Shown here: piece by piece, positions 1 through 64,000 of the stretch
Position numbering within the stretch: the stretch's first letter is position 1
How the letters are laid out: each line of letters opens with the position of its first letter
Assembly: GCF_900119895.1 (NCBI RefSeq)
Contig: NZ_FQLR01000003.1
Coordinates: 1 to 64,000, forward strand
DNA: 64,000 nucleotides
Origin: Collinsella phocaeensis
GTDB taxonomy: Bacteria > Actinomycetota > Coriobacteriia > Coriobacteriales > Coriobacteriaceae
Reading direction: 5' to 3'
Translations under genes and position numbers: made by a program
Notes under the pieces: generated by a model
Seen by the model: only the letters and a program-made list of their open reading frames with translations
Databases searched by the model: none
Told to the model about the DNA's origin: nothing

Positions 1-119
1 CTTCGGTTGCCCCGAAGGGGCCCGCCTACCGACGCGATCGCCCCGCCGCGCCGGTACTTTTGAAGCACCCAGGCAGCAGGACACGCTTTTCCGGCCTATG
101 CCGCCACGGCATCCGCGCT

Positions 120-1733
120 CTAGAACTCGACGTTTCCGAATTCCGAAAGCTGGAGCTCCTTGTTGTGGTCAGTCGCCCAATCGATATTCCACGGACTCGT
201 GAAGAGCAGAAGCTTGCCGCCGCGCATGTCCTCGACGCGGAGCGTATCGCGGGTGAGCGAAAGCCCCGGGATGTCGATGGAGTCCGGGTCGTTCTTGATC
301 CAGCGGATATCCGTGTAGGGCAGCGCCTGCCGACGCACCTCGACGTGGTACTCGCTCTTGAGGCGCTGCTCGAGCACCTCGAACTGCAGCGTGCCCACCA
401 CGCCCACGATCACGGACTCCATGCCGGCGCCCAGCTCGCGGAAGATCTGGATGGCGCCCTCCTGGGCAAGCTGCTCCATGCCCTTGACGAACTGCTTGCG
501 CTTCAAGGTGTCGACCTGCGTAACGCGGGCGAACAGCTCGGGGGCGAATGTCGGGATGCCCGCGAACTGGACATGCTTCTTACCGGTGCAGATGGTGTCC
601 CCGATGCTGAAGATGCCCGGGTCGAACAGCCCGACGATGTCGCCCGCATACGCCTCGTCGACGATCGCTCGGTCATCGGCCATCATCGTCGTACCGGTCG
701 CCAGCTTGAGCTTGCGCCCGCCCTGCACGTGAAACGCCTCCATGCCGCGCTCGAACTTGCCCGAGCAGATGCGCACGAACGCGATGCGGTCCCTATGGTT
801 CTTGTCCATGTTCGCCTGGATCTTGAAGACGAAGCCCGAGAACTCGTCCCGCGCGGGCTCGACGGCCTCGCCGGTGAGTGCGTCGACGTGCGCGGAGGGC
901 GCGGGCGCCAAGCGGAGGAAGTCCTTCAAGAAGGGCTCCACGCCGAAGTTGGTGAGGGCGCTTCCGAAGAACACGGGGGACAGCTTGCCGGACAGCACCG
1001 CATCGAGATCGAACTCGGAGTCGGCGCCGTCGAGCAGCTCGATGTCGTCCATCAGGTTCTTATGGTTGTCCTCGCCGATGAGGTCGTTCAGCGCCTCGTC
1101 GCCCAGCGTGGCCTCGATCTCGTCGACCTTCTTGGTGCCGTTGGCGCGGCCGTCGCCCTCGAACGCCAGCACGTGGCGGCTGGCGCGGTCGAACACGCCG
1201 CGGAAGGTGCGGCCGTTGCCGATGGGCCAGTTCATGGGATACGTGCGGATGCCCAGGACGTTCTCGACCTCCTCCATGAGGTCGAACGGGTCGCGCGTCT
1301 CGCGGTCCATCTTGTTCACGAAGGTGAAGATGGGGATGCCGCGCAGGGCGCAGACGCGGAACAGCTTCTTGGTCTGGGCCTCGACGCCCTTGGCGCCGTC
1401 GATCACCATGACCGCGGCGTCGGCGGCCATGAGGGTACGGTACGTATCCTCGGAGAAGTCCTGGTGGCCGGGGGTATCGAGGATGTTGACGCAGCAGCCT
1501 CCGTAGGTGAACTGCAGCACCGAGGAGGTGACGGAGATGCCGCGCTGCTTCTCGATGTCCATCCAGTCGGACACGGCGTGGCGGGAGTTCTGCTTGCCCT
1601 TGACCGAGCCGGCGCTCTGGAGCTGGCCAGTATAGAGCAGGAGCTTCTCGGTCAGCGTGGTTTTGCCGGCATCCGGGTGCGAGATGATCGCGAACGTGCG
1701 GCGCGCGGAGATCTGGTCGGAGAGGGAGGGCAT
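120..1733 (-). CDS. prfC: Peptide chain release factor 3
   Basis: This 537-residue translational GTPase recycles RF1/RF2 from the ribosome after peptide release. The P-loop is SHPDAGKTT (residues 18-26), the G3 motif DTPGH is at 86-90 and the G4 motif NKMD at 140-143. The length and the N-terminus (LSDQISARRTFAIISHPDAG) match RF3 rather than EF-G; a true EF-G lies elsewhere in this window. The ATG follows a GAAAGGA ribosome site. It lies 30 bp after smpB and is the last gene of an apparent rnr-TPR-smpB-prfC run, all concerned with RNA or translation quality control. No clear terminator is visible before the window edge. Confidence 0.97.
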   Translation of the reverse strand: MPSLSDQISARRTFAIISHPDAGKTTLTEKLLLYTGQLQSAGSVKGKQNSRHAVSDWMDIEKQRGISVTSSVLQFTYGGCCVNILDTPGHQDFSEDTYRTLMAADAAVMVIDGAKGVEAQTKKLFRVCALRGIPIFTFVNKMDRETRDPFDLMEEVENVLGIRTYPMNWPIGNGRTFRGVFDRASRHVLAFEGDGRANGTKKVDEIEATLGDEALNDLIGEDNHKNLMDDIELLDGADSEFDLDAVLSGKLSPVFFGSALTNFGVEPFLKDFLRLAPAPSAHVDALTGEAVEPARDEFSGFVFKIQANMDKNHRDRIAFVRICSGKFERGMEAFHVQGGRKLKLATGTTMMADDRAIVDEAYAGDIVGLFDPGIFSIGDTICTGKKHVQFAGIPTFAPELFARVTQVDTLKRKQFVKGMEQLAQEGAIQIFRELGAGMESVIVGVVGTLQFEVLEQRLKSEYHVEVRRQALPYTDIRWIKNDPDSIDIPGLSLTRDTLRVEDMRGGKLLLFTSPWNIDWATDHNKELQLSEFGNVEF

Positions 1734-1763
1734 GGGGTCCTTTCTGTTCGAGGCGAAGGCGGC

Positions 1764-2234
1764 CTAGCGGTTGCGGGCCTTGAGCGCGCGGTCGATGTCG
1801 CGCTGGATATCGCGCTTGGCCATGTCCTCACGCTTGTCGTAGAGCTTCTTGCCCCGGCCCAGGCCGAGCGTAAGCTTTACGCGGCCGTCCTCGTTGAAGT
1901 AGAGCTCGAGGGGGACGAGCGCGTAGCCGCGGTCGTGGAGCTTGCGGTCGAGGTAATCGATCTCCTTTCGATGGAGAAGCAGCTTGCGGCGGCGGTCGGG
2001 ATCGCGGTTGAAGATGGTCCCATGGCTGTACGGATGGATGTGCACGCCCACGAGCCAGCACTCGCGCCCGCGGATGAGCGCGAACGTGTCGCTGATCTGG
2101 CACGCCCGCTCGCGAAGGCTGCGCACCTCGGTGCCCGCGAGCTCGATGCCGCACTCATACGTCTCCTCGATGAAGTACTCATGGCGGGCGGAACGGTTCT
2201 TGGCGATGGTCTTGCGCTCTTTACGACTGGACAT
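1764..2234 (-). CDS. smpB: SsrA (tmRNA)-binding protein SmpB
   Basis: This 156-residue protein binds tmRNA and delivers it to stalled ribosomes in trans-translation. The family pattern is clear: N-terminal KTIAKNRSARHEYFIEE, then GIELAGTEVRSLRE, the DTFALIRGRECWLVGVHI strand, and the basic C-terminal tail GRGKKLYDKREDMAKRD. The ATG is preceded by GAGG at 5 nt and lies 7 bp after the stop of the TPR gene, so the two are probably co-translated. The tmRNA gene ssrA, often next to smpB, is not visible here. Confidence 0.97.
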   Translation of the reverse strand: MSSRKERKTIAKNRSARHEYFIEETYECGIELAGTEVRSLRERACQISDTFALIRGRECWLVGVHIHPYSHGTIFNRDPDRRRKLLLHRKEIDYLDRKLHDRGYALVPLELYFNEDGRVKLTLGLGRGKKLYDKREDMAKRDIQRDIDRALKARNR

Positions 2235-2241
2235 GACCGCC

Positions 2242-3105
2242 TCACGCGCCTTCGGGAGCGTCGGCGGGACCGGACTCGGAAGCCGACTCGCGGATCAGCT
2301 TGGTAAGGGCTCGGCAGGCCTCTTCCCCAACCAGGCTGTTCGCGCGGACCGTGAGCTTGGTCGCCAGCTCATCGTCCCCGGCGTCGGCGGCGTCGGTGGC
2401 GCACATGAGCAGGCAGACGGCGATATCCGCAGACGGGCTCGTGGGGATGCCCTGCGCCGCGAGTTCGGCCACGGCTTTGCCGTCGGGCTCTTCGGCAACC
2501 TCGGGGTGCTCCTTGGTGAGGCGCGCGATGAGCTTCTCGGTGCGCGGATCGTTCGGAGCGAGGCGGAGCGCCAGGCGCGCGCAGCCCGAGGCTGCGAGCG
2601 GGACGTCCGCATCGCAGAAGAACTGGCCGAGGTTGGCGTAGGCGCGGGCGGCGGCGCGTCCGTCCGAGGCGCGCTCGAGCACGGAGTTGCTGAGGGCCGC
2701 CCACTCCTGCGTATCGTCGAGCGCCCGGAACAGCTCCGCCAGGTCGAGCCGATAGTTGCAGTTCATGGGATTCCACCGCACCGCCTGGGACAGGGCGTTG
2801 CGGGCGCTCACGTAGTCGCGCTGGCTGATGTAGGCAAACGCCATATCGGAGTACAGGCGGTCGAAGGGGACCCCGACCTGCACGAGCCGACGGGGGTCGC
2901 GCTCGACGCGCCGGTACGCCAGGCGCTCGAAGGGGTCGGCGAAGCTGAAGTACTGCACGTCCTCGCCGGCCTGACACGCAGCGGAGATGTAATCCTCGGC
3001 GAGCTCGACCAGATGCTCGAGCAAAGGAGTCGCAGTCGCCAGGTCGCCGGACGCGAGGAAATTCTCGGCGTAGGCGATGTCTTGTTCGGTTATCGGAATA
3101 TCCAC
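2242..3105 (-). CDS. TPR-like helical repeat protein of unknown function
   Basis: I do not recognise a specific family. The protein is rich in Ala/Leu/Glu and reads as a helical-repeat solenoid; stretches such as YSDMAFAYISQRDYVSARNALSQAVRWNP and ARAYANLGQFFCDADVPLAASGCARLALRLAPNDP have the spacing of tetratricopeptide repeats. A longer frame opens at an ATG at 3156, overlapping the rnr stop by 23 bp. I prefer the GTG at 3105 because GGGAGG sits 4 nt upstream and the overlap disappears. It lies between rnr and smpB in one run, which suggests, without proving, a link to RNA decay or ribosome rescue. No signal peptide or membrane segment is seen. Confidence 0.75.
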   Translation of the reverse strand: MDIPITEQDIAYAENFLASGDLATATPLLEHLVELAEDYISAACQAGEDVQYFSFADPFERLAYRRVERDPRRLVQVGVPFDRLYSDMAFAYISQRDYVSARNALSQAVRWNPMNCNYRLDLAELFRALDDTQEWAALSNSVLERASDGRAAARAYANLGQFFCDADVPLAASGCARLALRLAPNDPRTEKLIARLTKEHPEVAEEPDGKAVAELAAQGIPTSPSADIAVCLLMCATDAADAGDDELATKLTVRANSLVGEEACRALTKLIRESASESGPADAPEGA

Positions 3106-3133
3106 GGTACCTCCCGGGTCAATGACTAATGGT

Positions 3134-5323
3134 TCAGTGTAGCGCAGGGGCTGCATGTATGAGCCTGAAATCGAGATGGCCCCGCATCGGGTCGGACCCG
3201 GCGATCTCGACCACGACGCGCGTGCCGAGACGGATCTCCCGGCCGGTTGCCGAGCTCACGAGCATAAGCCTTTCCTCGTCCAGATCCCACCACTCGTCAC
3301 CCAGCGCGGCCATGCGCACAAGGCCCTCGGCGCCCGTCTCATCGAGCCGCACGAACGCGCCCATCGAATCGATCCAGGACACGGCGCCCGACACCCGCTC
3401 GCCGACGCGCCCGGCGTAGTAGCGGCAGACCATGGCCTTCTGGGACGCATGGGCGGCGGCATCCGCGATGCGCTCGGAGTCGCTCGCCTGCCGGCATATC
3501 GGGGCCAAGATCGCGGGAAGCGACTCGGGGCCCCGCCCGATCAGGGCGGCGGTCGACTCCGGGCCCCGCGACGCATCGGCGGCGGCGCGGCGGCCCAGGC
3601 GCTCCTCAGCCAGGCGCTGCTTGACGACACGTTGGACGACCAAGTCCGGATACCGCCTGATCGGGCTCGTGAAGTGGCAGTACGCAGGGGCCGCCAGCGC
3701 GTAGTGACCGAGATTGCACGGGCGGTACACGGCCCGCTGCTGAGCGCGCAGGAGCAGCGCGTTGACGAGCGGGGCGGCAGGCGTGCCGTGCGCGGCATCG
3801 ACCGCGCCCTGCAGGGCGGCGGGCTCGGCGGCCTCCAGGCCGAGGGCACATGACGCGTCGATAGCCCCCGCGTCCAGCAGGACGCGGGCCGCCGCGGCGA
3901 GCTCGTCGGGGGACGGCTCGGCATGGACGCGGAAGGCGGCCTCGAGCCCGCGGTCGACAAGCCAGCGGGCGACGCATTCGTTCGCGAGCAGCATCGCCTC
4001 CTCGACCAGCGAGGTCGCCGCCGTACGCGCACGGGTGACGATGCGCTCCGGCGCACCGTCTCGATCCAGCAGGACATGCACCTCGGAGGTCTCGAAGTCC
4101 ACCGCGCCGCGGCGGGCGCGCAGCGCGCGGCGGGCGCGCGCCAGCCCGTCGGCGTCGGCGAGGAAAGCGGCAAGGTCGACACCCTCCCGCGCGGCGCGCT
4201 CCGCCGCGACGTCGGCGCGGCCGCGGGCCGCCTCGTGCGCGCCGCCGGAATCTCGCCCGACATCCCCGCCCTCATCCGAGCATGTGGGCAGCAGCTCCTC
4301 GACCGCCTCGTAATCGGTGCGAACGCGCGACCTGATCGCGCTCGGATACGGCTTGAACCCCTTGACGCGACCGCGGGCGTCAAGCTCGATATCGACGGTG
4401 ACCGCCAGGCGGTCCTCGTCGGGGACGAGCGAGCACACGTCGCATGACAGCTCCTCCGGAACCATCGGCAGCACGCGGTCGGCAAGATACACCGACGTCC
4501 CCCGCCGGCGCGCCTCGAGATCGACGTGTCCGCCCCACGGCACGTAATGGGAGACGTCGGCGATATGCACCCCCAGGAGCCAGCCACCCGACGCCGTGCG
4601 CTCGATCGAGATGGCGTCGTCGAAATCCCGCGCATCGACCGGGTCGATGGTGAGCGCGAAGCGCTCCCGGATGTCGATGCGCAGCGGGTCCGCCAGCGCG
4701 TCCTCGACGTCCGCGCGGCGGGCGCGCGCCTCCTCGAGCGCGGCCGCGGGGTATCCGCCCTCCAAGTCGTACCGGGCCATCACGCACCGTATGGGCAGAT
4801 CGGGGGCATCCGGCCCGCCCAGGCGCTCCTCGATCCGGACCACGCCAGACTCGTGGCGCGTCGGGTACCCGACGATCCGGGCACGCACCACGTCGCCCTC
4901 GCCTGCGCCGGCGCGCGCGGGGGAGTCATCCGTGGGGAGCACGAAGAAATCCAGCTTGACCCGCGGGTCGAGCGGGCGCACCACACCCAGGGGACCGGCC
5001 GTCCCATAGGTGCCCACCAGGATATCGGTCGCCCGCTCGAGGGTGCTCTCCACCTGGGCGCGCAGCTGTCCGCGCTCGCCGCGGCGCAAGCTCACCGAGA
5101 CGATGTCGCCTCCCATGGCGCCCCGCAGGCCGCGTTCGGTGAAGCGGAACCGCCCTTCCGGCGTGTCGACGAACGCACCCGACCCCGTGAGCACGACCGT
5201 GCCCGTAAGCTCCGGCGCCCGCCTGCGCCCCGAAGACGCCCCGCCCTGTGACCTTCCGCGGCCTCTTCCCACTTGGACCTCCCTGTCGTCCCCGTGCCGC
5301 CGCGCGGCACGCTTCACATGCAT
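3134..5323 (-). CDS. rnr: RNase R/RNase II family 3'-5' exoribonuclease
   Basis: This 729-residue processive exoribonuclease degrades structured RNA and, with SmpB/tmRNA, defective mRNAs. A basic N-terminus precedes cold-shock-like OB folds (about residues 37-190). The RNB catalytic domain opens with DPVDARDFDDAI at 227-238, whose aspartates bind Mg. The RNB end motif FTSPIRRYPDLVVQR and a C-terminal S1 domain (RVGERVSGAVSWIDSMGAFVRL) follow. The N-terminal helix-turn-helix of E. coli RNase R is missing, as is common in actinobacteria. It heads the run leading to smpB and prfC and is divergent from the U32 gene across 131 bp. Confidence 0.94.
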   Translation of the reverse strand: MHVKRAARRHGDDREVQVGRGRGRSQGGASSGRRRAPELTGTVVLTGSGAFVDTPEGRFRFTERGLRGAMGGDIVSVSLRRGERGQLRAQVESTLERATDILVGTYGTAGPLGVVRPLDPRVKLDFFVLPTDDSPARAGAGEGDVVRARIVGYPTRHESGVVRIEERLGGPDAPDLPIRCVMARYDLEGGYPAAALEEARARRADVEDALADPLRIDIRERFALTIDPVDARDFDDAISIERTASGGWLLGVHIADVSHYVPWGGHVDLEARRRGTSVYLADRVLPMVPEELSCDVCSLVPDEDRLAVTVDIELDARGRVKGFKPYPSAIRSRVRTDYEAVEELLPTCSDEGGDVGRDSGGAHEAARGRADVAAERAAREGVDLAAFLADADGLARARRALRARRGAVDFETSEVHVLLDRDGAPERIVTRARTAATSLVEEAMLLANECVARWLVDRGLEAAFRVHAEPSPDELAAAARVLLDAGAIDASCALGLEAAEPAALQGAVDAAHGTPAAPLVNALLLRAQQRAVYRPCNLGHYALAAPAYCHFTSPIRRYPDLVVQRVVKQRLAEERLGRRAAADASRGPESTAALIGRGPESLPAILAPICRQASDSERIADAAAHASQKAMVCRYYAGRVGERVSGAVSWIDSMGAFVRLDETGAEGLVRMAALGDEWWDLDEERLMLVSSATGREIRLGTRVVVEIAGSDPMRGHLDFRLIHAAPALH

Positions 5324-5454
5324 CCCTTATGCCCTTGCCGCCGCACCCTATGCGCGCGCCGCGCGTCCATTGTGTGCCGCGGGCGAAACCGCCGCCGACG
5401 CCCGGGGCCGCATGTATACTCGAGGACGAACGGACCCGCACAGAAAGAACCGAC

Positions 5455-7962
5455 GTGAACACACCCGCATCCGCACCCCGCGCGACCGACCGCACCGACC
5501 CTTCGCGCCGGCCCGAGCTGCTCGCTCCCGCCGGCGGACCCGCCCCCTTCGCCGCGGCGCTCGCCGCCGGCGCCGACGCCATATACTGCGGCATGGGGGC
5601 GTTCAACGCGCGGCGCAAGGCCGACAACTTCACCGACGAATCGTTCACCGAGGCCTGCCGCGCCGCGCATCTCGCCGGAGCGCGCGTCTACGTCACGGTG
5701 AACATCGTGATCAAGGATGAGGAGATGGACGAGGCCCTGCGCCTCGTCGACACGTGCTGGCGGCTCGGAGCCGACGCCTTCATCATCCAGGACTGGGGGC
5801 TGTTCGCCGAGATCAAGCGAACCATGCCCGAGGTCGAGACCCATATCTCCACGCAGGCGAACATTCACGATGCGCGCGGGGCCGCCTGGTGCCGCGATGC
5901 CGGGGCGGACCGCGTGACGCTTTCGCGCGAGCTCTCCGTCGCCGAGATCGCCGCCATTCACGATGCTGTGGACATCGATCTCGAGGTCTTCGCCCACGGC
6001 GCCATCTGCTTCTGCTACTCCGGCGTCTGCCTGCTCTCCAGCTTCGCGCGCGCCGGCCGCTCCGCCAACCGCGGCATGTGCGCGCAGCCCTGCCGACTAC
6101 CCTACGAGCTCATCGACGAGCGGGGCCGTGTGCTCTCCCCCGCCGGCCGCGAGCGGCCGCTCTGCCCGCGCGACACCGACACCTCGACGATGCTTACCGA
6201 GCTCCTCGCCGCCGGTGCCCACGCGCTGAAGCTCGAGGGCAGGATGAAGGCGTCCGACTACGTCCACTCCGTCGTCGACGTCTACCGCAGGCAGCTCGAC
6301 GACGCGATAGCCGGACGCGAGGCGACGCCGTCCGATGCGGCCGCAAGGGCCCGGCAGCTCAAGCGCAGCTTCAACCGCGATTTCACGTCCGCCTACCAGC
6401 ACGGCACCTCGGGCGACGAGATGATGAGCTACGAGCGCTCCAACAACCGCGGCCAGCTCGTGGGCACCGTCCTTGGAAGCCGGCCCGCCGGCGGCAACAC
6501 GCGCGGCCTGCACCCCGATGACCGCCGCCTGCGCGCGGCCGTCGCCACCATCCTCCTCGATGAGCCGGTAGGCAAGGGCGACCTGCTCGAGCTTCGCCAC
6601 GAAGACGAATTCGATCAGTTCCTCACCGCGATCGCGGGAGCTGACGCCGAGGCGGGCTCCACGATCGAATGCCGCATCCCGCGCGCGATGCCGCGCGGGA
6701 GCCGCGTCCGCATCATCCGCAGCCAAGCGGCCATCGACACCGCAGCCGCCGCGCTCAAGCGCGACATCGCCCGCAAGCGCGCGGTCGACGTACGCGTCAC
6801 GGCACGCTTGGGAGAGCCGTTCGAGGTGGTCCTCACGTGCTGCGACGACCCCTCGCTCAGCGCATCTGCGACGGGCTTCATCGTCGAGCCCGCGCGGACC
6901 CGCCCCGTCTCGCCCGACGACCTCGTCGAGCACGTGGGGCGCATGGGCTCCTCGCCCTTCGAGGCCGCGTCGTTCGATATCCAGCTCGACGAGGGCTGCG
7001 GGATGTCGTTTTCCGCCGTCCACAAGGTGCGCGGCGCGGCGTGCGACGCGCTCATCGAGCGCATCCTCGCCCCATACGCCGAGCGTCGCGGCAGCGCGCC
7101 GCGCGTCGACGAGCGCCCTCGGGCCCGCTCGTCCGAACGTGCAAAGGATCCTGCCGTCATCTGCGCCGCCGTATGCGATCTCGACGCCGCGGGCATCGCG
7201 CGCGAAGCGGGCGCGCAGCTCATATACATGCCCGTCGACGCCCTGCTCGAGGCCGGGCTCGATGCCGCGGGCGCGCAAGCGCGCGGTATCGTCCCCATCC
7301 TGGATGAGGTGTGTCGCGCCGTCGATCTCGAACGGCTCGACCCCTGGGTTCTCGACGGGTCGACCGTTGCCGTCGGGAACATCTCGGAACTTGCACGAGC
7401 AGGCCAGGTCGGGGCTCGTGCCGAGATTCGCCCCTGCATCCCCGTCCACAACCGCGCCTGCATGGAGATGCTTGAGCGGCGCGGCGCCGATGCGATATGG
7501 CTCTCACCCGAGCTGTCCCTCGCCGAGATCGAGCGGCTGTCCCCCGGCGCCCCCGTGCCCGTCGGCATCACGGTCTTCGGGCGCCCGCGCGTCATGACGA
7601 GCGAGCACTGCATCCTGCAGGTCGCCGACGCCTGCATCCACGACTGCGCTCGGTGCGGCCTGCGCCGGCGCGGCCTGCGCCTGCGCAACATCGACGGCAA
7701 GGAATTCCCCGTCCGTAGCGATATCCACGGTCGATCCCATCTCTACGGGGCCGAAGTGACCGACATCACCGCCCAGATCCCTCAACTTATGCACGCACGG
7801 GTGACGCGGTTCATGGTCGACGGCACGCTGCTCGACGGCAACGCCCTCAAGAAGGCCATCGTGCGCACCCGCGCCGCAGTCGAGGCGGCTCGGAACGGCA
7901 ACCGTCCGGCGCCCCGGTCTTCCGGAACCACCACGGGCTGCCTGTTCGTCGGCGTCGACTAG
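5455..7962 (+). CDS. U32-family protein with C-terminal DUF3656-like region (RlhA-type rRNA/tRNA hydroxylation)
   Basis: The 835-residue protein belongs to peptidase family U32, whose characterised members RlhA and TrhP act in hydroxylation of 23S rRNA or tRNA; older annotations say collagenase-like protease. The signature EVFAHGAICFCYSGVCLLS is at 177-195, with further cysteines in RGMCAQPCR (206-214) that likely ligate an Fe-S cluster. N-terminal ELLAPAGG is typical. The region after about residue 330 resembles the DUF3656 extension of RlhA, followed by a further C-terminal part with CxxC-like cysteines (CIHDCARCGLRRRG). I start at GTG 5455, eight bases after AGAAAG; an upstream in-frame extension lacks a ribosome site. 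A TATACT box at 5415-5420 could be the -10. Confidence 0.85.
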   Translation: MNTPASAPRATDRTDPSRRPELLAPAGGPAPFAAALAAGADAIYCGMGAFNARRKADNFTDESFTEACRAAHLAGARVYVTVNIVIKDEEMDEALRLVDTCWRLGADAFIIQDWGLFAEIKRTMPEVETHISTQANIHDARGAAWCRDAGADRVTLSRELSVAEIAAIHDAVDIDLEVFAHGAICFCYSGVCLLSSFARAGRSANRGMCAQPCRLPYELIDERGRVLSPAGRERPLCPRDTDTSTMLTELLAAGAHALKLEGRMKASDYVHSVVDVYRRQLDDAIAGREATPSDAAARARQLKRSFNRDFTSAYQHGTSGDEMMSYERSNNRGQLVGTVLGSRPAGGNTRGLHPDDRRLRAAVATILLDEPVGKGDLLELRHEDEFDQFLTAIAGADAEAGSTIECRIPRAMPRGSRVRIIRSQAAIDTAAAALKRDIARKRAVDVRVTARLGEPFEVVLTCCDDPSLSASATGFIVEPARTRPVSPDDLVEHVGRMGSSPFEAASFDIQLDEGCGMSFSAVHKVRGAACDALIERILAPYAERRGSAPRVDERPRARSSERAKDPAVICAAVCDLDAAGIAREAGAQLIYMPVDALLEAGLDAAGAQARGIVPILDEVCRAVDLERLDPWVLDGSTVAVGNISELARAGQVGARAEIRPCIPVHNRACMEMLERRGADAIWLSPELSLAEIERLSPGAPVPVGITVFGRPRVMTSEHCILQVADACIHDCARCGLRRRGLRLRNIDGKEFPVRSDIHGRSHLYGAEVTDITAQIPQLMHARVTRFMVDGTLLDGNALKKAIVRTRAAVEAARNGNRPAPRSSGTTTGCLFVGVD

Positions 7963-7989
7963 CCCAGCCCCATATCGGCACCCCTTGAC

Positions 7990-8035
7990 GGCGGGGCGGG
8001 ATGCATCCTCGCATTCCGCCCCGCCGCGCCCTTTC
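7990..8035. terminator. Bidirectional hairpin between convergent U32 and DeoR genes
   Basis: A GC-rich inverted repeat with arms GGCGGGGCGG and CCGCCCCGCC lies in the 82-bp gap between two convergent genes. It is followed on the plus strand by a short CCCTTTC run. The location and shape fit a shared intrinsic terminator, though neither side has a strong U-tract. Confidence 0.6.
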
Positions 8036-8044
8036 ACGCTACCC

Positions 8045-8791
8045 TTAGACGATGCGGACGTTGCGCCGGACACGGTAGCCCTCGGGCACGGCCCCCGCCG
8101 CGAGCACCTCGCAGGTATCGAGGTCTGCGAAGGTGACCGGGGCGATCATATCGAATTTACTCGCATCCGCCAGCACGACGGGGCGCGCGCACCGCCCGAT
8201 GGAGGCGCGCTTCACCGCCGCCTCTTCCATATCGGGCGTGGTGAGGCCCGCCGTCGCGGATATGCCGTTGACTCCCCAGAACCCCAGGGAGAAGTTGTAC
8301 CGCTCGACCGCCATCAGGGCTTCGGGCCCCACGACCGATTCCGTCTGCCGCTTGAGCTCGCCGCCCAGCAGGCGCACGTGCAGACCGCGCGCGGCCATCC
8401 GCAGCGCATGGCCCGCCGAATCCGTGACGTAGGTGATCGAAGGATCTTGCGGCAAGACGTCGATGAGCCTGCGCACCGTGGATCCGGAATCAAGGTAGAC
8501 ATACGAATCCGCCTCGAGCATGGCCGCGGCGGCCTGCGCGATGCGCTCCTTCTCATGCGCATGCAGGTAGCTTCGATCCTCCAGGTCGAGATCGATCGCA
8601 ACGTGCGCGCGCTCGAGGCTCATGGCTCCGCCGTGCACCTTGGCGACGCGGTGCGCACGCGAAAGGTTCGCCAGATCCCTTCGGATCGTCGAGGCCGTGA
8701 CACCGAGCGCCGACGCCAGATCCGGCACGCTCATGGACCCCGCTTCGGCCACCATCTCGACGATGCGCTCCATCCTCTCCTCAGCCAGCAC
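8045..8791 (-). CDS. DeoR/GlpR-family transcriptional regulator
   Basis: This 248-residue regulator has the N-terminal DeoR winged helix, ERMERIVEMVAEAGSMSVPDLASALGVTASTIRRDLANLSRAHRVAKVHGGA, followed by the effector-binding domain related to ribose-5-phosphate isomerase (DSGSTVRRLIDVLP, VTDSAGHALRM, LLGGELKRQTESVVGP). Such regulators sense phosphorylated sugars. The GTG start is only 3 nt beyond the stop of the upstream oxidoreductase, and its GAGGAG ribosome site (6-nt spacing) is formed by the last Glu codons of that gene, so translation is coupled. It may control this same operon through the 10-bp iterons near 9901. Confidence 0.92.
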   Translation of the reverse strand: MLAEERMERIVEMVAEAGSMSVPDLASALGVTASTIRRDLANLSRAHRVAKVHGGAMSLERAHVAIDLDLEDRSYLHAHEKERIAQAAAAMLEADSYVYLDSGSTVRRLIDVLPQDPSITYVTDSAGHALRMAARGLHVRLLGGELKRQTESVVGPEALMAVERYNFSLGFWGVNGISATAGLTTPDMEEAAVKRASIGRCARPVVLADASKFDMIAPVTFADLDTCEVLAAGAVPEGYRVRRNVRIV

Positions 8792-8794
8792 GTT

Positions 8795-9883
8795 CTACTC
8801 CTCCTCAGGGTAGACGACACCCCAATCCGCGCGGAGCCGCGTCATGGTCTCCATGACATCCGACGCATACTCGATAAGGCCGAGGCTCGACGAGTCGCCG
8901 GCGACCGCTTTCTCGAGATTGGCCGCTTCATAGCACAGTGCGTACGCCTCTTCGCCCGCCTCGACGACCTCGCGGTGCCCATCGGAGGTCCAGACGATCT
9001 CCGCCCGATCGGCACGCGGGTAGGCCATGATCTCGATATAGCAGTCGTCGAAGCACAGGTCGGCGCGCTTCGGCTGCTTGGCGTGCATGCTGAGCGAAAA
9101 GACCCCGAGCTGCCCCTCGGCGTTTCGCGTCACGAAGCCGCTCTCCTCGTCGACGCCCGTGTGGAACACGTTGGCCAGGGACACCACCTCGGCAGGCTTG
9201 CTCTCCATGAACAGGCGCGCGACCGTCAACGCGTACACGCCGATATCGAGCATGGCGCCGCCGGCGAGGTTTCGGTTCCAAAAGCGGCTCGTCTCATCCT
9301 CGTAACTGTGGAAACTGCCGAAATTGACCTGCGCCAGGCGGAGACGACCGAACTCTCCCGCATCCGCGCGACGTCGAAGCTCCTTGTACAGGGGCATATG
9401 CAGCACCGTGGTGGCGTCCATGAGCACGACGCCGTGCTCGCGCGCCAACATCCGAGCTTCTTCGAGCTCGGCGGAATTGAGCGTGATGGACTTCTCGCAC
9501 AGGACGTGCTTGCCGGCGGACAAAGCGGCGCGCAGATACTCGATATGCGTGTTATGCGGCGTAGTGATGTAGACGGCGTCCACCTCGGGGTCGTCATACA
9601 GGTCGCGGACGCTGCTGTAGACGCGCTGAATGCCGTAGGCCTCGGCGAAGGCTGCCGCCTTCGCGTACGTCCGGTTCGCGACTCCATGGATCGAACGCCC
9701 TGCGAGCGCGAAGGACTGGGCCATCTGATTCGCGATGACGCCGCAACCTATCACCGCCCATCTGAGCCGGGGCGCCGTGAAGATATCGGTGGGAAACGGT
9801 TTACCCTGGACGGCGACAAATGCCGCACGGGCCGCCTCGGCCGCATCGCGGGGCTGCGCGCTTGCATGCATATCGGTCTTCAT
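8795..9883 (-). CDS. Gfo/Idh/MocA-family NAD(P)-dependent oxidoreductase
   Basis: A 362-residue sugar or inositol-type dehydrogenase. The Rossmann motif is RWAVIGCGVIANQMAQ (about 42-57); the YITTPHNTHIEYLRAALSAGKHVLCEKSITLN segment carries the EK motif typical of the catalytic lysine. The C-terminal half is the alpha/beta substrate domain. I start at the ATG at 9883, which has GGAG at 5 nt; a longer frame reaches about 10006 but would include low-complexity and promoter sequence. It is the first gene of a two-gene operon with a DeoR regulator, consistent with a carbohydrate substrate that cannot be named from sequence. Confidence 0.9.
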   Translation of the reverse strand: MKTDMHASAQPRDAAEAARAAFVAVQGKPFPTDIFTAPRLRWAVIGCGVIANQMAQSFALAGRSIHGVANRTYAKAAAFAEAYGIQRVYSSVRDLYDDPEVDAVYITTPHNTHIEYLRAALSAGKHVLCEKSITLNSAELEEARMLAREHGVVLMDATTVLHMPLYKELRRRADAGEFGRLRLAQVNFGSFHSYEDETSRFWNRNLAGGAMLDIGVYALTVARLFMESKPAEVVSLANVFHTGVDEESGFVTRNAEGQLGVFSLSMHAKQPKRADLCFDDCYIEIMAYPRADRAEIVWTSDGHREVVEAGEEAYALCYEAANLEKAVAGDSSSLGLIEYASDVMETMTRLRADWGVVYPEEE

Positions 9884-9900
9884 CTCTGCTCCAATCAGTT

Positions 9901-9930
9901 GTGCGCGTTTATGCGCGTTTGTGCTCATTC
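9901..9930 (-). promoter_or_regulatory. Three 10-bp iterons upstream of the oxidoreductase/DeoR operon
   Basis: GTGCGCGTTT, ATGCGCGTTT and a weaker GTGCTCATTC lie head to tail with an exact 10-bp period, so they face the same side of the helix. On the minus strand they read ACAAACGCGCATAAACGCGC. They lie 17-47 bp upstream of the ATG, beside a weak promoter (TTGCTC, 16-bp spacer, TATGTG). DeoR-family proteins commonly bind direct repeats, so an autoregulatory operator is a reasonable inference. Confidence 0.45.
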
Positions 9931-10002
9931 TCACATAGACGGGCAGACAATGCGAGCAAAGGGATGAAAGTATGCGTTGGTAACGACGCGATCGACCTCT
10001 AT

Positions 10003-10040
10003 GCAAAAGGCCCGGCTCCTGAAAAGGAACCGGGCCTTGA
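10003..10040 (-). terminator. Terminator after rplX
   Basis: On the minus strand GGCCCGG and CCGGGCC form a stem around a 14-nt loop, followed by TTTTGC. It lies about 30 bp beyond the rplX stop and ends the ribosomal operon at a point where most bacteria continue with rplE. Confidence 0.8.
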
Positions 10041-10068
10041 CCGATCTAACGATCGAATGCGGATCGAC

Positions 10069-10380
10069 TTAGAACTCAGCGCCACACTTCTTGCAGACGC
10101 GCAGCTTGTTCTTGCCGTCCTTCTTGTGGCCGACGCGGGTGGCCTGGCCGCACTTGGGGCAGACGAGCTGGACGTTGGACACGTCGACCGGCATCTCGGT
10201 CGGGACGATGCCGCCCTGCTGGTTCTGCTGGTTGGGCTTGACGGCCTTCTTGGCGACGGCCACGCCCTCGACGACAACCTTGCCCTCAGCCGGAAGCGCG
10301 CGCAGGACGACGCCCTGCTTGCCGCGGTCCTTGCCGGAGAGCACCTTGACGTTATCGCCCTTCTTGATGGACATAGACAT
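10069..10380 (-). CDS. rplX: 50S ribosomal protein L24
   Basis: This 103-residue assembly-initiator protein of the large subunit has the KOW motif [26 protein letters not shown] at its N-terminus. The C-terminal [13 protein letters not shown]...[10 protein letters not shown] carries two CxxC pairs that may bind zinc. GGGGAG 6 nt upstream selects the first of two close ATGs. It follows rplN by 15 bp and is the last ribosomal gene of the run. Confidence 0.97.
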
Positions 10381-10395
10381 AACGGTCTCCCCTAA

Positions 10396-10764
10396 CTACA
10401 GGGTCTCGGGTGCGAGCGAGACGATCTTCATGTACTTCTTGTCACGAAGCTCGCGAGCGACGGGCCCGAAGATACGGGTGCCGACGGGCGAACCATCGTT
10501 GTTGATGACGACGGCGGCGTTGTCATCGAAGCGGATGTAGGAACCGTCCTTGCGACGGATCTCCTTCACGGTGCGAACGACGACGCAGCGAACGACGTCC
10601 TTCTTCTTGACGTTGGCGCCCGGGGTGGCCTCCTGGACGGCCGCCATGATGACGTCACCGACGCCAGCATAACGACGCTTGGAGCCACCGAGCACCTTGA
10701 TGCAGCGAACCTTGCGCGCACCGGAGTTGTCAGCAACCGTGAGCATGGTTTGCATTTGAATCAT
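10396..10764 (-). CDS. rplN: 50S ribosomal protein L14
   Basis: A 122-residue rRNA-binding protein of the large subunit, with the signature [30 protein letters not shown] and C-terminal [14 protein letters not shown]. The ATG has GGAGG at 7 nt. It is separated from rpsQ by 94 bp holding a strong hairpin, the one internal gap in this half of the operon where a separate spc-type transcription unit could begin. Confidence 0.98.
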
Positions 10765-10797
10765 GGTAGTTCCTCCGAAAGAGAATTCGACGAGAGG

Positions 10798-10833
10798 TGC
10801 GCCGCACTAACGGGAACGCGTTCCCGCGGCGCA
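10798..10833 (-). other. Strong bulged hairpin between rpsQ and rplN
   Basis: TGCGCCGC (10798-10805) pairs with GCGGCGCA (10826-10833), enclosing the perfect 14-bp palindrome GGGAACGCGTTCCC (10812-10825) with a 6-nt bulge on one side. No U-tract follows, so simple termination is unlikely; an attenuator, processing site or ribosomal-protein binding site at the S10/spc junction are alternatives. Confidence 0.6.
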
Positions 10834-10858
10834 CATCATCGATGAAGCGTACATATGC

Positions 10859-11125
10859 TTACTTGGCGCGCTCGATGACCTCGACGAGACGCCAACGCTT
10901 CATCTTGGACATCGGACGGCACTCCATGACCTTGACGGTATCGCCGAGGCCGGCCGTGCACTCCTCGTCGTGCGCGTGAAGCTTCTTGGTGCTGGTCATC
11001 ATCTTGCCGTACTTGGGGTGACGCTTGCGCTCGGTGGTGGTGACCACGATGGTCTTGGCACCGGAAACAGAGGTAACGACACCCGTGCGGACCTTGCGCG
11101 AGTTACGCTCAGTCGTTTCAGTCAT
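10859..11125 (-). CDS. rpsQ: 30S ribosomal protein S17
   Basis: An 88-residue primary 16S rRNA-binding protein. The OB-fold pattern VRTGVVTSVSGAKTIVVTTTERKRHPKYGKMMTSTKKLHAHDEE and the C-terminal GDTVKVMECRPMSKMKRWRLVEVIE are diagnostic. It sits 16 bp after rpmC in the normal S10-operon order. Confidence 0.98.
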   Translation of the reverse strand: MTETTERNSRKVRTGVVTSVSGAKTIVVTTTERKRHPKYGKMMTSTKKLHAHDEECTAGLGDTVKVMECRPMSKMKRWRLVEVIERAK

Positions 11126-11141
11126 GCTCTACTCCTGCAAT

Positions 11142-11357
11142 CTACTCGGCCGCAGCGGTCTTCTCCGCTGCGATCTGACGGGCGCGCTGCTCCGTGAGGA
11201 CGCGAGCGATGTCCTTCTTCACGGTCTTGACGCGAGCGGTGTTGTCCAGCTGGCTGGTGGCCATCTGGAAACGAAGGTTGAAGAGCTCGGCGCGCAGCTC
11301 CTTCAGCTTGTCCTCAAGCTGGGCGTCCGAAAGCTCACGAATCTCTGCGGGCTTCAT
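11142..11357 (-). CDS. rpmC: 50S ribosomal protein L29
   Basis: A 71-residue two-helix protein near the peptide exit tunnel. [31 protein letters not shown] is the classical L29 start. Its ATG directly abuts the rplP stop. Confidence 0.97.
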
Positions 11358-11786
11358 TTACTTAACCTCCCCGTCCTGGTCAGCGCGGGTAATGATCTTG
11401 GTCTTGATCGGCAGCTTGTGCTGGGCCAGACGGAGCGCCTCGCGGGCGATCTCCTCGGAAACGCCGGCGATCTCGAACATGACACGACCCGGCTTGACGA
11501 CGGCCACCCACTCCTCGGGGTTACCCTTACCGGAACCCATGCGGGTCTCCGCGGGCTTCTTGGTGATGGGCTTGTCCGGGAAGATGGTGATGTAGACGCG
11601 ACCGCCACGCTTCATGTAGCGGGTCATGGCGATACGGGCGGCCTCGATCTGACGGTTGGTGATCCAGTGGGCCTCGAGGGCCTTGATGCCGTAATCACCG
11701 AAGTACAGCTGGGTGTTACCCTTGGCCTGGCCCTTCATGGAGCCACGCTGCACCTTGCGGTGAAGAATACGCTTAGGGGCGAGCAC
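11358..11786 (-). CDS. rplP: 50S ribosomal protein L16
   Basis: This 142-residue protein of the peptidyl-transferase/A-site region begins [24 protein letters not shown] and contains the family motifs [31 protein letters not shown] and [23 protein letters not shown]. It overlaps the rpsC stop by one base and abuts rpmC, indicating translational coupling. Confidence 0.98.
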
Positions 11787-12496
11787 TACTGACCCCTCCT
11801 CTCGTTGTTACGACGGCGAGGACGGGAAGAGCCCTCGAGAGCCGGGTTGGGGACCGGCTGGCCGGGGAGCTTCTCGCCCAGGTAGATCCAGACCTTGACA
11901 CCGCAGGAGCCCATGGTGGTGCGGGCGGTGGCGGTGCCGTAGTCGATCTTGGCGCGCAGGGTGTGCAGCGGCACGCGACCCTCGCGGTACCACTCGCGAC
12001 GGCCCATCTCGGCGCCGCCGAGACGACCGGAGCACTGGATACGGATGCCCTTGGCGCCGGACTTGCGGGCGGTCTGAACGGCCTTGCGCATGGCGCGGCG
12101 GAAGGCGACGCGGCCCTCGAGCTGCTCGGCGATGGACTGAGCGACGAGGTTGGCGTCGAGCTCGGGGCGCTTGACCTCGATGACGTCGACGGAGAGCTGG
12201 CCCTTCTCGACGCCAGCGACGCGCTCGAGCTCGGTGCGCAGGCTGTCGATCTCGGCGCCCTTCTTGCCGATGACGATGCCCGGGCGGGCGGTGAGGATGA
12301 TGACCTTCACCTTGTCGCCGGCGCGCTCGATCTCGACGCGGGAGAGAGCGGCACGGGAGAGGCGCTTGGCGAGGAACTTGCGGATCTCGAGATCGTTGCC
12401 GAGGGTCTCGGCGTAGTTCTTGTCAGCGAACCAACGGGAACGCCAGTTCTCGGTGATGCCGAGACGGAAACCGGTGGGGTAGACTTTCTGACCCAT
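11786..12496 (-). CDS. rpsC: 30S ribosomal protein S3
   Basis: A 236-residue protein at the mRNA entry channel. [26 protein letters not shown] is the typical start, followed by the KH domain ([19 protein letters not shown]) and the C-terminal domain [27 protein letters not shown]. The arginine-rich tail [14 protein letters not shown] is usual for actinobacteria. Confidence 0.98.
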
Positions 12497-12501
12497 AGCG
12501 C

Positions 12502-12873
12502 TTAAGCCTCCTTTCCAGGAGCGACGACGACGGTGATGTGGCTGGTGCGCTTCAGAATGCGGGAAGCGGAGCCCTTGGCGCGGGGGCGGATACGCTTGAG
12601 CGTGGGGCCCTCGTCCACATAGGTGTACTTGACGACGAGATCGGCGGCGCGCATGCCGTTGTTGTTCTCGGCGTTGGCGACGGCGGAACGCAGAACCTTC
12701 TCGACGTCCACGGCGACCGCGCGGTCGCAGAAGTGGAGGATGTCGAAGGCCTGGGCCACGGTCTTGTTGCGGATCAGGTCAACAACGAGGCGAGCCTTGC
12801 TGGGGGACACGCGCACGTACTTGGCCGTAGCGCGGACCTCGCGGGTCGCGGTGTCGGTAGACTTAGTTGCCAT
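12502..12873 (-). CDS. rplV: 50S ribosomal protein L22
   Basis: A 123-residue protein lining the exit tunnel. The motifs [32 protein letters not shown] and [30 protein letters not shown], which includes the extended beta-hairpin, are conserved. It is 5 bp from rpsC and 15 bp from rpsS. Confidence 0.98.
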
Positions 12874-12888
12874 TTACGAGATACCCCC

Positions 12889-13149
12889 CTATTTGGCCTT
12901 GTGGCCACGGAACGTACGGGTCGGCGCGAACTCGCCGAGCTTGTGGCCAACCATGGACTCGGTAACGTACACGGGCACGTGCTTGCGGCCGTCGTGGACG
13001 GCGATGGTGTGACCGACCATCTCGGGGAAGATGGTGGACGCGCGGGACCAGGTCTTCACGACGTCCTTCTTGCCGGCCTCGTTCATCGCGACGATACGCG
13101 AAAGGAGGCGAGGCTCCACGAACGGGCCCTTTTTGAGACTTCTGCTCAT
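12889..13149 (-). CDS. rpsS: 30S ribosomal protein S19
   Basis: An 86-residue protein of the small-subunit head, with the hallmark [19 protein letters not shown] and the [29 protein letters not shown] segment. It lies 27 bp after rplB in the standard order. Confidence 0.98.
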
Positions 13150-13176
13150 AAGTGCTTTCTCCTAACCAGGTATCGA

Positions 13177-14007
<831 letters not shown>

Positions 14008-14084
14008 TGCCTATCCCTTTCATATCTATCCGCTCGCCACCGCAAGCAGGGATGCGGGTGCGGTGACACCGGATTTACCACGGT

Positions 14085-14150
14085 ACCGGGCGGCTCCATA
14101 GATTCGCCCGGACGTCGATGCACGCCTCCCTTTCGGGAGGCGACGCGTGC
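14085..14150 (-). other. Two tandem hairpins in the rplW-rplB gap
   Basis: The first on the minus strand is GCCTCCC, 4-nt loop, GGGAGGC (14124-14141), extended outward by GCACGC/GCGTGC. The second pairs CCGGGCG with CGCCCGG (about 14085-14112). Neither has a U-tract. They occupy most of the 155-bp gap and could be an attenuator or processing region inside the ribosomal operon. Confidence 0.5.
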
Positions 14151-14162
14151 ATGCAGCGAGAC

Positions 14163-14450
14163 TTAGGCCTGGTTGCCGAAGATCTCGATGGACTGGCCCT
14201 CGGCGACGGTGACGACGGCCTTCTTCCAAGAACGGGTCTTGCCGGCGACGTAGCGGACGCGCTTGGTCTTCGGCTTCACGATCAGGGTGTTGACGCGGGT
14301 GACCTTCACACCGAAGATCTCCTCGACAGCGTCCTTGATCTGGAACTTGTTGGCGTCCTTGTGAACCTCGAACGTGTACTTGTTCTGCTCCATCTCGGAG
14401 AAGGAACGCTCGGACACGACGGGACGGATGATGATCTCGTGAGCGGTCAT
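14163..14450 (-). CDS. rplW: 50S ribosomal protein L23
   Basis: A 95-residue protein at the tunnel exit that docks trigger factor and SRP. TAHEIIIRPVVSERSFSEMEQNKYTFEVHKDANKFQIKDAVEEIFGVKVTRVNTL is the canonical pattern. Its ATG touches the rplD stop, indicating coupling. Confidence 0.98.
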   Translation of the reverse strand: MTAHEIIIRPVVSERSFSEMEQNKYTFEVHKDANKFQIKDAVEEIFGVKVTRVNTLIVKPKTKRVRYVAGKTRSWKKAVVTVAEGQSIEIFGNQA

Positions 14451-15077
14451 TTAGGCGAGCACCTCCCCGAAGTGAGCAGCGATGTCGGCGGTCATCAGCA
14501 GGGCGCCGTTGTTCACGAGGTCATAGGTGTTGGCCTCGGAAGGCGTGATGATGAACGCCTTGGGAATGTTGCGGAAGGACAGGTAGGCGTTGATGTCATC
14601 CTCGCGCACGATGATGGTGAGGCGCTTGCCCTCGATGCCGAGCGCCTTGAGCATGGCGACAGCGGCCTTCGTGGACGGCTTCTCGAAGCCGTAGTCCTCG
14701 ACGAGGACGAGCTCGTTGTCGCGCACCTTCGCGGAGAGCGCGGAGCGCATGGCGAGCTTGACCTCCTTGTTGTTCATACGCTTGGTGTACGTGCGGGGCT
14801 TCGGCCCGAAGATCACGCCGCCGTGACGCCACTGGCCAGCGCGGATGGAACCCTGGCGGGCACGGCCGGTGCCCTTCTGACGCCAAGGCTTCTTGCCGCC
14901 GCCGGAGACCTCGGAACGGCCCTTGGTGGACTGGGTGCCCTGACGCCAGCAGGCCTGCTGGCACTTCACGATGTGGTGCATGACGTTGATGTTCGGCTCG
15001 ATGCCGTACACCGCGGGAGCGAGCTCGACCTCGGCGGCCGCCTTGCCCTCCGTGTTCTTTACTTCAAACTTAGACAT
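14451..15077 (-). CDS. rplD: 50S ribosomal protein L4
   Basis: A 208-residue tunnel protein which in E. coli also autoregulates the S10 operon. MSKFEVKNTEGKAAAEVELA opens it; RQGTQSTKGRSEVSGGGKKPWRQKGTGRARQGS is the extended loop reaching the tunnel. I start at ATG 15077 (GGAG 8 nt upstream) although the frame is open further upstream. It lies 47 bp after rplC. Confidence 0.97.
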   Translation of the reverse strand: MSKFEVKNTEGKAAAEVELAPAVYGIEPNINVMHHIVKCQQACWRQGTQSTKGRSEVSGGGKKPWRQKGTGRARQGSIRAGQWRHGGVIFGPKPRTYTKRMNNKEVKLAMRSALSAKVRDNELVLVEDYGFEKPSTKAAVAMLKALGIEGKRLTIIVREDDINAYLSFRNIPKAFIITPSEANTYDLVNNGALLMTADIAAHFGEVLA

Positions 15078-15124
15078 GTAAGTGTTCTCCTTGGTATGAC
15101 TCTGGACCAGTTGGGTCGGGGCCC

Positions 15125-15745
15125 TTAGGCCATACGGATGGCGACCAGAGCGTTCTTGCCACCAGGGACGGCGCCCTTGATGAGCATGAGGTTCTGCTCG
15201 GCATCGATGCGGACAACGGTGAGGTTCTTCACGGTCACGCGCTCGTCGCCCATGTGACCGGCCATCTTGACGCCCTTGAGAACGCGGGCGGGATAGGCGC
15301 ACTGGCCGATGGAGCCGGGATGACGGTGGAAGTGGGAACCATGGGTCATCGGACCACGGCGCTGACCCCAGCGCTTGATGCGGCCCTGGAAGCCCTTACC
15401 CTTGGAGGTGCCGATGACGTCGACCTTGGTGACGCCCTCGAAGTCGGCGACGGTGACGACGTCGCCCACCTTGTGCTCGTCGGCGTTGTCGACGCGGACC
15501 TCGCGAAGGTGACGGACGGGCTCGACGCCGGCCTTGGCGAAGTGACCAGCCATGGGCTTGTTCACGTTCTTGGCCTTGATGTCGCCGAAACCGATCTGGA
15601 CGGCGTTGTAGCCGTCGGTCGCCTCGGATTTAACCTGCGAGACGGAGCAGGGGCCAGCCTGGATGACCGTGACGGGAACGACGTTGTCGTCCTCGTCCCA
15701 AACCTGGGTCATACCGATCTTGCGGCCGAGAATCATGCTGATCAT
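15125..15745 (-). CDS. rplC: 50S ribosomal protein L3
   Basis: A 206-residue early-assembly protein: MISMILGRKIGMTQVWDEDDNVVPVTVIQAGPC, the central loop RIKRWGQRRGPMTHGSHFHRHPGSIG that approaches the peptidyl-transferase centre, and C-terminal NALVAIRMA. Because rpsJ is 2.5 kb away behind its own terminator, rplC is the first gene of its transcription unit here. The ATG has AGGA at 7 nt. Confidence 0.98.
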   Translation of the reverse strand: MISMILGRKIGMTQVWDEDDNVVPVTVIQAGPCSVSQVKSEATDGYNAVQIGFGDIKAKNVNKPMAGHFAKAGVEPVRHLREVRVDNADEHKVGDVVTVADFEGVTKVDVIGTSKGKGFQGRIKRWGQRRGPMTHGSHFHRHPGSIGQCAYPARVLKGVKMAGHMGDERVTVKNLTVVRIDAEQNLMLIKGAVPGGKNALVAIRMA

Positions 15746-15935
15746 TCAATGATCCTAACTCTCGGTGGTCTTGGGACACTGCGAACACCCCTTGTGTTCG
15801 CCCCTAGAGGACCACTACTGACATGCGTGCCGAAGCTTTGCATTCCGCCTGACATCGCGTGCGCGGCAACCCATTCGCGCGCATGCTTCGTACATGCAGA
15901 ACCCTCCCCTATCGAGGCACAGCTTGATTAGTATA
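15746..15935 (-). promoter_or_regulatory. rplC operon promoter and structured leader
   Basis: A TATACT -10 box (15930-15935) would give a leader of about 180 nt. The spacer upstream of it holds the perfect palindrome ACGCCCGCGGGCGT (15937-15950). In the leader, GCGAACAC/GTGTTCGC (15781-15801) forms a hairpin inside an outer GTGGTC/GACCAC stem (15765-15770 with 15810-15815), and CGAAGC/GCTTCG can pair further upstream. No good -35 is seen. The arrangement resembles ribosomal-protein leader RNAs in which an operon product such as L4 binds, but the class is not recognised. Confidence 0.5.
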
Positions 15936-16099
15936 CACGCCCGCGGGCGTATCCCTTATGCTCTATAAACTCTACACATTGTCTGAGCTGGGATTTCTCT
16001 CTATCGCGCTAGAGCAGGCGACGACTTCGCGCCCGAGTCCCGCCACCGCAGAGCGCGACCCGGGTGCGCATCGGATCCGCGCCTGCTGCCCGGTGCGCG
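15936..16099. other. Gap between histidine phosphatase gene and rplC promoter
   Basis: Apart from the operator-like palindrome at 15937-15950 there is little structure. No open frame with a ribosome site and no convincing terminator for the upstream phosphatase gene were found. Confidence 0.4.
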
Positions 16100-16708
16100 C
16101 TAGCCGTTATGAATCTTTGTGCACGAGAAGGTCTCGGCGACCTCATCGAAGTCGAAGACGAGCACGCAGCAGTTGCCGAGAGGCCGGCCCTGATCGCATG
16201 TCGCCGCATGCTCCCAGGCTTTTTTGAACTGCAGCGTGGCCGATCCGTGACTCACGGCGAGCAGGGTGCGCACGGACGCGTCGCGCATGAGGCCGGTGAG
16301 CGTCGTGACCATGCGGGCGCGCAGCTCGGCGCTCCCCTCGCCGCCGTACGGCACGAGCAGCTCCTCGGGATCCCAGACGTCCGCGGGAACGTCTGCCTGA
16401 GGACCGCCCTCGAATGAACCGTAGCAGCGCTCCTTGAGCCCATCGATGGCCTCGACCGCGGGGATGGACGCAGCGTCGGTCGAGCAAGATTCCAGGACGC
16501 TCCGGACGCTCTCAGCCGTCGCGTACGCGCGCCCGATGGGCGACGAGCAGATTCGATCGAACGCGGCACCTTGCGCGGCAAGCCACGCCCCTGCTCGGCG
16601 CGCCTGCTCGATGCCCAGCTCGGTGAGCGGCGAGTCGCACCGCCCTTGCACGCGCTTCTCGAGGTTGTATACCGTCTGACCATGCCTCATCAGATACAGG
16701 CGCTTCAT
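16100..16708 (-). CDS. Histidine phosphatase (phosphoglycerate mutase-like) family protein
   Basis: A 202-residue branch-1 histidine phosphatase. LMRHGQTVYN (6-15) carries the phospho-accepting His9; the second catalytic His is in LLAVSHGSA near the C-terminus, and KERCYGSFEG supplies the usual acidic region. It could be a phosphatase or a mutase; the substrate cannot be told. GGAGG 8 nt upstream selects the ATG at 16708. With the efflux gene it forms an unrelated two-gene insert between rpsJ and rplC. Confidence 0.88.
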   Translation of the reverse strand: MKRLYLMRHGQTVYNLEKRVQGRCDSPLTELGIEQARRAGAWLAAQGAAFDRICSSPIGRAYATAESVRSVLESCSTDAASIPAVEAIDGLKERCYGSFEGGPQADVPADVWDPEELLVPYGGEGSAELRARMVTTLTGLMRDASVRTLLAVSHGSATLQFKKAWEHAATCDQGRPLGNCCVLVFDFDEVAETFSCTKIHNG

Positions 16709-16905
16709 GATGGATCCTCCTTGCTCGCCTGCGCGCATGGGCCGCGGACGCACCGAAACCGATCGAGACGCGCCGGCACAGCCGGCGGAACGCCGGCGTG
16801 CGCTTCCGGCCTGCTGCATCGGTGAAGCCCGAGCAGCGGGGGGCCGGATGCCGCACGCGCCCCGATGCCTTAACGGTGCACGGACGGCCCGTCTCCGTGA
16901 CAGTC

Positions 16906-18057
16906 CTATTGCCGCGCGCTCACGTAGTCCTCGTCCACGGTGATCTTCGCGACGGCACAAGGATAGGCCTGCTCGACGGCGGCCGCCAGCTCGCGGCGCA
17001 GCTCCTCGGGCGAAAGCCGAAACCCTTCAGGACGCAGGCAGTCGAAAATGACGTTCGTGTGGGTCGGTCCGGGGACGGTGCGCAGGTCGTGGATCGAGAT
17101 GCGCGGATCTATGCGCTTGGCCATCGCGTCTATCGCACAGCGCATGTCCGCCACCGCCGCGTCATCCGTTACGATCGGGTCGTAATGCAGCGTGACGATG
17201 AGTCCGTCCTCGTTCTTGAACGCCTGCTCGATGTTGTCGAGGGTGTCGTGGCTTGCAATGGGGCTGTCTTCGGCGGCCATCTCCACATGGGCGCTCGCGA
17301 ACTGCCGCCCCGGGCCGTAATCGTGGACCATGAGGTCATGGGTCCCCAGAACACCCGGATAGCTCATTATCTTCGCGCGGATGTGCTCGACGAGCTTCGG
17401 GTCCGGCGCGGACCCGAGCAAGGGGTCGACCGTCTCCTTGATCAGGCAGATGCCGCTCCAGGCGATATAGGCGCCCACGGCAAGACCCGCCCAGGCATCG
17501 AGCTCGATTCCCGTCGCTCGCGCGATGAGCGCCGACGCGAGAACGGCACCGGTAGCGATGACGTCGTTTTTCGAATCCTGGGCCGTCGCCTTGAGCGTGT
17601 CGGATTCGATGCGCTCGCCAAGCATGAGGTTGAATCGGGCCATCCAGAGCTTGACCAGCATCGAAAGGACGAGCACCGCGACGAGGGCAAGCGAAAAGTC
17701 GACGGGCACGGGAGCCAAGAGCTTATCGAACGAAGACTTGACCAGCTCGATTCCGATGAGAAGCACGAGAACCGCGACGACGAGACCGGAAAGGTACTCG
17801 TAGCGTCCGTGCCCGTACGGATGCTCAGGGTCCGCCGGCTTGCTGGCGAGTTTGAATCCGAGCACGCTCACGATATTGGAGGATGCATCCGAGAGGTTGT
17901 TCATGGCGTCCGCGACGATGGAGACAGACCCGCTCGCGATGCCGATCAGGGCCTTCGCGATGCAGAGGATCACGTTGAGCGCGATGCAGACCATGCCCGC
18001 CAGCGAGCCGACGCGCGCACGATCCCCACCGGCGCGCTTACATATCCATTCACCCAT
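16906..18057 (-). CDS. Cation diffusion facilitator family transporter
   Basis: A 383-residue CDF metal/proton antiporter for divalent cations (Zn, Fe, Mn or Cd). Six membrane segments begin at VGSLAGMVCIALNVILCIAKALIG; the metal site is in TM2 (ADAMNNLSDASSN) and TM5, the HPYGHGRYEYLSG loop is typical, and the C-terminal cytoplasmic ferredoxin-like domain contains HDLMVHDYGPGRQFASAHVEM. I start at ATG 18057, which follows GAGGAAGGGG. The 197-bp gap to the phosphatase holds only GC-rich inverted repeats (about 16770-16803 and 16880-16902). Confidence 0.92.
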   Translation of the reverse strand: MGEWICKRAGGDRARVGSLAGMVCIALNVILCIAKALIGIASGSVSIVADAMNNLSDASSNIVSVLGFKLASKPADPEHPYGHGRYEYLSGLVVAVLVLLIGIELVKSSFDKLLAPVPVDFSLALVAVLVLSMLVKLWMARFNLMLGERIESDTLKATAQDSKNDVIATGAVLASALIARATGIELDAWAGLAVGAYIAWSGICLIKETVDPLLGSAPDPKLVEHIRAKIMSYPGVLGTHDLMVHDYGPGRQFASAHVEMAAEDSPIASHDTLDNIEQAFKNEDGLIVTLHYDPIVTDDAAVADMRCAIDAMAKRIDPRISIHDLRTVPGPTHTNVIFDCLRPEGFRLSPEELRRELAAAVEQAYPCAVAKITVDEDYVSARQ

Positions 18058-18202
18058 AACGGCCCCTTCCTCGAACGCGTATCCGTAGGTGCGGCTCGGC
18101 CTCCTCGCCCACGTTCGACGCAAACTTATATGATATTCCACTCGCATCGGGCATGCGAGCCAGATTCATCGCCGCAAGGCATAAACCAACGTGCACCTTA
18201 TG

Positions 18203-18234
18203 AAAAAAGGCCGCCACCTGAATGGTGACGGCCT
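18203..18234 (-). terminator. Terminator after rpsJ
   Basis: On the minus strand GGCCGTCACC and GGTGGCGGCC form a stem with a 5-nt loop followed by TTTTTT, 24 bp past the rpsJ stop. It is a strong intrinsic terminator separating the str operon from the rest of the ribosomal genes. Confidence 0.92.
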
Positions 18235-18257
18235 TGAGTCGCGCAAAAGGAGATCGC

Positions 18258-18566
18258 TTAGAGCTTGATCTCGATGTCGACGCCGGCGGGAAGGTCGAGA
18301 CGCATCAGCGAATCGACGGTGCCGCTGGTCGGGTCGAGGATGTCGATGAGGCGCTTGTGGGTGCGCATCTCGAACTGCTCGCGGGAGTCCTTGTTGACGT
18401 GCGGGGAGCGGATAACCGTGTAGAGGTTGCGCTCGGTCGGCAGGGGGATGGGGCCGGAAACGCGGGCACCGGTCTTCTGAGCGGTGTCAACGATAAGCTT
18501 CGCGGACTGATCGACGACCTCGTGATCGTAGCCCTTGAGGCGGATCCTGATCTTCTGGCTAGACAA
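18258..18566 (-). CDS. rpsJ: 30S ribosomal protein S10 (also antitermination factor NusE)
   Basis: A 102-residue protein of the 30S head that also acts with NusB in antitermination. [44 protein letters not shown] and the [18 protein letters not shown] loop are diagnostic. The start is TTG at 18566 with GGAGG exactly 5 nt upstream, giving the usual length; an upstream TTG at 18578 would place the ribosome site inside the gene. It follows fusA by 60 bp with no tuf between. Confidence 0.97.
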
Positions 18567-18626
18567 CTTTACCTCCAAATGGCATGCGAGCGCGGGCTCG
18601 CGGTGGTACTGGCGATGGCGAACGGG

Positions 18627-20732
18627 TTAGTTGGCACCGTTCTTGGCCATGACCTCGTCCGTGATGGACTTGGGAGCCGGCTCGTAGGAGTCGAACTGCA
18701 TCGTGTAGGATGCACGGCCCTGGGTCTGGGAGCGGAGGTCGGTCGCATAGCCGAACATCTCGCCCAGCGGCACCTTGGCGCGAATGACCTTGGAGCCGCC
18801 ACGGTCGTCCATGCCCTCGATCTTGCCGCGACGGCCGGACAGGTTGCCCATGACGTCGCCCATGTACTGCTCGGGGGTCTCGACCTCAACGGACATGTAG
18901 GGCTCGAGCAGGATCGGGTCGGACTTCTTGAGAGCGTCCTTGATCGCCATGGAGCCGGCGATCTTGAAGGCGGCCTCGGAGGAGTCGACCTCGTGGTAGG
19001 AACCGTCGAACAGGGTGACCTTGACGTCGACGACCGGGTAGCCGGCGATGACGCCGGTGTTCAGCGCCTCCTGGATGCCCTTGTCGATGGACGGGATGTA
19101 GTCCTTGGGCACGACGCCGCCGACGATGGCGTTGACGAACTCGTAGCCGAAGCCCTCTTCCATCTTCTCGAGCTTGATGACGGCGTGGCCGTACTGGCCG
19201 CGACCACCGGACTGACGGACGAACTTGCCCTCGGCCTTCTCGACGTCGTGACCCGGAGCCTCGCGGTAGGCAACCTGGGGCTTGCCCACGTTAGCCTCGA
19301 CCTTGAACTCGCGGAGCAGGCGGTCGACGATGATCTCGAGGTGCAGCTCGCCCATGCCGGCGATGATGGTCTGGCCGGTCTCGTGGTTGGTGGACACCTG
19401 GAAGGTCGGGTCCTCCTCGGCGAGCTTGGTGAGCGCGATGGACATCTTGTCCTGCTCGGCCTTGGTCTTGGGCTCGATGGCGATGTCGATAACCGGCTTG
19501 GCGAACTCGATCTGCTCGAGGATGAGCTCCTTGCCCTCCTCGCAGAGGGTGTCACCGGTGGTGGTGTTCTTGAGGCCCACGGCGGCGAGGATGTCGCCGG
19601 CGGAAGCGCCGTCGACGTCGACGCGGTCGTTCGCGTTCATCTCAAGGATGCGGCCGAAGCGCTCGCGGTTGCCGGAGGTGGCGTTCACGACGTAGGAGCC
19701 GGCATCGACGTGACCGGAGTACACGCGGAAGAAGGTGAGCTTACCGACGAACGGGTCCGTGGCGATCTTGAAGGCGAGCGCGGCGAACGGAGCGTCTGCG
19801 GAGGCCTCGCGGGTCTCGGTCTCGCCGGTCTTGGGGTTGGTGCCCTCGACGGCGGGAACGTCCAGCGGGCTGGGCAGGTAGTCGACGACGGCGTCGAGAA
19901 GCTCCTGCACGCCCTTGTTCTTGTAGGCTGAGCCCACGAGAACCGGGTTGAGCTCGTTGGCGAGCGTACCCTTGCGGATGGCGGCCTTGAGCATGTCCAC
20001 GGGGATCTCCTCGTCCTCGAGGACCATCATCATGAGCTCGTCGTCGTAGTTGGAGGCGGCGTCGAGCAGCTCGGCGCGCTTCTCGGCGGCGACGTCGGCG
20101 AACTCGGCCGGGATCTCGTCCATGGCCTCGGGGTAGGTCATGCCCTTATCGTCGGGCTTGAAGTCCCACGCGGTCATGGTGACGAGGTCGATGACGCCCC
20201 AGAAGTTGTCCTCGGCGCCCATCGGGACCTGGATGGCCACGGCGTTGGCGTTGAGGCGCTCCTTCATCGTGTCGATGGCGTGGAAGAAGTCAGCACCCAC
20301 GCGGTCGTACTTGTTGATGAAAGCGATGCGGGGGACGTTGAAGTTGCGAGCCTGACGCCACACGGTCTCGGACTGCGGCTGAACGCCGGCGACGGCGTCG
20401 AAGACCGCGACGGCACCGTCGAGGACGCGCAGGGAGCGCTCGACCTCAGCGGTGAAGTCGACGTGGCCCGGGGTGTCGATGATCTGGATGCGGTAGCTCT
20501 TGCCGTCCTTGTGCCAGAAGCAGGTGGTGGCGGCGGACTGAATGGTAACGCCGCGCTCCTGCTCCTGAACCATCCAGTCCATGGTGGCAGCGCCCTCATG
20601 GGTCTCACCGATCTTGTGCTTCTTGCCGGTGTAGTACAGGATGCGCTCGGTCGTGGTGGTCTTGCCGGCATCGATGTGGGCCATGATGCCGATGTTGCGG
20701 GTCTCGGAAAGCTTGTACTTGGGCTTAGCCAT
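18627..20732 (-). CDS. fusA: Elongation factor G
   Basis: A 701-residue translocase GTPase. [20 protein letters not shown] is the P-loop, [23 protein letters not shown] is G3, and [11 protein letters not shown] is G4. Domains II-V follow, with [35 protein letters not shown] and a C-terminal [18 protein letters not shown]. It follows rpsG by 21 bp. EF-Tu would normally come next; it is absent here. Confidence 0.98.
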
Positions 20733-20753
20733 GAGTCAGTTCCTTCCTAAAAC

Positions 20754-21230
20754 TTACCAGCGGTAGTGAGAGAACGCGCGGTTGGCCTCGGCCATCTTGA
20801 AGACGTCCTCGCGCTTCTTGACGGAAGCGCCGACACCGTTGGCGGCGTCGAGGATCTCGCCAGCGAGACGCTGGGCCATGGTCTTCTCCTTGCGGGCGCG
20901 GGAGAAGTTGACGATCCAGCGGATACCGAGCTGGGTGGAGCGGCGGGCGTTGACCTCCATGGGGACCTGGTAGGTAGCGCCGCCGACGCGCTTGGGCTTG
21001 ACCTCGAGGGTCGGCTTGACGTTGTCCATGGCCTTCTTGAAGGTGGCGAGGGCGTCGCCGCCCTCGGCCTTCTCGGCGACGATGTCGAAGGCGCCGTAGA
21101 CGATGCGCTCGGCGGTGGCCTTCTTGCCGTCCAGGAGGACCTTGTTGATAAGCTGGGTCACGAGGCGGTTGTTGTAGACAGCATCAGGCTGAACCTCGCG
21201 GCGGTGATTCTTAGCTGCACGACGCGGCAT
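20754..21230 (-). CDS. rpsG: 30S ribosomal protein S7
   Basis: A 158-residue primary 16S-binding protein: [37 protein letters not shown], the [31 protein letters not shown] strand-helix motif, and C-terminal [17 protein letters not shown] lies just upstream of the ATG. It follows rpsL by 91 bp. Confidence 0.98.
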
Positions 21231-21321
21231 GTGAATTCTCCTCTATGAAAGTCGCGCATGACCGCATGCGGTTACCCGAGCGGCGCGCGAAACGAAACAG
21301 TCTCGAATCGTAAGCGCTTGC

Positions 21322-21696
21322 TTACTTCTTGGGGCGCTTGGCGCCGTACTTGGAGCGGGACTGCATACGGTTCTGGACCGCAGAGGCGTCGTACGCGCCG
21401 CGGATGATGTGATAGCGAACACCGGGGAGGTCGCGAACGCGGCCGCCGCGGATAAGCACGATGGAGTGCTCCTGGAGGTTGTGGCCCTCACCGGGGATGT
21501 AAGCGGTGACCTCGATGCCGTTGACCAGGCGAACACGGGCGACCTTGCGGAGCGCCGAGTTCGGCTTCTTGGGGGAGGTGGTGAACACGCGGGTGCACAC
21601 GCCGCGCTTCTGGGCGTTGTGCTGCAGGGCGGCGTTCTTGGACTTCTTGGGGACCGAACGGCGGCCCTGGCGAACCAGCTGGTTGATAGTAGGCAA
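21322..21696 (-). CDS. rpsL: 30S ribosomal protein S12, natural Arg88 variant
   Basis: A 124-residue decoding-centre protein: [42 protein letters not shown] and [34 protein letters not shown]. The start is TTG at 21696 with AAGGAG 5 nt upstream; longer upstream frames have no ribosome site. Lys43 (PKKPNS) is kept, but the usual Lys of GRVKDLPG at position 88 is Arg (codon CGC at 21433-21435). The same change is a known streptomycin-resistance mutation in other bacteria. It is the first gene of the str operon. Confidence 0.97.
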
Positions 21697-21789
21697 AGCG
21701 TACTCCTTTTCGAAATGATTCCAGCTCTGACATGGTGCAACGGCTTGAATCGAGGCGTCAGCATCCGCCTTCGAAACACGCAGTTCGAT

Positions 21790-21818
21790 AGGATATGTTG
21801 AGTACTCAGCGGTGTCAA
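21790..21818 (-). promoter_or_regulatory. str operon promoter upstream of rpsL
   Basis: TTGACA (21813-21818, read on the minus strand), a 17-bp spacer and TATCCT (21790-21795) form a near-consensus sigma-70-type promoter about 90 bp upstream of the rpsL TTG. Confidence 0.8.
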
Positions 21819-21996
21819 CAGACCACGCGTCCGGGCGTTTCCCTCTTTCGGCATGATTCCGCAGAGTCTCCATATCCGGTGCGTCCTTGTGCCCCTTCGC
21901 ATGAGAATCGGCACTCCGAGCCATCCCGTCACACCCCCTCCTGCACATCTTGGACTACGATGTGAGGACCAATCGATGAACACGAAGGAGAGCACC

Positions 21997-22359
21997 ATGC
22001 GCATCGCCATTCCCGTCGAGACCGACCAGGGCCTCGCCGCCCCCCGCTCCGGCCACTTCGGCCACGCCGCCTACTTCACCATCGCCACCGTCGAGGACGG
22101 GGAGGTGACCGGCGTCGAGGTCGTCAAGAACGTCGAGCACGGCGAGCACGGCTGCGGAGGCGTGATCCAGCACGCGCTCGACCAGAACCTCGACGCGATC
22201 ATCGCCACGGGGATGGGCATGCCGCCCTACAGCCGTTTCACCGCCGGCGGCGTCGCCGTGTACGCCGAGGGCGAGACGCCGATCGCCGGCGACGTCCTCG
22301 CCAAGTTCCTCGACGGCAAGGTCCAGCCGATGGATCCCGCTAACGCCTGCCGCCATTAA
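21997..22359 (+). CDS. NifB/NifX-type iron-molybdenum-cofactor-binding domain protein
   Basis: This 120-residue single-domain protein belongs to the dinitrogenase iron-molybdenum cofactor-binding family, common as orphans in anaerobes without nitrogenase. MRIAIPVETDQGLAAPRSGHFGHAAYFTI is the family start; HGEHGCGGVIQHALDQNLDAIIATGMGMPPYSRFTAGGVAVY continues it, and His/Cys residues in GHFGHA and EHGEHGCGG are candidate metal ligands. AAGGAG 6 nt upstream supports ATG 21997; an in-frame ATG at 21976 with GAGGA is the alternative. It is divergent from rpsL and convergent with rpoC. Function unknown. Confidence 0.85.
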   Translation: MRIAIPVETDQGLAAPRSGHFGHAAYFTIATVEDGEVTGVEVVKNVEHGEHGCGGVIQHALDQNLDAIIATGMGMPPYSRFTAGGVAVYAEGETPIAGDVLAKFLDGKVQPMDPANACRH

Positions 22360-22401
22360 GGCCCGCGGCCAAGGGCCCGCCCGCGACATACGAGCGCCTG
22401 G

Positions 22402-22450
22402 GCGCTCCGGCCCCATCGCCCTCGCGAGGGCATGGGGCCGGAGCGTCCTT
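22402..22450 (+). terminator. Long perfect hairpin after the NifX-like gene
   Basis: Two complementary arms of about 14 bases (22402-22416 with 22432-22445, containing CTCCGGCCCCAT/ATGGGGCCGGAG) enclose a CCCTCGCGAGGG extension, followed by TCCTTCT. It is probably the terminator of the NifX-like gene, with a weak U-tract. Confidence 0.65.
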
Positions 22451-22581
22451 CTCGTTCACGTCCAGTCGCCTTCGACTTGGCCGCCATCGCCGATCCGCCT
22501 ATTCGCGCTTCAGCGCATCGGGCCGCAGCAAGGCCCGCACCCGCCGCTGGACCTCGCTTCTCAGCAAAGCCGGCGCGTATG

Positions 22582-22618
22582 AAAAACCCGCCTCCCCAGA
22601 TGGGAAGGCGGGTTTTTT
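22582..22618. terminator. Bidirectional terminator between the NifX-like gene and rpoC
   Basis: AAAAACCCGCCT and AGGCGGGTTTTTT flank a short loop. Runs of A and T on either side make it effective in both directions, and it lies 28 bp beyond the rpoC stop. The gap 22451-22581 holds nothing else recognisable. Confidence 0.9.
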
Positions 22619-22645
22619 GGCGATATCGCCCGAGGGGCGAGGGGT

Positions 22646-30607
<7,962 letters not shown>

Positions 30608-30673
30608 CAGGTGTTTCCTCCTTCGCGGGAACGCGGTTGTTCGGCACAGTCGTGCCAGTTATCGCAACCTATT

Positions 30674-30701
30674 AGTTTAGCAGGAGGTTTCCGTTGGGCA
30701 A
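30674..30701 (-). promoter_or_regulatory. Candidate rpoB promoter
   Basis: TTGCCC (30696-30701), a 16-bp spacer and TAAACT (30674-30679) on the minus strand match four of six positions at each box and would give a leader of about 60 nt before the GTG. Confidence 0.55.
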
Positions 30702-30793
30702 GAAAAGTCTTGACTCATGACGGCGCTTGGGCTAGCAAAAAAGTACAGCAGCAAGACCGCAGGTAGAGCATATCGGTTCGAACATATGTTCAT
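30677..30793 (-). CDS. Possible 38-residue hydrophobic peptide overlapping a LexA-like box
   Basis: An ATG at 30793 opens a 38-codon frame with one hydrophobic stretch, ALPAVLLLYFFASPSAV, after a basic N-terminus (NRYA). There is no Shine-Dalgarno, but a CATAAA hexamer ends 3 nt upstream, so a leaderless message is conceivable. CGAACATATGTTC (30779-30791), close to the Gram-positive SOS-box consensus, covers the first codons. This is weak evidence for a gene; it may be chance in the gap between the phospholipase gene and rpoB. Confidence 0.2.
   Translation of the reverse strand: MNICSNRYALPAVLLLYFFASPSAVMSQDFSCPTETSC
30779..30792. promoter_or_regulatory. LexA/SOS-box-like palindrome
   Basis: CGAACATATGTTCA contains the perfect 12-bp palindrome GAACATATGTTC and fits the CGAAC-N4-GTTC core of LexA sites in Gram-positive bacteria, except for the last outer base. 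It lies about 80 bp upstream of the rpoB -35 and at the start of the tiny frame at 30677-30793. The remainder of the 305-bp gap (30608-30912) holds the rpoB promoter and nothing else recognisable. Confidence 0.4.
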
Positions 30794-30912
30794 GGGTTTA
30801 TGATGGAGCCGCGGCAGCGGATGCACGAGGGGCCGCAGCGCACGACGAAGCCGATCGCGCACGCGTCGCCGCGGCATACGGGGCGGCCGCCGGGACGCGG
30901 GGGCGGGCTCCG

Positions 30913-31719
30913 CTACCTGGATCCGAGGCGGTCGGCCAGAAGGCGGTCGGTCTCGGCGAGGACCTCGTCGAAGACGCGCTCGAAGAACTCCTCGGTGAGC
31001 AGGCGGTACGGCAGGTGCTCGGGAACGCCGTTGGTGCGCACGATCTCGTGGGCGACGACGATCGCGTCGTGAACCTGGGGGGCGGCGACGGGATACTGGG
31101 GGAACGCCTCCGCGGCGCTCAGGAGGGCAGGCGTCTCGAGCGGGACCGAGCTGATCGCGAGCGTGCGCCCGAATCCATCGAAATCCGCCTGCTTCTTGAT
31201 GCGGAACTCCTCCCCCGGCTTGCCGCCGATCTGGTCCAGGTACTCGTTGACGCGCTTGTTCCAGATATGGTCGGCGAGCAGGTGCGCCCAGGCGCCGAGC
31301 GCCAGGTCGAGCACGGAGCGGCCATGCGCGACCTCGGGTGCCGGAGCGGGCGGGTCGGGATAGGGAACCGAAGTGCGGGAGGTCCCCCGTATCGCCGGCG
31401 TGCGCGCGAGGTCCGCCGGCGGGACGAACCCCGATTCGTCGGCCAGCATCGGCCCGACCGCCGACCCGGCGGAGACGAGCGGCTCCACGAACGACCACCA
31501 GAAGCGCTCCTCGTCGGGCTTGGGAATGGGCACGGGCTCCGTGAAGTGCGTCTCCCGGTAGGTGATGTGCGGGGCGCCGGGAACCATATAGCCCACGGGG
31601 ATGTCGGGCACGAGGCTCCCGAACAGGAACGCGTTGGCGTCGCGCACGAAGCGCGCGCAGGCCCCGTCGCGGGCGAGCAGGCGCTCGGCCTGCGCGATAT
31701 GTATGTTCCAGCTCGGCAT
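30913..31719 (-). CDS. Zinc-dependent phospholipase C-like protein
   Basis: A 268-residue protein resembling the zinc-dependent phospholipase C/S1-P1 superfamily often annotated as hypothetical in Gram-positives. MPSWNIHIAQAERLLARD, the FLFGSLVPDIPVGYM segment and DLALGAWAHLLADHIWNKRVNEYLDQIG provide the His/Asp pattern expected for a trinuclear zinc site (His7; Asp after VP; HLLADH). No signal peptide is apparent, so a secreted lipase role is uncertain. GGGAG lies 4 nt before the ATG. It stands between pheT and rpoB and seems unrelated to either. Confidence 0.7.
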   Translation of the reverse strand: MPSWNIHIAQAERLLARDGACARFVRDANAFLFGSLVPDIPVGYMVPGAPHITYRETHFTEPVPIPKPDEERFWWSFVEPLVSAGSAVGPMLADESGFVPPADLARTPAIRGTSRTSVPYPDPPAPAPEVAHGRSVLDLALGAWAHLLADHIWNKRVNEYLDQIGGKPGEEFRIKKQADFDGFGRTLAISSVPLETPALLSAAEAFPQYPVAAPQVHDAIVVAHEIVRTNGVPEHLPYRLLTEEFFERVFDEVLAETDRLLADRLGSR

Positions 31720-31783
31720 GCTGCTCCCTTCGCTGCCCGGCGGCCCTTCCGCCGCCGTCCCCATCGGGCTGATCCATAGTCGG

Positions 31784-31824
31784 GCGCCGCCGCATCCGAA
31801 GCGAACGAACGGATGCGGCGGCGC
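31784..31824 (-). terminator. Long GC hairpin after pheT
   Basis: GCGCCGCCGCATCC and GGATGCGGCGGCGC form a perfect 14-bp stem with a 13-nt loop, about 40 bp beyond the pheT stop. There is no U-tract, so it is a terminator-like or RNA-stabilising hairpin. Confidence 0.55.
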
Positions 31825-31865
31825 ATGGCCCGCCGGACGGCGCGGCGCCGCACGGCGGACGGCGA

Positions 31866-34340
31866 CTAGGAGCGGACCTCGCCTCCGGTCGCCTTGCACA
31901 CCTTGGTGACCAGCTTCTGGTGGGCGCGCTCGACCTCCTCGCTCGTCAAGGTGTGGTCCTCGGCGCGATAGGTCAGCGCGAAGGCCATGGACTTCTTGCC
32001 GACGCCCACGCGGACCGGATCGCGGTAGACGTCGAAGAGCCGGACGCCCACGAGCAGCTTGCCGCCGGCCGAGCGCAGGCGGCGCTCGAGGTCCTCGCAG
32101 GTGACGTCGTCGTCGACGACGATCGCGAGGTCGTGCTCGACGCTCGGGAACTGCGAGAACTCGCGATAGGCCTCCTGGGCCCCGGAGAGCTTGAGCAGCG
32201 CCTCGAGGTTGAGCTCGAACGCGACCACGGGGATGTCGATGCCGTAGACGTCGCGCGCGTCGGGGTGGATCTCGCCGACCCAGCCGAGCACCGTGCCGCT
32301 GGAGAGGACCTCGGCGCCGCGGCCCGGCTGCAGGAAGGCGTAGGCGTCGCCGTCGGCGGGGCGGAACCGGACCTTCGGGATGCGCAGCTGCGCGAGCAGC
32401 TCCTCGACGACGCCCTTGCCGTCGAAGAAGCGCAGCGGCATGGGCTTGCAGTTCCACGTCACGTCGCCCATGGAGCCGGACATGACGCCCGCGACGGCCT
32501 CGCGCTCCTTAGGGGCGCTCGTGTTCTCGCGGCCGAAGAAGAGGGTGCCGATCTCATAGAGCTGCACGTTCGCCGTGCTGTGCTTGATGTTGAACTCGAC
32601 GGACTGCAGAAGACCCGGGATGAGCGAGCGGCGCATCTCGGTCTGCTCGGCGACGAGCGGGTTCATGATCTCGACGGGGCACCCGCGGCCCTCGGCGGAC
32701 ATGCCGATCCGCTCGAGGTCGCCCGGGGCGGCGAAGGAGAAGTTCATGGTCTCGTTGAGGCCGCAGCCGCGCAGGATCTGACCGACCTTGCGGGTGAGGC
32801 GCTGCTCGCGCGTGAGGCCGCCGATATGGTTCTTGGCGGCAGGGATGGTCGCCTCGACGCGGCCCATGCCCCACAAGCGCAGGACTTCCTCGATCAGGTC
32901 GATCTCGCGCGGGAGGTCGGGACGGAACGTGGGCGGGGTGACGGTGTAGACCGTCTGCTCGCCCTCGCCCGCCGCCTCGACCGCGCAGCCGAGGCGCGTG
33001 AGCGCGCGCTCGATGAACGCAGGCTCGATGGGGGCGCCGCACAGGGCGTGGACGCGCGCGAGGCGCAGCTCCACGGGCTCCACGGTCTTGGGAGCGGGAT
33101 AGACGTCGACGCAGCCCGGCGCGACCTCGCCGCCGGCGAGCTCCTCGATGAGGGCGCAGGCGATGTCGGCGACGTCCACGCAGCCGGTCTCGTCGACCTG
33201 GCGCTCGAAGCGGATGGAGGCGTCGGAGATGAGCGCGAGGTCGCGGCTGGTGTGCGAGGTGCGGCCCGCGTTGAAGCAGGCGCTCTCCACGAGCACGTCG
33301 ACGGTGGCGTCGGTCACCTCGGAGTCCATGCCGCCCATGACGCCGGCGAGCGCCACCGGGGTCGCGCCGGCCTCGCCCGTCGCGATGAGGCCCATGCCGG
33401 CGGACAGCGTGCGCTCGACGTCGTCGAGGGTGCGGAAGACCTCGCCCTCGCGCGCGGCGCGGACCGCCACGGCGCGCTTGCCGTCGCGCTCCTCGAACGC
33501 GGCGAGGTCGAACGCGTGCAGCGGCTGGCCGGTGAGCATCATGACGTAGTTGGTGATGTCCACGACGTTGCTGTGCGTGCGGACGCCGCAGGCGTTCAGG
33601 CGCTGGACGAGCCACTCGGGCGAGGGGCCGACCTTCACGTTGCGCACGACGCGGGCGACATAGCGGTCGCACAAGCCCTCGTCGATGAGCTCGACGGAGA
33701 CGGTGTCGTCGGTGGCGGCGCCGGACTCGGCCTTGATGGCGGGCAGCTCGACGTGGAAGTCTCGGTCGTAGATGGCGCCGACCTCGCGCGCGATGCCGAT
33801 CATGGAGAGGCAGTCGGCGCGATTCGGCGTGATCTCGCAGTCCAGCACGGTGTCGGACGTGCCCCGGTACTGCGCGAACGGCATGCCCACGGGGGCGTCC
33901 TCGGGCAGGATCATGATGCCGGCATGGTCGGCGGAGAGGCCGAGCTCGCGGGCGGAGCAGTTCATGCCCATCGAGACGACGCCGCGCAGCTTGCTCTTCT
34001 TGATCTTGATGTCGCCGGGGAGCTCGGCGCCGATCATGGCGGTCACGATGTGGTCGCCCTCGTTGAAGTTCTGGGCGCCGCACACGATCTGCAGCGGCTC
34101 GGGATTGCCCTCGGCGTCCACGTTGGCCTCGCCCACGTCGACCTTCGTGACCCACATGTGGTCGGAATCGGGATGCGGCTCCTTGGAGAGCACCTTGGCC
34201 GTCACGATATGGTCGAACGCCTCGCCCACGGTGTCGATGGACTCGACCTCGGTGCCGGTGCGGATGAACTCGGTCGCAAGCTCCGCCGGGTCCTCCGGAA
34301 GCTCGACCATGCTGGACAGCCAGTCGTACGAAACTTTCAT
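31866..34340 (-). CDS. pheT: Phenylalanyl-tRNA synthetase beta subunit
   Basis: An 824-residue subunit that binds tRNA-Phe and edits mischarged Tyr-tRNA. It starts MKVSYDWLSSMVELPEDP, followed by the EMAP/OB tRNA-binding domain (IVTAKVLSKEPHPDSDHMWVTKVDVGE to GVVSMGMNCSARELGLS), the B3/B4 editing domain, B5, and the C-terminal ferredoxin-fold anticodon-binding domain (YREFSQFPSVEHDLAIVVDDDV). It pairs with PheS, encoded 237 bp upstream under one T-box; the gap between them is filled with repeat palindromes. Confidence 0.98.
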   Translation of the reverse strand: MKVSYDWLSSMVELPEDPAELATEFIRTGTEVESIDTVGEAFDHIVTAKVLSKEPHPDSDHMWVTKVDVGEANVDAEGNPEPLQIVCGAQNFNEGDHIVTAMIGAELPGDIKIKKSKLRGVVSMGMNCSARELGLSADHAGIMILPEDAPVGMPFAQYRGTSDTVLDCEITPNRADCLSMIGIAREVGAIYDRDFHVELPAIKAESGAATDDTVSVELIDEGLCDRYVARVVRNVKVGPSPEWLVQRLNACGVRTHSNVVDITNYVMMLTGQPLHAFDLAAFEERDGKRAVAVRAAREGEVFRTLDDVERTLSAGMGLIATGEAGATPVALAGVMGGMDSEVTDATVDVLVESACFNAGRTSHTSRDLALISDASIRFERQVDETGCVDVADIACALIEELAGGEVAPGCVDVYPAPKTVEPVELRLARVHALCGAPIEPAFIERALTRLGCAVEAAGEGEQTVYTVTPPTFRPDLPREIDLIEEVLRLWGMGRVEATIPAAKNHIGGLTREQRLTRKVGQILRGCGLNETMNFSFAAPGDLERIGMSAEGRGCPVEIMNPLVAEQTEMRRSLIPGLLQSVEFNIKHSTANVQLYEIGTLFFGRENTSAPKEREAVAGVMSGSMGDVTWNCKPMPLRFFDGKGVVEELLAQLRIPKVRFRPADGDAYAFLQPGRGAEVLSSGTVLGWVGEIHPDARDVYGIDIPVVAFELNLEALLKLSGAQEAYREFSQFPSVEHDLAIVVDDDVTCEDLERRLRSAGGKLLVGVRLFDVYRDPVRVGVGKKSMAFALTYRAEDHTLTSEEVERAHQKLVTKVCKATGGEVRS

Positions 34341-34362
34341 CTGAATACCTCTTCTGTCGAAA

Positions 34363-34393
34363 CCTCAAATTGGGGACAGGCACCAATTTGAGG
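34363..34393. repeat. GGGACAGGCAC palindromic repeat, copy 1 (perfect)
   Basis: CCTCAAATTGG and CCAATTTGAGG are perfectly complementary 11-bp arms around GGACAGGCA. This is the best-preserved member of the REP-like family dispersed through the window's gaps. Confidence 0.85.
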
Positions 34394-34411
34394 CGCGATC
34401 TCTACATCGGG

Positions 34412-34442
34412 CCTCGATTTGGGAACGGACGCCAAACCGAGG
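34412..34442. repeat. Degenerate palindromic repeat, copy 2
   Basis: CCTCGATTTGG and CCAAACCGAGG pair with one mismatch around a diverged core GAACGGACG. It lies 18 bp from copy 1, in tandem, in the pheS-pheT gap. Confidence 0.6.
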
Positions 34443-34464
34443 CGAAACTCAACAACGAAGACGG

Positions 34465-34560
34465 GTTTTCCAGGTGCCCAAGATTGGCCTGAAAGAGGAG
34501 GGAAGCGTACTTGGGTACGCGACCGACGATTGAAAGCCAAGGTTGGGTGCCTGGGAAAGC
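34465..34560. repeat. Nested inverted repeat in the pheS-pheT gap
   Basis: TTTTCCAGGTGCCCAA at the left end and TTGGGTGCCTGGGAAA at the right pair with two mismatches; GATTGGC/GCCAA continue inward, and GCGTAC/GTACGC (34505-34520) forms an inner hairpin. It probably is a larger, older member of the same repeat class. Confidence 0.45.
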
Positions 34561-34577
34561 CGCTGGGATGGATCGAC

Positions 34578-35654
34578 CTAGAACTGCTCCAGGAAGCGCA
34601 TGTCGCCCGTAACGAGCGTGCGCAGGTCGGGCAGGTCGTAGCGGAGCGCGGCGATGCGCTCGACGCCGGCGCCGAAGGCGAAGCCGGAGTAGACCTCGGG
34701 GTCGATGCCGCAGTTGCGCAGGACGTTGGGGTCGACCATGCCGCATCCCAGGATCTCGATCCAACCGGAGTGCTTGCAGAAGGGGCATCCCTTGCCGCCG
34801 CAGACGCCGCAGGAGACGTCGACCTCGCAGGAGGGCTCGGTGAACGGGAAGAAGTGCGGCCGGTAGCGCGTGGCGCGATCCCCGCCGAACATGCACTTCA
34901 CGAAGTAGTCGAGCGTTCCCTTGAGGTCGCCGAAGGTGATGCCGCGGTCGACCACGAGGCCCTCGATCTGATGGAACTGGGGCAGGTGGCAGGCATCGGC
35001 CGTGTCGGGGCGGTACACGCGGCCCGGCGCGATCATGTAGATGGGCGGCTCCTGGTTCTCCATGGTGTGGACCTGGACGCCGGAGGTCTGGGTGCGCAGC
35101 AGCACGTCGGACTCGCCGTGGGCGTGCTCCTCGGGATGCGCAGCGGTTCCGGGGGCGTTGTCCTTCACGTAGAAGGTGTCGCGGGCCGAGCGGCTCGGGT
35201 GGTCGAGCGGGGCGTTGAGCGCGGTGAAGTTGTACCAGCTGCTCTCGACCTGCGGGCCGGTCTCGACGGTGTAGCCGATGCCGCAGAAGACGTCCTCGAC
35301 CTCCTCGATGATCTGGTTGATGAGGTGGGCGTGGCCGATCTGGGGGCGGGCGCCGGGCAGCGTGATGTCCACGGCCTCGGTCGCCATGAGCTCGCGCACC
35401 GCCGCGCACTTGAGCTCCCGCATGCGATGGTCGAGCAGCGTCTCCGCCATGCGGCGCATCTCGTTCGCCCGCTTGCCGAGAACGGGGCGCTCCTCGGGAT
35501 CGATCTTGCCCATCATGCGCATGAGGCCCGTGATCTCGCCCTTGCGGCCCATCAGGGCGACGCGCGCCGCCTCGAGCTTCTCGGCCGTCTCGGCGGTCTC
35601 GATCATCTCCTTCGCCTTGGCCTCGAGCGCCTCGAGTTCATCGATCAGACTCAT
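34578..35654 (-). CDS. pheS: Phenylalanyl-tRNA synthetase alpha subunit
   Basis: A 358-residue class II catalytic subunit. An N-terminal coiled coil (EALEAKAKEMIETAETAEKLEAARVALMGRKGEIT) leads to motif 2 (PGRVYRPDTADACHLPQFHQIEGL) and motif 3 (GFAFGAGVERIAALRYDLPDLR). The cysteine-rich DVSCGVCGGKGCPFCKHSGWIEILGCG insertion is normal for the family. It is the first gene after the Phe T-box. Confidence 0.98.
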   Translation of the reverse strand: MSLIDELEALEAKAKEMIETAETAEKLEAARVALMGRKGEITGLMRMMGKIDPEERPVLGKRANEMRRMAETLLDHRMRELKCAAVRELMATEAVDITLPGARPQIGHAHLINQIIEEVEDVFCGIGYTVETGPQVESSWYNFTALNAPLDHPSRSARDTFYVKDNAPGTAAHPEEHAHGESDVLLRTQTSGVQVHTMENQEPPIYMIAPGRVYRPDTADACHLPQFHQIEGLVVDRGITFGDLKGTLDYFVKCMFGGDRATRYRPHFFPFTEPSCEVDVSCGVCGGKGCPFCKHSGWIEILGCGMVDPNVLRNCGIDPEVYSGFAFGAGVERIAALRYDLPDLRTLVTGDMRFLEQF

Positions 35655-35688
35655 TCAGTACCCCTTCCAGATACCCATCATTGCCAAC

Positions 35689-35990
35689 AAAAAACCGCCC
35701 TGGGGCGATCGTGCTCTCGCACTGCCCAAGGACGGCTGTAGTTACCGCGGTACCACCTTGATTGGCTGCCGGCTGTCTGCCCGGCATGCCCTCTTTTGCC
35801 TGATGTCGCGCAGGCGCGCGGCTTCCCTACTCAGCTCGCGTGCGGCCGCGCCGCAGGGGCGCGAACGAGCCGTTCAGGTCGCTGCTCGGGAGTGAACTCG
35901 GATCTCGTCGCCGCAGACGGGCTCTCAGCCGGTGGCCCGTCCTCTCTGCGCGGCGACACGTCGAGGTCCGACCTCTCCGTCATCGCATCG
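35689..35990 (-). ncRNA. T-box riboswitch, phenylalanine specifier
   Basis: The T-box core AAGGTGGTACCGCGGTAAC is at 35741-35759 (minus strand). Downstream, GCCGTCCTTGGGC and GCCCCAGGGCGG form a terminator followed by six T (35689-35736). Upstream, stem I has an AGAGAGGA stretch and the specifier candidate TTC at 35894-35896 (GAGTTCACTCC), a Phe codon matching the pheS-pheT genes it precedes. Uncharged tRNA-Phe should stabilise the antiterminator and switch the operon on. Confidence 0.93.
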
Positions 35991-35996
35991 GTCGAC

Positions 35997-36027
35997 ATGA
36001 TAGCACAGCCGCGCGGCAGGGGCGCAA
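35997..36027 (-). promoter_or_regulatory. Extended -10 promoter of the pheST T-box
   Basis: TGCTATCAT is a perfect extended -10 (TATCAT at 35997-36002). A weak TTGCGC lies 19 bp further up. Transcription would start near 35990, at the 5' end of stem I. Confidence 0.7.
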
Positions 36028-36049
36028 GTTCGCCCCGGCACCGAGCGCG

Positions 36050-36140
36050 TGCCAAAAGGGACAGGCCCTTGCCAAAAGGGACGTACCCTAACGGCACGGC
36101 TGAACGTTCGGCGTGCCGTTAGGGTACGTCCCTCTTGGCA
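36050..36140. repeat. Giant near-perfect hairpin repeat with a partial tandem arm
   Basis: Positions 36070-36097 and 36113-36140 are 28-base arms with a single mismatch (they begin TGCCAAAAGGGACGTACCC and end GGGTACGTCCCTCTTGGCA), around a 15-nt loop containing GAACGTTC. Just before it, GTGCCAAAAGGGACAGG (36050-36066) repeats the arm start and carries the GGGACAGG core of the smaller repeats. A short relative is at 57696. Both strands could fold. It lies upstream of the M32 gene. Confidence 0.85.
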
Positions 36141-36226
36141 CGGCGCCGGCGTGCCGCGGGTTCGCTTCCGGCCGACGCATGGGTACACTGGGATGCAGCA
36201 CGCAAACTCGATACCGAGGAGGACCC

Positions 36227-37744
36227 ATGGCAGATACCGATCAGCTCGCGCAGCGCCTGGAAGCGCTCGAGAACAAGCTCTGGACCCGTTCCTACCTGAT
36301 GAAGATCGCCGAGTTCGACGGTGCCACGATCGCCCCCGAAAACGGCGCGGCGGCGCGCGGGGAGGCCATGGCGGCGCTCGCCGGGGAACACCACGAGCTG
36401 CTCTGCAACGAAGACGCCGTCGATCTCGTGAGCGGCCTCGAGGACGCCGTCGCATCCGGTGCCGTCGCCGACCCCAAGATCGCCGCCGAGGTGCGCACCC
36501 TCGCTCGCGACCAGCGCGAGGCGCGCGCGTTCCCCACCGAGGAGGTCGAGGCCTGGAGCCGTCTCACCTGCGAGGCGGACGCCGTGTGGCACAAAGCCAA
36601 GGTGGCGAACGACTGGGCGAGCTTCGAGCCCTATGTCGACCGCATCGTCGAAGCGCTCAAGCGCCAGGCGGCCTACCTGGACAACACCCGCGACCCGTAC
36701 GACGTGTGGCTCGATCAGTACGAGCGCGGCATGGACGCGGCGGCGTTCGACCGCTTCTTCGCCCAGGTCCGCGAGACCGTGGTCCCGCTCGTCCATGCCA
36801 TCGGCGAGCGCGGCGAGCAGCCGGACGCTGCCTTCCTCACCGCGCATGTCGACGAGGCGCGCCAGCGCGCGCTCTCCTTCGACCTCATGAAGCTCGTGGG
36901 GCTCGACCTCGCCGACACGTGCCTCGCCTTCACCGAGCACCCCTTCTCCGAGGGCTTCGCGGTGGGCGACGCGCGCGTGGCGACGCACATCTACGAGGAC
37001 AACCTCATGTCCAACGTCTACTCGATCATCCATGAGGCCGGGCACGCCGCTTACGAGCTGGGCGTCGACCCCGCCTACGCGCGCACGTGCCTCGAGGGCG
37101 GCACCTCCATGGGCATCCACGAGAGCCAGAGCCGGTTCTTCGAGAACACCGTGGGGCGCAGCCGCGCCTTCATGGGGCCGCTGCTCTCCCTGCTGCGCCG
37201 CCATGCGCCCGAGGTATACGGCGACGTGGACGAGAATGCGCTCTACCGCGCGGTGAACATCGCCACGCCGTCCCTGGTCCGCACCGAGGCCGATGAGCTC
37301 ACCTACCCGTTGCACATCATGATCCGCTACGAGATCGAGCGGAAGCTGTTCGCCGGCGAGGCGGCCGCCAAGGACGTGCCGGGGCTCTGGCGCGACCTGA
37401 CCCGCAGCTACCTGGGCCTCGAGGTCCCCAACGACACCCTGGGCGCGCTCCAGGACACGCACTGGAGCGGCGGCAGCTTCGGCTACTTCCCCACCTACGC
37501 CCTGGGCAGCGCCTACGACGCGCAGCTCATCCCGGCCATGGAGCGCGACGGCGTCGACCTCGCAGGCGCCTGCGCGTCGGGCGACCTCGCGGCCGTGCGC
37601 GCCTGGCTCAAGGAGAAGATCTGGCGCTGGGGCCGCGGCAAGGACGCCCCCGAGCTCATCCTCGGCGCATGCGGCGCGCCCTTCGATGCGACGTTCTACT
37701 GCGATTACCTGTCCGATAAGTTCAGCGCGCTCTACGGCCTGTAG
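36227..37744 (+). CDS. M32-family metallocarboxypeptidase
   Basis: A 505-residue zinc carboxypeptidase of the Taq type, releasing C-terminal residues from cytosolic peptides. The HEAGH zinc motif is at 269-273 (SIIHEAGHAAYELG); a downstream Glu in GIHESQSRFFENTVGR is the likely third ligand, and GTSMGIHESQSRFFE and IRYEIERKLF are family signatures. GAGGA precedes the ATG at 36227; the frame is open upstream through the repeat hairpin but without a start signal. It is a lone plus-strand gene; TACACT at about 36184 with TTCGCT 17 bp before may be its promoter. Confidence 0.93.
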   Translation: MADTDQLAQRLEALENKLWTRSYLMKIAEFDGATIAPENGAAARGEAMAALAGEHHELLCNEDAVDLVSGLEDAVASGAVADPKIAAEVRTLARDQREARAFPTEEVEAWSRLTCEADAVWHKAKVANDWASFEPYVDRIVEALKRQAAYLDNTRDPYDVWLDQYERGMDAAAFDRFFAQVRETVVPLVHAIGERGEQPDAAFLTAHVDEARQRALSFDLMKLVGLDLADTCLAFTEHPFSEGFAVGDARVATHIYEDNLMSNVYSIIHEAGHAAYELGVDPAYARTCLEGGTSMGIHESQSRFFENTVGRSRAFMGPLLSLLRRHAPEVYGDVDENALYRAVNIATPSLVRTEADELTYPLHIMIRYEIERKLFAGEAAAKDVPGLWRDLTRSYLGLEVPNDTLGALQDTHWSGGSFGYFPTYALGSAYDAQLIPAMERDGVDLAGACASGDLAAVRAWLKEKIWRWGRGKDAPELILGACGAPFDATFYCDYLSDKFSALYGL

Positions 37745-37847
37745 GCGACGGATGTCCATGCCCCTCGCGGCCGGGGCGCGCAGGCGCATCCCGGCTGCGA
37801 GGGCTTTCATCCGGCCGGGGCGCGCACGCCCTCTGACCGGTAAACGA

Positions 37848-37885
37848 AAGGCGGCGCGCCCGTTATCGGGGCGCGCCGCCTTTTC
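37848..37885. terminator. Bidirectional terminator, M32 peptidase / DUF4012 gene
   Basis: AAAGGCGGCGCGCCCG and GGGGCGCGCCGCCTTTT form a long stem with a 5-nt loop, with A and T runs on both sides, between two convergent genes. Confidence 0.9.
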
Positions 37886-37935
37886 GTATGCATCCGTCCG
37901 TCCCGCCGCGGCGCCTGACGCCACGGGGCCGAGCG

Positions 37936-40143
37936 CTAGAGCTGCTCGGCAGCCTCGCCCGTGCGGGCGGCCTCGGCCGTCGGGGTGACGCGGACCTCGA
38001 GGTCCTTGTCGGCGCCCTCGGCGGGGACCGTGACGGTGTAGGTGACCGTGATCTCCTCCTGCGGCATGAGGCGCATGTCGCCGAAGAGCACCTGCAGGCC
38101 ATTGTGGCTCGCCTCGGTGAGCTGGCCGGAGCTGCAGGTCACGTCGGAGATGGACCCACCCATCGGAGCGTAGAGGTACAAGCGGAGCATCTGCTGGGCC
38201 GGCGAGTCCGCGCCGCCGTTGTGCGCCTGCACGTAGGCCGGGAGGTTCTCGGCGTCCTCGAGGCTCATGTCGTTCTTCATGGTGACGGTCATGTTGTAGC
38301 TCACGGTGCCGCCGGCGTTCTTGAAGGAGCTGCCCTTCATGGCATCGAGGTTGAGGTACCAGTCGAGCTTCGAATAGCTGTAGTTGTTGACGTACACGCC
38401 CGTCTGCGGGTCGGAGGCGTCGGTGGGAAGCGCACCCGTGATGCCCGCGGCGTCGATGGCGTCCTCCTCCTGTTCGTTGGCCATCCACATGAGCAGACGG
38501 CCCTCGGAGGCGCCGCGCGACACGGCGGAGGCGAGCTTCGCGATGTCGATGTCGTCCAGGCCGCCGAGCAGCTTGTCGAAGGCGGCGTCGGCGACGGACG
38601 CGAAGACCGCGTCCTGCATATCGTTGTCGGCGGGGTAGTTCCAGTACACCTGGCTGAGCAGGGCCTGCGCGGCGTTGGTGCCGTCGACCTCCGTGCCGTC
38701 GATGGCCGTGACGCCGCCCGCCACCTGCAGGATGTACTGCAGGAAGGTCGGGTCGACCGCCACCACGCCGTCGATCTGCATGTCGTCGTGGTTAAGGCTC
38801 CAGAGCTTCGCCGCGAGCCAGGCGCCGCGCGGGAAGTCGGGGGTGAAGTAGGAGTCGCCGGAGGTGAAGTCCATCGTCGGCTCATACGGCTGGAAAAGGT
38901 TCATCTCCTCGTCGGAAATGGTGATCTGCGCGCGCAGGTCGGGATCGGCGACGTGCTGGACGCCCTCGAAGTCGCCGAGCGAGATGACGCCGTCGGTGAC
39001 GCTGAGCACGCCCGCGGAGCCCGCGAAGCCGCCCTGGGTGCGAATCTCGGCGTTGTTCTCGGCCGTGATCAGGTAGTTGCGCGTCGCGCCGCCGGCGCCG
39101 AGCATCTGGGGAAGCACGGGGGCGATCTTCTCGGACGTGCGCGCGGCGCCGTCGAGCGCCGCAAAGCCGCCCTTGGCGGTCTCGACCAGCTCGGTGACCT
39201 GCTCGATATGCGTGTCGCCGATAGCCTGGATGCGCTCGTTGGCCTCGATGAACACCGGGGCGGCGTCGGACAGGGACCCCACGAGCGCCTCGAGCGCACT
39301 CATGTTCACCGCGCTGTCGTGGAAGAGCTTGCCGGGAGTCGCGGCGGCGAGGCTCTCGCTGATGGGCAGGACGCCCCCGGACGAAACATCTGTGAGGGCA
39401 TCGACCATGGTGCGGGCTGCGGAGATGTCGCCGCCGATCACCGGGACGAACGCGGCGACGGTCCACAGCGGCGAGGACACCTCGCCCTGGATGGAGGAGC
39501 AGATCTCATCGAGGCTCTTCGCATCGGCGGGAAGCGTGGTGAAGTCGCCGGAGACGACCTTGTCTTTCACCGACGAGGCCAGGGCGATGGCCTCCTTGGC
39601 CTGGCTCTTGACCGAACGGGCGGAATTGAACAGCGCGAATCCGCCGGCACCGAGCGCGACGACGAGCACCGCGATGACGACCCCCACGATGACCCCGACG
39701 TTGCGCCGACGCTTTTCCCCGCGACGATGGCGATGGCGGACGAGCCCCTCGTCGTTCACGGACGCGTCGCCCTCGCCGTACGGGAGGTTGAAGTCGAAGA
39801 ACTCGGCCTTCTCGGTCTGCTGCTGATCCAGCGGGGGCAGCGGCGTGCCGCCGGCCTGGGGCGGACGGCGGCGGCCGGAAACCCCGGACGCGGGCGGGAC
39901 GGGCCTGCTCACGCCCTGGGCCGCACGCTGGTCGGGCGTGAGCGGACGCCCGCCGCCCGGCGTGCTGCTGGACCCGGGGCGGGCGCTGGCCGCCGCGGTG
40001 AACTCGAACGTGTCCATGCTCGCGCCCATCGGCGAGCGATTGCCCGCGAAGGACTGGCCGGGGGTATCGGTTTGACCGCCGGCGCCGAGCGGGCGATCGG
40101 TATTCCGCTCGGCGTCGCCGCCTTTGAAATGCCTGCCTGACAT
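37936..40143 (-). CDS. DUF4012 domain-containing membrane-anchored protein
   Basis: This 735-residue protein has a low-complexity Pro/Gly/Ser cytoplasmic N-terminus (1-140), a basic stretch (RHRHRRGEKRRR) and one membrane segment (NVGVIVGVVIAVLVVALGAGGFALF, about 148-172), then a large extracellular part. Segments such as RNYLITAENNAEIRTQGGFAGSAGVLSVTDGVISLGDFEGVQ and AAKLWSLNHDDMQIDGVVAVDPTFLQYILQVAGGV are typical of DUF4012. Function unknown; relatives lie in cell-envelope contexts. ATG 40143 follows GAGGAGG. A TATACT -10 is at 40193-40198, with the palindrome AGGCGCATCGCCT (40203-40215) beside it. Confidence 0.85.
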   Translation of the reverse strand: MSGRHFKGGDAERNTDRPLGAGGQTDTPGQSFAGNRSPMGASMDTFEFTAAASARPGSSSTPGGGRPLTPDQRAAQGVSRPVPPASGVSGRRRPPQAGGTPLPPLDQQQTEKAEFFDFNLPYGEGDASVNDEGLVRHRHRRGEKRRRNVGVIVGVVIAVLVVALGAGGFALFNSARSVKSQAKEAIALASSVKDKVVSGDFTTLPADAKSLDEICSSIQGEVSSPLWTVAAFVPVIGGDISAARTMVDALTDVSSGGVLPISESLAAATPGKLFHDSAVNMSALEALVGSLSDAAPVFIEANERIQAIGDTHIEQVTELVETAKGGFAALDGAARTSEKIAPVLPQMLGAGGATRNYLITAENNAEIRTQGGFAGSAGVLSVTDGVISLGDFEGVQHVADPDLRAQITISDEEMNLFQPYEPTMDFTSGDSYFTPDFPRGAWLAAKLWSLNHDDMQIDGVVAVDPTFLQYILQVAGGVTAIDGTEVDGTNAAQALLSQVYWNYPADNDMQDAVFASVADAAFDKLLGGLDDIDIAKLASAVSRGASEGRLLMWMANEQEEDAIDAAGITGALPTDASDPQTGVYVNNYSYSKLDWYLNLDAMKGSSFKNAGGTVSYNMTVTMKNDMSLEDAENLPAYVQAHNGGADSPAQQMLRLYLYAPMGGSISDVTCSSGQLTEASHNGLQVLFGDMRLMPQEEITVTYTVTVPAEGADKDLEVRVTPTAEAARTGEAAEQL

Positions 40144-40282
40144 AGGACCTCCTCGAAAGGGCTGCTCCTGTTTCTTCACATATCTGCAGAGCAGTATAGA
40201 GCAGGCGCATCGCCTACGCGTAAACTTCAGACGCTCTCTGCCCTGTTCCGCCGGCGCGCTGAACGCGCTGGGCAGGGGGATG

Positions 40283-40317
40283 AAAAAGAAGAAGGGCGCC
40301 GTACGGACGACGCCCTT
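40283..40317 (-). terminator. Terminator after the HtrA-type protease gene
   Basis: On the minus strand AAGGGCG and CGCCCTT pair around a 12-nt loop, followed by CTTCTTTTTC, about 105 bp beyond the protease stop. Confidence 0.75.
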
Positions 40318-40420
40318 CCCTATCGATTCTGTCGACACCCACTCCGCCCTCCGGCGGCGTGACGCCCCTTCAGCGCTTCCGATGCCTCGCAAGCGCTGAA
40401 AGCGGGCGCGAAACCCGGGC

Positions 40421-41815
40421 CTACTGACCCTGGCCCATCAGTTCCTGCAGGTAGCGAAGGATCTCCTCGTCCGTCAGGCCGCCGTTGCCGGTATCCTGCG
40501 AGACGTCCTCCTGCTCGGCTTGAAGCGCCTCATCGCTCCCAAGCTCCACCTCGACTTCGACCTCGTCCTTGCCGCGCACGACGGTCATGGTCACCTTGTC
40601 GCCCACCTCATGCTCGCGGAGCTCGATGATGAGCCCGTCGGCGGAGGCCACGGCATCGCCGTCGACCGCAGTGATGATGTCGCCCTTCTGAATGCCCGCC
40701 GCCGCGGCCGGACCGTCTGCGGTGATGTCGGACACGTACGCGCCCGCATCGACGGAAAGGCCGTTCTGGCGCGCGTTGAGCGCGTTGACGGTCGCAAGGC
40801 TCACGCCCAGGTACGGATGGACGGGCGTCTTGCCGTCGACGATCTGCTCGGCGATCTTGATCGCATAGTTCACGGGGATCGCGAAGCCGACGCCCGAGCT
40901 CGAGCCGGAATAGGACTCGATCACGGAGTTGATACCGATGAGCTCGCCCTTGTCGTTCACCAGGGCGCCGCCGGAGTTGCCGGGATTGATGGCGGCGTCG
41001 GTCTGGATCATGTTGGCGTAGATGGACGAGCCGCTGGTGCTCGGCAGCGCGGTGGAGCGATACAGCGCCGAGACGATGCCCGTCGACACCGACTGCTCGT
41101 TGCCGAAGGGGCTGCCGATAGCCATGACCCACTCGCCGACCGTCAGCGCATCGGAGTCACCGACCTCGATCGGGGTGAGGTTCGCAGAGGAGGCGTCCTT
41201 CACGCGGATGACCGCCAGGTCGCTCGATTCGTCGGAGCCGACGAGCTCCGCCTCCAGGCTCGTGCCGTCATCGAGCGTCACCACGATGTCGGTCGCACCC
41301 TCGATGACGTGGTAGTTGGTGAGGATGTTGCCATCGGTGTCGAGGATGACGCCGCTCCCGATGCTGCCCGAGCTCTCGTCCGACCCGCCCATCGCGAGAC
41401 CGGTGGACTCGATCGTGGTCGTGATGGAGACGACAGACGGCAGCGCCTTGGCCGAGACGACCTCCGGCAAGGTAGTGTCCTCGGTATCGATGCTGATGCT
41501 CTGCTGGGCAGCGTTGCTGGAAACGACCGAACCCTTATCGGAGTTGATGTCGAGGGCGCCCGTGAACACGAGGGCGACCATGAGCAGGCCGCCCGCGACG
41601 AGGCCGGCCAGCGCGCTCAGGAACACGGGGAGCTTCTTGGCGCGGGTCTTCACCACCGTGCGCGTCTCGCGACCGCATTCTCCCTGGCCCTGCGGGACAG
41701 GCGGAACCGGCGCATGGCGGGTCTCGGCCTGTGGCGTCGACTCGACCTGGACGCGCGGCGGCTGCCCCGCTCCGTCTTCCAGCCCATCGGGGCGCTGCGG
41801 TGTGTAATCGCTCAT
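40421..41815 (-). CDS. HtrA/DegP-type membrane-anchored serine protease with PDZ domain
   Basis: This 464-residue S1C protease degrades misfolded envelope proteins. A Pro-rich cytoplasmic N-terminus leads to one membrane segment (PVFLSALAGLVAGGLLMVALVF, 63-84). The catalytic triad is His169 (TNYHVIEG), Asp199 (SSDLAVIRV) and Ser281 (NPGNSGGAL). A PDZ domain follows (VSDITADGPAAAAGIQKGDIITAVDGDAV), with an acidic tail. The ATG at 41815 has AGGAA upstream. It stands alone between terminators; the 264-bp gap on its 5' side holds no other gene. Confidence 0.94.
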   Translation of the reverse strand: MSDYTPQRPDGLEDGAGQPPRVQVESTPQAETRHAPVPPVPQGQGECGRETRTVVKTRAKKLPVFLSALAGLVAGGLLMVALVFTGALDINSDKGSVVSSNAAQQSISIDTEDTTLPEVVSAKALPSVVSITTTIESTGLAMGGSDESSGSIGSGVILDTDGNILTNYHVIEGATDIVVTLDDGTSLEAELVGSDESSDLAVIRVKDASSANLTPIEVGDSDALTVGEWVMAIGSPFGNEQSVSTGIVSALYRSTALPSTSGSSIYANMIQTDAAINPGNSGGALVNDKGELIGINSVIESYSGSSSGVGFAIPVNYAIKIAEQIVDGKTPVHPYLGVSLATVNALNARQNGLSVDAGAYVSDITADGPAAAAGIQKGDIITAVDGDAVASADGLIIELREHEVGDKVTMTVVRGKDEVEVEVELGSDEALQAEQEDVSQDTGNGGLTDEEILRYLQELMGQGQ

Positions 41816-42050
41816 CTCGGTTCCTTTCCGTACGGTTCTGTCCCCAACGTTGTACCCCATTCGCCAGCATGCGGCAGCAGCGGATACGGAGTTTCAGTTT
41901 CTCTTAAGGGTGCTCAAGCCCACCGCCCGGGCAGCCCGGAGCATCGGCCAGGCGCTCCATCGCCCGCGGCCGGGGCGACAGGCGAAATCTCCGCGCCGGG
42001 GAGCCGCCCGCTGAGACGGCCTTGGCGTGGGGACGGCGGTACGCAACAAC

Positions 42051-42076
42051 ACGGGCGCCCCGCGGGGCGCCCGTGC
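42051..42076 (-). terminator. Terminator after the GlnR-like regulator gene
   Basis: ACGGGCGCCCCGCGGGGCGCCCGT is self-complementary and is followed on the minus strand by GTTGTTG, just beyond the regulator stop. Confidence 0.7.
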
Positions 42077-42079
42077 GCG

Positions 42080-42742
42080 TCAGCTCTTGAACAGGTAGCC
42101 GACTCCTCGAACCGTGGTGATGTGCCCGGCGATCTGGGGGCCCACCTTGGAGCGGATGCGGCGGATGTGCACGTCGACGGTTCGGGTGCCACCGCAGTAC
42201 TCGAATCCCCACACGCGATGCAGCAACACCTCGCGGCTGTAGGCGCGATTGGGGTGCGTCGCCAGGAAACTCAGGAGCGAGTACTCCATAAGCGTGAGGT
42301 CGACCGGGCTCTCGTCGAGATAGACCTGGTAGGTGGCGAGGTTGATCACGAGGTTATCGATGCGCAGCACGTCATCGACGGAGAATGCGTCCTCGTCGCC
42401 CAGCAGGCGCCGCACACGGACCTCGAGCTCCGTCTCACTCGCTCCCGAGCAGATGAAGTCGGCACGGGAATGCGACGGCATGCGCAGGGAAGACAGGGCG
42501 TCGTCGTCCGCGATCACGAGCAGCGGGATGCCCCCGCGCTCGTCAAGCCACTTCGCCATCTGCTCGATGCGGTCGTTGCGCAGGCCGTCTGCATCAAGGA
42601 TCAGAAGGTCGAAATCGCGCGTCGCCGTCGGGGAGTCGGGGGTCGCCGCCGCGACCTCGACGCCGAGGCTCTCCGTAAGGCTCCGGGCGAAGTCGAAATA
42701 GCGCGTCGTCCTCGCCATATACAGGACGGTCTTCTCTGACAT
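42080..42742 (-). CDS. GlnR-like orphan OmpR/PhoB-family response regulator
   Basis: A 220-residue regulator. The N-terminal receiver is atypical: an Asp is present in LLILDADGL, but the acidic pocket and conserved Lys are not evident, as in GlnR orphan regulators. The C-terminal winged helix VDLTLMEYSLLSFLATHPNRAYSREVLLHRVWGFEYCGGTRTVDVHIRRIRSKVG closely follows GlnR, especially WG-[FY]-[ED]-Y-[CF]-GGTRTVDVH. It lies directly downstream of glnA on the same strand with no histidine kinase nearby. A nitrogen-control role is inferred from both points. GAGGGGG precedes the ATG at 42742. Confidence 0.85.
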   Translation of the reverse strand: MSEKTVLYMARTTRYFDFARSLTESLGVEVAAATPDSPTATRDFDLLILDADGLRNDRIEQMAKWLDERGGIPLLVIADDDALSSLRMPSHSRADFICSGASETELEVRVRRLLGDEDAFSVDDVLRIDNLVINLATYQVYLDESPVDLTLMEYSLLSFLATHPNRAYSREVLLHRVWGFEYCGGTRTVDVHIRRIRSKVGPQIAGHITTVRGVGYLFKS

Positions 42743-42845
42743 GCTGCACCCCCTCATTTAGGTAATCATACCAAGCGCATGGCCTGTACGCGGCGAAAAC
42801 GTCGACCAGGCCGCAAAATGGAACAGTCGTAAAACATAGGACGCG

Positions 42846-42877
42846 CCCCGCCGTGCGCACCGCGGCGGGGCATGGGC
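42846..42877 (-). terminator. Terminator after glnA
   Basis: GCCCCGCCG and CGGCGGGGC pair around a 9-nt loop; the minus strand continues GCGTCCTATGTTTT. It partly separates glnA from the regulator gene 150 bp on. Confidence 0.65.
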
Positions 42878-42889
42878 GCCCTATCGCCG

Positions 42890-44230
42890 CTAGGAGTTCG
42901 CCAGGTACTGCTTGAGCTCCCATTCCGTCACGATGGAGGAGTACTTGCGCCACTCCGAGCGCTTCTTTTTGAGGAAGAATCCGTGGATGTGCTCGCCCAG
43001 CGCATCCTTCATGAACTCGGATCCCTCGAACACGTCGAGCGCCTCCTCGAGGCTGCGGGGCAGCGGCGCGCAGCCCATGGCGGTGAGCTCGTCGTCGTCC
43101 ATGGCCGCCGTGGCGGATTCGAGCTCGGGAGGGAGCTCGAGGCCGCGCGCGATGCCGTCGAGGCCCGCGGCGAGCGTCGCGGCGTTGACGAGATACGGAT
43201 TGGCCATGGGATCGGGGCTGCGCAGCTCGATACGGGTCGACAGGTGCTTGCCGGGCTTGTAGACCGGGATGCGGATCATCGCCGAGCGGTTGCGCAGGCC
43301 CCAGGTCGCATGCGTGGGCGTGGTTCCCTCGCCGGTGCAGAGACGCTTGTAGGAATTGACCGTGGGGCTGGTGATGGCGCTGATCTCGGCGGCGTGCGCG
43401 AGGATGCCCGCCATGTAGCTCTTCGCGGTAGGAGACAGGTGGTAGACGGGGTCGTCCGCTCCCCAGAAGACGTTGTTGCCGTCGCGGTCGAACAGCGACT
43501 GGTGCAGAAACATCGCGGAGGAAGCCTCGTCGGCAATGGGCTTGGGCATGAACGAGGCGTGAATACCAGCCTCGTAGGCTTCGAGACGGATGATGTGCTT
43601 CGCCGTCATGATCGCGTCGGACATGGTGAGGGCCTCGGCATGGCGCAGGGAGATGCCATGCTGAGAGTGACCCGAGCTATGGAAGGTGTACTCCACCGGC
43701 ACGCTCATCTTCTCAAGGGTGAGAACGGTCGAACGGCGCAGGTCGCGCGCGGAATCCGACGGCATGAGGTCGAAGTAGCCCACCTCGTCGAGCGGCTCGG
43801 GCGTATGCTCGTCCGGGAAATAGTAGAACTCCAGCTCCGCGCCCACGTTCATGATGAAGCCGGCCTCCTCGGCCCGGTAGAACATGCGGCGCAGGCATTC
43901 GCGGGAGTCGCCCGCGAACGGCTTGCGGTCCGGAGTGCAGATGTCGCAGAAGATTCGCGCGACGCCGTCCTGGTCGGGGCGCCACGGAAGCACCTGGAAC
44001 GTGGAAGGGTCCGGGAAGGCGAGCATGTCGGACTCCTCCGGGGCGGTAAACCCCTCGATGGCGGAGCCGTCGAAGCCGATGCCCTCGTCGAAGGCGACCT
44101 CCAGGTCTTCCGGCGCGATGGCGAAGCTTTTGAGGCGGCCGAGCACGTCGACGAACCACAGGCGGACGAAGCGGATGTTGCGCTCCTCGACGGTGCGGAG
44201 CACGAAGTCGATGTTCTGCTGCTGATCCAT
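42890..44230 (-). CDS. glnA: Glutamine synthetase, type I (alpha-like)
   Basis: A 446-residue enzyme condensing ammonia and glutamate with ATP. IRFVRLWFVDVLGRLKSFAI, the latch region FDGSAIEGF, NVGAELEFYYF, the HSSGHSQHGISLRH segment and the substrate loop KPGKHLSTRIELRSPDPMANPYL fit GS-I. No adenylylation-site NLY-type sequence is visible and the length fits the GS-I-alpha group, so feedback or transcriptional control is more likely than adenylylation. ATG 44230 has AAGGG at 8 nt. GTTTC/GAAAC boxes upstream suggest GlnR control. Confidence 0.96.
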   Translation of the reverse strand: MDQQQNIDFVLRTVEERNIRFVRLWFVDVLGRLKSFAIAPEDLEVAFDEGIGFDGSAIEGFTAPEESDMLAFPDPSTFQVLPWRPDQDGVARIFCDICTPDRKPFAGDSRECLRRMFYRAEEAGFIMNVGAELEFYYFPDEHTPEPLDEVGYFDLMPSDSARDLRRSTVLTLEKMSVPVEYTFHSSGHSQHGISLRHAEALTMSDAIMTAKHIIRLEAYEAGIHASFMPKPIADEASSAMFLHQSLFDRDGNNVFWGADDPVYHLSPTAKSYMAGILAHAAEISAITSPTVNSYKRLCTGEGTTPTHATWGLRNRSAMIRIPVYKPGKHLSTRIELRSPDPMANPYLVNAATLAAGLDGIARGLELPPELESATAAMDDDELTAMGCAPLPRSLEEALDVFEGSEFMKDALGEHIHGFFLKKKRSEWRKYSSIVTEWELKQYLANS

Positions 44231-44271
44231 GGGGGCACCCTTCACGATGCGCGAGCGCGCACGGTCATATC

Positions 44272-44314
44272 GTTACCCAGCGATTGTTCCATATCTTTGT
44301 TTCCGCATGGTTTC
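44272..44314 (-). promoter_or_regulatory. GlnR-like GAAAC boxes upstream of glnA
   Basis: On the minus strand two GAAAC pentamers are separated by exactly 6 nt (44299-44303 and 44310-44314), followed by GGAAC (44286-44290) and GTAAC (44272-44276) at wider spacing. Actinobacterial GlnR operators are built from GTnAC and GAAAC boxes spaced by 6. The first pair fits; the other two are off-register by 2-3 nt. Confidence 0.5.
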
Positions 44315-44365
44315 CCAAGCGCAACGGGCGGTGGACCCCCACGGCCCCATCGCCCCCTGCGCGCG

Positions 44366-44398
44366 AAAACGGCCGCCCGGGCATCGCCGGGCGGCCGT
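44366..44398 (-). terminator. Terminator after the feo operon
   Basis: ACGGCCGCCCGG and CCGGGCGGCCGT form a 12-bp stem with a 6-nt loop, followed on the minus strand by TTTTCGCG, 45 bp beyond the Cys-rich gene stop. Confidence 0.9.
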
Positions 44399-44443
44399 CA
44401 TGGAATTCGCCTCGCATCGGGAGCGTCGGCCCGAGCGCGAGCG

Positions 44444-44653
44444 TCAAGAATGCCGGGGCATCCCTTCGGAAAGCCGCTCGGCGACCTTGTCGACGCCCTC
44501 GCACGCAGGGCAGCCCCGCCGCCCGCCCGATACACAGGACGCGCAGGCGCCGCCGGAGCAGTCGCCGCAAGTCCCCTTCTTGCGGACACGGAAGACGACC
44601 GCGACGAAGGCGGCTGCGACCGCACCGAGGATGATGATGTCTACAGGGCCCAT
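44444..44653 (-). CDS. FeoB-associated Cys-rich membrane protein
   Basis: A 69-residue protein with one N-terminal membrane helix (VDIIILGAVAAAFVAVVF), a basic turn (RVRKKG) and a cysteine cluster (CGDCSGGACASCVSGGRRGCPAC). This matches the small FeoB-associated Cys-rich family found downstream of feoB in anaerobes; a role in ferrous iron handling is inferred from context. GGAG lies 6 nt before the ATG. It ends the feo run, 127 bp after feoB and just before a strong terminator. Confidence 0.88.
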   Translation of the reverse strand: MGPVDIIILGAVAAAFVAVVFRVRKKGTCGDCSGGACASCVSGGRRGCPACEGVDKVAERLSEGMPRHS

Positions 44654-44780
44654 AGCCGGCTCCTCTCTACGTATGGGTACGACAATAGTTTACCAGAGAT
44701 AACTCATACGGATGTCCACGTCCCCTCCCCTGGCGCTCGTCGCGCGCGAGCGCGGTCAGAGCGGGCGCGGGGCGTCCGGC

Positions 44781-47012
44781 CTACGCCGCGGTAGCGGGCG
44801 CTGCGACGGAAGCGGGCTCGGCGTCGTCCCAGGCGCCCTTGGGCATGGGGCGGAACAGCTGGAACAGGATGGCCAGCGCGCACGCGGCGGCGATCGCGGT
44901 CCAGATGCTGAACACGCCCTGGGCGGCCAGGTAGAACTGGTTGATCATGAGGCCCACGACCCAGGCGAAACCGCACTCGTAGCCCAGCGCGACGGCGGTC
45001 CACTTGGCAGAGTTCATCTGGGCGCGAATGGTGCCCATGGCAGCGAAGCACGGGGCGCACAGCAGGTTGAAGGCGCCGAAGGCGGCGATGGCGCCAGCGC
45101 TGGGGAAGAGCGCGGCGAACGCGGCCCACAGGCTGGGGTCGGTCTCGGTAGCGTCTGCCAGGTGCAAAAGCGACGCCGCGGTGGCCATGACGTTCTCCTT
45201 GGCGACCAGGCCCGTGATGGACATGGCCGTTGCCTGCCAGGAATCGAAGCCCAGCGGCGCGAAGATCCACGCGAGCAGGCCGGCGAGCGACGCCAGCAGC
45301 GAGTGGTCGGTGAACTCCTCCGGGGTGCCGGGCATAGCGGGCAGGTAGCCGAAGGCACCGTTGAACAGGCCGAAGTTGGACAGGAACCACACCACGATGG
45401 TGGAAGCGAAGATGATGGTGAAGGCCTTCTTGACGTAGGCGCTCACGCGCTCCCACACATGCAGCGCCCAGCTGCGGGCACTCGGCATGTGGTAGCTCGG
45501 CAGCTCCATCACGAAGGGCGTGGGACGCCCGGCGAAGAGCCTCGTCTTCTTGAGCATGATGCCGGAGGCGATAACGGCGATGACGCCCAGGAAGTAGAAG
45601 AGCGGCGCGATCCACGTGGACTCCGCGTCGCCGATGAGCGCGCCCATGACGAGCGCGATGACGGGCAGCTTGGCACCGCAGGGGATGAACGTGGCGGTCA
45701 TGGCCGTCATGCGGCGGTCCTTCTCGTTCTCGATGGTCTTGGTGGCAAGCACGCCCGGCACGCCGCAGCCCGTGGACACCAGCATGGGGATGAAGGACTT
45801 GCCGGACAGACCGAAGCGACGGAAGATGCGGTCCATCACGAACGCGACGCGCGCCATGTAGCCGCAGTCCTCGAGGAACGACAGCAGGACGAACAAGACG
45901 AACAACTGCGGGATGAAGCCCAGCACGGCGCCCACGCCGGCCACGATGCCGTCGCAGACCAGGGAGATGACCATGTCGGACGCACCGGCGGCCGCGAGCC
46001 AGCCCTCGAAGAGCGCCGGCACGGACGGCATGGCGGCGCCGAACAGCTCCCAGCCGTCACCGAAGAGGTTGTCGTTCACCCAGTCGGTCATCGAGGTACC
46101 GAACGTGGAGATGGCCAGGCAGTACACGCCGAACATGATAAGGGCGAAGATGGGCAGGCCGAGCCAGCGGTTGGTGACGATGCGGTCGATCTTCTCGGAC
46201 GTGCTCATCTTGGCGGGCGCGCGATGCAGGCACTCGTCAATGATATGGGCGATGACGGCGTAGCGCTCGCCGGTGATGATGGACTCCGCGTCTTCGTCGC
46301 AGTCGGCTTCGCACTGGGTGATAAGGGCCTCGACCCTCTGGGCGGCGGCGTCGGCCAGCTTGATGGCGGACGCCGCATCCGAATCGCGCTCGAACAGCTT
46401 GACCGCGTAGTAGCGGCGGCGCCCAGGCGCGACGGACGCGGGCAGCTGGGCCTCGATATGCTGCAGAACGTCCTCGATCGCGGAGTCGAAGGCGTGGCGC
46501 TGACCCGCGCCCTTGGCGACGGCAACGGTCTTCGCCTCGTCGATCAGGGTGTCGATGCCGCTGTTCTTCAACGCGGAGATCATGACCACCGGGCAGCCCA
46601 GCTCGCGCTCCAGGCGGGCGACGTCAATGGCGTCTCCGTTCTTCTCGACCAAGTCCGCCATGTTGAGGGCGACCACCACGGGCAGGCCCGTCTCGATCAC
46701 CTGGAGCGCGAGGTACAGGTTGCGCTCCAGGTTGGTGGCATCGACCACCTGCACCACGACATCGGGCTCCCCGCCCATGAGGTAGTCGCGCGACACCTGC
46801 TCCTCCGGGCTATACGGAGACAACGAGTAGATGCCCGGGAGGTCCGTGACGACGACGCCCTTGTCGCTCGACAGGCGCGCCTCCTTCTTCTCGATCGTCA
46901 CGCCCGGCCAGTTGCCCACATAGCCGTTCTGGCCCGTGATCAAATTGAACAGCGTGGTCTTGCCGCAGTTGGGGTTTCCCGCCAACGCGATATGGATCTG
47001 GGATTCAGCCAT
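44781..47012 (-). CDS. feoB: Ferrous iron transport protein B
   Basis: A 743-residue GTP-gated Fe(II) permease. The N-terminal G domain has GNPNCGKTTLFN (12-23), the switch-I region YVGNWPGVTIEKKEA and DLPG (57-60); a helical spacer and a polytopic domain with two Gate motifs follow (GVYCLAISTFGTSMTDWV; MVSTGCGVPGVLATKTI). The acidic C-terminus is short. ATG 47012 has GAAGGAAG upstream. It lies downstream of two feoA genes, with a palindrome at 47152-47167 in the gap. Confidence 0.96.
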   Translation of the reverse strand: MAESQIHIALAGNPNCGKTTLFNLITGQNGYVGNWPGVTIEKKEARLSSDKGVVVTDLPGIYSLSPYSPEEQVSRDYLMGGEPDVVVQVVDATNLERNLYLALQVIETGLPVVVALNMADLVEKNGDAIDVARLERELGCPVVMISALKNSGIDTLIDEAKTVAVAKGAGQRHAFDSAIEDVLQHIEAQLPASVAPGRRRYYAVKLFERDSDAASAIKLADAAAQRVEALITQCEADCDEDAESIITGERYAVIAHIIDECLHRAPAKMSTSEKIDRIVTNRWLGLPIFALIMFGVYCLAISTFGTSMTDWVNDNLFGDGWELFGAAMPSVPALFEGWLAAAGASDMVISLVCDGIVAGVGAVLGFIPQLFVLFVLLSFLEDCGYMARVAFVMDRIFRRFGLSGKSFIPMLVSTGCGVPGVLATKTIENEKDRRMTAMTATFIPCGAKLPVIALVMGALIGDAESTWIAPLFYFLGVIAVIASGIMLKKTRLFAGRPTPFVMELPSYHMPSARSWALHVWERVSAYVKKAFTIIFASTIVVWFLSNFGLFNGAFGYLPAMPGTPEEFTDHSLLASLAGLLAWIFAPLGFDSWQATAMSITGLVAKENVMATAASLLHLADATETDPSLWAAFAALFPSAGAIAAFGAFNLLCAPCFAAMGTIRAQMNSAKWTAVALGYECGFAWVVGLMINQFYLAAQGVFSIWTAIAAACALAILFQLFRPMPKGAWDDAEPASVAAPATAA

Positions 47013-47151
47013 TCTTCCTTCTTCCACATTAAGGCTTTGAGATTCCAAGCGATTCCTGAGTCAGCCGCATGCGGTGCCGTGCCGGCTGCCGGCGTTCCCG
47101 CGCCCGGGCGCAGGCATCTCGCCCCGCCCTCGCTCAGCCTGCTCCACATCT

Positions 47152-47167
47152 GTTAGATATAGCTAAC
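47152..47167. promoter_or_regulatory. Palindrome between feoA and feoB
   Basis: GTTAGATATAGCTAAC has perfect GTTAG/CTAAC arms around a TATA centre with one mismatched pair. It resembles the half-sites of the boxes upstream of the first feoA and may be a metal-regulator operator giving feoB its own control. Confidence 0.45.
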
Positions 47168-47195
47168 TCTACCTGTAAAAAGAAGCGTCCGCGGT

Positions 47196-47417
47196 TTACT
47201 CGACCTCCACGATCGCCGCCTCCTCCTTGCGGATCGAAAGCTCGTAGCCGCGCACGGTGATCTGGACGGGGTCGCCCAGCGGAGCGACCTTGACCACCTT
47301 GAACGCGGTGCCCTTGATCAGGCCCATGTCCATGAGGTGACGGCGCAGCGCGCCCGTTCCGTGCAGCTTGACGATGACGGAGCTATCCCCCACCGCAACA
47401 TCTCCCAATGTCTTCAT
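47196..47417 (-). CDS. feoA: FeoA-domain protein (second feoA of the operon)
   Basis: A 73-residue SH3-like small protein that assists FeoB: MKTLGDVAVGDSSVIVKLHGTGALRRHLMDMGLIKGTAFKVVKVAPLGDPVQITVRGYELSIRKEEAAIVEV. The GALRRHLMDMGLIKGT and DPVQITVRGYELSIR motifs are typical. GGGGGA precedes the ATG at 47417; a slightly longer frame starts at 47450. Confidence 0.93.
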   Translation of the reverse strand: MKTLGDVAVGDSSVIVKLHGTGALRRHLMDMGLIKGTAFKVVKVAPLGDPVQITVRGYELSIRKEEAAIVEVE

Positions 47418-47477
47418 ACTTCCCCCTCCCCCTTTCGGTCGTTGCTCCATGGCGTCATGCGGAATGCATCCCGCCCG

Positions 47478-47738
47478 TTAGGCGACCATGACGTTTCTAG
47501 CCACCTTGGCGTCCAAGCCAAAGCGGGCCCCTTTGACGAGCACGATGATGTTGCCGCCTCCCGCAGTGACCACATGCACCCGCGAGCCCTCGACGAAACC
47601 GAGCGTCTCCAGGTGACGCTTGACGTCCGCCGCGCCCTTCACGCGCGCAACCGTCATCGTGTCGCCGGCGTGCGCCATCGAAAGCGGCATCGCCGGCATC
47701 TGCGGACCTTGAGGCATCCTCGACCACCGTCCCTCCAT
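47478..47738 (-). CDS. feoA: FeoA-domain protein (first feoA of the operon)
   Basis: An 86-residue FeoA-like protein: DTMTVARVKGAADVKRHLETLGFVEGSRVHVVTAGGGNIIVLVKGARFGLDAKVARNVMV. It is more diverged than its neighbour. Tandem FeoA proteins before FeoB are common in anaerobes. The ATG at 47738 is used because AAGG sits 7 nt upstream; ATG 47717 is an alternative. The start lies directly beside the metal-box palindromes at 47739-47812. Confidence 0.85.
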   Translation of the reverse strand: MEGRWSRMPQGPQMPAMPLSMAHAGDTMTVARVKGAADVKRHLETLGFVEGSRVHVVTAGGGNIIVLVKGARFGLDAKVARNVMVA

Positions 47739-47812
47739 AAGTTAGCCTTGGCTATGTTCACCTAGGTAAACTACCACGAATCGGAGCACATTGGAATAGC
47801 CGTGGCTAACTT
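47739..47812 (-). promoter_or_regulatory. Three metal-regulator-like palindromes upstream of the feo operon
   Basis: TTAGCCTTGGCTAT (within 47739-47758) and ATAGCCGTGGCTAA (within 47795-47812) share the palindrome TAGCC-N2-GGCTA; between them TTCACCTAGGTAAAC (47757-47771) is a second type of palindrome. The spacing and position immediately upstream of the first feoA suggest operators for DtxR/IdeR/MntR-type iron or manganese repressors. The regulator gene is not in the window. Confidence 0.65.
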
Positions 47813-47909
47813 TTTTAAATCGCGCTGACGACCGGCACCGCAATCGAGAAAACAGCCTCCCGTCCGAGGCAGATGTGAGGCCGTCACGTAAAGCGCCCCG
47901 GGCAGCGGA

Positions 47910-47940
47910 CCTCAAAAGGGGGACAGGCACTTTTCTGAGG
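47910..47940. repeat. GGGACAGGCAC palindromic repeat, copy 3
   Basis: CCTCAAAAGG...CTTTTCTGAGG flank the GGGACAGGCA core, with slightly unequal arms. It opens the cluster around the possible gene relic at 47957-48058. Confidence 0.75.
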
Positions 47941-47956
47941 CACGGAAAACCTCAAA

Positions 47957-48058
47957 AGGAGCACAGGCAACCGACCAAGCGATCGCCGTGGACCTGGATG
48001 ACGTCGACGCCCGCCCTCTCGGCGCGCACGGCGCAGGCGCACATCTTGTCGATGACAG
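47957..48058 (-). pseudogene. Possible relic of an NADH:flavin oxidoreductase (old yellow enzyme family)
   Basis: On the minus strand this reads SEAVIDKMCACAVRAERAG followed by VDVIQVHGDRLVG, then hits a stop inside repeat-like sequence. The pattern (helix ending AG-[VF]-D, then V-[EQ]-[IV]-HG) resembles the TIM-barrel strand of OYE-family oxidoreductases. The fragment is only about 34 codons, begins inside one palindromic repeat (48059-48089) and ends at another (about 47950-47970). It looks like debris of a larger gene bounded by repeats; the family call rests on one motif. Confidence 0.4.
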
Positions 48059-48089
48059 CCTCAGAAAAGGGACAGGCACTTTTCTGAGA
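48059..48089. repeat. GGGACAGGCAC palindromic repeat, copy 4
   Basis: CTCAGAAAAG and CTTTTCTGAG are perfect 10-bp arms around GGACAGGCA, abutting the possible gene relic. Confidence 0.8.
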
Positions 48090-48153
48090 GGCGCGGGGCT
48101 CAGGCTGGGAAAGCCAAGGCCGGGCGCGCCACCCGATGCGAGGGGCCGCGAAG

Positions 48154-48184
48154 CCTCAGAAAAGTGCCTGTCCCCAATTTGAGG
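48154..48184. repeat. GGGACAGGCAC palindromic repeat, copy 5 (chimeric, opposite orientation)
   Basis: CCTCAGAAAAGTGCCTGTCC followed by CCAATTTGAGG: the left arm is of the AGAAAAG type (as copy 4) and the right of the AATTTGAGG type (as copy 1), so the arms pair only at their outer CCTCA/TGAGG ends. It lies 4 bp from the ABC ATPase stop. Confidence 0.75.
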
Positions 48185-48187
48185 TTT

Positions 48188-48943
48188 CTAGCGGCCCAGA
48201 AGGTCGAGGACGCGGCGCTTGTGGTCGAGGAAGGCGGGCGTGAGCGCGAACGAGGCGCGCTCGGAGCGTGGGCAGGCGATTCGCTCGCAGCCCACGACGC
48301 GCGCGGGCTCGCCGCGCTGCGGGGCTCCGCGCATGACGAAGATCACGTCCGCGAGCTTGATCGCCTCGTCGATGTCGTGGGTCACCACCAGCGCCGTGGT
48401 GCCGCAGGTATCGACCACGTCGAGGAACCATGCGTGCATATCGGACTTGGTGAACGCGTCCAGCGCCGAAAACGGCTCATCGAGCAGCATGAACTCGCGG
48501 GAGAACAGATAGCTGCGCAGCAGGGCCGCGCGCTGGCGCATGCCCCCGGAGAGCTCGCTCGGCCAGCGGTCCTCGGTCCCCTCGATCCCGAACGCAGCGA
48601 ACAGGCCGGAAGCCTGCGCTCGGGCCTCGCCACGCGCCGCTCCGCGCAGGACGAGCGGCAGCGCGACGTTGTCGAGAATCGTCTTATGCGGCAGCAGCAG
48701 GTCCTTTTGAAGCATGTAGGACAGCCTGCCGGGAGCCCCCGTGATATCCTCGCCGTCGAGCAGCACGCGTCCCGCTCGCGGGCACGACAGGCCCGCGATC
48801 ACATGGAACAGCGTGGTCTTTCCGCAGCCGGAAGGGCCGAGCAGGCAGGCGACCTGACCCGATTCGACTGCCATATCGATATGATCGAGCACATCGATGC
48901 CCTCGAAGCCCTGAACGATGCCCTCGACGACCAGCTGTGCCAT
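48188..48943 (-). CDS. thiZ: ABC transporter ATP-binding protein, thiamine/pyrimidine-precursor type
   Basis: A 251-residue ATPase. Walker A GPSGCGKTT (36-44), Q-loop MLQKD, signature LSGGMRQR (131-138) and Walker B FMLLDEP (151-157) are intact. It resembles ThiZ/SsuB/TauB-type importers; the thiamine assignment comes from the TPP riboswitch at the head of the operon and from its ThiY-like binding protein. GGGGAGG precedes the ATG at 48943. It is the last gene of the run. Confidence 0.85.
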   Translation of the reverse strand: MAQLVVEGIVQGFEGIDVLDHIDMAVESGQVACLLGPSGCGKTTLFHVIAGLSCPRAGRVLLDGEDITGAPGRLSYMLQKDLLLPHKTILDNVALPLVLRGAARGEARAQASGLFAAFGIEGTEDRWPSELSGGMRQRAALLRSYLFSREFMLLDEPFSALDAFTKSDMHAWFLDVVDTCGTTALVVTHDIDEAIKLADVIFVMRGAPQRGEPARVVGCERIACPRSERASFALTPAFLDHKRRVLDLLGR

Positions 48944-49016
48944 TGCCTCCCCTTTCCCTGCCGGGGGCACCGCAGCCCGATTCCCGAATCCGCAGCGCCC
49001 GTCCCGAACGATATCC

Positions 49017-50087
49017 TTACGCGCCGATGAACTCGGTCGTCATGCCCGCACCCGGCTCGATCTTGGGCGCAAAGCCCTGCTCGGAAACCCAGGCGAAGAA
49101 GGCGTCCCAGCGCGCAGAATCGATCTCGCCCCAACTGGACGCGTCAGCCTGGTACTGATCGGCAAGGTAGGCCTGGCTCGCGCGAACCAGCTCGCCTTCG
49201 AGCTCGGGGGCCGCCTCGAGCAGGATCTCCGCCGCGCCGTCCGGATCCTTTATGCAGTCCTCGTAGCCCGCGCGCGTGGCGTCCATGAAGGCCTTGACCG
49301 TTTCGGGATCGCTCTCGATGAGGTCGTTGTTGGCGATGATCACGGGCGTGTAGTAATCGAAGACCGCGTCGATGTCGGCAAACGCGAAGTAGTTGGTGTC
49401 GAGGCCCGCGAGCTTGCACTTCTCGCCAGCCCAGGCCCAGTAGATCCAAATGCTGTCGACCTGATCGGTGGAAAGCGCGCTCACCTCGTCGGTCACCGTG
49501 GAGGGAACCATCTCGACCAGGCTGAAGTCCCCGCCGTCCGCCTCGACGCAACGCTGGATCACGCCCTGCTCGATAGGCATCTCCCAGGTGGCGTACGTGT
49601 GGCCGGCCATCTTGGCGGGGCTCGTGATGCCCTTGTCCTTCATGCTGATGATGCCCGAGGTGTTGTGCTGGATGATGGCGGCGACGGCCGTGACGGGGAG
49701 CACGGCATCACCGGAGACGTACGCCGCCATGGTGTCCTGGAAGCTCACGCCGAACTGGGCGTCGCCCGCGGCGACCAACGGGTCGGCGCCGTTCTCGGGA
49801 GCCTGGAGGATCTCGACGTCCAGGCCGGCGTCTTTGTAGTACCCCTTCTTCTGGGCGACATAGATGCCCGTGTGGTTGGTGTTGGGCGTCCAGTCCAAGG
49901 CGAACGTGATCTTTTTCAGATCGCCCGAAGCGGGCGCGGAGCCCGTGGAGCCGGCGCGCGCGTCCGCGTCGCCAGCACAGCCCGCGAGCGCCGCGGCGCC
50001 CATGAGGCCGGCGCCGGCGAGGCCCGCGCGCAAAAACCCGCGGCGGCTGACGGCAGGCTGCATGTTGAACGTGTTTTCGGAAAGCAT
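49017..50087 (-). CDS. thiY: NMT1/THI5-like ABC substrate-binding lipoprotein, Tat-type signal
   Basis: A 356-residue binding protein. The N-terminus has twin arginines (SRRGFLRA, 14-21), a hydrophobic stretch and a lipobox LAGC with Cys37, so it is predicted to be a Tat-exported lipoprotein. The mature part (ITFALDWTPNTNHTGIYVAQKKGYYKDAGLDVEIL, then GDAQFGVSFQDTMAAY) follows the THI5/NMT1 family of pyrimidine-precursor binders. AGGA lies 6 nt before the ATG at 50087, itself 8 bp after the permease stop. Riboswitch context supports a thiamine precursor as ligand. Confidence 0.87.
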   Translation of the reverse strand: MLSENTFNMQPAVSRRGFLRAGLAGAGLMGAAALAGCAGDADARAGSTGSAPASGDLKKITFALDWTPNTNHTGIYVAQKKGYYKDAGLDVEILQAPENGADPLVAAGDAQFGVSFQDTMAAYVSGDAVLPVTAVAAIIQHNTSGIISMKDKGITSPAKMAGHTYATWEMPIEQGVIQRCVEADGGDFSLVEMVPSTVTDEVSALSTDQVDSIWIYWAWAGEKCKLAGLDTNYFAFADIDAVFDYYTPVIIANNDLIESDPETVKAFMDATRAGYEDCIKDPDGAAEILLEAAPELEGELVRASQAYLADQYQADASSWGEIDSARWDAFFAWVSEQGFAPKIEPGAGMTTEFIGA

Positions 50088-50095
50088 GATAGGTC

Positions 50096-50914
50096 CTATT
50101 CCCCCTGGTCGCCCTTGACGCGCTCCCAGGGCATCGCGATGCGGCGGACGGCCTCGACGGCCCACATGAGCACCAGGCTCAAGGCCGAGATGAGGAAGAT
50201 CACCGCGAACATCTTGTCGAACGAATATGCCTTGCGGACGCGGGTCATGTAGACGCCGAGGCCGGAGAACCCTCCGAGCCACTCGGCGATGACCGCGCCC
50301 ACGATGGCATAGGCGGCAGAGATCTTGAGACCACTGAAGAACTGCGGCAGGGCAGCCGGGATCTTCACATGGCGCATGATCTGCCAGCGCGACGCTCCCA
50401 TGGAGCGCATAAGGTCTATCTCGTCCGGATCAACCGATTTGAATCCGCCCAGAAGCCCCACCGTGATGGGAAAGAAGGTTGCCACCACAATGAGCACCAC
50501 CTTGGGCAGCATGCCGTAGCCGAACCACAGCACCAAAAGCGGCGCGATGGCGACCGTGGGGATGGTCTGCGTAAGCACCACCAACGGGTAGAACGCACGG
50601 TAGAGCACCTCGAAGCGATCCATGGCGACTGCCGCCGCGGCCCCCAGCGCGATACCGGCGGCAAGCCCGATGCCCGCCTCCGCCAACGTGGTCACGGCAT
50701 GGCCCGCCAACAAGGGCCAATCCCCCACCAGCGCGCGAACCACCGCAACGGGGCTCGGCAGCAGGAAGGGAGGCATGATTCCGGCAGAGCACACGACCTG
50801 CCAGATGCCGAGCAGCACGACCAGCGCGACTGGGGCGGTCGCGGACATCCACCGACGGCGGCGCCGGGAATCCGCGCACCCAGCGGGCCCGCTCGATTCG
50901 GACGAGGAACGCAT
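50096..50914 (-). CDS. thiX: ABC transporter permease, thiamine/pyrimidine-precursor type
   Basis: A 272-residue binding-protein-dependent permease with about six membrane segments, beginning TAPVALVVLLGIWQVVCSAGI. The EAA-loop region FKSVDPDEIDLMRSMGASRWQIMRHVKIPAALPQFFSGLKISAAYAIVGAVIAEW is diagnostic. Its start is one base past the upstream stop, so it is translationally coupled; a later ATG (residue 23) could be used instead. With the adjacent genes it forms a ThiXYZ-like importer. Confidence 0.87.
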   Translation of the reverse strand: MRSSSESSGPAGCADSRRRRRWMSATAPVALVVLLGIWQVVCSAGIMPPFLLPSPVAVVRALVGDWPLLAGHAVTTLAEAGIGLAAGIALGAAAAVAMDRFEVLYRAFYPLVVLTQTIPTVAIAPLLVLWFGYGMLPKVVLIVVATFFPITVGLLGGFKSVDPDEIDLMRSMGASRWQIMRHVKIPAALPQFFSGLKISAAYAIVGAVIAEWLGGFSGLGVYMTRVRKAYSFDKMFAVIFLISALSLVLMWAVEAVRRIAMPWERVKGDQGE

Positions 50915-50915
50915 G

Positions 50916-51224
50916 CTAGCGCTCGTCCCGGTGGTACTTGGTGATCTTCTCCTCGGTGGTGAGGACCCCTTCCTCGGGTGCGAAGAAGATCTTGACGTAG
51001 GTCGCTACCTCGGGTGCGCCGGCCTGCGTGCAAATGCGACTCACGCCGGCGACGACCTCCATGCAGGCGTCGTATTCACCCTGGATGGTGGTCTCGAACG
51101 GGCCGACGTAGGCATCGGGAAACCTGGTCTGTATATAGGCGATGGCCTCGTCGACGATGCGGCAGACCTCGTCGTTGCCGCCGACGCGCTGCGGCAGCAC
51201 CTGGATCGCTACGCTTGCTTCCAT
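50916..51224 (-). CDS. Thiamine-binding protein, MTH1187/YkoF family
   Basis: A 102-residue ferredoxin-like protein of the family once called DUF77: SVAIQVLPQRVGGNDEVCRIVDEAIAYIQTRFPDAYVGPFETTIQGEYDACMEVVAGV. Relatives bind thiamine or related pyrimidines in the cytosol. It is the first gene behind the TPP riboswitch and touches thiX, forming one operon with the transporter. Confidence 0.88.
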   Translation of the reverse strand: MEASVAIQVLPQRVGGNDEVCRIVDEAIAYIQTRFPDAYVGPFETTIQGEYDACMEVVAGVSRICTQAGAPEVATYVKIFFAPEEGVLTTEEKITKYHRDER

Positions 51225-51245
51225 GAGCTTCCTTTCCGAGACCGC

Positions 51246-51290
51246 AAAAAGCGGACCCCTTCTTCTTGTAGGGACCCGCTCGATACGCTT
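51246..51290 (-). terminator. Riboswitch-controlled intrinsic terminator
   Basis: GCGGGTCCCT and AGGGGTCCGC pair (with G-U wobbles) and are followed by TTTTTG on the minus strand, between the TPP aptamer and the first gene. This indicates control by transcription termination. Confidence 0.85.
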
Positions 51291-51308
51291 CGTTTGCTCT
51301 TGGAGCGA

Positions 51309-51434
51309 GGCTGCTCGATCCCTACGCCGGCATTACCCGGATCAGGTTGCGGGTCGAAACGGTGCGGGAAAGCTTCGGCTGGCGCCGAATCTCTGCCGCA
51401 GGTTTCCTCTCAGCCGACCTCCGCCAGCTCCCCG
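51309..51434 (-). ncRNA. TPP riboswitch (THI element) aptamer
   Basis: On the minus strand the conserved features are present: CTGAGAGG with the GGAGGTCGG strand before it, and ACCTGATCCGGGTAATGCC followed by GGCGTAGGGA. The variable P3 arm contains GGCAGAGATTCGGCGCC. It heads the thiamine-binding/thiXYZ operon and is followed by a terminator, so TPP should switch the operon off. Confidence 0.97.
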
Positions 51435-51448
51435 TTGGTACGCAGGTG

Positions 51449-51457
51449 AGTATAGCA
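51449..51457 (-). promoter_or_regulatory. Extended -10 promoter of the TPP-riboswitch operon
   Basis: TGCTATACT on the minus strand is a perfect extended -10, placing the transcript start about 15 nt before the aptamer. It is almost identical to the TGCTATCAT of the pheST T-box promoter. No -35 is evident. Confidence 0.65.
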
Positions 51458-51641
51458 CTCGCAGCCCGCAGGCATGGCGTTTATGAACAATCCGCTCAGA
51501 GCGGTGTGATCGCGGTGCAATCGACGGGCCGCGCCTTGCAGGCCACCATATTGCACCAGAGGAGAACGCCGCAGTGAGTCTGAGACGAGCACGCGAAGCC
51601 GATGATATTGCCCCGATGTCGAGCTTGCGGCACGACCTGCC

Positions 51642-51772
51642 ACGTTTTTCGTATAGATAATCAGAGACCCTTTGTATACCTTTACCGTGGCAATTTCCTG
51701 ACCTGCGTATTTGTTCACACGCGACAAGGGTCTACTCGGCTGAATTGAAAACGAGTACGAAAAACGTTATAG
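51642..51772. repeat. 131-bp element with terminal inverted repeats, copy A
   Basis: The left end is ACGTTTTTCGTATAG and the right end is the inverse complement of CTATAACGTTTTTCGTA. Copy B at 60502-60633 has the same ends, nearly the same length and the same orientation, and shares internal blocks (GTGGCAATT near 51698 and a CCTG-TGCG block after it). Terminal repeats with a degraded, non-coding interior suggest a MITE-like element; a structured RNA is an alternative. Confidence 0.7.
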
Positions 51773-52015
51773 GTTCGCTTTTGTGCGCCCTGCATGCGGA
51801 CACTCTTCCGCCTTTCACCAGAGCGGCGGCGCCATGGTGGCCGCTCGCACCGTTCCGCACCCAGAATCCCATAACGACGGAACGCAGGCCCATGTATGCA
51901 GCTTTCGCCCATCCATAAGATAAGGGACCCGTCTCTCGACGAGCCACTTCAACAATGAGGGGCCCGCCGTAACACTTCATGCGTGAACACGGTCTCGGAC
52001 GGGACGAGGGCGGCT
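51773..52015. other. Gap with no supported gene
   Basis: An 82-codon frame exists on the minus strand (51732-51980, beginning MKCYGGPLIVEVARRE), but it ends inside the repeat element, has no clear ribosome site and matches nothing I recognise. Nothing else is seen. Confidence 0.3.
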
Positions 52016-52045
52016 CTCAAATTAGGGACAGGCACCAAATTGAGG
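52016..52045. repeat. GGGACAGGCAC palindromic repeat, copy 6
   Basis: CTCAAATTAGGGACAGGCACCAAATTGAG; the arms pair with one mismatch. It forms an inverted pair with copy 7, bounding a 233-bp segment. Confidence 0.8.
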
Positions 52046-52223
52046 CGCGAATCGATGATACAGGCGCCCAATGGCTTGATGACAGGCCAAGTTGCCGGAA
52101 TACCCGGGCTGCCAGCAAATCATGATGTTCTGGCAAACCATCCACGCATCGCCCAGATGGAAGGTCCTCGGCCCCTTGCACATCATGATTTCCCGACACG
52201 CCTCGTCTTTCCGATTGAACAAG
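52046..52223. other. Segment enclosed by two inverted REP-like repeats
   Basis: This part holds a 26-bp near-palindrome (52110-52135, TGCCAG...ATCATGAT...CTGGCA) and a second ATCATGAT copy near 52186. Translations in all frames match nothing recognised. Confidence 0.4.
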
Positions 52224-52253
52224 AAGCGCCGCACGGCGATTCGTGCGGCGCTT
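52224..52253 (-). terminator. Terminator after aspS
   Basis: AAGCGCCGCACG and CGTGCGGCGCTT form a perfect 12-bp stem with a 6-nt loop, followed on the minus strand by CTTGTTC, about 75 bp past the aspS stop. Confidence 0.75.
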
Positions 52254-52278
52254 CGCATACAGACGTTAGTTACGCCTG

Positions 52279-52309
52279 CCTCAATTTAGTGCCTGTCCCT
52301 AAATTGAGG
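52279..52309. repeat. GGGACAGGCAC palindromic repeat, copy 7 (perfect, opposite orientation)
   Basis: CCTCAATTTA and TAAATTGAGG are perfect 10-bp arms around GTGCCTGTCCC, the reverse complement of the core in copy 6. It lies 20 bp from the aspS stop. Confidence 0.85.
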
Positions 52310-52329
52310 CGGAGTGCTTCGAGAAGCGG

Positions 52330-54102
52330 CTATTCCATGCGGAGGCCGACTTCCTTCAGCTGGCGCGCGGAGACGGCGCTCGGCGCGTCGGACATGAGGT
52401 CGGAACCGGAGCTGGTCTTGGGGAACGCCATGACTTCGCGGATGGAATCGGCGCCGGCCAGCAGCATGCAGACGCGGTCGAGGCCGAGCGCGAAGCCGCC
52501 CATGGGGGGCGCGCCGAACTCGAGGGCGTCCATCAGGAAGCCGAACTGCTCGCGCGCGCCCTCGATGGTGAAGCCGAGCATCTCGAGCATGGCGAGCTGC
52601 ATCTCGGAGTTATGGATGCGCATGCCGCCGCCGCCCGCCTCGTAACCGTCCATGACGAAGTCGTACGTGCAGGAACCCGCGGCCAGCGGATCGGCCTTGA
52701 TGGCCTCGAGGTCGTCGGTGCTGGGCAGGGTGAAGGGCTGGTGCTCGGCCTCGTAGGCGCCGCGCTCCTCGTCCCAGTGGAACAGCGGGAAGTTGACGAC
52801 CCACAGGAAGTCATGGCCCTCGCGGGGCAGCTCGAGCGCGTCGGCCATGTGGTTGCGCATGCCGCCGAGGATCTCGTCGGCGCCCTTGCGGTCGGCGACG
52901 GCGAACATCACGAGGTCGCCGGGCTGGGCATCCATCTCGGCGCGCAGCGCGGCCATCTCCTCGTCGGTGAAGAACTTGACGATGGGGCTGTTGACGGAGC
53001 CGTCCTCGCGGAAGGCGATCCAAGCGAGGCCCTTGGCGCCGAACTCGGCGGCCACGCCGGCGAGCTTGTCGATCTGCGCGCGCGGCCAGGCGCCGGCGCC
53101 GCGGGCGTTGATGGCCTTGACGTACTGGCCCTCGGTGGCGGCGGCGCTCGCGAACAGCTTGAACTTGGACTCGGTGAAGATACCGGTCACGTCGTGCAGC
53201 TCCATGCCGAAGCGCGTGTCCGGCTTGTCGGAACCGTAGGTGTCCATGGCGTCCCAGTAGTCGATGCGGCGCAGCGGGGTGGGCATGTCGACGCCCATCT
53301 TGGCGAAGGCATCGGAGAGCACGTCCTCGAGGGTGCTCATGACGTCATCCTGGTCGACGAAGCTCATCTCGATGTCGACCTGGGTGAACTCGGGCTGGCG
53401 GTCGGCGCGCAGGTCCTCGTCGCGGAAGCACTTGGCAACCTGGTAGTAGCGCTCGACGCCGCCCACCATGAGCAGCTGCTTCAAGAGCTGCGGGGACTGC
53501 GGCAGCGCGTAGAAGTGACCGGGCTGGATGCGGCTCGGCACCAGGAAGTCGCGCGCGCCCTCGGGCGTGGACTTGAAGAGCGCCGGCGTCTCGACCTCCA
53601 TGAACAGGCGGTCGTGCAGCGCCTGACGGATAGCGAAGGTGAAGTCGGAGCGCATCTGCAGGTTGGCCATCATCTTGGGACGGCGGATGTCGAGGTAGCG
53701 GTAGCGCAGGCGGATATCCTCGCCGGCCTCGATGTGGTCCTCGATCTGGAAGGGCGGGGTCTTGGAGGTGTTGAGCACCTCGATGTGGGAGACGAGCACC
53801 TCGATCTCACCGGTGGCGAGCTTGGCGTTGGACTGGCCCTCGGGGCGCTCGCGCACCACGCCGGTGACCTTGATGGGCCACTCGGAGCGGATGGTCTCGG
53901 CGGTGTGGAACGCGGTGCCGCCGGAGTGCTCGGGGTCAAAGGAGATCTGCGTCACGCCCTCGCGGTCGCGCAGGTCGACGAAGATCAGGCCGCCGTGGTC
54001 GCGGCGACGCCAGACCCAACCGGTGAGGGTCACCTCCTGGCCGATGTGCTCGAGGCGAAGCTCGTTGCACGTATGCGTGTGCATAGAGTGGAGTTGGGTC
54101 AT
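52330..54102 (-). CDS. aspS: Aspartyl-tRNA synthetase
   Basis: A 590-residue bacterial-type class II synthetase. The N-terminal OB domain (EVTLTGWVWRRRDHGGLIFVDLRDREGVTQI) is followed by motif 1, motif 2 (YYQVAKCFRDEDLRADRQPEFTQVDIEMSF), the bacterial GAD insertion and motif 3 (GGFALGLDRVCMLLAG). GGAGG and a 7-T spacer precede the ATG. Whether it discriminates against tRNA-Asn cannot be judged here. Confidence 0.97.
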   Translation of the reverse strand: MTQLHSMHTHTCNELRLEHIGQEVTLTGWVWRRRDHGGLIFVDLRDREGVTQISFDPEHSGGTAFHTAETIRSEWPIKVTGVVRERPEGQSNAKLATGEIEVLVSHIEVLNTSKTPPFQIEDHIEAGEDIRLRYRYLDIRRPKMMANLQMRSDFTFAIRQALHDRLFMEVETPALFKSTPEGARDFLVPSRIQPGHFYALPQSPQLLKQLLMVGGVERYYQVAKCFRDEDLRADRQPEFTQVDIEMSFVDQDDVMSTLEDVLSDAFAKMGVDMPTPLRRIDYWDAMDTYGSDKPDTRFGMELHDVTGIFTESKFKLFASAAATEGQYVKAINARGAGAWPRAQIDKLAGVAAEFGAKGLAWIAFREDGSVNSPIVKFFTDEEMAALRAEMDAQPGDLVMFAVADRKGADEILGGMRNHMADALELPREGHDFLWVVNFPLFHWDEERGAYEAEHQPFTLPSTDDLEAIKADPLAAGSCTYDFVMDGYEAGGGGMRIHNSEMQLAMLEMLGFTIEGAREQFGFLMDALEFGAPPMGGFALGLDRVCMLLAGADSIREVMAFPKTSSGSDLMSDAPSAVSARQLKEVGLRME

Positions 54103-54268
54103 AAAAAAACCTCCTCATCCGTGCCGCCCCGTGTCGGTCCGGGCGGCTTGTCGTACAGATGGCCCCGCCTGCGTAGACCGCGCAGCGGGGCTTCGCTCGC
54201 GCCCGACAGCGGCGCCGGACGGGCGGACGCGACAGCCGAACGTGCCGGCAGACGCGCGATAGCTCAAT

Positions 54269-54298
54269 AGAATAGCGGATGGCGGGCACGGGCGTGAA
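54269..54298 (-). promoter_or_regulatory. Candidate aspS promoter
   Basis: TTCACG (54293-54298), an 18-bp spacer and TATTCT (54269-54274) on the minus strand, giving a leader of about 160 nt. No T-box core was found in that leader. Confidence 0.5.
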
Positions 54299-54398
54299 GA
54301 GAAGAGCGGGTTGCGCACGCGCACGTAACAGGGCTGTGACATTCGAGCGGGAGCCGGAGACGTCATCCGCCCCATCGCCACGCAGGCGAGGGCGGCCG

Positions 54399-54428
54399 CC
54401 TCGATTTGGGTGCAGGCGCGTTTCGAGG
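54399..54428. repeat. Degenerate palindromic repeat near aspS
   Basis: CCTCGATTTGGGTGCAGGCGCGTTTCGAGG keeps the CCTCGA/TCGAGG ends and a remnant of the GGCAC core. Its arms match the degenerate copy at 34412. Confidence 0.45.
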
Positions 54429-54562
54429 CGGCGCACCCCGCTCGCCCGGGTTCGGCGCGGTCCGTTCGCGTGTAACGCCCGCGACCGGCCGACAGAGCAT
54501 CGGTCGCCTCGATTCATCGTCCATCCCTCATGTGAGCGCAACCGGGACGCAAAGCCCTCGCA

Positions 54563-54592
54563 CCTTGATTGAGGGACCGCCCAAAGTTGAGG
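54563..54592. repeat. Degenerate palindromic repeat near ppc
   Basis: CCTTGATT...AAGTTGAGG around AGGGACCGCCC is a decayed member of the repeat family. Between it and 54428 nothing else is recognised. Confidence 0.35.
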
Positions 54593-54608
54593 TAGGAAGC
54601 TGGGGTGA

Positions 54609-54648
54609 GAAAGAACGACCGCCGGTCGGGATTGCTCCCGGCCGGCGG
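54609..54648 (-). terminator. Terminator after ppc
   Basis: CCGCCGGCCGGG and CCCGACCGGCGG form a stem with one G-T/C-A-type mismatch and a 6-nt loop, followed by TCGTTCTTTCTC on the minus strand. Confidence 0.8.
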
Positions 54649-54674
54649 CTTCGGAACGGCTGGCGGCGCGCGAT

Positions 54675-57503
54675 TTACCCGGTGTTCTGAAGACCCGCGG
54701 AGACGCCGGTCACGGTCGCCAGGATCAGGCTCATGTACTCGGCCTTCGCCTCATCCGCAAGCTCCTCCTGGTTCATGCGCACCTCGCGCAGAGCGCGGAC
54801 CTGGGCCAAAGACAGCGCGTCGACGAACGGGTTGCGGACGCGCACGGCGCGGCCGAGAACGCGGCGGCGCTCGAGCGGCCACGCGCTGCCCGTGATGGCA
54901 AGGGTCCACTTGCGGGTGAGCTGCATCTCCTCGAAGACCTTGCGCGCGAGGTCGTCGCGGTCGCCGAGGGCCAGGTACATCTTGGCGATGCGCCCGTCGG
55001 TCTTGGCGATCGACATCTCGATGTTGTCGATGAACGTCGCGAACAGCGGCCACTCGCGGTAAGCGCTCTGCAGGAGCTCCAGGTCTCCAAGCCGCTCGCA
55101 CGCGGTGCCCAGGCCGTACCATGCGGCGAGGTTGATGCGCGCCTGGCTCCAGCTGAAGACCCATGGGATCGTGCGCAGGTCGTCCAGGGACTTGGCGCCC
55201 AGGCCACGCTTCGCCGGACGGCTTCCGATGGGCAGCAGGCCGACCTCGGTGAGCGGCGTCACCCACGAGAACCACGGCGTGAAGTCGTCGGTATTGAGCA
55301 GGTCGAGATAGCGCTCATGGCTGACGTCGTTGAGGGCGGAGGCCATCTCGGCGTAGCGGGCGGTAGCCTCGGTGTTGGCGCGCTCGACCGAAGGAGCGGA
55401 GTTGAGCAGGGTCGCCGCGGCGACGCTCTCCACATGGCGCTGCGCGAGCACCCGGTTGCCGTAGCGGGCGAAGATGACCTCGCCCTGCTCCGTGACCTTG
55501 AAGAAGCAGTTCACCGATCCGGCGGGCTGGGCGAGCACCGCACGGTTCGCCGGGCCGCCGCCGCGGCCGACGGCACCGCCGCGGCCGTGCATGAGCACGA
55601 GGTCGATATCGTTGCGCGCGGCCCACGCGGCGATGCGCTCCTGGGCGGCATGCAGCGCGAGCGTGGCGGTGGTGGGGCCGGCGTCCTTGGAGGAATCGGA
55701 ATAGCCGAGCATGACCTCCATGCGGCGCCCGGTCTGGGCGAGGCGCGCCTGCACGGCGGGGAGCTCGAGCATCTCGTCGAGCACGCCGACGCAGCCCTCC
55801 AGGTCCTCGAGCTGCTCGAACAGCGGGATCACATCGAGCGCCGGGACGTCCTCGGCATGGGCGAAGGCGAGGCGGGCGAGCTCGTACACGTCCGCCACGT
55901 GCTGAGCCGACTTCGTGAAGGAGATGATGTAGCGCCGCGCCATCTTCTGGCCGTAGCGCTTCTGGATCGAGCCGATGGCGCGGAAGGTGTCGAGCACCTC
56001 GCGCGTCATGGGAGCGAGCTGGCCGTTCTCGCCGTGCAGCCCATGCTCGCGGATGTCCGCGAGGGCGCGGGCGTGCACCACGGAGTGCTGACGGAACTCC
56101 ATCTCGACCATATGGAACCCGAAGGTCTCGGCCTGCCAGATGAGCGTCTGGACCGGGCCGTAGGCCGCGCGGACGGCCCCGCATGCGGCCAGCGAGCGCT
56201 GCACGACGCGCAGGTCGGCGAGGAAATCGTCGCAGGAGCGGTACATCGTGTCCACGTTGCGCGCGACCGTCGCGTCGAGACGCGCCGCCATCACGAGCAT
56301 CACGGCGCGATGCGGCTCGGAGGTCGAGATGAGCGCAGCGCGGTCGGTGAGCGTCTCGCTCATCTCGACCTGGTGGTTCCAGAGGTTGAGCAGCTCGTCG
56401 GACGGCTTGCTGTACTGCGCCTCGAGCGTGAGGTTGCGGCCGATGCGGCGGCACTTGTCGGCGAGCTTGGCGATGACGTGCGCGGAGAACTTCGCGGCGA
56501 CCTGGCGGCTCACCTTCGCGGTGACGTTGGGGTTGCCGTCGCGGTCCGACCCGATCCAGCTGCCGGGGTGGAAGAACGCCGGGCAGACCGGAGGCACCGT
56601 GCCGGCGGCCTCGCCCAGGACCCAGTCGTCGAAGCGGCGATAGATCACCGGGATGGTATCGAACAAGGTGTTGTCGAAGATGTCGATGATGGTGTCGGCT
56701 TCCTCGACGGGCGTGGGCTTCTTGAGCGCGATGGGGCTCGTGCGCACGAGCGCATCGATCTCCTGCAGCATGTGCCGCTCGTTCTCCACGAGGTCGGAGC
56801 CGCCCAGGCGGCCGCGCTCCTCGAGCAGGCGCGCGATGCGGCGAATCTTGCCCTCGACGGCGCGGCGGCGCGCCTCGGTGGGATGCGCGGTGAAGACGGG
56901 ATGGAACTCCAAGCGCTCGAGCAGCTCGCGCGCACGGTCCTCCCCCACCTCATCGATAAGGCGACGGTAGGCGACGGTGAGCTCGTTGGCGGGGTCGACG
57001 GGCGAATCCACCGCGACATGGCTCTCGCGCCGGCGCAGCGTCGCGACGCGGTAGCTTTCCTCGGAGAGGTTCGCGAGATGGAAGAACGTGGTGAAGGCGC
57101 GGACGACGACCTGCGCGCGATCGAGCGAAAGCGAGTCGATCAGCCCGATTGCCTCACGGAAGGCGTCGGCCGTCGCGCTGCGCGTGGTGGGGATGCCCTG
57201 GGCATCGGCCTGCTCGTCGGCAGCCTCGGCGCCCGGGTCGCCCTCGTTGGCGCGGATCGCGGCGCTCACGAGCTTATCGAAGATGTCGCAGATATCTGCA
57301 TCGTATTCGCGCAGGACGCGGCGCTCGAGGCGCAGGAACAGCGCAAGGTGGTCGCGCAGCTGCCCCGGGATGTTGATATCTCCGAGCGTCTCCATGGCGG
57401 CGCGCGCCTCGTCGGTATCGATACGGCGGACGCGCTCCGGCTCCGACGGGCCGGCCGCCGCGGCCTGCTCCGTCGCGGACTGCGGCTTGCTCAGATCTGT
57501 CAC
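54675..57503 (-). CDS. ppc: Phosphoenolpyruvate carboxylase
   Basis: A 942-residue enzyme carboxylating PEP to oxaloacetate, an anaplerotic step. Catalytic motifs are FHPVFTAHPTEARRR, GSWIGSDRDGNPNVT and MLGYSDSSKDAG with the glycine-rich MHGRGGAVGRGGGP loop. The C-terminus ends in the family's conserved NTG (GVSAGLQNTG), so it is full length. TATAAT at 57553-57558 is a good -10 about 50 bp upstream of the ATG. Confidence 0.98.
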   Translation of the reverse strand: MTDLSKPQSATEQAAAAGPSEPERVRRIDTDEARAAMETLGDINIPGQLRDHLALFLRLERRVLREYDADICDIFDKLVSAAIRANEGDPGAEAADEQADAQGIPTTRSATADAFREAIGLIDSLSLDRAQVVVRAFTTFFHLANLSEESYRVATLRRRESHVAVDSPVDPANELTVAYRRLIDEVGEDRARELLERLEFHPVFTAHPTEARRRAVEGKIRRIARLLEERGRLGGSDLVENERHMLQEIDALVRTSPIALKKPTPVEEADTIIDIFDNTLFDTIPVIYRRFDDWVLGEAAGTVPPVCPAFFHPGSWIGSDRDGNPNVTAKVSRQVAAKFSAHVIAKLADKCRRIGRNLTLEAQYSKPSDELLNLWNHQVEMSETLTDRAALISTSEPHRAVMLVMAARLDATVARNVDTMYRSCDDFLADLRVVQRSLAACGAVRAAYGPVQTLIWQAETFGFHMVEMEFRQHSVVHARALADIREHGLHGENGQLAPMTREVLDTFRAIGSIQKRYGQKMARRYIISFTKSAQHVADVYELARLAFAHAEDVPALDVIPLFEQLEDLEGCVGVLDEMLELPAVQARLAQTGRRMEVMLGYSDSSKDAGPTTATLALHAAQERIAAWAARNDIDLVLMHGRGGAVGRGGGPANRAVLAQPAGSVNCFFKVTEQGEVIFARYGNRVLAQRHVESVAAATLLNSAPSVERANTEATARYAEMASALNDVSHERYLDLLNTDDFTPWFSWVTPLTEVGLLPIGSRPAKRGLGAKSLDDLRTIPWVFSWSQARINLAAWYGLGTACERLGDLELLQSAYREWPLFATFIDNIEMSIAKTDGRIAKMYLALGDRDDLARKVFEEMQLTRKWTLAITGSAWPLERRRVLGRAVRVRNPFVDALSLAQVRALREVRMNQEELADEAKAEYMSLILATVTGVSAGLQNTG

Positions 57504-57552
57504 GGCGTTCCCCCTTCATCGGCTGCCGCCGATCGGTCGATGGTTCGCCGTC

Positions 57553-57558
57553 ATTATA
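57553..57558 (-). promoter_or_regulatory. -10 element of ppc
   Basis: A perfect TATAAT on the minus strand, 49 bp upstream of the ppc start. A convincing -35 is not visible. Confidence 0.45.
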
Positions 57559-57695
57559 CGCCGCCTGAAAGACCGCAGCCGTACTCTGTAACGAGCCGAT
57601 AATCTCCAAGGTTTCGCTAAATCGACAGCACCTGTCGGCCAACGGCGACGGCGCGGCAGAGGCGCGGCATGGCAGGCGTCGGCGCGCAAAGGGCG

Positions 57696-57732
57696 CCGAC
57701 GTGCCAAAAGGGACGCATCCTCTTGGCACGTC
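57696..57732. repeat. TGCCAAAAGGGACG hairpin repeat (short relative of 36070-36140)
   Basis: CGACGTGCCAA and TTGGCACGTCG are perfect 11-bp arms around AAGGGACGCATCCTC. It shares TGCCAAAAGGGACG and CTCTTGGCA with the giant hairpin upstream of the M32 gene. The rest of the 361-bp hisS-ppc gap holds only the ppc -10 and a GCGGCG/CGCCGC hairpin near 57845. Confidence 0.75.
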
Positions 57733-57864
57733 GGTATACAGCGCGCCGCAGGCGACGCTGCCTCTAGACAAAGAGGGCCGCCTCGCCAAGGAGACGAGCC
57801 CCCTGGCACGGCGGCGAAAGGCGCCCCATAAGGAGCGCGTCCGCGGCGGGACCGCCGCAACCCC

Positions 57865-59181
57865 TTACGCCAGCTGCGAGCGGACCGCCCCGACGACGGC
57901 GTCGCGGTCGACAAGCGCCTCCTCGTGCGTAACCATGTTGCGGAGCTTGACCTTGCCCGCGGCGAGCTCGTCCCCGCCGATCACGAGAATGAGCGCGGCG
58001 CCCAGCTTGTCCGCCTGCTTGAACTGGCCCTTGAGCGAGCGGCCCTGGTAGTCGGCCTCGGTTCGCACGCCCGCGGCGCGCAGCTCGTGCGCGAGCGAAA
58101 ACACCTCGCCGCGCAACTCCGCGCCGGCGTTGGCGACGTAGACGCACGCGGGCTCCGCATCGGCCATCTCGCCGCCGAACGCCTCGAGCGCAAGCATCGC
58201 GCGCTCGAAGCCCACCGCGAAGCCGACGCCCGGCGTGGGCTTGCCGCCCTCGAGCTCGACGAGGCCATCGTAGCGGCCGCCGCCGCCGATGGAGCCGACG
58301 CCCGCGCCGGGGGCTTCGACCTCGAAGACGGTGCGCGTGTAGTAGTCGAGGCCGCGCACCAGCGTGGGATCCTCGATGTAGGCGATGCCGGCGGCGTCGA
58401 GGTAGCGCTTGACCTGGGCGTAGTGCTCGCCGCACTCATCGCACAGGCAGTCGCGCATGAGCGGGGCGCCCTGCATGACCTCGTGGCAGTGCTCGTTCTT
58501 GCAGTCGAAGGCGCGCAGCGGGTTGAGCTCGGCGCGCTCGAGGCACTCCGGGCACATCTCGTCGGCGTGGTCGAGGATGAAGGTGCGCACCGAGTCGCGG
58601 TACGCGGGGCGGCATGCGGGGTCGCCCATCGAGTTGATGAGCAGGCGCAGCTGGGACAGGTCGAAGCCCAGGCGTTTGTAGAACTCCATGAGCATGATGA
58701 TGCACTCGGCGTCCGCCGCGGGGTCGGGCGCGCCCAGCCACTCGATGCCCACCTGGTGGAACTGGCGCAGGCGGCCCTTCTGGGGACGCTCGCCGCGGAA
58801 CATGGCCTCGGCGTACCAACCCTTGAACGGGGCGGCGCCCTGCGGCACGAGGTTGTTCTCCACCACGGCGCGCACCACGCCCGCCGTGCCCTCGGGGCGA
58901 AGCGCCAGGCGCTGCTTTGCCTTGAGCTTGGAGTCGGTGCCCTCCTCCAGCACGCGCGCGAAGTTCGCGCCCGAGAAGACGCGGAACATCTCCTTGCGCA
59001 CGACGTCGGTCGACTGGCCGATGCCGTGGACGAACACGTCGAGCTGCTCGATCGCCGGGGTCTCGACGGCGTCGAACCCGTACGGGCCGAACACGTCCGC
59101 CGCGACGGCCTGCATGCGCTGCCATGCGCGCATGTCGCGGCCGATCAGGTCCTTGGTGCCCTCTGCTCGCTGTGCCTGCAT
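57865..59181 (-). CDS. hisS: Histidyl-tRNA synthetase
   Basis: A 438-residue class II synthetase. It begins AEGTKDLIGRDMRAWQRMQ; motif 2 is in AMFRGERPQKGRLRQFHQVGIEWLG, and the histidine motifs are VRGLDYYTRTVFE and GSIGGGGRYDGLV. The anticodon-binding domain is C-terminal. AGGAGG lies 6 nt before the ATG at 59181; the frame stays open far upstream without a start signal. A TATAAT box at 59221-59226 is the probable -10. Confidence 0.97.
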   Translation of the reverse strand: MQAQRAEGTKDLIGRDMRAWQRMQAVAADVFGPYGFDAVETPAIEQLDVFVHGIGQSTDVVRKEMFRVFSGANFARVLEEGTDSKLKAKQRLALRPEGTAGVVRAVVENNLVPQGAAPFKGWYAEAMFRGERPQKGRLRQFHQVGIEWLGAPDPAADAECIIMLMEFYKRLGFDLSQLRLLINSMGDPACRPAYRDSVRTFILDHADEMCPECLERAELNPLRAFDCKNEHCHEVMQGAPLMRDCLCDECGEHYAQVKRYLDAAGIAYIEDPTLVRGLDYYTRTVFEVEAPGAGVGSIGGGGRYDGLVELEGGKPTPGVGFAVGFERAMLALEAFGGEMADAEPACVYVANAGAELRGEVFSLAHELRAAGVRTEADYQGRSLKGQFKQADKLGAALILVIGGDELAAGKVKLRNMVTHEEALVDRDAVVGAVRSQLA

Positions 59182-59220
59182 CGATTTCCTCCTCTGGACA
59201 CGTTTTCGAATCGACGTCCC

Positions 59221-59226
59221 ATTATA
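59221..59226 (-). promoter_or_regulatory. -10 element of hisS in the hisS/aldolase divergent region
   Basis: TATAAT on the minus strand is 40 bp upstream of the hisS ATG. The 102-bp divergent region must also carry the aldolase promoter, which I cannot place with confidence. Confidence 0.45.
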
Positions 59227-59283
59227 TGTGACAATGATTGCTGTTTGACGAACCCGTTGCACAAGAAAGGCGGCGCAGGCACG

Positions 59284-60345
59284 ATGAGCACCATCCATCA
59301 GTTCCGCAACGATTATTCCGAGGGCGCGGCGCCCGAGATGCTCGAGGCGCTCGTGCGCACGAACGGCGAGCAGACCCCCGGCTACGGCACGGACGCCCGC
59401 TGCGAGAGGGCGGCCGGGCTCATCCGCGGGGCGATTCAGCAGCCGGACGCCTTCGTGCAGTTCATCCCCGGCGGCACGGCGGCGAACATCGTGGCGATCA
59501 GCGCCCTGACCGATGAGTTCGAGGGCCCCATCCTCGCCGCCGACGCGCACCCAACCGCGCACGAGACCGGCGCGATCGAGGGCTGCGGGCGGCGCATCTT
59601 GGCGACCGCCGACCCCTTCGGCATCCTCACGCCCGAAGAGTGCGAGCGCATCTACACCGCGTCGGTCGCCGGCGGATGCCACACCACGCGGCCGGGCATG
59701 ATCTACTTCTCCAACACGAGCGAGTTCGGCCACGTGTACGCGCGCGCCGAGTTCGACGCCCTGTGCGACTGGGCGGAAGGCCACGAGCTCGCCGTGTACG
59801 TCGACGGCGCCCGGATGGCCAGCGCCCTGGCATCCGAGGGCTGCGACCTCACGATGGACCATATCGCCGCGCGCGCCGACGCGTTCACGCTCGGCGGCAC
59901 GAAGGCGGGGATGCTCTTCGGCGAGGCCCTTGTGGTGAGCCCCCGGACCGCGCGCGGGCGGCGCGCCATCGAGCGCATCCCCTACCTCACCAAGCGCGCG
60001 GGCCACATGACCGCCAAGGGCCGCCTCATGGGCGTGCAGTACGAGGCGGCCTTCACGCCAGACGAAGACGGCACCCTTCCCTACCTGCGCCATGCGGCAA
60101 ACGCGAACGCCTGCGCCGTGAAGCTCGCGGAGGGGCTCGTCGAGGCCGGACTTGAACCCTATGCCGTCACCCCGGGCAACCAGCAGTTCTTCTGGGCGAC
60201 CCGCCCTGTTGCCAGCGCGATCTCCGACGCCTGCGGAGCGGAGATCTCCTATGTCCAGGGACGTCCCGTCCTGCGCTTCGTGACCAGCTGGGCGACGACG
60301 GCGGCGGACGTCGACGAGCTCATCGCCTTCGTGCGCGCCCTCTAG
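59284..60345 (+). CDS. ltaE: Threonine aldolase family PLP enzyme
   Basis: A 353-residue fold-type I aldolase that splits threonine or related beta-hydroxy amino acids into glycine and an aldehyde. FRNDYSEGAAPEMLEAL and GYGTDARCERAAGLI are typical of the N-terminus; the PLP-binding lysine is in DAFTLGGTKAGMLFGEA, and VYVDGARMASAL supplies the cofactor-binding Asp. It resembles the low-specificity L-threonine aldolases; stereospecificity cannot be assigned. The ribosome site is weak (AGG 4 nt upstream). A single-gene unit with a strong terminator. Confidence 0.9.
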   Translation: MSTIHQFRNDYSEGAAPEMLEALVRTNGEQTPGYGTDARCERAAGLIRGAIQQPDAFVQFIPGGTAANIVAISALTDEFEGPILAADAHPTAHETGAIEGCGRRILATADPFGILTPEECERIYTASVAGGCHTTRPGMIYFSNTSEFGHVYARAEFDALCDWAEGHELAVYVDGARMASALASEGCDLTMDHIAARADAFTLGGTKAGMLFGEALVVSPRTARGRRAIERIPYLTKRAGHMTAKGRLMGVQYEAAFTPDEDGTLPYLRHAANANACAVKLAEGLVEAGLEPYAVTPGNQQFFWATRPVASAISDACGAEISYVQGRPVLRFVTSWATTAADVDELIAFVRAL

Positions 60346-60389
60346 CCGGTCCTCTCGCCAGACACCGACGCATCGCGCGCGCTCTCAGC

Positions 60390-60426
60390 AAGGGAGCCGC
60401 CCTCACGGGCGGCTCCCTTCTCGTTT
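60390..60426 (+). terminator. Terminator after the threonine aldolase gene
   Basis: GGGAGCCGCC and GGCGGCTCCC form a 10-bp stem with a 5-nt loop, followed by TTCTCGTTT, 45 bp beyond the stop. Confidence 0.88.
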
Positions 60427-60501
60427 AGCGAACGGGCAGGCATCCTGAACGCCCGAAACGGGGGTCTCGGGTCGCTTGGAGTGCGCTTCGTGACGCATCG
60501 C

Positions 60502-60633
60502 TAACGTTTTTCGTATTCATAAACGATTGTGCTTAGTACACAAGACAAGTGGCAATTCTTATCCTGCGGTTATTCTGAACCGCCCCGCCTCGCTACTCGC
60601 CTCATACGCCAATCCGTACGAAAAACGCTATAG
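60502..60633. repeat. 131-bp element with terminal inverted repeats, copy B
   Basis: Left end TAACGTTTTTCGTAT, right end TACGAAAAACGCTATAG. It shares ends, length and orientation with copy A (51642-51772), plus an internal GTGGCAATTCTTATCCTGCG block. The flanks differ from copy A, which favours insertion of a discrete element. The rest of the gap up to the EamA terminator (60634-60831) holds nothing recognisable. Confidence 0.7.
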
Positions 60634-60831
60634 ATCGCAATGCGACGACGCCGCCGAAGGTCTTATACCGTATTCCATGCGCCATGGCAGGCGCCAAACC
60701 GCTCCGATGCGGAACAAAATGACGTGGAAGCACGCCAAAGCCCTCCAAAAAGCATGTCGATGCCGTCGCCGCGCCCCGACCCGTGCCCAGGGTTCAGTCA
60801 AACGGGGCGAGAAACTTGCGAGAGCCTCAAA

Positions 60832-60868
60832 GAGGCCGGCCGCCTCCAAAAGGGAGAGCGGCCGGCCT
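60832..60868 (-). terminator. Terminator after the EamA transporter gene
   Basis: AGGCCGGCCGC and GCGGCCGGCCT form an 11-bp stem with a 14-nt loop, followed by CTTTGAG on the minus strand, immediately after the stop codon. Confidence 0.8.
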
Positions 60869-60876
60869 GCATACCG

Positions 60877-61926
60877 TTACTTCTTAGGAAACCATCTCCT
60901 CAAGAAGCTGAAATGCGTCTCGGAGAGCACGATGGACAGGAAGATCAGCGCGAAGCCGAAGATAAGCTTGCCCGTGAGCACCTCGCCTGCCATCAACACG
61001 GAGAACAGCACACCCGAGGGGCTCTCGAGCGAAAGCAGCAACGAGCCGGTCGCGGGCGGCACATGGGAAAGCGCCTGGTTCTGAAGGAGCAGGCCGACCG
61101 TCGTGCAGACCACGGCGAGGAAGACGAGCTGCCCGATGACCTGCGGCGTCCAGTTCTCCATGGGAACGCGGGGCTCGAACACGAGCGTCGCGATCAGCGA
61201 GAACAGGCCCACGAAGAAGAACATCCACGAGGTGAGGACGCTCACGTCGCGCGTGCGGCCGATATGGCCGACGACCGCCATATCGATCGCGAAGAACACG
61301 GCGCCCACGAGCGTCAGCAGGTCGCCCATCTGGATGCTGAAGTCGTCCAAGGCCACGAAGCCGACGCCGACCAGGCACAGAAGCGCCGAGGCGACATGCC
61401 ATTTCGTGACGCGCTCGCGGAACAGCACGAGCGCGATGAAGGGAACGAGGATGCAATAGGTGCCCGTGAGGAACGCGTTCTTGCCGGGCGTGGTGTCCAC
61501 GAGGCCGAGCGTCTGGGCGGCATACGCCGACCAGATGACGCAGCCCATGAGCACGCCGAACCCGAGGTACTCACGGTTGAGGTGCGCCTTGATGCGCTTG
61601 TGGAAGATGCAGAACATAATGACCGCCGACAGCAGGAAACGGCAGGCGAGCAGCATGAACGTGGGCACGGTGTCGAGCACGGTCTTCATGGTGAGGAACG
61701 AGTAGCCCCAGATAAGGGCCATGACAACGAGCATGAGCTTCCAGAACAGCGGCGAGCGGGCGCCGGCTCCACGCAGGGCTCCCGGCGCGCGGTCCTCAGG
61801 CGGGACCGGCACCTCGTCATGCGAATCCGACGTGAGCAGGGACGCCCATGCCTCGGCTTCGTGCTCATCCCTCACGCCCGCGCGGCACGATCCCGCACGG
61901 CCCTGGCCCGTCCTCTTCTCCGTCAT
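60877..61926 (-). CDS. EamA-family (DMT superfamily) transporter
   Basis: An inner-membrane exporter/importer with about ten helices in two EamA repeats: LFWKLMLVVMALIWGYSFLTMKTVLDTVPTFMLLACRFLLSAVIM opens the first, and GDLLTLVGAVFFAIDMAVVG the second. GSLLLSLESPSGVLFSVL is the usual C-terminal repeat motif. A charged cytoplasmic extension of about 60 residues precedes the first helix. The start is uncertain: ATG 61926 (GGGGAG 12 nt away) is given, while ATG 61980 has its only G-rich stretch directly adjacent. Substrate unknown. Confidence 0.85.
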   Translation of the reverse strand: MTEKRTGQGRAGSCRAGVRDEHEAEAWASLLTSDSHDEVPVPPEDRAPGALRGAGARSPLFWKLMLVVMALIWGYSFLTMKTVLDTVPTFMLLACRFLLSAVIMFCIFHKRIKAHLNREYLGFGVLMGCVIWSAYAAQTLGLVDTTPGKNAFLTGTYCILVPFIALVLFRERVTKWHVASALLCLVGVGFVALDDFSIQMGDLLTLVGAVFFAIDMAVVGHIGRTRDVSVLTSWMFFFVGLFSLIATLVFEPRVPMENWTPQVIGQLVFLAVVCTTVGLLLQNQALSHVPPATGSLLLSLESPSGVLFSVLMAGEVLTGKLIFGFALIFLSIVLSETHFSFLRRWFPKK

Positions 61927-61992
61927 GGCAGCACCCGTCTCCCCGCAGGCGTGGTGTCCGCGCGGAGCGCCGCCTGTCATCCCCTATGCACT

Positions 61993-62020
61993 CTGTGACG
62001 CCGGACCCCCGGCGTCACAG
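61993..62020 (-). other. Perfect hairpin in the EamA 5' region
   Basis: CTGTGACGCCGG and CCGGCGTCACAG pair perfectly around a 4-nt loop. From the promoter at 62022-62051 it would lie at the very 5' end of the transcript. There is no U-tract. A regulatory or protective leader hairpin, or a protein-binding palindrome, are possible. Confidence 0.5.
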
Positions 62021-62021
62021 A

Positions 62022-62058
62022 AATGTACCATGCTGAGCTGGAGTTTCTCAATCCAGCT
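62022..62058 (-). promoter_or_regulatory. EamA promoter overlapped by an operator-like inverted repeat
   Basis: TTGAGA (62046-62051), an 18-bp spacer and TACATT (62022-62027) form a good promoter on the minus strand. AGCTGGA (62036-62042) and TCCAGCT (62052-62058) are perfect arms around the 9 bases that contain the -35, placing a potential repressor site directly on it. Confidence 0.6.
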
Positions 62059-62079
62059 GGATAAAGCGGGCAAGGACAA

Positions 62080-62125
62080 GAAATCCCGCCTGGGTGCGCC
62101 GTCATGCGGCAACGCCCGGGCGGGA
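62080..62125 (-). terminator. Terminator after clpC
   Basis: TCCCGCCCGGG and CCCAGGCGGGA (one mismatch) pair around a 20-nt loop, followed by TTTCTTG on the minus strand, 25 bp beyond the clpC stop. Confidence 0.75.
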
Positions 62126-62149
62126 CCCGTCCAAACAACCTGTGGCGCG

Positions 62150-64000
62150 CTATCGCGTGGCAGCGCCCATCTGAGAGCCGCCGAGGGCCGCGGGGCGAGG
62201 AGCGGAGGCGGACGACCGGGGCGCCGCCTCGAAGCTACCGCCGAGCGCGCTGGACGGCCGCGGCGCGGGAATCTCGCCGGTGCCGTGGCTGAAGACGAAC
62301 TTGCCGTCCGCCACGTCGCACAGCACGGTGTCGCCCGCGCCCCACTCGCCCGCCAGCAGCTCCTCGGACAACGGGTCCTCGATCAGGCGCTGGATGGCGC
62401 GGCGCAGCGGACGCGCGCCGTTGGTGAGGTCGGTGCCCTCGGCCACGATCTTCTCGATCGCCGCGTCGGAGAGCTCGATGTTCATCCCGTTGGCGATCAG
62501 GCGCTGGCGCAGGTCGTCGACGAGCAGGCCCGCGATCGCGGTGAGCGAGGCGCCGGTGAGCTTCTTGAACACGACGATGTCGTCGATGCGGTTCAGGAAC
62601 TCCGGGCGGAACAGGCGCTTGAGCTCCCCCATCGCGCGCGTGCGGATCTCGTCGGCGGTGAGGCCCGCCTCCCCGCTCGTGCCGAAGCCCACGCTCGCGT
62701 CCTGGGCGATCTCGCGCGCGCCCACGTTGCTCGTCATGATGATCACCGTGTTGCGGAAGTCCACGGTCTTGCCCTGGCCGTCGGTGAGACGCCCCTCGTC
62801 GAGCACCTGCAGCAGCACGTTGAAGATGTCCGGGTGCGCCTTCTCGATCTCGTCGAACAGGACGACCGAGTACGGATGCCTGCGGACCGCCTTGGTGAGC
62901 TGGCCGCCCTCCTCGTGCCCCACGTAGCCCGGGGGACTGCCGATGAGCTTCGAGACCTCGTACTCGCTGCCGAACTCGGACATGTCGAAGCTGATGAGCG
63001 CGTCCTTGCTGCCGAACAGGTACTCGGCGAGCGTCTTGGCGAGCTCGGTCTTGCCCGTGCCCGTGGGGCCCAGGAAGATGAACGAGCCGCCGGGACGGCG
63101 CGGGTCCTTGAGCGGACTGCGGCTGCGGCGGATGGCCTTCGCCACGGCGGCGACCGCCTCGTCCTGGCCGATGATGCGGCCCTTGAGCGCGCTCTCGCAC
63201 GCGAGCAGGCGGCGGCTCTCGCTCTCGGTGAGCGAGCTCACCGGGACGCCGGAGGTCACGGACACGATGTCGGCGATCTGCGCGACGTCGATGGTAAGCG
63301 GGCTCGCGGCGGTGTCGGCGTTCCAGGCGGCACGCGCCTCGGCGAGCTCGATCTCGGCCAGGTGCTGGCGGTCCTTGAGCTCGGCGGCGCGGTTCATGTC
63401 GTCGTCGCCGGCAGCCTGCTCCACCTCGCCGGCGAGCTCGGCGACACGGGCCTCCGCGGCGCGAACCGACTCCGGCGCGCGCCCCGCGGCGATGCGCGCG
63501 CGGGCGCCGGCCTCGTCGATGAGGTCGATGGCCTTGTCGGGCAGGAAGCGATCCTGGATGTAGCGGGACGAGAGGCTCGCGGCGGCCTCCACCGCGGCGG
63601 GCGTGTAGCGCACGCGGTGGTGCTCCTCGTAGCGGGGAAGCAGCGCGTTGAGGATCTTGACCGTGTCCTCGACGCTGGGCTCCTCGACGTCGATGGTCTG
63701 GAAGCGGCGCTCGAAGGCCGGGTCCTTGGTGAGGTACTTGCGGAACTCCTCGGCCGTGGTGGCGCCGATGATCTGGAAGGACCCGCGCGCGAGGACGGGC
63801 TTGAGCATGGAGCTCGCATCGATCGAGCCCTCGGCGGACCCCGCGCCGATGAGGGTGTGCATCTCGTCGATGAACAGAATGATGTCGTCCGCCTTGGTTG
63901 CCTCGCTGATCACGCCCTTCAGGCGCTCCTCGAATTCGCCGCGGTACTTGGCGCCCGCCACGAGCCCGGGCAGGTCGAGCGCCCAGACGTTCTGGTTGGC
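62150..64000 (-). CDS. clpC: ATP-dependent Clp protease ATP-binding subunit ClpC (3' part, truncated by window edge)
   Basis: At least 616 residues of a Hsp100 unfoldase that feeds ClpP. The first nucleotide-binding domain is entered after its Walker A (ALDLPGLVAGAKYRGEFEERLKGVI, then ILFIDEMHTLIGAG as Walker B). A middle region with a short UVR-like coiled coil (DMNRAAELKDRQHLAEIELAEARAA) follows, then the second domain with GPTGTGKTELAK, VLFDEIEKAHPDIFNVLLQVLDEGRLTDGQGKTVDF and sensor GARPLRRAIQRLIEDPLSEELL. The protein ends in a Pro/Ala/Ser-rich tail of about 45 residues. The N-terminal part lies outside the window. Confidence 0.95.
   Translation of the reverse strand, partial: ANQNVWALDLPGLVAGAKYRGEFEERLKGVISEATKADDIILFIDEMHTLIGAGSAEGSIDASSMLKPVLARGSFQIIGATTAEEFRKYLTKDPAFERRFQTIDVEEPSVEDTVKILNALLPRYEEHHRVRYTPAAVEAAASLSSRYIQDRFLPDKAIDLIDEAGARARIAAGRAPESVRAAEARVAELAGEVEQAAGDDDMNRAAELKDRQHLAEIELAEARAAWNADTAASPLTIDVAQIADIVSVTSGVPVSSLTESESRRLLACESALKGRIIGQDEAVAAVAKAIRRSRSPLKDPRRPGGSFIFLGPTGTGKTELAKTLAEYLFGSKDALISFDMSEFGSEYEVSKLIGSPPGYVGHEEGGQLTKAVRRHPYSVVLFDEIEKAHPDIFNVLLQVLDEGRLTDGQGKTVDFRNTVIIMTSNVGAREIAQDASVGFGTSGEAGLTADEIRTRAMGELKRLFRPEFLNRIDDIVVFKKLTGASLTAIAGLLVDDLRQRLIANGMNIELSDAAIEKIVAEGTDLTNGARPLRRAIQRLIEDPLSEELLAGEWGAGDTVLCDVADGKFVFSHGTGEIPAPRPSSALGGSFEAAPRSSASAPRPAALGGSQMGAATR

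Follow-up and report, generated by a model that had tools for sequence, protein, structure and literature searches.

Two palindromic elements in the window

The window, that is, the whole stretch of 64,000 nucleotides analysed (C3:1-64000), belongs to a genome of the genus Collinsella (G000; 2.1 Mb, four contigs, 98.8% complete) and contains two short palindromic elements with the following parts.

51642-51767, minus strand: element 1, 126 bp across the outer arm ends, oriented by its core
51642-51653, no strand assigned: terminal arm of element 1, ACGTTTTTCGTA, with its inverted partner at 51756-51767; 1.0 match per window expected by chance at up to 2 mismatches
51756-51767, no strand assigned: second terminal arm of element 1, TACGAAAAACGT
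51729-51739, minus strand: inner arm of element 1, CCGAGTAGACC as read on that strand
51687-51714, minus strand: core of element 1, ACAAATACGCAGGTCAGGAAATTGCCAC as read on that strand
51669-51680, minus strand: second inner arm of element 1, GGTATACAAAGG as read on that strand
60504-60628, minus strand: element 2, 125 bp across the outer arm ends
60504-60515, no strand assigned: terminal arm of element 2, ACGTTTTTCGTA
60617-60628, no strand assigned: second terminal arm of element 2, TACGAAAAACGC, 1 mismatch
60593-60599, minus strand: inner arm of element 2, CGAGTAG as read on that strand
60549-60576, minus strand: core of element 2, AGAATAACCGCAGGATAAGAATTGCCAC as read on that strand

The terminal arms of element 1 (12+12 bp) are perfect and those of element 2 (12 bp) differ by one mismatch, and both elements have the same orientation as judged by the core (minus strand); the shared ends, common orientation and agreement in length to one base (126 versus 125 bp) described in the initial annotation are confirmed. 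The ends given there (51772 and 60633) overshoot the strict arms by 5 bp, which correspond to a weaker outer extension. The alignment of the two whole elements scores 24 versus -30 ± 5.6 for mononucleotide shuffles, and that of the interiors, with the arms removed, scores 2 versus -25 ± 5.2; none of 1000 shuffles reached the score in either case, and the two elements thus align far better than shuffled sequence. The internal GTGGCAATT...CCTG block, which had been described as retained, is the opposite-strand reading of a core found throughout the family.

A family of elements in Collinsella

The whole genome holds ten copies of 124-126 bp, and not the two first reported; all are intergenic, several lie between convergent genes, and their terminal arms are nearly identical, one copy carrying two changes in the left arm. 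The interiors are saturated with changes except for three recurrent blocks, namely CCgAGTAGaCC as one inner arm, GGTATACa or GTCTACTCgg as the opposite inner arm, and a AAAACCGCAGGTC-like core in the centre. A profile built from these ten copies finds matches in 41 of the 42 genomes of the genus at E ≤1, many of them weak, and the better ones show the same blocks with other terminal arms. The search for the exact ends in 64 other genomes of the family gave no match outside the own genome, because the ends differ between species; pairing of the arms is nevertheless retained. Across the family, the elements measure 120-175 bp and combine paired ends, inner arms and core, with about 10-15 copies found per subfamily. 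The elements constitute a palindromic family dispersed over intergenic regions of Collinsella and related gut bacteria, in agreement with the earlier description of a dispersed, non-coding and non-autonomous element with terminal inverted repeats.

A predicted nuclease gene between two elements

Outside the window, a 364-codon gene encoding a predicted endonuclease, the start of which is more likely at codon 13, is located between two copies of the element.

C1:936436-936581: copy of the element on one side of the nuclease gene
C1:936627-937718: nuclease gene
C1:937935-938081: copy of the element on the other side

Each of the 42 genomes of the genus searched (comparison genomes: one per species) has a relative of this gene, and bracketed homologues are also present in C. 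intestinalis, C. tanakaei, C. provencensis and other species. The association was assessed with a detector that considers only Watson-Crick palindromes with an outer length of 95-190 bp and uses no model of the core: in 32 of 38 gene clusters, the gene has a long palindrome no more than 700 bp away, on both sides in 9 of these 32, against about 0.06 expected per gene. The expectation derives from control sequence (10 palindromes over 217 kb, several family members included, or about 0.06 per 1.4 kb), and the count is slightly inflated by the use of the best member of each cluster; the excess over expectation is far larger. Among the six clusters negative by this detector, three (the own gene, L100 and L208) carry elements with slightly weaker arms, and no element was found at the other three, L087 (a gene without the conserved N-terminus), L216 and L220. 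At several loci, a 12-mer found de novo, without any model of the element, occurs exactly four times, two per flank; this pattern is present at L207, L212 and L233, although these were missed by the core detector. The latter was trained on family members, so its spacing statistics are partly circular, which does not apply to the palindrome-only test. The association between gene and element is very strong.

The second nuclease homologue of the own genome (L224; G000:C1:821500-826000) has a long palindrome just downstream (2908-3061) with 24-bp arms, GCTCTCCCCCTCGAAGTGAGTGGA, whose ends are unlike those of the ten copies. No relative of the nuclease was found in phages, and plasmids gave two partial Collinsella matches. 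The Coriobacteriia genomes G102, G136 and G194 each contain at least 10 distant homologues, which match the C-terminal nuclease domain only.

The partner protein

Eighteen members of the nuclease group align over their full length, with E206, D251, E266, H273 and R285 invariant and D282 conserved in 16 of them; E206, D251, E266 and H273 are residues of catalytic type. The C-terminal domain is weakly similar to DUF559 in 7 and to MTES_1575 in 13 of these 18 members (E ≤0.1), and the own protein remains below the cut-offs of both families (DUF559, PF04480, 16.6 versus 20.6 bits; MTES_1575, PF18741, 20.9 versus 38.2 bits); no HUH family appears among the Pfam matches. Fold comparison was based on an AlphaFold model (pLDDT 82, pTM 0.86) for the homologue from C. 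intestinalis, in which the C-terminal domain best matches the catalytic domain of I-Bth0305I in VIA-align (Z 9.5, 2.4 Å, 95 residues), followed by ngo0050 (Z 8.8) and Vsr (Z 7.6). Foldseek alone gave no match below E 0.001, and the call of a Vsr-like fold is based on the VIA-align second look together with the weak Pfam matches; the whole-model search listed no fold match for the N-terminal ~200 residues. On this basis, the partner is predicted to be an endonuclease with a Vsr/EDxHD-type fold. Its gene shows a dN/dS of about 0.13-0.18 in two orthologue groups and is thus under purifying selection. Elsewhere in the phylum, PF18741 matches sit in long open frames, 544 to 1850 codons in length, which represent another gene type.

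End specificity and apparent turnover of copies

The two elements that flank one gene agree in their terminal sequence, which varies from one gene type to another; the core is common to most of the family, the terminal sequence being particular to each paralogue. The ends found at the gene also occur on dispersed copies in the own genome, in C. intestinalis and in the C. aerofaciens-like group. Identity of the ends reaches 95% within the own genome and 91% within C. intestinalis, versus 83% between the two, and that of the interiors is 45-49% both within and between these species. The nuclease locus is syntenic in the two genomes, with neighbouring proteins mostly 75-95% identical and the nuclease 58%, and no dispersed element was found at a shared site in the regions compared, which implies that copies have been gained or lost. 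From these sequence comparisons, the nuclease gene appears to be vertically inherited and fast-evolving, and the element population appears to have turned over; dispersal of the elements is suggested chiefly, and indirectly, by this contrast.

A probable REPtron-like pair

The closest parallel is the REPtron, in which a RAYT/TnpA-REP tyrosine transposase is accompanied by REP palindromes, both next to its gene and dispersed (PMC2817692, PMC8266576). In both cases a gene lies between two palindromic elements, cognate copies are spread over intergenic sites, the gene itself is confined to a single locus with apparently vertical inheritance, and several paralogues with their own palindromes coexist in one genome. 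The partner, however, is here a predicted Vsr/EDxHD-type nuclease instead of an HUH (IS200/IS605-like) tyrosine transposase; the elements are 120-175 bp long with paired ends, inner arms and core, in contrast to REPs of 20-40 bp; and the copies found per subfamily are far from the more than 100 often reached by REPs. By analogy, the Collinsella pair would work like a REPtron but is none, as it has another enzyme and another element architecture. With EDxHD homing endonucleases such as I-Bth0305I (PMC3943268), the protein shares the catalytic fold, according to the predicted model, and an E/D/H/D-type set of residues (E206, D251, H273 and D282); unlike them, the genes are free-standing, chromosomal and bracketed by elements, and are not located within an intron or within their own target, and the N-terminal 200 residues resemble nothing matched. 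DUF559/MTES_1575 proteins are comparable through the weak C-terminal similarity, and differ in that the own protein falls below both curated cut-offs.

The dispersed palindromic elements and a Vsr/EDxHD-fold endonuclease of the same genome probably form a REPtron-like pair, in which the enzyme would act in trans on its cognate elements. This reading is supported by the bracketing layout, the paralogue-specific ends, the shared core, the constraint in place described below and the conserved catalytic-type residues. The nuclease, in dimeric or higher-order form, would bind both terminal arms and perhaps also the inner ones, and would cut or nick the DNA there; the elements may thereby be copied or moved in trans while the nuclease gene stays at one locus. 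More tentatively, a new class of prokaryotic element system may be represented by vertically inherited Vsr/EDxHD-type endonucleases that are unrelated by descent to RAYT/REP; a Coriobacteriia genome would encode several such paralogues, every one in co-evolution with a dispersed population of palindromic elements that it copies, moves or uses in place. The enzyme-plus-repeat system looks undescribed: the literature search found no paper linking DUF559 to Collinsella or to inverted repeats, and the papers found contained no description of these palindromic repeats. If the reading is true, it would provide a context for an abundant, uncharacterised nuclease-like family of common human gut bacteria, and the RAYT/REP arrangement of a palindrome-bracketed enzyme gene with dispersed cognates would have arisen again from an unrelated enzyme; since each paralogue has ends of its own, the specificity of protein for DNA and their co-evolution can be tested directly.

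Constraint in place and alternative readings

The main rival to a REPtron-like pair is a non-mobile role, in which the elements are fixed binding sites that the nuclease-like protein uses where they are, be it to control genes, to organise the chromosome or to tell self from non-self, and which bracket its own gene for autoregulation. The same elements are retained at orthologous positions in sets of 12 and 19 close species. Pairwise difference there amounts to 0.006-0.009 for the left arm, 0.017 and 0.085 for the right arm and 0.03-0.04 for the core, versus 0.10-0.14 for the flanks and a maximum of 0.26 for the gaps. Ends and core thus evolve several-fold slower than the flanks, which indicates that both are maintained after insertion and shows purifying selection on them in place; such persistence also fits a fixed role. 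Fixed sites would likewise agree with the results on insertion: no clean empty site was found at the two conserved sites in C. aerofaciens-like genomes, where element-free genomes have the entire intergenic region replaced, and none of 44 elements shows a target duplication of at least 3 bp, 2-bp duplications numbering 4 versus 3 expected, with the proviso that the palindrome ends may differ from the true ends. Both results, like the three gene clusters without an element, weigh against the REPtron-like pair. The site of element 2 in relatives carries no element, the intergenic regions being too diverged or replaced to reveal an empty site. The gain or loss of dispersed copies around a nuclease locus common to the own genome and C. 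intestinalis argues against fixed sites, as does the conservation of catalytic-type residues, and this alternative is considered rather unlikely, the REPtron-like pair remaining the preferred reading.

Two further observations concern these sites. Unrelated sequence replaces entire intergenic regions between conserved genes in closely related species, as in G002/G003 at site A and G020/G031 at site D. At site D (L291-L308, C. aerofaciens-like), the gap that separates the core from the left inner arm shows a difference of 0.26 between species versus 0.12 for the flanks, and consists of few haplotypes, as if swapped between copies.

The simplest reading in the initial annotation, a MITE, is very unlikely in the form of an ordinary element moved by a classical (e.g. 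DDE) transposase, with an incidental link to the nuclease gene. The elements resemble DDE-transposase MITEs in being short, non-coding and dispersed with terminal inverted repeats, but they lack target duplications and their ends are selected in place; in the 98.8% complete genome, no longer transposon with the same ends was found, the exact arms being confined to the ten short elements, and the predicted Vsr-fold nuclease gene is repeatedly bracketed by two complete elements with paralogue-specific ends.

As for the choice between DNA and RNA, an RNA hairpin is expected to favour G.T mismatches. Among 81 distinct elements, G.T and A.C mismatches number 100 and 77 in the outer 26 positions (p 0.10), and 82 and 87 in the inner arms. 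The distance from core to right arm in 81 elements, taken from the partly circular core detector, is 16-18 in 65, 26-28 in 11 and 40-41 in 5; in the last five it has probably been misassigned to the end arm, which contains CTAC in that subfamily, and an earlier overlapping set of 44 elements shows only distances of 17/18 and 26/27. A step of about 10 bp is suggestive of one turn of the DNA double helix. Rfam 15 gave no match up to E 1 in nine element loci, and none over element 1 in the window. The mismatches without strand bias, the helical-turn spacing and the missing Rfam match favour DNA over RNA, and transcription of the element into a structured small RNA or a cis-regulatory RNA, an alternative also raised initially and consistent with the long hairpin potential, the conserved asymmetric core and the arms that vary between species with pairing kept, is likewise very unlikely.

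Other repeats and RNA motifs in the window

A second short repeat family, unrelated to the 125-bp elements and correctly kept apart from them in the initial annotation, is formed by the GGGACAGGCAC hairpin motifs, with six exact occurrences in the window versus 0.03 expected (34373, 47920, 48069, 48164 on the minus strand, 52025 and 52289 on the minus strand). They include two inverted pairs, of which 48069-48174 forms a 20-bp palindrome spanning 106 bp. On the minus strand, a TPP riboswitch at 51302-51444 (47 bits, slightly below the gathering score of 54.3, E 5e-8) lies about 200 bp away from element 1 and upstream of ABC transporter genes and a small gene, and an aspS leader RNA of a known family (RF02930, 76.7 bits) is located at 54109-54191.
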